Notes under the pieces: model-generated
Told to the model about the DNA's origin: nothing
The model's database searches: none
Seen by the model: the letters and a program-made list of their open reading frames with translations, nothing else
Made by a program: the position numbers and the translations under genes
In this document: positions 1 to 24,848 of the stretch, one piece after another
How the letters are laid out: every line of letters starts with the position of its first letter
How positions within the stretch are numbered: position 1 is the first letter of the stretch
IMG/VR virus record: IMGVR_UViG_3300037584_000261
Location: 1 to 24,848 of that record
Source of the DNA: a virus
Strand: one strand, 5' to 3'
DNA: 24,848 bases

Positions 1-83
1 GGGAAAGCATTAGGATATGTATGAGGAGGCAAACAAGAGTTTGCAATAGAAGAGCATAGTATAAGTGTTAGTACATATTCCAT
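1..83 (-). CDS. Partial small secreted or membrane protein (N-terminus only)
   Basis: An open frame starts at an ATG at 83-81, inside a TAATG overlap with the stop of the holin-like gene, and runs off the window edge after 27 complete codons without a stop. A GGAAAA ribosome-binding site lies about 8 bases upstream. The peptide begins MEYVLTLILCSSIANSCLPP, a short hydrophobic N-terminus with cysteines at residues 10 and 17, as in a signal peptide or a weak lipobox (ANSC). Its position directly after a holin-like gene would suit a lysis accessory protein such as a spanin, but that is inference and the lipobox is not canonical. I do not recognise the family with certainty. Confidence 0.5.
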   Translation of the reverse strand, partial: MEYVLTLILCSSIANSCLPPHTYPNAF

Positions 84-304
84 TAAATAAATTTTCCAAT
101 TTTTAAACCTCCTATTATAATAGATAACACTCCTCCGATATAGAAGATCACTTTGAGGCCACCTCTTCCCATGGCTACTTGCTCCTTGAGCTGCACTATA
201 TCTTTAGTATTTTGTTCTACATCTTTGTGAATGTGGTCCAGCTTTTGACTAATATGTTTTAGAGTTATACTATGAACAGTAGATTTTTTTGTAACTCTAG
301 CCAT
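83..304 (-). CDS. Small XhlA/holin-like membrane protein
   Basis: This 73-residue protein has a basic N-terminus, a helical and probably coiled-coil stretch at residues 15-43 (KLDHIHKDVEQNTKDIVQLK), then a glycine-containing hydrophobic segment at about 51-66 (KVIFYIGGVLSIIIGG) and a basic end. That order, coiled coil then one C-terminal membrane helix, is the layout of XhlA-type haemolysin or holin-associated proteins, which work at the cytoplasmic membrane with holins and endolysins. It lies at the end of the tail genes, where podoviruses often keep lysis genes, and overlaps the next gene by TAATG. No good ribosome-binding site precedes the ATG, so the start is somewhat uncertain. No endolysin is visible in the window. 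A small virion membrane protein is the main alternative. Confidence 0.6.
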   Translation of the reverse strand: MARVTKKSTVHSITLKHISQKLDHIHKDVEQNTKDIVQLKEQVAMGRGGLKVIFYIGGVLSIIIGGLKIGKFI

Positions 305-348
305 ATCATAATCTATAATATTATTGTATCTTCTTCCTAGCCATCTAA

Positions 349-675
349 TTATGCTAATAGAGTTGGGTCTATTGCGTTAATTTCATCATCAGTCATTTCC
401 ATTTTTCTGTATGCTGAAACTTTATTTGTTTTTTCTGTATTAGCTTGGTCAGTCAATTCAGTTTGTTTTGCTTCAACTTGTTCCCAAGTAGGTGCAATAT
501 TGTCTTTCCAAATTGTTCCACTTTCGTGAAATGCTACTAAATTATTATATTCTTCCTCATTAGTAGGTGCGTTTCCTTGATAACCTTGAAAACCATCAAA
601 TGTAGCTATTGCATCATCAATATGTACTTTTGTATTATTTCCATTTTCGTCTTTGTGCCATCTGTATTTTGTCAT
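349..675 (-). CDS. Small acidic phage protein of unknown function
   Basis: The gene encodes 108 residues and starts at an ATG with a strong AGGAGAT site five bases upstream. The protein is acidic and has two parts: an N-terminal half rich in W, N and G (MTKYRWHKDENGN at the start), and a C-terminal helical half (residues about 65-108) ending MTDDEINAIDPTLLA. There are no cysteines, signal peptide or membrane segment. It sits between the fibre-type genes and the holin-like gene. Small proteins of this kind are common after marine phage fibre genes, and some fibre-assembly chaperones have a similar size and place, but nothing in the sequence proves that role here. Confidence 0.75.
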   Translation of the reverse strand: MTKYRWHKDENGNNTKVHIDDAIATFDGFQGYQGNAPTNEEEYNNLVAFHESGTIWKDNIAPTWEQVEAKQTELTDQANTEKTNKVSAYRKMEMTDDEINAIDPTLLA

Positions 676-688
676 ATTTTATCTCCTA

Positions 689-1486
689 TTATTTTAACAT
701 TTCGTCTATAAACATATAGAAACCTTTTTGATGAGTTCTAACATCATCAGAACTGTTTGGGTTTAAAGAAGTACCAGGTCTATTACCAGAACCACTTTTA
801 CTTCTATAACCATATTCAATCGTATGTGTTCCTGCGTCTAAATCGGTTCTGTCAAATCTTTTGTGTGCGTGATGTGTATTTTGTTGTCCATCATCATTAT
901 GTCCCATACCCCAAAAAGCACTACTGTCATTATTTTCGTGGTCAGCATTTGCAGTAGTTATATCAAGATAAATACCAGAATAATCTGAAGAATTCTGATA
1001 ATGTACTGCCATCCATGTCACATCAATAGCTGATGTTGAGTTGTCATGTACTTTTACAAAGTTTGTTGTAAATATTGCACCTGTATTTGATGAGTCAGAA
1101 TAAGCATATCTAGTATTATTAAAGTAAACTGTTCTTTTAACTAATGGAGTTGATACACTTCCCCAAACTGGGTTAGCACCAGAACCTTGTGTTTTTAAGA
1201 ATTGTCCACTTGTTCCAGCTGCTAGTCTTTGTAATCCACTTCCATCACGATAAAGTATATCGCCTTGTGTCGTTAATGTAGTTGTTAAGTCTGTTCCATT
1301 AGTACCAGCAGATGACATTTGTTGCCAATATGCTGATGCTGATGCTGGATTTTGATTTGATCCAGCTTGTATAGAAATGTAACTTGATCCAGAATGGCTC
1401 ACTACATCATCTACTGCATAAGTAGTAGAATTAGACCATGGGCCTTTCCAATTAAATTTAATATTGCCGACCGAAATTGTTGCCAT
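689..1486 (-). CDS. Secondary tail fibre / receptor-binding protein with CBM5/12-like domain
   Basis: This 265-residue protein has an N-terminal module at residues about 10-58 with the pattern W-x3-TTYAVDDVVSHSGSSYIS and a closing YWQQM. This is the aromatic framework of CBM5/12 (chitin-binding type 3) carbohydrate-binding modules, which are common on phage tips. Next comes a linker at about 65-110 with the marine-phage tail motif GDILYRDGSGLQRL. The C-terminal region from about 115 is beta-rich and includes a histidine-rich stretch (NTHHAHKRF). It lies just after the main tail fibre gene, in the same order of transcription, with an AGAAAGGA site upstream. The likely role is glycan recognition at the tip or side of the fibre. 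The target glycan cannot be read from sequence. Confidence 0.75.
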   Translation of the reverse strand: MATISVGNIKFNWKGPWSNSTTYAVDDVVSHSGSSYISIQAGSNQNPASASAYWQQMSSAGTNGTDLTTTLTTQGDILYRDGSGLQRLAAGTSGQFLKTQGSGANPVWGSVSTPLVKRTVYFNNTRYAYSDSSNTGAIFTTNFVKVHDNSTSAIDVTWMAVHYQNSSDYSGIYLDITTANADHENNDSSAFWGMGHNDDGQQNTHHAHKRFDRTDLDAGTHTIEYGYRSKSGSGNRPGTSLNPNSSDDVRTHQKGFYMFIDEMLK

Positions 1487-1556
1487 AATTTTAAAATCCT
1501 TTCTTAATTAATAAAGTTGTTTTTCATATTTTTATATATAAACATTTAGAGTACAC

Positions 1557-3302
1557 TTATACAGTAGCTATTAACCTTCCATTATTTATACTAAATGTAA
1601 ATCCAGTTGATGCAAATATTACATCATCAAAACTATCATAAGTAGCAGCATCAATATTATCATCTCCTCCATTTGTTGTTACAACTTGTAAAGTGTTTGG
1701 TCTTGGAACTGGTGTATTTGCTTGGCCACCCATTCCAGAGTGAGATGAACAATAATAGTATAAAGTCGGAGCTCCAGTCGCTACTACTATTGTAACCTGG
1801 GTAGATGAGTTATGAGTAACCCCAGTTGTATATTCACTTCCAGAATTATGAGAACCATCTGATGTTGTAGAAAATTTAAAAGGATGGCCAGATGGGTAAG
1901 TAAATATATAAGTGTTACCCTCTAATAATTCTAAAGTATCTTGTTGAACTCCATCTATAAAATATTTATTTGAACCACCTACAGATACTACTGTAACTGT
2001 TCTGTTAATAGTTGAACCAGTAAATGATTTTACAAATCCATAAACCTCTGCACTTGATGTATTACTAAATGATAAATTTCCAGAGCCATCTGTAGTGATT
2101 GCTTGTCCAGCTGTTCCATCAGAGGTAGGATAACTAAGCCCATCTATAATTACTTTTCCAGAGCCATTTGGTGTAATAGGAATATTTCCATTAGAAACAG
2201 AAACAATACTATTGCCATTGACATCTAAATTACCTCCAAGTTGAGGAGTAACATCTCCTACAATATCTGTAAGTCCAGCTTGTATAGAGGCCCAAGAGGT
2301 TCCATTATAAAATTTTACAGCATTATCAGTAGAGTTATAAAATAAATCTCCTTCATCTAAACTTGATGTCGGATCGCTTGATCCTACTCTGTATCTTTCA
2401 GCAAAGCTATTTACACCAGATAAATTATTTGCAACAGTTGTAACATTAGCTTTTACAGCCTCAATGGCATTTAGATCTGATACAAAATCAGTAGTTGCTA
2501 ATTGGTTTAAATCACTAACTATATCTGATGTAGCTAAAATATTTAGATCTTCTACTATTGCAGTAGTAGCTAGTGTGTTTAAATCAGAAACAAAATCAGA
2601 TGTAATTAAACTTGAAACTGCTGCTACAGAATTAATGTTAGAAATGTTTGAGGCTACTGTTCCTATATTAGTGTTTGCAGCAGCTACAACACCTATATCA
2701 GTTGCATCAGCAGCTACAGCAGTAATATTAGAACTTATCCCAGCAAGTGTTGTTAAATCAGTAGTGATAGCAGCTAGTGTATCAATAGAGGTAGTATCTG
2801 GTCCAAGTTCTAAAGCTGTACCAGCTGAGTTGTATCTAATTACTTTTCCAGAGTTTGCAGTCGTTGTACTATAAGGAAACTCTAAAGGACCAGAGGTACC
2901 AGATCCAGTTACAGTCCTTGGAGTAGTAACTTTTAATTGTATAGATCTGTCTGTAATTTCTTTAAGTTGTTGTTGTCTAATTAATACATTATCAAATTCT
3001 GTTTCTAGTGTAGCTGGATTGTTTGCTTGTCCAGTTTGAAATACAGTAGTTCTTGATAATGGCTGATCACCAATGATAGTAATTATTTCACCAGCTGTAG
3101 TTGCTGATCCAAAGGTTACAGTTCCAGTACCATCACCATTTAAAGATACACTATAATGGGTTGTTTCTGTTTTTAAAGTATCATCAATATAAACTTGTAG
3201 TTCAGATGATGCGTTTACTTGAAAACTAAAATTAAACGCAGTCTGTCCAGTAGATGTATATTGTATCCTTCTATCTACAGCATTTATATTAAAAGTTGCC
3301 AT
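1557..3302 (-). CDS. Tail fibre with T7 gp17-like N-terminus and cupredoxin-like domain
   Basis: This 581-residue protein opens with the T7 gp17-type fibre attachment domain (about residues 5-125), including a VDRRIQYTSTGQTAFNFSF-type start and a FDNVLIRQQQLKEITDRSIQL helix. Residues about 170-295 hold short repeats, among them four units of the DxVxDLNxLAT type between 235 and 280, a likely trimeric shaft. A marine-phage module follows at about 303-340 (RYRVGSSDPTSSLDEGDLFY). Residues about 445-532 look like a cupredoxin: H473 in SGHPFKF, then C518, H521 and M524 in YYYCSSHSGMGG, with C518 the only cysteine in the protein. The gene abuts the large internal protein gene (TAG then ATG). The N-terminus should anchor it to the tail and the distal part contact the host. 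Copper binding is inferred. Confidence 0.9.
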   Translation of the reverse strand: MATFNINAVDRRIQYTSTGQTAFNFSFQVNASSELQVYIDDTLKTETTHYSVSLNGDGTGTVTFGSATTAGEIITIIGDQPLSRTTVFQTGQANNPATLETEFDNVLIRQQQLKEITDRSIQLKVTTPRTVTGSGTSGPLEFPYSTTTANSGKVIRYNSAGTALELGPDTTSIDTLAAITTDLTTLAGISSNITAVAADATDIGVVAAANTNIGTVASNISNINSVAAVSSLITSDFVSDLNTLATTAIVEDLNILATSDIVSDLNQLATTDFVSDLNAIEAVKANVTTVANNLSGVNSFAERYRVGSSDPTSSLDEGDLFYNSTDNAVKFYNGTSWASIQAGLTDIVGDVTPQLGGNLDVNGNSIVSVSNGNIPITPNGSGKVIIDGLSYPTSDGTAGQAITTDGSGNLSFSNTSSAEVYGFVKSFTGSTINRTVTVVSVGGSNKYFIDGVQQDTLELLEGNTYIFTYPSGHPFKFSTTSDGSHNSGSEYTTGVTHNSSTQVTIVVATGAPTLYYYCSSHSGMGGQANTPVPRPNTLQVVTTNGGDDNIDAATYDSFDDVIFASTGFTFSINNGRLIATV

Positions 3303-6300
3303 CTATCTTTTACCCATCAATTCTTTTTTCTTTTTTAAATTTTCTATACCTATACTAATCTGAGGATATACACTTTTCAATTCTTTTAATGCATCCTCTC
3401 TAAAACCTTCTACCACACTTAATAACATTTGTAACTGTTTTCCTCTCTGTGGTCCATCCTCATGATTTTCATGTCTTTGCCATGTAGAACTTTCCATTTT
3501 CTTTTGCATAGCATCTAACAAATCACTATAACCATTTCCATCATTATCTCTATTAATAATTGTTACATAATCATAATATTGTTCACTATCTAAATTTATT
3601 ACACCACCTACCTTTTTAGGATGCATAGGTATTCCTAAACCATAAGTTTGTAGCCAATCATCTACCATATTAAACTTATCTGTATGTTTTATCTTAACTG
3701 GATTTATTATACCTTGCTCTGGTCCTTCCATTATTTCACCCCAATAATTCAAAGCTGGTTTAAGATCTGAGTTAAAAAAAGGGCTATTTTTATGTATCTT
3801 ATTTAATGATTGATAGAACTTTCTAATTGGTAAAGGTATATCTGGGTTTTCATCAGTTCTACCAAAGAAACCAAAGAAACCATAATCAGCTTGTTCTGGT
3901 GAAATCATAGTATTGTATATTGTTGGATCTTGCATTTTTTCTAAATATGTACTGAAAGTACCAAAAGGATTTGTAACTACACCATAAGTAGCCTCCATAA
4001 CTTGATCACTTATAGCTGCCAAACCATTCATAAGTTTAGTTTCTTGATCTGATCCTAATCCATTAAATGCTTTAGCTATTGTAGAAATACCCTCTAAGAA
4101 AGGTTGTTCACCCATGTATGTGTACATCCAAGATATACCAGCAGCAAAAGCAGCTTGTATGTTTTCATCTTGAGCATAACCATATTGCTCTGGTCTTGAT
4201 GCTGCATATCCAAGATCAGCTGCCATAGCTAAGAATGTGGACATAGGCTCAAACCTTGCAAAACTATAAAATTTAAAATTACCATCATCTTGTCTAAAAC
4301 CTATAGAGTATGGTTGATAACCATTTCTAAAAAAAGCATCTCTTTCTTTTTTAGTACCTGGAGCTCTACCAGTAATTATAAAATCACTAGATCCATCAGC
4401 AGCTCCATAAGTGTATTGCATAAATTGATACATAAAGAATGATGTTGTTAATATTTTTGCTTGAGCTAATTGTTTCTTTGCTGGACCATTTGCACCCACC
4501 AAATCTCTTCTTACAGATGGCATTAATAAAGCTGTAGTTGGATTTCTTTTAGAACTTTCTAAAAATATATTTGTTACTGTTTTATAGAATGGTACAAATA
4601 ATTTTACCTCTGGTATATTCATAAATGATTGTAAATTTTTTAATGCACCTGGAGGTAAGTCTGCCTGGAAGGTACCTTCTAACATACTAGCTTTTACATC
4701 TAATACTGTTTGATAACTAGGATCTGATAACTCTTTAGTATAAGCTGCTTGAGCATCTGCTTTGCTACCACCAGTATTTATAACTTCATTGTATTTTCTA
4801 GTTGCTAATCTTTCTAGTTCTACTTGGAATAATATACCTTTCATAAACTCATCCTCAGCAACAAGTAATCTACCAGGAAATCTTGCAGCAGTTCCCATGT
4901 ATTCTAATATCATACCAAGAGGAGTATCTGACATACCACCAGCTAGTTCTTTGCCTATAGCTTTTCTTGGTGGTAAATCTAATTTAGTATTTGATGAACC
5001 TTTTTTAAAACCCTCTATCATATTGTCTATACCTAACTTGCCACCATAGTTTAGAGCTTTAATCATAGATACTACCTCATTGAATTGTACTCCTTGAGGT
5101 GATCCATTAAATGGTATTTTGTTTAATGTTGCTGCTACTGTATATTCCATAAGTCTTAGTGAATTAAATCCTAAGTTACCTATTGTGTTTACTATGTGTG
5201 TTATTGGCGACATCAATCTTGAGTTTACCCATAACTCTACCCAGCCATCTTTCCATTTTGATGCAAGAGATAATTTAGCAAACTTACTAGCTTGATCTGG
5301 TCTAAGCATAAGAAAGTGTTGAGATATATTTTTAAAACCATTTTCACTAAAATCTGCGTTCATATTATCAGTCATCCATTTAATAGTATCTGCTGCTGTA
5401 CCTTTATCTACAACAAGTGTAGGATCTGTTTTTTGTACCTCTTGAATTACTCTAAGTTTTTGACCAGCTGAGGATGCATCAGCAGCAGTCTTAGAAAGTA
5501 TTTGGCCATACAATCTTAACACTTTGTAAAATTCTATTTTTTCTGCCTCTGTAGCTGTACCCTTTTTACCCTTGTCTGCAATCTTAGCTAAGTAAGTGTA
5601 TAATAATTTTGTTTCCATTATAGCTCTGACACCCACATCAAGAGGTAGAGCTTGTCCTTGTTTTTTATTTAAGATTTGTAAGTACACATCAGATCTACCA
5701 AGCTTTGCTGCCTGGCTCATAAGTTGCTCTACATTTACTTTACCACCTTTAGCATTTTCTATCTGATCTTTAAATATTGTGTAAACTGTATCTGAAAATT
5801 TATTTGCTTTAAATGTACCATTTATATCAGTATCTAAATCATTAAATATTTTTTTAAGACTTTTTGTTTTACTGACATCTTTTATAGTTCCTAATTCAAA
5901 CTCTTCTAATATATTGTTTACAGTTTTTAATTCATCCTCATCAAACTCTTTAAGTATAATCGTACCAGTAGCTTGATCAATTTCTATATCACCTTCAATC
6001 TTATTAAGTATTTCTTTTTGTTTATCTAATCTTTCTTTTTTATTTTTACCATAAGGATCACCTTTATGTGTTGGTTTTGATGGTAGTTTAAATCCACCAG
6101 CTAGTAATACTTTCTCCTCTTGTAATTGTAGATCTCCTCCTATTTGCTCTTGGTCCTCTGTATTTATAGGAGCTACCTCATCACCTTTGCTTACACTTTT
6201 AAAATCAACATCATTGTCAATCATTGTCTTGTCATTCTTTTCCAAGAAATCTAAATTGACTGTTGTGTTTGTAGTTTCTGCTACAGTATCTAAAGCTAAG

Positions 6301-6320
6301 TCTTTTGATTTAAGAGCCAT
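3303..6320 (-). CDS. Large internal virion / DNA ejection protein (T7 gp16 position)
   Basis: A 1005-residue protein in the place of T7 gp16, the largest ejection protein, which enters the host envelope ahead of the DNA. The N-terminal 100 residues are charged and probably flexible. Residues about 100-360 are mainly helical. A conserved-looking segment at about 366-390 (NSRLMSPITHIVNTIGN) resembles a motif I know from large phage polyvalent and internal proteins. The middle has several moderately hydrophobic helices (for example MYQFMQYTYG), as expected of a protein that touches membranes. I see no lytic transglycosylase motif such as the one at the N-terminus of T7 gp16. The start overlaps the previous stop by TAATG. 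The role rests on size, order and composition. Confidence 0.7.
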   Translation of the reverse strand: MALKSKDLALDTVAETTNTTVNLDFLEKNDKTMIDNDVDFKSVSKGDEVAPINTEDQEQIGGDLQLQEEKVLLAGGFKLPSKPTHKGDPYGKNKKERLDKQKEILNKIEGDIEIDQATGTIILKEFDEDELKTVNNILEEFELGTIKDVSKTKSLKKIFNDLDTDINGTFKANKFSDTVYTIFKDQIENAKGGKVNVEQLMSQAAKLGRSDVYLQILNKKQGQALPLDVGVRAIMETKLLYTYLAKIADKGKKGTATEAEKIEFYKVLRLYGQILSKTAADASSAGQKLRVIQEVQKTDPTLVVDKGTAADTIKWMTDNMNADFSENGFKNISQHFLMLRPDQASKFAKLSLASKWKDGWVELWVNSRLMSPITHIVNTIGNLGFNSLRLMEYTVAATLNKIPFNGSPQGVQFNEVVSMIKALNYGGKLGIDNMIEGFKKGSSNTKLDLPPRKAIGKELAGGMSDTPLGMILEYMGTAARFPGRLLVAEDEFMKGILFQVELERLATRKYNEVINTGGSKADAQAAYTKELSDPSYQTVLDVKASMLEGTFQADLPPGALKNLQSFMNIPEVKLFVPFYKTVTNIFLESSKRNPTTALLMPSVRRDLVGANGPAKKQLAQAKILTTSFFMYQFMQYTYGAADGSSDFIITGRAPGTKKERDAFFRNGYQPYSIGFRQDDGNFKFYSFARFEPMSTFLAMAADLGYAASRPEQYGYAQDENIQAAFAAGISWMYTYMGEQPFLEGISTIAKAFNGLGSDQETKLMNGLAAISDQVMEATYGVVTNPFGTFSTYLEKMQDPTIYNTMISPEQADYGFFGFFGRTDENPDIPLPIRKFYQSLNKIHKNSPFFNSDLKPALNYWGEIMEGPEQGIINPVKIKHTDKFNMVDDWLQTYGLGIPMHPKKVGGVINLDSEQYYDYVTIINRDNDGNGYSDLLDAMQKKMESSTWQRHENHEDGPQRGKQLQMLLSVVEGFREDALKELKSVYPQISIGIENLKKKKELMGKR

Positions 6321-7729
6321 TATTGATCAGCTCCTTTTGTTTGATTGTTTATGTTTGGGTTGTCTGGGCTGTTTTGTATTTCCAGCCTTGTTTTTTCAAA
6401 GCCTTTATCAATAGCTTTCGCCTCTGTTCTCTTGTTGAGTTCTTTGGCAGAGCTATAAGATCCACCTTCTTTGAGTTCTGTAAGTCCTTTTTCTGTGTCA
6501 ATGGTTTTAAACTCCTTTAAGTCAAATATTCCTAATTGATTTCCACCCTTGGCAGTATAGAGGGCATCATCTAAATTGTCAATTCTTACAGAGGCATCTA
6601 AGTAATATTTACCATTTTCTAGCCATCCTCCAGCATAAACCTCAGAATATCTGCCATCTAGTGTCTTTTCTAAAGCCTCTACATTATCTAGTAGTTGATC
6701 AATATCTGTATCATTAAATGATTTAGCATCAAATACTATTTCTGTTTTTTTAGTAGGAGCCACCATAAACCCATCACTATAACCTAAATCTTGTGTACTT
6801 TTACCACCTATGGTAACAGAAAATCCCTCTGGATTATCTTTAACAATATTAAATAAACTTGTTGATGTTTCAGCTCTAGTAGCTGTACCACTTATTGTTT
6901 TAGTATTTATTTCATCTAAAGTTTTTTTCTCAATTTTATTAAAGGTACCTTTTTTCATTTTCTTTACTCCAGAGAAAAACTTAGTTAATAATGGTCCAAT
7001 GGCCTCACCTAAAGGTCCTAATACTATATCACCTTGTATTGCTTTCCATTTCTCTGCAAGAACTTCATCAGCTGTTACACCATCAGTTACATCCTCTGGT
7101 GTTTTTAAATATTCAAAATATCTTGATGCCATTGTTTCTGCATCTTTAGTTTCTATGTCAAAAGTTTCTGCAAGAAAACTTACAAAGTTTGCATCACCAG
7201 CTACTTGAGCTGTACCTACTGTTGCTGCCTCTGCTGCTAAAGCTCTTTGTATAATAGTCATCACACCTTTACCTTTAAGAAGAGTATTAAATAATTTATA
7301 GTATCCAACACCTGGAACCAAAAACTGAGCAAGTCCTTCTGTTAATGCACCTGGTAAAGTTTCTGTATCACCTATCTTGTTATAAACATTTTTTTTGTAA
7401 AACTCTCCAATATCTTTAACTATACCATCTCCCTCTGGATCTAGTTTTTTCAAAGCCTCTGGACCAAGTATAAATTTTTCAGCTCCAGCTGCAATCAATG
7501 TAGTAATACCCTCAGTTAGTTTTACACCACCTCTAATTACACCTTTACCCATGTCTTTTATAACTGGTTGTACTTCTGTTTCAAAAGTACCTCCAGGTTT
7601 GATTACATCATAAGCCTTTTCAAATATTGTTTTTTCTGCTGGTTCGTAACCATTAACATTGAGTATGTAATCTCTATCACTAGATTTATAATTATAATAG
7701 TTTTCGTATGCTTTATCTATACTGCTCAT
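6320..7729 (-). CDS. Internal virion protein, middle member of ejection set
   Basis: The gene encodes 469 residues, with its ATG in an ATGA overlap with the preceding stop. The N-terminus is rich in tyrosine and charge. Residues about 75-165 hold glycine-rich amphipathic or weakly hydrophobic segments (PGALTEGLAQFLVPGVGYY and following), and a second one around 235-250 (DIVLGPLGEAIGPLLTKFF). The C-terminal third is polar, charged and mixed alpha/beta. The hydrophobic patches fit a protein able to insert into membranes when ejected. No enzyme motif is visible. It lies between the 640- and 1005-residue proteins in the block that T7 uses for gp14-gp15-gp16, so I place it with the internal core by position. 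A tail-associated accessory protein is possible. Confidence 0.6.
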   Translation of the reverse strand: MSSIDKAYENYYNYKSSDRDYILNVNGYEPAEKTIFEKAYDVIKPGGTFETEVQPVIKDMGKGVIRGGVKLTEGITTLIAAGAEKFILGPEALKKLDPEGDGIVKDIGEFYKKNVYNKIGDTETLPGALTEGLAQFLVPGVGYYKLFNTLLKGKGVMTIIQRALAAEAATVGTAQVAGDANFVSFLAETFDIETKDAETMASRYFEYLKTPEDVTDGVTADEVLAEKWKAIQGDIVLGPLGEAIGPLLTKFFSGVKKMKKGTFNKIEKKTLDEINTKTISGTATRAETSTSLFNIVKDNPEGFSVTIGGKSTQDLGYSDGFMVAPTKKTEIVFDAKSFNDTDIDQLLDNVEALEKTLDGRYSEVYAGGWLENGKYYLDASVRIDNLDDALYTAKGGNQLGIFDLKEFKTIDTEKGLTELKEGGSYSSAKELNKRTEAKAIDKGFEKTRLEIQNSPDNPNINNQTKGADQ

Positions 7730-9648
7730 TGTTGGTCCTCTATAAGTAAAGTTTGATATGCAAGTAATTTAGACCTTAGTATATCAATATTATCATTTGT
7801 TATACTTAATGGTCTTGTAACAGTATCATCAAAGAAAATACCAGTATCTTCAATTTTTCTTTCTCCACCCTCTGGTATTAACTTAATACTATCTAATACA
7901 GAAATTATTGTTGATACACCATCTACTGTTGTAAAAAGATTATCAAATTCAGATTTTGTTTTTGCCTCAGTCAAACCTACTTTTTTTGCATAAACAAACA
8001 TAGCATTACTATTCATAGTAAACTGACCATACTTAGTTGTTTTTATTTCAGTTCTTGTTTTTAATATTTTAGCCTTTGCATCTTGAATAGCTGTTGTTTT
8101 ACCAACAATTTCTTTTGCTTGTGCTATGAGTTCATTTGCAGTTACATCTGGAGTATTTAAAAAATATTCATATAGTTCTATAGATTTTACTCTATATCTT
8201 TCAAAGGCCAAAGTTTTCTCTTCACTATCTCCTATTGTAATTCTTGTATCTTCATAACCAATAGCTTTTTTAAGATATGCATCTGCCTCTTTAAATGTAG
8301 ATGTAAGTCTTTTATCTTTTGCTATTTTAAAATTAGATCTTTGTTTTGCTGTAATATCTCTTGCTGCATAAGCCTTATCAATATCTTCATTGTCCAAATC
8401 TCCCATTAATAATAACTCTTCTAATTTATCAAACACTAATGGATCTGTAAAAGCTCCTCCCTCTTCTTTTGTTTTAAAATCTTTGAGCATATCAGTATAT
8501 GCATCATCAGCACCAGTAATACCTTTCATATCATTTAAAGCCTCTACAGCTTTCTCATAATCATTTTCTACAATAGCCTCATGAAATTTTATGTTTGTAT
8601 TTTTAATTAAACTAGATTGATCAATAGCTAAAGCCTCATCTCTATCTTTTTTCTTATTAGCTACTCCATCTTTCCATTCTTCTACCTTGTCAAGATAAGC
8701 ATCTTTTTCTTTGTTATCTAAACTATTGTAAATCTCTTGCATGTTTTGATTACCACCAAAGTAACCACTCTCTGCCTGGTCATACATATCGTTTGCTTGT
8801 TTTACACTCTCTTGTACATCTGGTGTGATATAGTAACCATCAAGGTACATTTGTTTTTGCTTGACTACCTCTGCATCCCAATCAGCACTCCAGCCATCAA
8901 TATCTTTATATCCTTTAACAAGTAACTCTAATTTAATTCTATTTTTTTCTTTCTTTATATGCTCATCAATAGATTGTTTTACTACTACTCCATCTACATC
9001 ATCATAAGTTTCAAAGAAGGCACCATTAGCTTGTATAATTTTACCTACTTCATTTACTGTTGTACCAGCATAATCTTTTATTGTTGCATCTTTTATATCC
9101 TTAGCAAGTTTTATTTTCTTATCATAGTAACTATTTAAGGATGTATGAGCCATTGTAGCTAATTTAGCTTTTACAGTTACAGCTCCCTCTCCATCTATTT
9201 CTAAAAATGATTGAGTGTATCCATTAACAATAGAGTTTAATTCTGCCTCAAATGTTTCAACATCCATATCCATATTGTTTGCATTTAATTCTAACTCGGA
9301 TATTTTTTTAGATGCAGCCATAGCTACATCAGTTGCTAGAAAATTTATTTGTGCATTTCTTAATGTAGCATCAAAAACATTTGTACCTTTAGGTAATAGT
9401 TCAGTTCTTTCTTGAGGTGATGCGTTTTGATATTGACTAAATGATATTGGATTAGCTGCTGCATATTCGTAAGCCTCAATTTTACTTTTCTCTTCTACTT
9501 TACCTATAGAAAATTTTAAAACATTATCTATTCTATCTGCAAGGTTTCCTTGAAAAGCAGCCTGGACCTTAAACTGATCCCCACCTACATTTGAGATAGG
9601 AAAGTATTTGACATTATTGCCTTCATATATAATTCTTTTTTTTGCCAT
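7726..9648 (-). CDS. Internal virion protein (T7 gp15-like position)
   Basis: A 640-residue, almost entirely helical, lysine- and glutamate-rich protein with no cysteines visible, no signal peptide and no membrane helix. The N-terminus (MAKKRIIYEGNNVKYFPISN) is short and beta-like. The rest is long helical stretches with repeated KD, KE and AY patterns, as expected for an elongated core or tunnel protein such as T7 gp15. It starts inside the TAATG stop/start overlap of the 154-residue gene and ends in an ATGA overlap with the next gene, so the four presumed ejection-protein genes from 10112 to 3303 form one coupled set. No catalytic motif is recognised. The function is inferred from order and composition. 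Confidence 0.65.
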   Translation of the reverse strand: MAKKRIIYEGNNVKYFPISNVGGDQFKVQAAFQGNLADRIDNVLKFSIGKVEEKSKIEAYEYAAANPISFSQYQNASPQERTELLPKGTNVFDATLRNAQINFLATDVAMAASKKISELELNANNMDMDVETFEAELNSIVNGYTQSFLEIDGEGAVTVKAKLATMAHTSLNSYYDKKIKLAKDIKDATIKDYAGTTVNEVGKIIQANGAFFETYDDVDGVVVKQSIDEHIKKEKNRIKLELLVKGYKDIDGWSADWDAEVVKQKQMYLDGYYITPDVQESVKQANDMYDQAESGYFGGNQNMQEIYNSLDNKEKDAYLDKVEEWKDGVANKKKDRDEALAIDQSSLIKNTNIKFHEAIVENDYEKAVEALNDMKGITGADDAYTDMLKDFKTKEEGGAFTDPLVFDKLEELLLMGDLDNEDIDKAYAARDITAKQRSNFKIAKDKRLTSTFKEADAYLKKAIGYEDTRITIGDSEEKTLAFERYRVKSIELYEYFLNTPDVTANELIAQAKEIVGKTTAIQDAKAKILKTRTEIKTTKYGQFTMNSNAMFVYAKKVGLTEAKTKSEFDNLFTTVDGVSTIISVLDSIKLIPEGGERKIEDTGIFFDDTVTRPLSITNDNIDILRSKLLAYQTLLIEDQQ

Positions 9649-10112
9649 TATGTTTTCTTAAACCCTCCAGCTTGTCCAACAGTTGCTATATCGGTACCAA
9701 GTCCAAAGATTGCACCCATGATCCCAGCTTGTTTAGCAGTCTTACCAGCATTTTTAAGATTAATGTATTCAATGATACCCAGGTTTTGCATGAGCTCTTC
9801 ATTAATTTGTGCAACATTAAAATCTTCTACACCACTTTGTAACGATAATGTTGTTGATAGTAGAGCAGAACCTTCATTTGGTAACATACCACCACTTGCT
9901 GCTTTAGCTATAATAGTTGAAATATCTGCATTTGCTTTTTTTAGAACTTTGACACCATCCTCTTTAGCCTCAATTTCTTTCTGTTTATATTGTAATCTAG
10001 TAATATCAGCTTGACTATCATAGTAAGCCTTTTGAGCCATACCAGCTTGATATGTTGTGTATGCTTTTCCTATTGATGCTGCTACTGCTACAAATGCCCA
10101 ATTAATTGCCAT
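9648..10112 (-). CDS. Small internal virion protein (T7 gp14-like)
   Basis: This 154-residue protein begins with a hydrophobic, alanine-rich helix (MAINWAFVAVAASIGKAYTT), then a YDSQADITRLQYKQKEIEAKE coiled-coil-like helix. A glycine/serine hinge lies around residues 72-90 (ASGGMLPNEGSALLS). A second hydrophobic stretch near the C-terminus (QAGIMGAIFGLGTDIATVGQAGG) follows. That layout, small size and position after tail tubular protein B match T7 gp14-like internal core proteins, which enter the host outer membrane during DNA ejection. It starts one base after the tail tubular B stop (TAA C ATG) and its own stop overlaps the next start by TAATG. The family assignment is by architecture and gene order, not by a signature motif. 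Confidence 0.65.
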   Translation of the reverse strand: MAINWAFVAVAASIGKAYTTYQAGMAQKAYYDSQADITRLQYKQKEIEAKEDGVKVLKKANADISTIIAKAASGGMLPNEGSALLSTTLSLQSGVEDFNVAQINEELMQNLGIIEYINLKNAGKTAKQAGIMGAIFGLGTDIATVGQAGGFKKT

Positions 10113-10113
10113 G

Positions 10114-12078
10114 TTATTGTCCTACACTCACTTTATATTCTACTCCCAATAATGTAAAAAATAATGGAGCAGATTGGGAGAATGTCATCTGTCCATCTCT
10201 ATCATATCCTAACATTGGTTTCTTTCTTTTCTTACCAGTAAAAAAATCACCAGCTACAAATAATAAATCATTACCATTTAATGTAAGATTTTGCGAGAGA
10301 TATAAATTAGCAGTTGCCTCTACTATTCTTTTCTTTTGTGCAGTTATATTACCACTAGATAGTTTAAGCTCTACTGGTAGTGTTTTAACAGTAGGTGTAT
10401 AATTTAATCCTATTTCTACATAAGTTGTAGGTACTGCATCTAATACTATCTGGCCAGAGCTTACAGTCTTATCAAGTTGCATTTGATCATCTGCAATAAC
10501 CTTGACTGTTTTACCTTCAAGATGTGCTAACCCACTTACAGTTGTAGATGATGGTTTGCTACTCCCAGATAATAATTTTGAACTATCTGTTGTATTGTCA
10601 TCATTGAAACACTCTACATAATATTTATCAGAACTACTTATAGATCTTTTTATTGTAAAATATATTTGGTCCACATCTACTCCTACATTTATAAACTCAC
10701 CATCTGTTGTACTTAGACTAGGAGCTATAACATTCTGTCCTCTAAGTATTGAGTATGTAGCCAACGATCCATCTGTTTCATTTACTATTAATAATAAATC
10801 CCCATCTGTGGTTGATGTTGCTTTTCGGAGGGCCATATCAGATGGAGATTTTAGCAAGTGAGAAGATAACAATGAAATATTATTTGATATGTAAGATAAT
10901 TCTACATCACTAAATAAAAACTCTCTCAAAGATTTACCAGCTCTTTGTATAAATAATGTACCACTCTCAGCACCTACTGGTTTGATACCTTCTTTAGATC
11001 CTCTTCTTGTTGCACCATTAATTACAACATTAGTAGGAGTAATAGGATCAAGTGTTGATTGTGGTAAAAAGAACTCACCACCTTTTGTAAAGATCTGTAG
11101 ATCTCTACCAGAGAACATACCAGTTATTGCATTGGTACTATCTGTAGATATTGTTAGTTCAATGCTATCATCATCTAAAGCCTCACCAGGATTGAAGTCA
11201 AAGAACCTTGCTACTCTTGATGCAAAGATTGTATTAGGTCTTGACTTAACACCACCAAAGTACAGCCTCCCCTCGTGGAAGGTACAAGTTCTTGGGTAGC
11301 CTTTTGTACTGGACCAGCTATCTTCATAACCTCCATCTATAAAAGTTCCTCCAGATGCAATAGCAGATGTATTAAAAAAAGGTATTTCAACAATAGCCTC
11401 TACAGATGTAGCAGAAACAAATCTTGTTATTCTTGCTCTACCAATTCCATCATTAGCCTCTATGTATTGATTGACATTACCAGATGCAAAAACATTTCCT
11501 CCAGCAGTTATCGTAATATTTCCATCTACAGCAGATGGTGTAATAGTTTGATTGATAGTAGTTTCAGATGCAGTAAAATTAAACTTAGGTATAAACTCAA
11601 ATGATAAATCTGATATTGTCCATGTTGAATGAGAACCACCTCTTACTATTTTTTTAGGGGCCATATCTTCCTGGACCACAATCAATGTATCTGCTGATTG
11701 TGTATGATCCATAGTTGCAAGAACTGTAGATCCTATAGTTGTAGTTAGATAATCATTACCACTAGAGTTTATGTTTGTTACTAATTCTTTATTTTTAAAA
11801 ATGTACATTCTATTATGTACAAATAAAAGCATATAACTTTGTGTAGTTGAAAATTCAAATGGTACAAGTTTCATTCCATTTTGTGGATTGGCAGCACTTG
11901 GTACTTCAAATATAAATTGTAATCCTGGCCTTCTTTCTATTCCACCTTGAGGCTGTATTAAAACATTACGAGCTTGATCTAATGCGTTGTAGTATTGATT
12001 GATGTCTATACGAGATTTTAATAAAGGATCTACCTCACCAGTAGTAAAGTTTGTTTGTATAGTTACTGCTCTGCTCAT
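10114..12078 (-). CDS. Tail tubular protein B (nozzle)
   Basis: A 654-residue beta-rich protein whose first 70 residues carry the marks of marine podovirus tail tubular protein B (T7 gp12-like): a TNFTTGEVDPLL start, NQYYNALDQARNVLIQPQGG, then ERRPGLQFI. The remainder is built of alternating beta strands with many S, T, N and G residues and few helices, as expected of the propeller-like nozzle that forms the distal tail tube. A basic patch lies near the C-terminus (FTGKKRKKPMLGYDRDGQM). The ATG overlaps the tail tubular A stop by ATGA, so the two tail proteins are translationally coupled, as suits proteins needed in fixed ratio. Confidence 0.9.
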   Translation of the reverse strand: MSRAVTIQTNFTTGEVDPLLKSRIDINQYYNALDQARNVLIQPQGGIERRPGLQFIFEVPSAANPQNGMKLVPFEFSTTQSYMLLFVHNRMYIFKNKELVTNINSSGNDYLTTTIGSTVLATMDHTQSADTLIVVQEDMAPKKIVRGGSHSTWTISDLSFEFIPKFNFTASETTINQTITPSAVDGNITITAGGNVFASGNVNQYIEANDGIGRARITRFVSATSVEAIVEIPFFNTSAIASGGTFIDGGYEDSWSSTKGYPRTCTFHEGRLYFGGVKSRPNTIFASRVARFFDFNPGEALDDDSIELTISTDSTNAITGMFSGRDLQIFTKGGEFFLPQSTLDPITPTNVVINGATRRGSKEGIKPVGAESGTLFIQRAGKSLREFLFSDVELSYISNNISLLSSHLLKSPSDMALRKATSTTDGDLLLIVNETDGSLATYSILRGQNVIAPSLSTTDGEFINVGVDVDQIYFTIKRSISSSDKYYVECFNDDNTTDSSKLLSGSSKPSSTTVSGLAHLEGKTVKVIADDQMQLDKTVSSGQIVLDAVPTTYVEIGLNYTPTVKTLPVELKLSSGNITAQKKRIVEATANLYLSQNLTLNGNDLLFVAGDFFTGKKRKKPMLGYDRDGQMTFSQSAPLFFTLLGVEYKVSVGQ

Positions 12079-12707
12079 CTAACATCTGTTAATGGGAAAT
12101 CTACTATTGCATAATTTGGTTTACCTCTACCATCTATATTACATGCCTGGCGAAAATACCCACCCCTTCCATTTTCTGTTAAAGAACCCAAAGCTACACC
12201 TCTCCAGTATTCGGCCTTTGTGATTTGGTCTGTTACTGGTTCAGCTAAATGCCAGGCTAACATGTAAACTAAAAGCTGTACAAAATAATTAGGCATTAAG
12301 CCTTCTGATACAACACTAGATATATAGTCAATGTAGATGTTTTCTTCGTTAGTAGCTATAGCTGGTCCAGAACTTGTATAAACTAATTCAAAGTTTTGGA
12401 TTGGCAATACTCTTGTTGAGCTTGAGTTATAAACTTGTAAAGCTGTACCACTTACAGCAGTTGAGGGTAAAGGGTATAAATAAGTCCATTCATTTACTGG
12501 TGTTGCTGTTGATCTTGCTAGTTGTTCTTTTACAAGAGCAAAGGACCAGGGATATAAAGATAAAGTCTTACCTTTGATTGTTTCATAAATACTATTAGCT
12601 ACTCTTGCAGCATCATTAGTTGTATCAGAAAATGACGAAATTGTGTCTGATCCTAACAACACTAATGCCTGGTTTACGATAGTTACTTTTGTATCTCCAC
12701 TTGCCAT
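12075..12707 (-). CDS. Tail tubular protein A (head-tail adaptor)
   Basis: A 210-residue protein of the T7 gp11 type, which forms a ring beneath the portal and joins it to the nozzle. Visible family marks are the N-terminal VTIVNQALVLLGSDTISSFSD, the following helix DAARVANSIYETIKGKTLSLYPWSFA, a central beta section (WTYLYPLP), and the C-terminal helical part MPNYFVQLLVYMLAWHLAEP. The length fits the family (about 190-220 residues). A GAATACT-preceded ATG at 12707 follows the capsid-tail terminator, so this is the first tail gene after the head genes. It overlaps tail tubular B by four bases. Confidence 0.9.
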   Translation of the reverse strand: MASGDTKVTIVNQALVLLGSDTISSFSDTTNDAARVANSIYETIKGKTLSLYPWSFALVKEQLARSTATPVNEWTYLYPLPSTAVSGTALQVYNSSSTRVLPIQNFELVYTSSGPAIATNEENIYIDYISSVVSEGLMPNYFVQLLVYMLAWHLAEPVTDQITKAEYWRGVALGSLTENGRGGYFRQACNIDGRGKPNYAIVDFPLTDVR

Positions 12708-12716
12708 AGTATTCCT

Positions 12717-12747
12717 TTAATAAATGAAGAGGCCCATTAAGGGCCTC
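12717..12747 (-). terminator. Intrinsic terminator between capsid and tail genes
   Basis: On the minus strand a perfect 7-bp stem (GAGGCCC with GGGCCTC, plus-strand positions 12729-12747) closes a five-base loop and is followed by the U-rich stretch TTCATTTATT. It stands out in AT-rich DNA. It lies 10-35 bases after the stop of the decoration-protein gene and just before tail tubular A. A partial terminator here would make head proteins more abundant than tail proteins, as the T7 terminator after gene 10 does. The U run is interrupted, so read-through is expected. Confidence 0.7.
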
Positions 12748-12762
12748 CCCATGTTTATTTGA

Positions 12763-13044
12763 TTAGTCGCTGTCAGTAGCAGATATTGCTGTACCATCAC
12801 CTACATCAACAACACCACTTGCGTTGCTGACTACTGGGTGTAACGAGTAAGTTCTCGTACCACCAGTTGATGCGTGTACATATATCAAATCACCGACTTT
12901 TAACAGATCAGATACACTATCAAAGTATCCAGATGCATCTATATCTGTTTTAGCATCAGTTGATGTATAGCTCCACATTTGAGGAGCATTACCAGCTTTT
13001 GCTTGACCACCTATTGGTTGAAGTCCAGTTTTATCAAATGCCAT
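12763..13044 (-). CDS. Probable capsid decoration / head-stabilising protein
   Basis: A 93-residue protein with a strong ribosome-binding site (AAAGGAGAATAATTATG) directly downstream of the major capsid gene. It begins MAFDKTGLQPIGGQAKAGNA, a start I associate with small virion proteins next to capsid genes in many tailed phages. The rest is mainly beta and polar (SGYFDSVSDLLKVGDLIYVHAS), with no cysteine. Position, good translation signal and compact beta character suggest a decoration protein that caps the capsid lattice, made in amounts close to the capsid protein. The terminator just after it keeps it in the highly expressed head segment. A head-completion role is the main alternative. 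Confidence 0.65.
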   Translation of the reverse strand: MAFDKTGLQPIGGQAKAGNAPQMWSYTSTDAKTDIDASGYFDSVSDLLKVGDLIYVHASTGGTRTYSLHPVVSNASGVVDVGDGTAISATDSD

Positions 13045-13059
13045 AATTATTCTCCTTTA

Positions 13060-13911
13060 TTAGCTTTCATCAGTTGTTATTTTTACGATACCATCTGCAT
13101 CAATAGCAACAGCACCAGCTGAGAACATTGAGTTCACCAAGAATGATGTTTTCTCTGGAACATAATTGATCTCTGTTTTTTGTGCCATATTAACAGCCAT
13201 ACCGACTGCACCTCTATGGAACGCAAAACAAGTTCTGTCATTAGTTGCTAATGGTAATCCACCTTCATCTCTATCACCTAGAACATAAAATCTGAAACCG
13301 AGAAAAGTATTTATTTCTCCCGATACCAAAGCCTTGATACTAGCGAAATCGCCAGAGATTGCTCTCTCATCAGCTAGTAATCCAGATAATGAGTTTGCGT
13401 GGATTATGATGTGTCTATCATCAAATGGAACATTTTTAGCATCCATAGCTTTTTTAGCAGCTATTAGCTTTCCAACATTCAGATTTGATGCAGCAGCAGA
13501 TCCAGAAGTTACTACAGTTTTTGCAACTGTACCAGTTCCAGATGCAGCATTAACAGCATCTATTATAAGTTGGTCCATTCTTCTACCTATCGCTTTAGAT
13601 ACAACTTGAACTAACTCTTGCCTTTCATCAAAGTTCACCTTAGCTTGGTGGAAAATGTCTGAATATTCAGCAGCATTGAAATCACTCATTGTAGCTGTAA
13701 CTTGTGAATAAGTTACATTCAATGGAGTAACATCAGTCTGAGGAACTCTTGCAGTAGCAGATCCCTTTCCAAGTTTAGGAAACTTGTATGTTTGCCCTTG
13801 TACACCTTGTCTTAGCCTTACACATCCCAAGATTGAACTTTCACCTTGGTATGCTTGTTTTACCTCAGCATCAAACAGAGTAACAAAAGCATTAGTTATT
13901 GATTGTGCCAT
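13060..13911 (-). CDS. Major capsid protein
   Basis: A 283-residue HK97-fold-type major capsid protein of the podovirus group. Recognisable features are an N-terminal segment (FVTLFDAEVKQAYQGES), the beta-rich part QTYKFPKLGKGSA, the helix RRMDQLIIDAVNAA around residues 110-125, the spine-like helix VGKLIAAKKAMDAKNVP, then DRHIIIHANSLSGLLADE. The C-terminal part (HRGAVGMAVNM and VNSMFSAGAVAIDADGIV) is typical of this family. It follows the scaffold gene and a 159-base gap, and has one of the best ribosome-binding sites in the window (AAAGGAGAAAACATG), which suits the most abundant virion protein. No protease is visible, so the capsid is probably assembled around the separate scaffold without processing. 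Confidence 0.92.
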   Translation of the reverse strand: MAQSITNAFVTLFDAEVKQAYQGESSILGCVRLRQGVQGQTYKFPKLGKGSATARVPQTDVTPLNVTYSQVTATMSDFNAAEYSDIFHQAKVNFDERQELVQVVSKAIGRRMDQLIIDAVNAASGTGTVAKTVVTSGSAAASNLNVGKLIAAKKAMDAKNVPFDDRHIIIHANSLSGLLADERAISGDFASIKALVSGEINTFLGFRFYVLGDRDEGGLPLATNDRTCFAFHRGAVGMAVNMAQKTEINYVPEKTSFLVNSMFSAGAVAIDADGIVKITTDES

Positions 13912-14070
13912 GTTTTCTCCTTTATTAGTTTAACACATTTATTTATTTACTCGCAGTTGTCTGGTAAAATAGCCAGGCTGACATAGTGTACTTTCCACTC
14001 GTCAAAAGGCCAAAAAAGAATTTGGTTATCTCTGATTACAAACTAATCGTTTTCTAATTAAATATCAAGT
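13912..14070 (-). promoter_or_regulatory. Control gap upstream of the major capsid gene
   Basis: These 159 bases separate two genes in a window where neighbours normally overlap. On the minus strand they contain TTGACG (plus 14000-14005) with a possible weak -10 nearby, but no pair at the ideal spacing, so a sigma-70 promoter is only suggested. A short inverted repeat CTGG/CCAG lies within a larger GTC/GAC frame (plus about 13960-13983). A 13-codon frame, ATG at 13984 to TAA at 13943 (MSAWLFYQTTASK), is preceded by GGAAAG and could be a leader peptide. The capsid ribosome-binding site AAAGGAG lies at the left end. A late-promoter or leader function is inference. Confidence 0.35.
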
Positions 14071-14889
14071 CTATATTTCGCCAGTATTTACTTTTCCTGG
14101 AAAAGCTCTAGCAAACTGTTGCTCTACCTTTCTACGAAAAGCTGGATCTGTTTTGTACTTAGGATCTGCAACTAACTCATATAAATCATCATTTGATGGA
14201 GCACCATCTATATCAACTGGAGCTGTAGGTATAGTCTGTTCACCATAATACTTTCTAAGTTTATTGATAGTATTGATACCATTTGCAGTAGCAGCAAATA
14301 CTTTGAACTCCTCAAAATCTTCATCAGAGAACACACCTTTTGCTTTTAATCCTTGGCCCCAAGTTTTTACACCTTCAATGATTTGTTGAGCATTAGGTCC
14401 TAACTTAGATGTTTCTTCTTCTATATTGATACTATCTGCCTCTTCTTGTTGTACAGATAACTCTTTGAACTTACCAACAAGATTATCAAATGCAGCTTGA
14501 GTAGGTTTGTTTTCTTTTGCCCATTCTAAAAAATATGATTTTAATTCATCATCATCCTCTACATCATCTAAAGATGATATATCATATTCTTTTGGAGCTT
14601 TGTGTTTACCCATAGAAAATTGTTTTTGTAATTCACTATAAGAGTTACTAAGCTCTTCGGTTTTAACACCTCTCTTTGGATCCCAAAATTTATCTTCTAC
14701 ATATTCTGGTTTTTCAAGTTTAACTTCTTTTTCATTCTCATAAGTTTTGTCCTCTGCCTTTTCCTCTTCTTTATGAGGTACTACAGTTTCACTTGGATCT
14801 GGAGCTTTAGGTTCCTCTGTTGGAACTCCACCCATCAATCCCTCAGTTTGGTTCTCTTCTAATATTTCGTTTTGATTTTCATCAGCCAT
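14071..14889 (-). CDS. Scaffolding protein
   Basis: A 272-residue, strongly acidic, helical protein directly upstream of the major capsid gene, the place and character of T7 gp9-type capsid assembly scaffolds. The first 70 residues are very rich in E, K and P and probably disordered. A central segment (KFWDPKRGVKTEELSNSYSE) resembles the conserved part of podovirus scaffolds. Helical stretches follow at about 90-210. The C-terminus is basic (RRKVEQQFARAFPGK), the end that in scaffold proteins binds the capsid shell. There are no cysteines and no protease signature. The ATG lies in an eight-base overlap with the Bbp19-like gene. It should guide procapsid assembly and leave before packaging. 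Confidence 0.85.
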   Translation of the reverse strand: MADENQNEILEENQTEGLMGGVPTEEPKAPDPSETVVPHKEEEKAEDKTYENEKEVKLEKPEYVEDKFWDPKRGVKTEELSNSYSELQKQFSMGKHKAPKEYDISSLDDVEDDDELKSYFLEWAKENKPTQAAFDNLVGKFKELSVQQEEADSINIEEETSKLGPNAQQIIEGVKTWGQGLKAKGVFSDEDFEEFKVFAATANGINTINKLRKYYGEQTIPTAPVDIDGAPSNDDLYELVADPKYKTDPAFRRKVEQQFARAFPGKVNTGEI

Positions 14890-15151
14890 TTTTTGCCCTT
14901 TCTATTCTCATTAGTATTTCTCGGACCACACTATTTTGTCCTTCTCTTGCATATCCAGATGTGTGATCTCCCCCTGGTACCCAAGTAGGTTGGCTCAATG
15001 TTCTACTTACTAAATGTTTCAAACATTTCTTACCTTCCTCTGTTTCAAATGTTCTAGCATACGACTTATCTATTTCAAGCTGTTGGTTTTTAGTTTCTTG
15101 TTTTGCTTGATTGTCTAAGACTTCAATGCCTTCCCATCCTACTTTTGCCAT
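14882..15151 (-). CDS. Bbp19-like small phage protein
   Basis: An 89-residue protein located between portal and scaffold. Residues about 28-85 show the pattern SYARTFETEEGKKCLKHL, then a gap with HTSGYAREGQNSVV, then REILMRIERA. This matches the small Bbp19-like phage domain (F-x-TxxGxxVLxxL followed by xxxEGQRxxVxxIL) that is common next to portal genes. Its molecular job is not established; it is assumed to act in head assembly. The start is in a TAATG overlap with the portal stop, and its stop lies inside the scaffold start, so all three are coupled. Confidence 0.7.
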   Translation of the reverse strand: MAKVGWEGIEVLDNQAKQETKNQQLEIDKSYARTFETEEGKKCLKHLVSRTLSQPTWVPGGDHTSGYAREGQNSVVREILMRIERAKNG

Positions 15152-16752
15152 TATGAACTAACCTCTTCCTCTACAGCACTTGCTGGTTCTTGTTGAGGAG
15201 GAGTTTGTTCGCCTTGGGGAGCTTGTCCTTGCATAGCTGAGGCAGCTTGAGCCTCAAACATTTGCATACTTTGTTGGATGATTTGTTGTTTTTCATCTGG
15301 TGAAGTTCTTAGGTTGGATGGTACACCTAGCTTATCACCAATGTAAGTTGCTATAGCATCTGGTTTTAGTTCTGCTACACCACCTGGTCCTAGTGAATTT
15401 GCTATTTGGAAAAATTGCATAATCTCATTTATTTCTTCTAAATTTTGAGCTTTAGCCAATGGACTAACTGGTACTACTTTTACCTCTAGCCCATTGACTT
15501 TCAAAGGGAGCTGGATGAGGCCTTTCTCATCCATAATGAATAATACTCTTGTTATGATTGGTACCATTGTTTCAGTAATTAATCTACCAAAAGCTGCACC
15601 TAAATTTTGAGCTAGTTCTTTCATTCTTTCAACAATCTCTGTTGCAGATCTAGCTGACATATTATCTGGTGGTAAAGTATCATCTAACAAAGTCTTTTTA
15701 ATATTTACTCTCAAATCATTTATTACAATTTGTGATACATTGAAATCTCCAGATCTTGGCAAAGGAGCTAGTGATGCACCTTGAGGGCCACCATTTCTTG
15801 CTACTGGTATAATTGATCCTGGAGTAATTCTAATATTAGATGGATTTATTACACCATCATCTGCTGCTGTATAAACTCCAGCACATGCTATACTAGCATT
15901 TTTAAGTAACAGCTCTAAAGTTTTATTTAAAGTTTTTACATCTGGTAAAGCAGATACTAATGGTCCTCTACCAAATACCTCACCAGGTATCTTCATGTAT
16001 CTTGCAACAATCCATGGTGTAGTATCCATTCTTCTAAATACTAACTCATCTTTTGTTTTCTCATGTATGATATGATAACAATAATCTTTTCTCTCTGGAT
16101 CTATAATTACAGCCTCAATCAACTCTACCATCTCTTGAGGTTTAGTTTGTATTAATAATTCAAGTTGTTCATTTAATTTTATATCTGGGTATTGTCTTGG
16201 CAAAGCCTCAGCTCTAACTTTGTATTTACGATAAACATTATCTACAGTTCCATGTGGTCCTTCTTCTAATGCAATAAGATACTGAGGAACTGGAGTAAAC
16301 TGAATAGGATTAATATCATCTCCTGGCTGAATGAGCATAACAGCAGTACCTACACAGAGATCTAATAAGAACTCTCCCATAGCTAGATCAAAGTTTGATT
16401 GTCTTAACAAAGTAAACATTTTATCTAAATACAGATCTAATGCTTGTTGGACCTCTGCTTTTCTATCTGCTGGTATGTCATTCCCAGGTTCCAATCTGCA
16501 CCACTTTTTATAGGGAGGAAATAGGCCAGATTGAATTCTGTTTGCAAATCTTTGAGTTGAATGAATAGCTGTACTGTCAAATACCATATTCATTTTGTTT
16601 TGACCTGGTACAGTTCCCTCATAATATCCATCATAAAGATTTCTTTGTGGAAGAGCATAACGATAACAATCCTCGTAAATAGTTCTCCATTGTTCTTTAC
16701 GAGCAAATGCTTTGTTTGATCTATCTAGTACATCTCTTGGTTTTAATTGCAT
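15151..16752 (-). CDS. Portal (head-to-tail connector) protein
   Basis: A 533-residue portal protein of the T7 gp8 type. Visible family marks are the N-terminal helix with WRTIYEDCYRYALPQRNLYDG, DSTAIHSTQRFANRIQSGLFPPYKKWCRL, the helical stem region including VFGRGPLVSALPDVKTLNKTLELLLKNAS (around residues 255-285), and MSARSATEIVERMKELAQNLGAAFGRL (around 365-390). The C-terminus is glutamine- and alanine-rich, ending in a low-complexity acidic tail. Twelve copies should form the ring at one capsid vertex through which DNA is pumped by the terminase and to which tail tubular A binds. The ATG is inside a TAATG overlap with the preceding small gene. Confidence 0.93.
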   Translation of the reverse strand: MQLKPRDVLDRSNKAFARKEQWRTIYEDCYRYALPQRNLYDGYYEGTVPGQNKMNMVFDSTAIHSTQRFANRIQSGLFPPYKKWCRLEPGNDIPADRKAEVQQALDLYLDKMFTLLRQSNFDLAMGEFLLDLCVGTAVMLIQPGDDINPIQFTPVPQYLIALEEGPHGTVDNVYRKYKVRAEALPRQYPDIKLNEQLELLIQTKPQEMVELIEAVIIDPERKDYCYHIIHEKTKDELVFRRMDTTPWIVARYMKIPGEVFGRGPLVSALPDVKTLNKTLELLLKNASIACAGVYTAADDGVINPSNIRITPGSIIPVARNGGPQGASLAPLPRSGDFNVSQIVINDLRVNIKKTLLDDTLPPDNMSARSATEIVERMKELAQNLGAAFGRLITETMVPIITRVLFIMDEKGLIQLPLKVNGLEVKVVPVSPLAKAQNLEEINEIMQFFQIANSLGPGGVAELKPDAIATYIGDKLGVPSNLRTSPDEKQQIIQQSMQMFEAQAASAMQGQAPQGEQTPPQQEPASAVEEEVSS

Positions 16753-17027
16753 TATGCAGTTCCTTTGTTTCTGTTAGCAAAATTTCTAGCAGCCTCTTTA
16801 CTACCAAAGCCCCATGCCTTGAGAGCTAAAGCTAATCTTGTAGGCCTACCCTTATCATCTTTCATAGGTCCTTTGTTAGCAGCAAACCTCGCAGCAAAGC
16901 TAACCCTTCTCGGATTAGTTCCTTTCTTAACTGGTGATTTTAAATTACTGCCTTCGGTTCTTTTAAAAAAAGCTCTACCTCTTTCATTTAATCCACCAGA
17001 TGGGTTTTGATACTTTTTAGCTACCAT
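16752..17027 (-). CDS. Small basic phage protein (DUF6321-like)
   Basis: A 91-residue basic protein with the signature GGLNERGRAFFKRTEGSNLK, then FAARFAANKGPMKDDKGRPTRLALALKAWG. I associate this with a small phage/viral domain of unknown function (DUF6321), which has the same GGLSxKGRAxF, K-x-GRPTRLALxAxxWG pattern. A zinc or nucleic-acid role is sometimes guessed from its basic charge, but no cysteine is present here. It is the last small gene before the portal, overlaps it by TAATG, and directly abuts the 36-residue membrane peptide (TAG then ATG), whose coding end supplies its AGGAGG ribosome-binding site 13 bases upstream. Confidence 0.75.
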   Translation of the reverse strand: MVAKKYQNPSGGLNERGRAFFKRTEGSNLKSPVKKGTNPRRVSFAARFAANKGPMKDDKGRPTRLALALKAWGFGSKEAARNFANRNKGTA

Positions 17028-17138
17028 CTAAATAATTATTCCTCCTAAAACAAAAGAGATAATTATAGCAGCAACAAACCACTTATGTTCTTTTGCTCTT
17101 CTCTTCCATTCTCTAGGAGTATGTCCAAATATAATCAT
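17028..17138 (-). CDS. 36-residue single-pass membrane peptide
   Basis: ATG at 17138 overlaps the previous stop by ATGA, and the frame closes at TAG 17030-17028, directly before the next ATG. The peptide has a polar, basic first half (HTPREWKRRAKEHKW) and a hydrophobic second half (FVAAIIISFVLGGIII), a classic single membrane helix with positive residues on the cytoplasmic side. The start, the tight junctions on both sides and the clean charge-then-hydrophobic design argue it is a real gene. Its function is unknown. A membrane role during infection or in the virion would fit, as would a holin-like function, though it lies far from the presumed lysis genes. Confidence 0.65.
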   Translation of the reverse strand: MIIFGHTPREWKRRAKEHKWFVAAIIISFVLGGIII

Positions 17139-17272
17139 GCCATTACCTTTTTCTTTTTATTTCTTAACATAGCAAAGTCTTGCTTACCAATCTTGCCATC
17201 TTTGTTTGCATCTAATTTTTTTTGATTGCCTTTTAACTTAGATGTTTTTTTCATTTTCATTTTATATACCAT
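17135..17272 (-). CDS. 45-residue protein with an EF-hand calcium-binding loop
   Basis: The frame runs from ATG 17272 (TAATG overlap with the preceding stop) to TGA 17135, which overlaps the next ATG. Residues 21-32 read DANKDGKIGKQD: aspartate at loop position 1, asparagine at 3, aspartate at 5, glycine at 6, isoleucine at 8 and aspartate at 12. This is a complete EF-hand consensus except for Asp instead of the usual Glu at 12, as in dockerin-type loops. It is flanked by lysine-rich ends. A single loop in so small a protein would need to pair with another copy or bind the virion. Calcium binding is inferred; expression is supported by position and coupling. Confidence 0.6.
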   Translation of the reverse strand: MVYKMKMKKTSKLKGNQKKLDANKDGKIGKQDFAMLRNKKKKVMA

Positions 17273-17508
17273 TAGCTTACCAGTCCTTTCTTTCTTTTTG
17301 ATCTTATTAAATCTTTATCAGCTTTTCTTGCACCACCCTTGCCAGTCGCAAAGGACCGAACTCTTCCAGCTGCCCAAGCATGAGCTGATACATTCCTTGA
17401 TCCACTAGAATAGTAGGCCCCAATCCCACGAGAATAGACCTTGCTTAATGTTCCTTTAGATATTCCACTAGACTTAGAATACTTTGCTATAACATCTGCT
17501 TTACTCAT
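17272..17508 (-). CDS. Small basic phage protein (DUF5824-like)
   Basis: A 78-residue basic protein with the central pattern KVYSRGIGAYYSSGSRN, then AWAAGRVRSFATGKGGARKADKDLI. I know this RGxGAYxxSGSR, AxxRVxSFxxGKGGARKAD arrangement from small phage proteins of unknown function (DUF5824-type), often found among head and structural genes. The final KKGLVS tail is short and basic. No cysteine or membrane segment is present. Its start overlaps the previous stop by ATGA, and its own stop overlaps the EF-hand gene by TAATG. The role is unknown; its place in the block beside the portal suggests a virion or assembly part, but that is inference. Confidence 0.75.
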   Translation of the reverse strand: MSKADVIAKYSKSSGISKGTLSKVYSRGIGAYYSSGSRNVSAHAWAAGRVRSFATGKGGARKADKDLIRSKRKKGLVS

Positions 17509-17690
17509 GCCTTTGCCCTCTTCTTGCTAATGTCATCCATCATAGCAGCTGTTAATAAACCTTTCTTATATAATCTTCTTGTTCTCAATATCTCACTCTC
17601 TTTTGCTTTAGGGTTCTTTGCACCAGATAAATATTTAAGTGGTACACCCTTTTTACTCTTCGGAACTTTCTGAAACTTTCTGCTCATCAT
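17505..17690 (-). CDS. 61-residue basic phage protein
   Basis: The start ATG has a strong AAGGAG site five bases upstream. The protein is very basic at its N-terminus (MMSRKFQKVPKSKKGVPLKY), followed by LSGAKNPKAKESEILRTRR and then LYKKGLLTAAMMDDISKKRA. The GVPxKYLSGAKN, then EIxRTxxxYKxGxLTxxMMDxIS pattern is one I associate with small phage proteins of unknown function. It has no cysteine and looks like two or three short helices. The stop overlaps the next start by ATGA. The upstream 32-residue candidate overlaps its first 38 bases in another frame. Confidence 0.7.
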   Translation of the reverse strand: MMSRKFQKVPKSKKGVPLKYLSGAKNPKAKESEILRTRRLYKKGLLTAAMMDDISKKRAKA

Positions 17691-17751
17691 CTTGCTCCTT
17701 TGGTTTTCTAAATTTTGGATTTCTTATATAAACTTGTTCATGACTATCCAT
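17653..17751 (-). CDS. Candidate 32-residue acidic-tailed peptide
   Basis: A frame from ATG 17751 to TAA 17653 encodes MDSHEQVYIRNPKFRKPK followed by an acidic, serine- and glutamate-rich end (QKVSESSEE). An AAGGA element lies about ten bases upstream, and its ATG overlaps the end of the 26-residue gene by eight bases, like other junctions here. It shares 38 bases in a different frame with the start of the 61-residue gene, which lowers confidence. The alternative is that only the 26- and 61-residue genes are real and this is leader sequence. Confidence 0.35.
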   Translation of the reverse strand: MDSHEQVYIRNPKFRKPKEQDDEQKVSESSEE

Positions 17752-17824
17752 AAGACATTAATCCTTTCTTTCTGGATGATCTTTTTGTTTTTTTCTTTTT
17801 AGGTTTTTTATAATAGCCAGGCAT
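17744..17824 (-). CDS. 26-residue lysine-rich peptide
   Basis: ATG 17824 sits in a TAATG overlap with the 85-residue gene's stop and is preceded by GGGGAG six bases upstream, a very good ribosome-binding site. The frame ends at TAG 17744. The peptide MPGYYKKPKKKKTKRSSRKK is followed by GLMSYG, so more than half of it is lysine or arginine. Such peptides could bind nucleic acid or an acidic partner such as the scaffold. It would be missed by any gene finder with a size limit. Function unknown. Confidence 0.5.
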   Translation of the reverse strand: MPGYYKKPKKKKTKRSSRKKGLMSYG

Positions 17825-18081
17825 TATGCACTCCCCAGCTTAGATCCATCTCTTGGATTTCTTATTGGTGAATAATCTTGTCCAGTTTCTAAACCAGTAT
17901 TTTGAGATGTTGCCAATAACTGAGATCTTCTTCTAGTTCTTTTTTTTAATCTTCTAGTTACTTTTTTACCCTCAGCCTCAGTTTGTTTTGCTACCTCTAC
18001 TCTTCTCTCTACAATAGGAGAGGATGGTGGTGGTTTAGGTTTTGAAACAACCTTTTTAACTATTCTTACTGCTCCTCCCAT
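17824..18081 (-). CDS. Small basic proline-rich protein, related to upstream neighbour
   Basis: An 85-residue protein beginning MGGAVRIVKKVVSKPKPPPS, followed by VERRVEVAKQTEAEGKKVTR and RLKKRTRRRSQLLATSQNTG. The layout (short hydrophobic N-terminus, proline segment, charged helix, arginine-rich patch, then LL-x2-SQ) repeats that of the 88-residue gene just upstream, suggesting a tandem duplication with divergence. The RRxRRxxxLLxxSQ part recalls small basic proteins common near phage head genes. ATG 18081 overlaps the preceding stop by TAATG-like coupling. No enzyme motif. Possible RNA/DNA or capsid-interior binding is only inferred from charge. Confidence 0.7.
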   Translation of the reverse strand: MGGAVRIVKKVVSKPKPPPSSPIVERRVEVAKQTEAEGKKVTRRLKKRTRRRSQLLATSQNTGLETGQDYSPIRNPRDGSKLGSA

Positions 18082-18347
18082 TATGTCATCATCCTTTCAT
18101 CTTTCATTGGATCTCTCACACTAGCTACATCTGTAAGTGTAGTACCTACTCCTAAAGCTGGTAAATCTCTATCTTGAGAATAAAGTAATCTACCACCCTT
18201 TCGTCTAGTACGAGATCTCGCTGCTAGTTTTCTTATTTCTTTTTTTTCACTTGCCTCTGCTCTCCTATCTCTTTCATTAAGTAAATCTTCATTCCTCTTC
18301 ATTTCTGGTGGAGGAGTGTACTTAGGAGGTTTGAACAAGCTACCCAT
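18081..18347 (-). CDS. Small basic proline-rich protein, tandem relative
   Basis: An 88-residue protein starting MGSLFKPPKYTPPPEMKRNE, then a charged helix (LLNERDRRAEASEKKEIRKL) and an arginine patch AARSRTRRKGGRLLYSQDRD, ending DPMKDERMMT. Compared with the next gene it shares an MGG/MGS start, a poly-proline segment, KKxxRxL and RRxxxLLxxSQ in the same order, so the two probably come from one duplicated gene. There are no cysteines or membrane segments. Start and stop both lie in coupled overlaps. The function is unknown; the position between GNAT and portal suggests head assembly or genome condensation, without direct evidence. Confidence 0.7.
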   Translation of the reverse strand: MGSLFKPPKYTPPPEMKRNEDLLNERDRRAEASEKKEIRKLAARSRTRRKGGRLLYSQDRDLPALGVGTTLTDVASVRDPMKDERMMT

Positions 18348-18436
18348 TATTTTTTACCTCTACAACATGGTGTATAGAAACAAATATCCATACAGAATAC
18401 TAAGCATACCCATTTTCTAAATATTTTTTTTAACAT
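18347..18436 (-). CDS. 29-residue five-cysteine peptide
   Basis: The frame from ATG 18436 to TAA 18347 encodes MLKKIFRKWVCLVFCMDICF followed by YTPCCRGKK, with cysteines at 11, 15, 19, 24 and 25 in a hydrophobic setting. An AGGTT element lies eight bases upstream, inside the end of the GNAT gene, and the stop overlaps the next start by TAATG. It exactly fills the space between its neighbours, which strongly supports a true gene. The C-x3-C-x3-C spacing puts three cysteines on one helix face, which could bind metal or anchor the peptide at a membrane. Function unknown. Confidence 0.6.
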   Translation of the reverse strand: MLKKIFRKWVCLVFCMDICFYTPCCRGKK

Positions 18437-18437
18437 A

Positions 18438-18929
18438 TTAAAATAACCTACTATACATTATCATGTCTTGTTTGTTGAAGGAATATTTTTTTAATACACC
18501 TTCTCTTTTAAAATATATATGTTCTATCCATTTGACACTACGAACATTGTTAGCACTTACAGTTACATGTAATCTATGTAAATTTAGCTCATCAGCTGCT
18601 AACTCCATAAATTTTTTTGCACCTTTATGAAATTTTAGTTTCCATTTCTGTATAAGTTTTCTATCTGGTATAAGCCATAACTCAGCAACTCCAGGCCATT
18701 GTGGTACAATACCAAAGCAAACAATAGGTTTACCTTTATCTAAAACTGTATATCCAAAGCCTTGTTTAGTACAAGCATCTAAATAATCTAAGTAACCAGG
18801 TATCTGATCAACATGTTGCCTATCTTCTGGACCTAGTTCCATAACATTTAATAAATAAGATTTGAATGGTAAGACCATCATGTCCTTGCCATCTGCGTTA
18901 AATATACTTTCAAGTGTTTGTAATCTCAT
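18438..18929 (-). CDS. GNAT-family acetyltransferase-like protein
   Basis: From ATG 18929 this gives 163 residues; a TTG at 18959 preceded closely by GGAGG would add ten. I prefer the ATG because a 52-residue frame occupies the upstream DNA to 18910. The C-terminal half has the GNAT fold pattern: a strand VAELWLIPD, the helix FHKGAKKFMELAADELNLHRL, then the strand HVTVSANNVRSVKWIEHIYF and REGVLKKY, where N-x2-S and F-x-REG match the family's acceptor-side motif. The usual Q/RxxGxG/A acetyl-CoA loop is not obvious, so catalysis is uncertain. Similar proteins occur near head genes of T7-like phages (the gp13 class), where they may be structural. Confidence 0.75.
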   Translation of the reverse strand: MRLQTLESIFNADGKDMMVLPFKSYLLNVMELGPEDRQHVDQIPGYLDYLDACTKQGFGYTVLDKGKPIVCFGIVPQWPGVAELWLIPDRKLIQKWKLKFHKGAKKFMELAADELNLHRLHVTVSANNVRSVKWIEHIYFKREGVLKKYSFNKQDMIMYSRLF

Positions 18930-19068
18930 AAGTGGCTCTATACTTTTTTGGTATAACAAATTCCTCCATCCTTTTCTCTGATATAAAAATAGTAAATTCT
19001 TTCTTTAAGTCCATCTCTCCTTTTTTCCAAACTCTTACTAACCATTTTTGTTTTATGTCTTTACTCAT
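18910..19068 (-). CDS. Candidate 52-residue protein upstream of GNAT gene
   Basis: A frame from ATG 19068 to TGA 18910 encodes MSKDIKQKWLVRVWKKGEMD, LKKEFTIFISEKRMEEFVIP and KKYRATYEITNT. It alternates short strands and a helix and has a sensible composition. It overlaps the end of the 34-residue membrane gene by eight bases and the start of the GNAT gene by 20. An AGAG element lies six bases upstream. It accounts for most of the otherwise empty space between terminase and GNAT. Function unknown, and existence rests on coding character and fit. Confidence 0.5.
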   Translation of the reverse strand: MSKDIKQKWLVRVWKKGEMDLKKEFTIFISEKRMEEFVIPKKYRATYEITNT

Positions 19069-19165
19069 CCCTATCTCTGTTAATTATATAATAAGCTATG
19101 ATAGCAGCTATAGTTATAGCAGCCAGGCCAACAAAAAACATTCCAATACCATATCCTACACTCAT
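19061..19165 (-). CDS. 34-residue single-pass membrane peptide
   Basis: ATG 19165 overlaps the terminase stop by ATGA and the frame ends at TAA 19061. The peptide MSVGYGIGMFFVGLAAITIA continues AIIAYYIINRDRDE: one long hydrophobic helix of about 25 residues, glycine- and alanine-rich, followed by a short charged tail. With the charged end presumably cytoplasmic it would insert as a tail-out single-pass protein. The coupling to the terminase gene and full use of the gap support it as a real gene. A pinholin-like or virion membrane role is possible, but nothing specific is visible. Confidence 0.6.
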   Translation of the reverse strand: MSVGYGIGMFFVGLAAITIAAIIAYYIINRDRDE

Positions 19166-20685
19166 GCAAATATATCAAACTCTGTACTGGCAACTGATTG
19201 CCTAAACTTATTATTAGTTCCTCTTGTTAATCTTTTATGCTCACCACCTCCAAGCAGTAAGTACATAAACGCATCACCAACATGCGAATGTTCATTCTTG
19301 TTTGGAGCATCCTTATATCTTTCACCACCAGATATTTGTACTCGTTTAAAATGATAGCCACCAGATAATGCCTTCCTTAATCTTTGACATCTCTTATCTA
19401 CAAGTAATCCTGGTTTACCTTCTATCAATCTATTCATAGGCATAGCTCCAGCCTCTCGTCTTACTCTAAAATCATTAGATGCAGTTGGTCTAGCAGTCAA
19501 TCCTATAGATCTTAAATGATCAAAAGCTGTAACCTCATAGATCTCATCTCTCTTCATACCAGCTGGATCTCCATGGACTAGAACCTCAAACTTAGGAAAC
19601 TTACTAGCCAGTTCTGTTTTTAACATTTCACCAAATCTTTCTAATCCCATATCAAAGGTAACTAACTCATGTAAAATATTCCAGGTACCTTTTTTATTTC
19701 TTTGGCCAAAGATTGCAGCTGGAGTTAAACCAAAGTCCACACCCACCTGGATTGGTAAACTTATATCTGGTTCTAAATAATCTGCTGCCATTAATGTATC
19801 ATCATACTCAGATAAAACTGGTTTACCTTCTTGCACATAAGTATATAGGCCTTGAGCATAACATCTTATCCAATCTAAATTTTTTCCGAGTAGTGTTTGT
19901 TCATAGTAACCAGTCGGTAAATTTTTTTTATTTTCAGCTTGAGGGTTTGTCATCCACCATTTCTTTGCTGACATAACAAAACCATTAGCCTCTGGATTTT
20001 CTGGTAAATCTTCTTTGGTATATTCTAATACTGCACCAGGCTGCTTATAAAACTTCCAGGCATATTTACCTTTCATCTTTTCTTTCTCTGCTAATCTGTA
20101 CCACCAATGATCATCATCCATTGGGTTAGTATCCATGATGATACCTCTCCAGGGTTTGGCCCCTCCATCTGATAATGTAGGATACCTTCCAACTCTATGT
20201 GTTAATCCATCTATAACAGCCTTTGGTAATTCTCTAGCCTCATTCACCCAGGCTCCAGTCAATTCCATAGACAAAAGTTTTCTAACATCTTTTGGTTGGT
20301 CCAATGCTAAGAAGATAACTTCACAATCTATACCTGGAGCTCCATCCCTTGATGGTAATTTTATATGATGTGTCAATGGAGGGCTCCATCTAAATGGACC
20401 CCAAATGTTTTCTGGAAATAACTCTTGCCAAGTTTTAATAGTAGTTGTCCTAAGCTCTGGATAAGAATTACGAACTACAACAAACCTTGAATACTTGATC
20501 CCATCCTTAGGACTGGCCACTTGCTGTACTGCTTTCAACATTATCTCAGCTGCACATGCGTATGATTTGCCAGATCCAACTGGCCCCATCAATCCTCTTA
20601 CAAATGATTTGTCTTGTAGAAATTTCCAAACTGTTTGTGATGTAGAAAAGTCTAGCTTTAAATTTGTTATTGCATCAGACACCAC
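19162..20685 (-). CDS. terL: Terminase large subunit (DNA packaging motor)
   Basis: A 507-residue terminase with both working domains. The ATPase has Walker A at residues 34-41 (GPVGSGKS), adenine-side residues before it, a Walker B-type GAWVNEAREL at 144-153, and the coupling segment IIMDTNPMDDDHWW at about 182-195. The nuclease has the three expected acidic positions D317 (GVDFG), D373 (HGDPAG) and D471 (HSHVGDAF). It pumps and cuts DNA at the portal. The start is GTG at 20685, with GAGGG five bases upstream, inside the end of the PP-loop gene; a second GTG follows directly at 20682. The gene lies upstream of the portal gene, unlike T7, where it follows the fibre gene. Confidence 0.95.
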   Translation of the reverse strand: MVSDAITNLKLDFSTSQTVWKFLQDKSFVRGLMGPVGSGKSYACAAEIMLKAVQQVASPKDGIKYSRFVVVRNSYPELRTTTIKTWQELFPENIWGPFRWSPPLTHHIKLPSRDGAPGIDCEVIFLALDQPKDVRKLLSMELTGAWVNEARELPKAVIDGLTHRVGRYPTLSDGGAKPWRGIIMDTNPMDDDHWWYRLAEKEKMKGKYAWKFYKQPGAVLEYTKEDLPENPEANGFVMSAKKWWMTNPQAENKKNLPTGYYEQTLLGKNLDWIRCYAQGLYTYVQEGKPVLSEYDDTLMAADYLEPDISLPIQVGVDFGLTPAAIFGQRNKKGTWNILHELVTFDMGLERFGEMLKTELASKFPKFEVLVHGDPAGMKRDEIYEVTAFDHLRSIGLTARPTASNDFRVRREAGAMPMNRLIEGKPGLLVDKRCQRLRKALSGGYHFKRVQISGGERYKDAPNKNEHSHVGDAFMYLLLGGGEHKRLTRGTNNKFRQSVASTEFDIFA

Positions 20686-21505
20686 ACATACCCTCGCAAT
20701 TATCTAATTGTCCAAAATCTTCATGGAATAATTCTGGTTGTCCTTTTTCTGCATTGGTTCTTAAATCTGCCTCATTAAGTGGTACACAATCTTTATGAAC
20801 ATAAACTTTATCATCAGTCTTAGTTCCAGTTCTTATTTTTTTGTCAAACTCAACAGCTTGTTTCCATTCATTAGGAAAATTATTTTTTAATGCTTTCCAT
20901 TCTGTATTTGTTTTATAAGGACAATATATACATGCAGACCTTGGTAGATTTTTATCATAATGTTTTGCAAACCAATCTTGACAATCTTTGCGTCTAATTT
21001 TTTTATCTATCAAAGGATAAACATTTTCAATCCATTTAATTTGATTTGTTTTCATTCTAATTATTTCATCAAATGATATACCCATAAGTAATTGTACATT
21101 AGTACCTTGCTTTCTTTTTTCTCCTTTTTGCAAACCTAACAACTCTCTAATCTTTTTATTTACTGGCCTTATTTTGTAGTTACTCGTACATTGTCTGCGT
21201 AATAAACCTTTTTTTCCAGTTTCATTATTTTTAGTAAAGAGTGGCACTTCAACAAAATTCCATCTGCCTTTACCTTCTGCATTGTTAATACTATCTTGAG
21301 TAAGATCTCCACCAGATACTTTGTAAATAGGATATGATAATTGTTTTTCTAACCAGGTAAGATGGTCATAAACCTCTTTAGGTTCTGCCATAGTATCAGC
21401 AAAGATAGCAGCATCTACCATTGGCACCTCTCCTTTTTCAATCATTAATGCAAGAGTAGAACTTTGAACTCCAGCTCCTAAAGATAATATTCTAAGATCA
21501 CTCAT
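20675..21505 (-). CDS. PP-loop sulfurtransferase / PAPS-reductase-family protein
   Basis: About 276 residues from ATG 21505 (ATGA overlap); another in-frame ATG at 21517 would add four. The PP-loop reads SLGAGVQSST near the N-terminus, binding ATP for adenylation. Counted from the 21517 start, further family marks are a CTSNYKIRP element at 110-118, GISFDEIIRMK at 147-156, DCQDWF at 178-183, a CIYCPYK pair at 196-202 and a terminal CEGMCGV (C274, C278). The cysteines suggest an iron-sulfur cluster or persulfide chemistry. It lacks the ECGLH tail of assimilatory CysH, so sulfate reduction is unlikely; nucleic-acid or cofactor thiolation is a better guess. The DNA is markedly AT-rich beside the terminase gene, suggesting later arrival. 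Confidence 0.8.
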   Translation of the reverse strand: MSDLRILSLGAGVQSSTLALMIEKGEVPMVDAAIFADTMAEPKEVYDHLTWLEKQLSYPIYKVSGGDLTQDSINNAEGKGRWNFVEVPLFTKNNETGKKGLLRRQCTSNYKIRPVNKKIRELLGLQKGEKRKQGTNVQLLMGISFDEIIRMKTNQIKWIENVYPLIDKKIRRKDCQDWFAKHYDKNLPRSACIYCPYKTNTEWKALKNNFPNEWKQAVEFDKKIRTGTKTDDKVYVHKDCVPLNEADLRTNAEKGQPELFHEDFGQLDNCEGMCGV

Positions 21506-21711
21506 TCGCAAATACATCCATATAGATCACCACTACCATCATTCATGACATGTCTATTTATGGGAGCATCATGATAGGTTGTCAATTTTAATCTTATTAT
21601 ATCGCAAAACTCAAAGCAATCTACTGCTGTTAATAATGTAATACTTTGTAACATTTCTTGGGTAACTACTACTAAACTATATATACCATCACTTAAAATA
21701 ATTAAACTCAT
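21502..21711 (-). CDS. 69-residue protein of unknown function
   Basis: The ATG at 21711 overlaps the stop of the 49-residue basic gene by ATGA and has an AGAGGTGG ribosome-binding site close upstream. The first half is hydrophobic with strand-like repeats (MSLIILSDGIYSLVVVTQEM), the middle is FEFCDIIRLKL, and the end contains DGSGDLYGCICE with two cysteines. Four cysteines in total (33, 36, 66 and 68 approximately) could bind a metal, but the spacing matches no motif I recognise. It overlaps the PP-loop gene start and may work with it, since both are cysteine-rich and coupled. That link is speculative. Confidence 0.55.
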   Translation of the reverse strand: MSLIILSDGIYSLVVVTQEMLQSITLLTAVDCFEFCDIIRLKLTTYHDAPINRHVMNDGSGDLYGCICE

Positions 21712-21857
21712 TTACCACCTCTATTTCGTTTTTTCCAAGATCTCTTTTTATGCTTATTCATACTGGAGAACTTCGGTTTTTTTCGTTTTGATATTGATGT
21801 TTTCTTTGGGATCCTTTCGTGGGGTTGTTTGCTTATATCAAACTTTACTCTTGCCAT
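21708..21857 (-). CDS. 49-residue basic phage protein
   Basis: ATG 21857 (or the ATG one codon earlier, 21860) is preceded by GAGGAGG, and the frame ends at TGA 21708 in an ATGA overlap. The peptide reads MARVKFDISKQPHERIPKKT, then SISKRKKPKFSSMNKHKKRS and WKKRNRGGK. More than a third of the residues are lysine or arginine. The KTSIxKRxxPKxSSMNKHKKRxWKKxRGxGK pattern is one I have seen in small conserved phage proteins, though I cannot name a family. Its first 20 bases overlap the end of the small terminase gene in another frame. A nucleic-acid-binding partner of packaging is plausible from charge and position. Confidence 0.65.
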   Translation of the reverse strand: MARVKFDISKQPHERIPKKTSISKRKKPKFSSMNKHKKRSWKKRNRGGK

Positions 21858-22296
21858 CATCCTCCTCTATATCAATTATTGGTTTAGCATCTGGTCCTTG
21901 CATTACAATACCAACAACTGATGGTCTATCGCTATCCTCATGCTGTTCTAATAATCCAGCAGCCTTAGCCAACACCCTAAGTACAGCTACCTTGTCATGC
22001 AGCTCTACCTCTAGCTGAGGGCCTAGTTTTGTCGGAGTAACTTTAATTTTTTTTATAGCTTTAACTGCTGCATCCGATATGTTTTTAGTATCTTTTATTG
22101 TAACATTACCTTTATCATCCCACTCCATAATATCGGCAATATTAGCTTGAGCTATATCAACAAGTTCTTTAGCAACACTTTCCTTGTTGTGTTCAATGAT
22201 CTCGGATTTTTGCACTCTCCTCTGGACCACTCGGACACCACCGAACCGATCCAAAGGAGGTTTTACTATTCTTTTTTTAGAATGGGATTGGGTCAT
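21838..22296 (-). CDS. terS: Terminase small subunit (Terminase_2-like)
   Basis: I choose ATG 22296 (152 residues) because AAGGA lies seven bases upstream; an upstream ATG at 22359 has no comparable site and sits deep in the previous gene. Residues about 45-125 resemble the C-terminal part of Terminase_2-type small subunits: ELVDIAQANIADIMEWDDKG, then NVTIKD, then AVKAIKKIKVTPTKLG, then VELHDKVAVLRVLAKAAGLL. This region forms the oligomer core. The N-terminus is short, basic and lacks the full helix-turn-helix usually seen. It should recognise phage DNA and hand it to the large subunit, encoded three genes on. Confidence 0.75.
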   Translation of the reverse strand: MTQSHSKKRIVKPPLDRFGGVRVVQRRVQKSEIIEHNKESVAKELVDIAQANIADIMEWDDKGNVTIKDTKNISDAAVKAIKKIKVTPTKLGPQLEVELHDKVAVLRVLAKAAGLLEQHEDSDRPSVVGIVMQGPDAKPIIDIEEDDGKSKV

Positions 22297-22576
22297 CCGA
22301 TATTCCTTCACTTGCTGATTTTTGGTGAAGAGGTATCTGAGGATCATCTTTATTCTCAAACACTCTAAAGAAAGCTACAAGATCTCCTTTGTTATACTCC
22401 TTAGAGCTATCCTTCTTGTAGATCTTAATATCCTTAGCACCTGGTACTGATGATCTTTCTTTTGTTTCCTTATCCCAGTTAGATGCATTCCATTCTTCAA
22501 TGATGTACTCACCTTCTGGTAAGCTGTATCCTTTCATAACCTTATAGTTACGATTGCTATGCGTTGGTCCACTCAT
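22277..22576 (-). CDS. 99-residue protein with SSB-like C-terminal tip
   Basis: The protein begins MSGPTHSNRNYKVMKGYSLP, contains a beta-type core (EGEYIIEEWNASNWDK, then AKDIKIYKK and KGDLVAFFRVFENKDDPQ), then a flexible stretch ending SDDPIPF. An acidic-(D/P)-IPF end is the hallmark of bacterial single-stranded DNA-binding proteins (E. coli SSB ends DDDIPF), which uses it to recruit repair and replication partners. At 99 residues it is shorter than a normal OB-fold SSB, and I cannot confirm an OB fold. It follows the noncoding control region and precedes the packaging genes, with AAGGA upstream of the ATG. A diverged SSB or an SSB-tip mimic are both possible. Confidence 0.55.
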   Translation of the reverse strand: MSGPTHSNRNYKVMKGYSLPEGEYIIEEWNASNWDKETKERSSVPGAKDIKIYKKDSSKEYNKGDLVAFFRVFENKDDPQIPLHQKSASEGISDDPIPF

Positions 22577-22608
22577 ATATTTCCTTTTCCTTTTATGTTT
22601 CCTTTTTT

Positions 22609-22656
22609 AAGTGAGGCTGCTTTGACTAGCCTAGGATGAGAAAGCCTACCCCACTT
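22609..22656 (-). promoter_or_regulatory. Structured 5' leader with alternative hairpins
   Basis: Plus-strand AAGTG (22609-22613) pairs with CACTT (22652-22656) as outer arms. Inside, AGGCT (22614-22618) can pair with either AGCCT at 22628-22632 or AGCCT at 22643-22647, giving two mutually exclusive hairpins. On the minus strand this lies about 33 bases before the start of the 99-residue gene, and no U run follows, so it is not an intrinsic terminator. It could be an RNA switch or protein-binding leader. I do not recognise a known riboswitch class. Confidence 0.35.
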
Positions 22657-22710
22657 ATAAACTAAATAACTAACTCAATATAGTTATAACCTAGAGAAAG
22701 TTATGTGAAC

Positions 22711-22739
22711 ATACTAAATGATTTGTAAAATAATTGCAA
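22711..22739 (-). promoter_or_regulatory. Candidate sigma-70 promoter for leader and SSB-like gene
   Basis: On the minus strand TTGCAA (plus 22734-22739) and TAGTAT (plus 22711-22716) are separated by 17 bases. Each matches four of six consensus bases. Transcription would start near 22704 and run through the structured leader into the 99-residue gene. Its place in the only long noncoding region makes it plausible, but AT-rich DNA often gives such matches by chance. Confidence 0.3.
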
Positions 22740-22744
22740 AAAAA

Positions 22745-22786
22745 TTGTGAGTTATCCCCCCATATAGTATGACGCGAGGGGGGGGC
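22745..22786. other. Noncoding C-run/G-run element with DnaA-box-like site (candidate origin)
   Basis: Within the 315-base noncoding stretch 22577-22891, six C (22756-22761) and eight G (22778-22785) are separated by 16 bases and could pair as a hairpin. They are extreme in DNA that is otherwise AT-rich, with long A runs just to the left. The sequence GTTATCCCCC holds TTATCCCCC (22752-22760), which matches the DnaA box TTATCCACA at seven of nine positions. The phage encodes a DnaA-box-binding-domain protein two genes away. An origin or control site is therefore a reasonable but unproven reading. The rest of the gap (about 22828-22891) shows nothing clear. Confidence 0.3.
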
Positions 22787-22827
22787 AAGGTGTGTCTTTT
22801 CTGCAACACCTGGCCTTTTTTATTTTT
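22784..22827 (+). terminator. Plus-strand intrinsic terminator
   Basis: GGC-A-AGGTGT (22784-22793) pairs with ACACCT-G-GCC (22806-22815), nine pairs with one A/G mismatch around a 12-base loop. It is followed at once by TTTTTTATTTTT (22816-22827). This is a textbook rho-independent terminator, but it faces the plus strand, where no gene is visible. On the minus strand the same hairpin is followed by C and G, not U, so it would not stop leftward transcription. It may end a small plus-strand RNA or block antisense transcription. Confidence 0.6.
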
Positions 22828-22891
22828 GCTGGAGGACTGCGTTATCTAGGCTGCATTTATAAAATGTAAATGTTCCTTTACGACTTATAAA

Positions 22892-23737
22892 TTACCTAGG
22901 CATCTTCATTTTCCTGGATAGTTTCTTTACCATATCCTGGACCAGTTCCTTATTGTTATTAGGCTTGTCTTTCTTAACAAATACATCCTTATAAAAGATT
23001 ATTCTTTTGGGGCAGTCCTTCCTATTATTCCTTCTCCAGATAAGTATCTCCCTAATTCTAGCAGCAGCCCTGGCCTCGGTAAGTCCATTCTGTACCCATT
23101 CAGAAACCATATTCTCATCATCAATACTATATTGAACCAGAGTTCCGAAAATCTCTTCGGTTATTCTTACAAACCTATTTAATATGTTTCTGACTATAGG
23201 GTATATATGATTGTTCTTTGGGTTGTTATGCATGTACTCTGACTGCATATCTGGATATGTATTGGGAACCATATTAGAACTATTCTTATCTACTGACTTA
23301 TGTACTCTAGGTGCATAATTCTTTTTACCCCCACCTTTAGGACCTATGTGTATTTCTGGTTTATCTTCATAGGATCTGTCCTTATCTGGTACCATAGCTA
23401 AAGCATCCTCTTCCTTAATCTTAGGATCAAACACCATAAAGTATTTGTTACCTTTGAGGCCAGGATGTTTCTTAGCATAGCGAATATAATCCCACTCAAT
23501 AAGTTTCTTAATATGTCTTGAAACAGTTGATTGGGTTATGTGCAAGTTCCTGGCTATAGTTAATTGGTTCGGCCAACAGACACCTTGCCTGGATGTGTAG
23601 TTACCAAGTGCTGCAAGGATCATGAAGGTTCTTGGATAAGTCTTGAACCTTTTATCTATTACAGCTCTTTGAGGCAGTACACAAAAGTGGCCAGGTGTTC
23701 TGCCTTTACCATAATCAGCTTTCTTTTTATCACTCAT
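22892..23737 (-). CDS. Winged-helix replication / regulatory protein
   Basis: A 281-residue protein with a winged helix-turn-helix at about residues 33-105. The core reads TFMILAALGNYT, then CWPNQLTIARNLHITQSTVS, then RHIKKLIEWDYIRYAKK. This resembles the N-terminal domain of phage and plasmid replication proteins (helix-turn-helix 36/RepA type). The middle (about 110-165) is polar and probably flexible. The C-terminal part (about 175-281) is helical, with RIREILIWRRNNRKDCPKRI, and may contact a helicase or primase. It starts in an ATGA overlap with the methyltransferase gene and is the last gene before the noncoding control region, so initiation of phage replication or transcription control is likely. 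Confidence 0.7.
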   Translation of the reverse strand: MSDKKKADYGKGRTPGHFCVLPQRAVIDKRFKTYPRTFMILAALGNYTSRQGVCWPNQLTIARNLHITQSTVSRHIKKLIEWDYIRYAKKHPGLKGNKYFMVFDPKIKEEDALAMVPDKDRSYEDKPEIHIGPKGGGKKNYAPRVHKSVDKNSSNMVPNTYPDMQSEYMHNNPKNNHIYPIVRNILNRFVRITEEIFGTLVQYSIDDENMVSEWVQNGLTEARAAARIREILIWRRNNRKDCPKRIIFYKDVFVKKDKPNNNKELVQDMVKKLSRKMKMPR

Positions 23738-24273
23738 ATTTCGTTACCCCAAACATCCCAGCCTGGAGTTTTTTGTCTTGCAAATAATTCTATTCTTGGA
23801 AGATCACCACAAAGCTCAACAATTCTATCTCTAACACAATCTGGTTTTCTTGAATGTTCTCTTAAATTATCAATAACAAGTTGTTTTACTTTTTTAGAAT
23901 GTCTTTTAAATTTACCTTTTCTACCTATCAAACAAATTTCACAATTTGAATTAGTGTAAAAACCTAAACCAGAATAAAAAGATCCTTTCTTATTTGTTTT
24001 TACCCATGTGAAAGCTACAGTTTTATAAACAAACTGCCATGATTTTAAAACCTCTATTCCTTCAATTAAATTAGGATAAGTAACCCAAAGAAACAAAATA
24101 CAATTATCATCAGATATTTGATTTATAGGTAATTGTTTTATTTGATTTAAAGATAAAGTTTTATAATGAGCTGATACATCACCATGAGATTTACCTTTAC
24201 CTTGAAAATTATTATAAGTCCAAGGTGGATCAGCATAAATAATCTGATACTTTTTATTTGGTAGATTATTCAT
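23734..24273 (-). CDS. MT-A70-family adenine N6-methyltransferase
   Basis: A 179-residue DNA (or RNA) adenine methyltransferase of the MT-A70 type. The catalytic DPPW is at residues 15-18 (IIYADPPWTY). Further marks are CILFLWVTYP at about 58-67, the AdoMet-binding-region motifs around TNSNCEICLIGRKGK (107-121) and a closing REHSRKPDCV plus LPRIELFARQKTPGWDVWGNE. All conserved parts are present, so it is probably active and may protect phage DNA from restriction or mark it. A hand count of 480 bases inside it gives about 27% G+C, against about 37% in the next gene, suggesting separate acquisition. Overlaps on both sides (8 and 4 bases) keep it in the operon. Confidence 0.88.
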   Translation of the reverse strand: MNNLPNKKYQIIYADPPWTYNNFQGKGKSHGDVSAHYKTLSLNQIKQLPINQISDDNCILFLWVTYPNLIEGIEVLKSWQFVYKTVAFTWVKTNKKGSFYSGLGFYTNSNCEICLIGRKGKFKRHSKKVKQLVIDNLREHSRKPDCVRDRIVELCGDLPRIELFARQKTPGWDVWGNEI

Positions 24274-24802
24274 TATCTGGTTGGGCCTCTGACTTTAGCT
24301 TTGCCTCTAGCTTAGCAAAATCAGACCACAATTCTATTCCACTTTCTTTTTTAATACTCCAGCAATTCTTTTTATCTCTCTTCAATCTTACATGGTGAAT
24401 GACAGTTGTATGATCTCTGTTACCACATGCTCGGCCAATCGCTGGTTGAGATGAATGAGTAAGCTCGTTGCATAAGTTGATATATACAGATCTAACTCTT
24501 ACAAGATCAGCATGTCTTTTATCAGACTTAATATCAGTAGGACCTACCTCAAAGTAATCGCAGACAGCCTCAAGTATATCAGAGATCCATACTCTCTTAG
24601 CTCTCTCTTCTGGTTTAGGTCTATACTTATCTCTTCTCTTCAATACTCGGAGCTCATCCATTAACTTATCTATCTTGCTCTCCAGGTAGTCTATTCTTTT
24701 TTTAATACCATCATCTTTAGATTGGACAATAGGTACAGATCTTTGTTGTACATATTCAAAACCAGGTGGTGGTTTGATTACATTATTTGGTATCTTTGTC
24801 AT
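24266..24802 (-). CDS. DnaA domain IV-like DNA-binding protein
   Basis: A 178-residue protein with a coiled coil at about 31-57 (KKRIDYLESKIDKLMDELRV). A DnaA C-terminal DNA-binding domain follows at about 70-146. The latter has ILEAVCDYFEVGPTDIKSDK, then RVRSVYINLCNELT, then the signature GNRDHTTVIHH (127-137), equivalent to the bacterial GGRDHTTVLHA that reads DnaA boxes. The AAA+ ATPase and the N-terminal DnaB-binding domain of DnaA are missing. The protein might dimerise by the coiled coil and bind host or phage DnaA boxes, to start replication or to block host initiation. The ATG at 24802 has GAGG six bases upstream. The same frame stays open to the window edge, so a longer start cannot be excluded. 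Confidence 0.82.
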   Translation of the reverse strand: MTKIPNNVIKPPPGFEYVQQRSVPIVQSKDDGIKKRIDYLESKIDKLMDELRVLKRRDKYRPKPEERAKRVWISDILEAVCDYFEVGPTDIKSDKRHADLVRVRSVYINLCNELTHSSQPAIGRACGNRDHTTVIHHVRLKRDKKNCWSIKKESGIELWSDFAKLEAKLKSEAQPDNE

Positions 24803-24848
24803 TCTTATCCTCTTTCTTTTTAGGTTTGAATGGATAGATATGTACTCC
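24783..24848 (-). CDS. Partial C-terminus of an unidentified gene
   Basis: A frame enters from the right edge and ends at TAA 24783, encoding GVHIYPFKPKKKEDKNDKDT plus K. Its end overlaps the DnaA-like gene start by 20 bases, like other junctions in the operon, and the charged lysine/aspartate tail looks like a real protein end. Only 21 residues are visible, so no function can be assigned. The alternative is that the DnaA-like frame itself extends here. Confidence 0.4.
   Translation of the reverse strand, partial: GVHIYPFKPKKKEDKNDKDTK

Follow-up and report, generated by a model that had tools for sequence, protein, structure and literature searches.

A cupredoxin domain with a predicted type 1 copper site recurs in the tail proteins of marine phages

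Introduction

Why would the tail fibre of a marine phage carry a domain that resembles a blue copper protein? The question is raised by a fibre gene in the window, which is the whole stretch of DNA analysed here, a 24.8-kb virus fragment of 24,848 nucleotides (IMG/VR record IMGVR_UViG_3300037584_000261). Near the C-terminus of the encoded fibre are a histidine, a cysteine, a second histidine and a methionine, arranged as in the copper site of amicyanin. We asked whether the region has the fold that such a site needs, whether the four residues behave as a unit among relatives, how far the domain has spread and what a copper site might do on a phage tail.

Results

The gene order of the window is that of a T7-like marine podovirus, and almost every gene is on the minus strand. 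The capsid protein is most similar to that of Methylophilales phage MEP301 (64%). Its other matches include Vibrio and Pelagibacter phages, and because the matches are spread in this way the host is uncertain. Relatives of the 581-aa fibre (Table 1) are annotated as tail fiber proteins in HTVC028P and in the uncultured phage MedDCM-OCT-S30-C28. The gene downstream of the fibre gene encodes a tail protein with a CBM_5_12-like domain. It is context, outside the cupredoxin module, and with such a carbohydrate-binding neighbour the fibre region may bear two different surface-binding modules. Elsewhere in the window, also on the minus strand, genes at 23734-24273 and 24266-24802 encode an MT-A70 type adenine methyltransferase (E 7e-32) and, overlapping by a few bases, a protein bearing a DnaA DNA-binding domain (E 3e-22). 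A 280-aa protein (20675-21517, minus strand) resembles enzymes of the PAPS-reductase or ATP-pyrophosphatase type, judging by its SLGAGVQSST motif; it had no Pfam match above the cut-off.

Table 1. Features of the fibre gene and of its neighbour, by position in the window
Feature	Position	Strand	Basis
Tail fibre gene, 581 aa	1557..3302	minus	Open frame; PHROG 21412 'tail fiber protein' at residues 285-426, E 4e-30
Shared fibre body, residues 1-415	2058..3302	minus	89% identity over 374 aligned residues to the domain-less fibre of locus L198
Left flank of insert, SSAEVYGF, residues 416-423	2034..2057	minus	Directly before the tip, with no domain in between, in L054, L214, L216 and L218
Cupredoxin domain (predicted), residues 425-532	1707..2030	minus	AlphaFold2 pLDDT 89.8, pTM 0.81; best Foldseek matches rusticyanin and other cupredoxins, E 4.6e-5
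Candidate ligand H473	1884..1886	minus	Loop between predicted strands 3 and 4 (DSSP of model); codon checked
Candidate ligand C518	1749..1751	minus	End of penultimate predicted strand
Candidate ligand H521	1740..1742	minus	C-terminal ligand loop
Candidate ligand M524	1731..1733	minus	C-terminal ligand loop
C-terminal beta tip, LQVVTTNGG...LIATV, residues 538-581	1560..1691	minus	Conserved with and without the domain
Neighbouring tail protein, 265 aa, CBM_5_12-like domain	689..1486	minus	Pfam E 2e-5, just under cut-off; PHROG tail fiber proteins

The preliminary description of this DNA had proposed H473, C518, H521 and M524 as the ligands, with C518 as the only cysteine in 581 residues and an amicyanin-type C-x2-H-x2-M spacing. 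All three points hold: the codons were located on the minus strand, a residue count confirmed the single cysteine, and the order His, Cys, His, Met with the spacing C518-x2-H521-x2-M524 is that of the amicyanin loop (CTPHPFM, from the title of PDB entry 2vmj). M524 is the only methionine in the fibre besides M1. A search for H-x(35-75)-C-x2-H-x2-M gives a single occurrence in the fibre, none in 20,000 shuffles of the fibre sequence and none in 1,598 unrelated open reading frames of at least 100 aa.

An AlphaFold2 model of the domain, built from an alignment of 46 relatives, is an eight-strand beta-sandwich (confidence values in Table 1). The loop that joins strands 3 and 4 contains H473, C518 is at the end of the penultimate strand, and the loop preceding the last strand contains both H521 and M524. 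In the model this placement is the ligand layout of cupredoxins, as far as geometry can be read from strand order. Cupredoxins lead the Foldseek matches among solved structures (probability 1.00), with rusticyanin (PDB 1gy2, 1rcy) best at E 4.6e-5 to 1e-3 over many entries, followed by nitrite reductase, a pseudoazurin with an engineered amicyanin loop, AcoP, and then multicopper oxidases and laccases; SO1698, labelled as an aspartic peptidase, is also in the list. TM-scores of the model against solved cupredoxins are moderate (0.5-0.6). A longer model (residues 365-581) again placed rusticyanin first, with weaker E-values; in it the C-terminal tip of the fibre is beta structure of low confidence. 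Several short giant-virus 'beta-sandwich proteins' also resemble the domain by predicted fold (BFVD A0A481Z7Q7 and A0A481Z6J5 from Pithovirus LCPAC, A0A481YVH3 from Marseillevirus LCMAC201).

By sequence, the domain in the window did not on its own find a known cupredoxin. It matched no Pfam family, even at E 10, and did not reach the cut-off of PF00127, and phmmer and profile searches against the sequences of solved structures gave weak unrelated matches only. It does match PHROG 677, the cyanophage gp9-like connector (E 4e-12). More divergent phage copies are closer to cellular proteins. The second copies in Prochlorococcus phages MED4-213 and P-SSM2 match plastocyanin 1b3i (E 7e-4) and 'Cupredoxin 1' 4hcf (E 9e-4), and their remaining matches are mostly cupredoxins (rusticyanin, amicyanin, pseudoazurin, auracyanin). 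The P-SSM2 tail protein clears the Pfam Copper-bind cut-off (23.3 vs 21.2 bits). Global profile-profile alignment of the phage domain with 23 bacterial plastocyanin/pseudoazurin/amicyanin-type proteins brought the four ligands into register (P 9e-5). Local profile-profile alignment with cellular cupredoxins was weak (P 5e-4; reversed-profile control 0.24), and alignment with the azurin subgroup was not meaningful. Homology to known cupredoxins, as judged from these comparisons, is thus detectable only through divergent phage copies and profile-profile alignment. The copy in P-SSM5 (L194:3536-5233) weakly matches a plant At5g54830-like domain (PF25489, E 1e-3), and PF25489 may be an unrecognised cupredoxin relative.

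We collected 139 distinct domain sequences from IMG/VR, from SAG and MAG contigs and from named phages. The ligand columns are present in 136 rows, the others being halves of copies split by insertion. The first His, the Cys and the second His are present in all 136 and the Met in 135 (one Glu), and conservation of the ligands extends to copies clustered at 40-60% identity. Directly after the first His, 138 of 143 phage copies have Pro, where the collected cellular cupredoxins mostly have Asn or another residue. The second shell of the site therefore differs between the two, and its electronic properties may differ as well.

Because ordinary searches favour copies that bear the motif, we looked for site-less copies in two ways, with the four ligand residues masked and with a site-less copy as the starting point. 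PSS2 and its relatives (D/A/T/M, A/A/T/M and Y/A/P/M at the ligand positions) are site-less, as are the majority of the baseplate-wedge copies from cyanophages that were examined (E/G/T/L, N/A/T/A, H/S/D/H, Q/A/S/L, L/G/I/V and others), and the second copy in S-RIM32 has lost all four ligands. Wedge-family copies in P-HM2, S-SSM6b, S-ShM2 and ACG-2014d have the complete set. Across the wedge family, Cys and second His are concordant in 15 of 15 copies (Fisher P 7e-4, before correction for kinship), while the first His persists alone in one copy and the Met alone in one. In a tree made after removal of the ligand columns, presence or absence of the site requires at least three changes, and Cys and second His were lost together, usually with the first His and the Met, in about three lineages. 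After loss, the positions accept E, K, D, N, L, Y, G, A, S and T. The second copy in S-CAM4 is intermediate: it retains the first His and Cys, its second His is displaced by an insertion, and its Met is replaced by Glu. A second copy in locus L144 that seemed site-less was rejected, since the masked profile had shifted a gap and the unmasked sequence reads H, C, H, M.

The four ligands thus tend to be present or absent together, with few exceptions, which is the behaviour that a metal site would show, and the wide variation at these positions in site-less copies indicates that packing alone does not require the ligand residues. Joint conservation and joint loss together are strong indirect evidence, at the level of sequence, that the four residues act as one metal site.

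The surroundings of the domain differ among related loci. In the window the end of the fibre reads SSAEVYGF-[domain]-LQVVTTNGG...LIATV. In L214 the corresponding end, without the domain, reads SSAEVYGF-TMTDTNSDGVLD-SLQVTTTNGGQDNI...LIATI, and close versions are found in L216 and L218. The fibre of L054 has the domain near its opposite end instead, and the fibre of L198 that shares the body (Table 1), matching it over residues 1-414, is without the domain and ends in a different tip. With redundancy included, the domain is subterminal in 97 loci, internal in 63, N-terminal in 44 and at the extreme C-terminus in 12. The proteins that carry it belong to fibre, T7-like nozzle (for example, in L043), central hub J (L032) and gp9-like connector families. 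In S-TIM5 a copy is close to the portal gene, and in cyanophage wedges the domain is within a YHYH-domain protein. At least 590 related loci are present in IMG/VR, phage records include 102 matches to the window copy and 294 to the wedge copy, and the module is found in phages of both SAR11 and picocyanobacteria. From these comparisons, the domain is a mobile accessory insert of diverse marine phage tails.

Two arrangements in cyanophages are recorded here in their own right. In two baseplate wedges (L193:4262-7723 and L183:5307-8864) the cupredoxin copy apparently splits a YHYH domain (PF14240, of unknown function) into two halves, so that one possible metal domain appears to be nested in another. 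Cyanophage PSS2 gp080 (L230:3992-4327) is a 112-aa stand-alone site-less domain annotated as a baseplate wedge subunit.

These results bear on several other points of the preliminary description. The cupredoxin fold that it proposed is found in both models, the H, C, H and M that it singled out are conserved jointly, and the losses are joint; independent loss of the four residues had been named there as evidence against a site. Of the roles that it offered (a metal-stabilised fold, a sensor, a docking module), a stabilised fold as the sole role is made less likely by copies that retain the domain but are metal-free. The description of a cupredoxin domain on the fibre stands, although its reach was under-stated: the domain is a widespread mobile virion module rather than a feature of one odd fibre.

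Discussion

Based on its predicted fold and on the behaviour of its ligands, we consider it very probable that the domain is competent to form a type 1 copper site. Cys and Met ligands in a cupredoxin fold are a copper pattern, which favours copper over zinc or iron. Virions are assembled in the cytoplasm, which has little free copper; this counts against the explanation, and for that reason loading would probably follow lysis. We infer that the site is occupied by copper, that it is exposed and that it takes part in attachment; a role at the cell surface is deduced from the location on a fibre. We postulate that the fibre presents an inserted cupredoxin domain, with a His-Cys-His-Met type 1 site of amicyanin spacing, just before its C-terminal beta tip, that the site would take up copper once the virion meets lysate or seawater, and that the metal would hold the Cys-His-Met loop as a contact surface as the tail meets the host envelope. 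Such a function of the copper-site module in attachment, at the contact between virion and cell, may well be correct.

A somewhat doubtful but still credible alternative is that the metal only stabilises a decorative beta-sandwich. In this case copper, or another soft metal, would replace disulfides, which are incompatible with the cytoplasm, and the domain would be a marine counterpart of Ig-like decoration domains. The promiscuous placement of the domain in many unrelated tail proteins fits such a role, as does the single Cys in 35 of the 53 fibres that carry the domain, which leaves no disulfides, and the iron-filled fibre tips of T4 together with HxH motifs in marine phage fibres provide a precedent (PMC11705849). 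However, the wedge, PSS2 and S-RIM32 copies retain the sequence pattern of the domain without the site, so metal is not needed for the domain to persist, and the invariance of the ligands in fibres exceeds what stability alone would require. Because persistence of the domain does not depend on metal, as the site-less wedge copies demonstrate, we favour a contact function over pure stabilisation. It could also be argued that no metal is bound and that the four residues are retained for packing or through close kinship, since close relatives dominate the sample. We find this very improbable, given that the ligands are conserved among the clustered copies, that Cys and second His disappear together and that so many different residues are then accepted in their place.

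Two further explanations give the metal a more active part. Bound copper could be bait, by analogy with the Ferrojan horse proposed for iron, allowing the fibre to dock on host receptors for copper or metallophore uptake. The site adjoins the fibre tip, the same module is present in phages of SAR11 and of picocyanobacteria, and the iron analogue has been published (PMC11705849), but the module is also carried by nozzle, hub and wedge proteins, for which first contact with a receptor is not a requirement, and we regard this use as improbable. Least probable of all, in our judgement, is that the site responds to oxidation state, or passes electrons to or from proteins of the host envelope, and triggers a change in the tail. 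Cellular cupredoxins with the same ligand set are electron carriers, and the domain does occur in tail nozzle and hub proteins. In the window, however, there is no obvious gene for a redox partner, and the position after the first His is Pro where the collected cellular electron carriers often have Asn.

The module shares features with several known systems and differs from each. Like amicyanin, plastocyanin and pseudoazurin (PF00127, PF13473), it has a predicted beta-sandwich, a His in the loop that links strands 3 and 4, a Cys that ends the penultimate strand and, as in amicyanin, C-x2-H-x2-M. In contrast to these proteins, it is fused into virion tail proteins and has Pro for the usual Asn, and the copy in the window is not seen by Pfam. 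Rusticyanin is the best fold match. It differs from the phage domain in being a free, acid-stable electron carrier and in its longer spacing from Cys to His. Soluble periplasmic electron carriers are free secreted proteins of about 100 aa, whereas the phage domain is embedded in the 581-aa fibre. Ig-like phage decoration domains are mobile beta-sandwiches inserted into many structural proteins. They are without a metal site, whereas the site of the phage cupredoxin is kept or lost as a unit. The petE plastocyanin of cyanophages, listed among their metabolic genes (PMC10436341), is phage-encoded and of the same superfamily, but the tail domain is built into a tail protein, and we saw no sign that petE is a tail component. 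Borg cupredoxins likewise gave no sign of being tail components, and the viral nirK genes of one paper were set aside, since that NirK is a full two-motif reductase. Iron-binding fibre tips, known from T4 gp37 with its HxH motifs and proposed for marine phages (PMC11705849), also place metal on a tail fibre, but they have HxH iron sites along the trimer and not a cupredoxin domain.

We found no account in the open literature of a cupredoxin module on phage tails. Database entries for named relatives call them tail fibre, gp9 or hypothetical proteins, and automatic cupredoxin labels may already be attached to some of them elsewhere. The fold itself is known, but the literature that we searched does not describe a complete type 1 copper site that is part of virion tail proteins and passes as a cassette between phages of the dominant bacteria of the ocean.

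The recurrence of this module on the tails of ocean viruses suggests an undescribed role for copper in attachment or entry. Existing isolates, including Pelagibacter phage HTVC028P and cyanophages S-TIM5 and P-SSM2, are suited to direct tests, and the natural metal-free wedge copies are a ready-made control. We would go further only with considerable doubt, and speculate that marine phages from several lineages share a tail module loaded with copper, that adsorption or entry requires this metal, that infection of SAR11 and of picocyanobacteria could thus depend on copper, and that ocean virions could be a pool of strong copper ligands. If copper is bound, the module would link trace-metal chemistry to phage attachment and would be a copper counterpart to the proposals for iron on fibres.

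Follow-up and report, generated by a model that had tools for sequence, protein, structure and literature searches.

Gene organization at the locus

The analysed window spans all 24,848 bases of an uncultured phage record and has a G+C content of 34% and its genes on the minus strand. The gene of interest encodes a 99-aa protein, P0001, and lies between the replication and packaging genes. The O-like initiator, the MT-A70 methyltransferase and a protein carrying the DnaA C-terminal domain are encoded upstream of it on the same strand, and both terminase subunits are encoded downstream. The features are listed below.

24266–24802, minus strand: protein with a DnaA C-terminal DNA-binding domain (PF08299, E 2.7e-22)
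23734–24273, minus strand: MT-A70-type DNA methyltransferase (PF05063, E 6.7e-32; phrog_359, E 3.4e-77)
22892–23737, minus strand: O-like replication initiator, HTH_36 (phrog_391, E 6.7e-10; PF13730, E 4.5e-8)
22720–22785, minus strand: conserved non-coding element upstream of the P0001 gene (C/G-run block and CACAATTTTTTTGCA)
22277–22576, minus strand: gene for the 99-aa protein P0001, MSGPTHSNRNYKVMKGYSLPEGEYIIEEWNASNWDKETKERSSVPGAKDIKIYKKDSSKEYNKGDLVAFFRVFENKDDPQIPLHQKSASEGISDDPIPF (open reading frame list and translation; 86 intact relatives)
22508–22576, minus strand: conserved N-terminal stretch with a GPTHSNR motif, residues 1–23 (lower model confidence)
22358–22507, minus strand: predicted three-stranded beta sheet, residues 24–73 (AlphaFold2)
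22298–22348, minus strand: variable and disordered linker, residues 77–93 (conservation, pLDDT and length range in the family)
22280–22297, minus strand: SSB-type tip DDPIPF, residues 94–99 (translation and family conservation)
21838–22296, minus strand: terminase small subunit, Terminase_2 (PF03592, E 3.9e-8)

The P0001 reading frame starts with ATG, comprises 99 codons and ends with the residues ISDDPIPF. A purine-rich, Shine-Dalgarno-like stretch, AAAGGAAAAGGAAATAT, precedes the ATG, and on the plus strand across 22277–22576 the frame read is closed by stop codons. The non-coding element located further upstream combines C or G runs with a stretch of TATAT, after which comes CACAATTTTTTTGCA, and it is also found upstream in the relatives. 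The 11-mer CACAATTTTTT occurs exactly in 79 of 88 upstream regions and as a near copy in the remaining 9; it is absent from phage MEP301, and no Rfam match was obtained in the window. This element is a candidate replication origin or cos site.

In the protein encoded at 24266–24802, near the O-like initiator, the DnaA C-terminal domain is the sole recognized domain; the protein is possibly a DnaA-box binder for the control of the phage origin. No polymerase match was found among the proteins scanned. A PAPS-reductase-like protein (20675–21517, minus strand; phrog_424, E 4.6e-42) is encoded between the genes for the small and large terminase subunits (terS and terL). The same interval holds only small hypothetical genes in MEP301 and, judged by eye, a C5 cytosine methyltransferase-like protein in two related contigs (L067 and L049). 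The terminase subunits are followed by an acetyltransferase-like protein, and the gene order further downstream, compared by eye, is that of the MEP301 head and tail module. Methylophilales phage MEP301 is the nearest cultured relative: among phage records, its large terminase is the nearest to that of the window (67.8% identity), and the identity to that of Pelagibacter phage EXVC031P is 44.1%.

The gene content of related phages was surveyed in 16 larger contigs. The SSB family PF00436 was matched in none of them (12 of 14 control genomes were matched), although any contig other than L083 might be a fragment that hides such a gene, and the ERF annealing protein was present in 13. In the three contigs that gave no ERF match, completeness is uncertain. 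Two of the contigs (L026 and L067) carry ERF some kilobases upstream on the opposite strand and not in the same operon; in L026, a YqaJ nuclease adjoins it.

Conservation of the C-terminal tip

Relatives of P0001 were sought in a collection of viral contigs using patterns that excluded the tip. The pattern scans yielded 22, 44 and 72 loci, and then 80 of 105. The set of 86 loci with an intact end is made up of 69 of the 72 (three were cut by the contig end and dropped) and 17 further contigs from the scan with 80 of 105. These contigs of uncultured phages encode 50 distinct proteins of 91–115 aa. When three family members were compared with 50,697 phage records by tblastn, no relative was found, and a fourth gave weak matches alone (E 2 to 7). 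No relative was detected in the single scan made of bacterial and archaeal genomes, so no host could be inferred via a provirus. A description of the family was not found in the literature, judged by titles and abstract starts. The family consists of small nameless proteins of marine bacteria-infecting viruses, in which the tail end of an SSB, with which bacteria recruit repair and replication enzymes, is attached to a body that gave no match to a known family in these searches.

Because the search patterns left the tip out, tip counts in this family measure conservation. The end [IV]P[FY] is present in 77 of the 86 loci and in 48 of the 50 distinct proteins, and the final residue is F or Y in all 86 loci. 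The tips observed are DDEIPF (39 loci), DDDIPF (8), DEPIPF, DDPIPF, LSDDDF and DDTIPY (6 each), DDKIPF (4), DDAIPF and DDDIGF (3 each), SSDIPF (2), and SNDIPF, DDAIPY and DDEVPF (1 each). The ends outside the [IV]P[FY] pattern are DDDIGF and LSDDDF. The LSDDDF lineage (L059–L064, one distinct protein) is a natural tip variant that retains the acidic residues and the final F and has no I-P. As for the background, an end with two acidic residues followed by [ILVM]PF occurs in 32 of the 37 family ends of the comparison set and in none of 1394 other distinct reading frame ends (at least 60 aa) from the same loci. The tip is more than chance, and the family has the acidic IPF-type tip on a flexible linker that characterizes bacterial SSB (77/86 loci versus 0/1394 background ends).

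The degree of conservation changes along the protein. The mean share of the commonest residue, with rows unweighted for relatedness, is 0.74 for residues 1–75, 0.41 for residues 76–93, 0.88 for residues 94–99 and 0.97 for the IPF residues. The linker is thus the least conserved part, variable in both length and sequence, and conservation jumps at the tip. Fourteen positions are invariant over 45 rows (P4, S7, N8, I25, E27, W29, G46, D49, Y53, D56, Y61, K63, G64 and N75). The first description of this gene, made from the sequence alone, holds here in several respects. Its coordinates, length and DDPIPF end are exact, and the body, put at about 90 residues, comes to 93 before the six-residue tip. 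The C-terminus does qualify as an SSB-type tip, as it is kept across relatives and the linker is not. That reading had named homologues with unrelated C-termini as evidence against itself; the relatives have related ones, except for the LSDDDF lineage (six loci).

The tip codons are shared with another gene. The ATG of terS lies inside them, and the two genes overlap by 20 bases in different frames. An overlap of the tip codons with the start of the next gene is found in 87 of 87 loci (window included), and the next gene encodes TerS in 78 of them and a Dam-type methyltransferase in 9 (PF05869, E 1.7e-18). For this reason, part of the conservation of the tip-codon DNA may be due to the next gene. 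Nevertheless, all four proline codons occur in the tip (CCA, CCC, CCT and CCG, the last in L208 and L209); these changes are silent in the tip and place H, P, L or R in the overlapping TerS frame. In one locus (L045), the tip phenylalanine codon is TTT instead of TTC, which is silent in the tip and changes Ser to Phe in TerS. Changes that are silent in the tip should be rare if altering TerS were costly, so the occurrence of all four proline codons argues that the tip is kept for itself. It is also kept in the nine loci where the overlapping gene is of the Dam type. Judged by these codons, the residues of the tip are kept in their own right. In L003, L007, L010, L015 and L026, the Dam-type gene lies between the family gene and terS; Dam and terS are unrelated genes, and each has used a start codon within the same tip overlap.

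The predicted core and its comparison with named systems

Profile searches gave little for the body of the protein. With the threshold set at E 1, Pfam gave nothing for P0001 and no SSB match (PF00436) for any of 27 members; the scan of these 27 members also gave no DUF669 (PF05037) match, and the NCBIfam scan of 45 members found no SSB match. PF10991 and phrog_112 were not matched either (Pfam scan of 27 members, PHROG scan of 45), and phrog_18154 and phrog_7364 were not among the matches in the PHROG scan. For the core, neither NCBIfam nor a PDB sequence search gave a convincing match. The PHROG scores of the core are weak and local. The best of them (phrog_38552, E 9.9e-5, member L075) covers 46 residues of a 430-position profile of unknown function and was treated as a chance strand pattern; 10 of the 45 members match this profile at E up to 1.

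The AlphaFold2 models place strands at residues 24–35, 40–55 and 63–73, and this result is the same from the 14-row and the 45-row (A4) alignments. In the 45-row model, the block means of pLDDT are 90–95 for residues 21–70, and pLDDT is below 50 for residues 82–99; the tail is predicted to be disordered in both models. Foldseek found nothing at E <0.1 in PDB (14-row model) or BFVD (45-row model), and the best VIA-align score of the core model was Z 2.8. A missing match does not in itself indicate that the fold is new. On average, the core is almost uncharged (net charge 0.05 in 44 distinct proteins); the mean for the tail is −4. The sequence-only reading had suggested a minimal diverged SSB, to be checked by the prediction of an OB barrel. 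As a shrunken OB-fold SSB, this suggestion is not supported: no SSB-family profile matches, and both models show three strands only, not a five-stranded barrel. These are single-chain models, and a barrel might form in an oligomer.

The most informative comparison is with MEP301 gp50. This 96-aa protein ends in EDDLPF, is annotated as “ssDNA binding protein” and is encoded directly before terS, with which it shares one base; its score against phrog_18154, “single strand DNA binding protein”, is E 1.4e-4. The MEP301 genome description names ORF50 as an SSB by similarity and states that no polymerase was identified in that genome (PMC8024684). The patterns used to search for gp50 relatives included the tip ELEDDLPF, so their tip counts are no measure of conservation. 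In the 80 contigs listed, a terS match with 39–46% identity to that of the window was found in 60. The terS gene beside these gp50 relatives is therefore homologous to that of the window, and P0001 and gp50 share a single genomic position among related phages. Gp50 relatives with a core, a linker and an acidic (L/I)PF tip occur in phages of Acinetobacter, Stenotrophomonas, Microcystis and others, and some small members adjoin Sak-like or ERF genes. The eight aligned proteins of the gp50 type (phrog_18154 / phrog_7364; 85–151 aa) resemble the window family in having a small core, a variable linker and a DD(D/E)(L/I)PF-like tip, as well as, in sister phages, a gene place before terS. However, the cores do not align. 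BLASTP of gp50 against P0001 gave E 14, hhalign of the two families aligned nine tip columns alone and no core (19 of 45 rows kept, Neff 2.3), and phrog_18154 was found in 0 of the 16 related contigs. The ssDNA binding of the gp50 type is itself an annotation.

A second phage system, the HK620 SSB (HkaK, DUF669, PF05037), provides experimental information on such tips. This phage-encoded protein ends in NDYPPF, and its last six residues are needed for stimulation of the annealing protein Sak4; when they are deleted, Sak4 fails to bind SSB-covered ssDNA and recombineering is cut tenfold (PMC5928155). The likeness lies in the tip-like end, which in HK620 recruits the phage annealing protein. The HK620 SSB differs in its length of 195 aa and in its neighbour, which is Sak4 and not terS. 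Hhalign of the family against six HK620-type proteins gave a probability of 0.1, i.e., no profile similarity, and PF05037 was found in 0 of the 16 related contigs, with a weak control.

In bacterial SSB (PF00436), the disordered linker and the acidic IPF tip are the shared features, and the DDDIPF hexapeptide is reported to engage in essential interactions (PMC5872125). In contrast to bacterial SSB, the window family has no OB-domain match and its predicted core has three strands. Proteins of the Enc34 type or gp2.5-like proteins (PF10991, phrog_112) come into consideration through BcepC6B, a more distant relative with an ssDNA-binding gene and a related large terminase. The BcepC6B protein, however, has 201 aa, a different domain and no IPF end; phrog_112 was found in 0 of the 16 related contigs, but no control genome gave a match, and this contig search carries no weight. 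By the tests made, the P0001 family is outside the SSB, DUF669 and gp50 families.

A putative adaptor to the host SSB network

The host partners of SSB include primase, PriA, RecO, Pol III chi, RecQ and exonuclease I. On balance, P0001 is probably a phage-encoded, SSB-like adaptor whose tail recruits such partners and/or the phage ERF protein. The small beta-sheet core (residues about 1–75) would sit on phage ssDNA or on a protein at the phage replication fork, and a flexible linker of variable length would carry the SSB-type tip with its acidic residues and IPF. The tip would dock in the pocket by which host SSB partners, and possibly the phage ERF, recognize SSB, and in this way would bring the phage annealing protein and borrowed host machinery to the phage DNA. 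That host machinery would be borrowed is suggested by the O-like initiator and the lack of a polymerase match among the proteins scanned. We infer the binding of ssDNA by the core, the docking of the tip, the identity of the partners and the order of these events. Its architecture suggests a function like that of an SSB's tail half.

Several observations fit this adaptor role. The tip is kept in most loci and distinct proteins, the linker drifts, and the proline codons indicate that the tip itself is kept. The small gene at the equivalent place in MEP301 is annotated as encoding an ssDNA-binding protein and has the same type of tip, and the related contigs often carry ERF and show no PF00436 match. 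By analogy, the logic of HK620 may apply, with a phage fork protein that shows a host-type tip to host SSB partners or to the phage's own annealing protein. On the other side, the near-neutral core lacks the basic surface that one might expect, and the modelled core, which has no PDB or BFVD match, consists of three strands in a bare sheet and forms no OB barrel. The core also shares no similarity with gp50 or the HK620 SSB, the LSDDDF and DDDIGF lineages show that the IPF can be lost, every locus has the tip codons overlapping the next gene, and in L026 and L067 ERF is separated from the gene by some kilobases and encoded on the opposite strand. The sequence-only reading stands in part: the SSB-type tip and, in a sister phage, the position of an annotated ssDNA-binding gene speak for it, and the shrunken OB-fold SSB is not supported.

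Small phage proteins with an SSB tip are a known kind, within which the window family is new and unnamed. It is possible, though doubtful, that in this family phages have joined the SSB tip to a three-stranded core that lacks the OB fold and is no SSB. The tip would then be a portable address tag for hijacking the host SSB network, carried at a single sister-phage locus by two or more small cores that are unrelated and have only the tag in common.

The sequence-only reading had also raised a decoy, which is unlikely. Here, the core would not bind DNA, and the protein would flood the SSB pockets of exonuclease I, RecQ, RecO and PriA, thereby sparing the phage DNA. The small size, the near-neutral core without an SSB-like fold and the disordered tail suit a tip-only competitor. 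Nevertheless, the gene has replication genes on one side and packaging genes on the other, at the place where MEP301 has its annotated ssDNA-binding protein, and the conservation of the core (0.74; 14 invariant residues in 45 rows) exceeds the need of a mere tip carrier. A single free SSB tip binds its partners weakly, so display on DNA suits the tip better than free competition. The replication-module context, the ERF-bearing phages and the lack of another SSB-family match favour a role in DNA metabolism over a pure decoy.

Less likely again is a recombination or primosome mediator, in which the core binds a phage protein such as ERF or the O-like initiator instead of DNA and host factors are attached to it through the tip, so that the protein is a bridge and not an SSB. 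Such a role would agree with ERF in 13 of 16 related contigs and with the position next to the initiator gene and the conserved upstream element; a PHROG profile named “Erf recombination cofactor Arf” was matched by 3 of 45 members, with a best E of 0.091 that is not significant. Three contigs, however, have no ERF match (their completeness is uncertain), and in the two contigs inspected (L026 and L067), the ERF gene is at a different place, on the opposite strand.

It is improbable that profiles and AlphaFold2 missed a genuine OB-fold SSB of reduced size, for example because the barrel forms only as a dimer. The beta-rich core, the SSB-type tail and the SSB-like gene neighbourhood point in that direction, and both methods are limited by the low depth of the alignment (19 of 45 rows retained, Neff 2.3). 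Against it are the absence of Pfam SSB matches in 27 members at E up to 1 and of NCBIfam matches in 45, and the three high-confidence strands, which leave little room for five. Finally, an accidental resemblance of the IPF end to SSB, as a by-product of bases kept for the terminase start or N-terminus, would agree with the overlap in 87 of 87 loci but is very improbable: it is largely refuted by the codon pattern (rows unweighted for relatedness), in which the TerS frame reads H, P, L or R, by the tip being kept where Dam replaces TerS, and by the same type of tip in gp50 with an overlap of one base only.

If the portable-tag reading is right, phages pass the SSB tip as a module from one small protein to another, unrelated one, and searches for the tip could find replication and recombination adaptors that are missed by homology searches. 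An unannotated gene of an uncultured marine phage group would also gain a function. The swap between the window family and gp50 at one locus in sister phages offers a natural way to test which of the two the phage needs, the tip by itself or a core that binds DNA. Among the related contigs, one of 32,183 bases (L083, G009) has ends that repeat 99 bases, 98 of them identical, so this contig is probably complete with a circular map.
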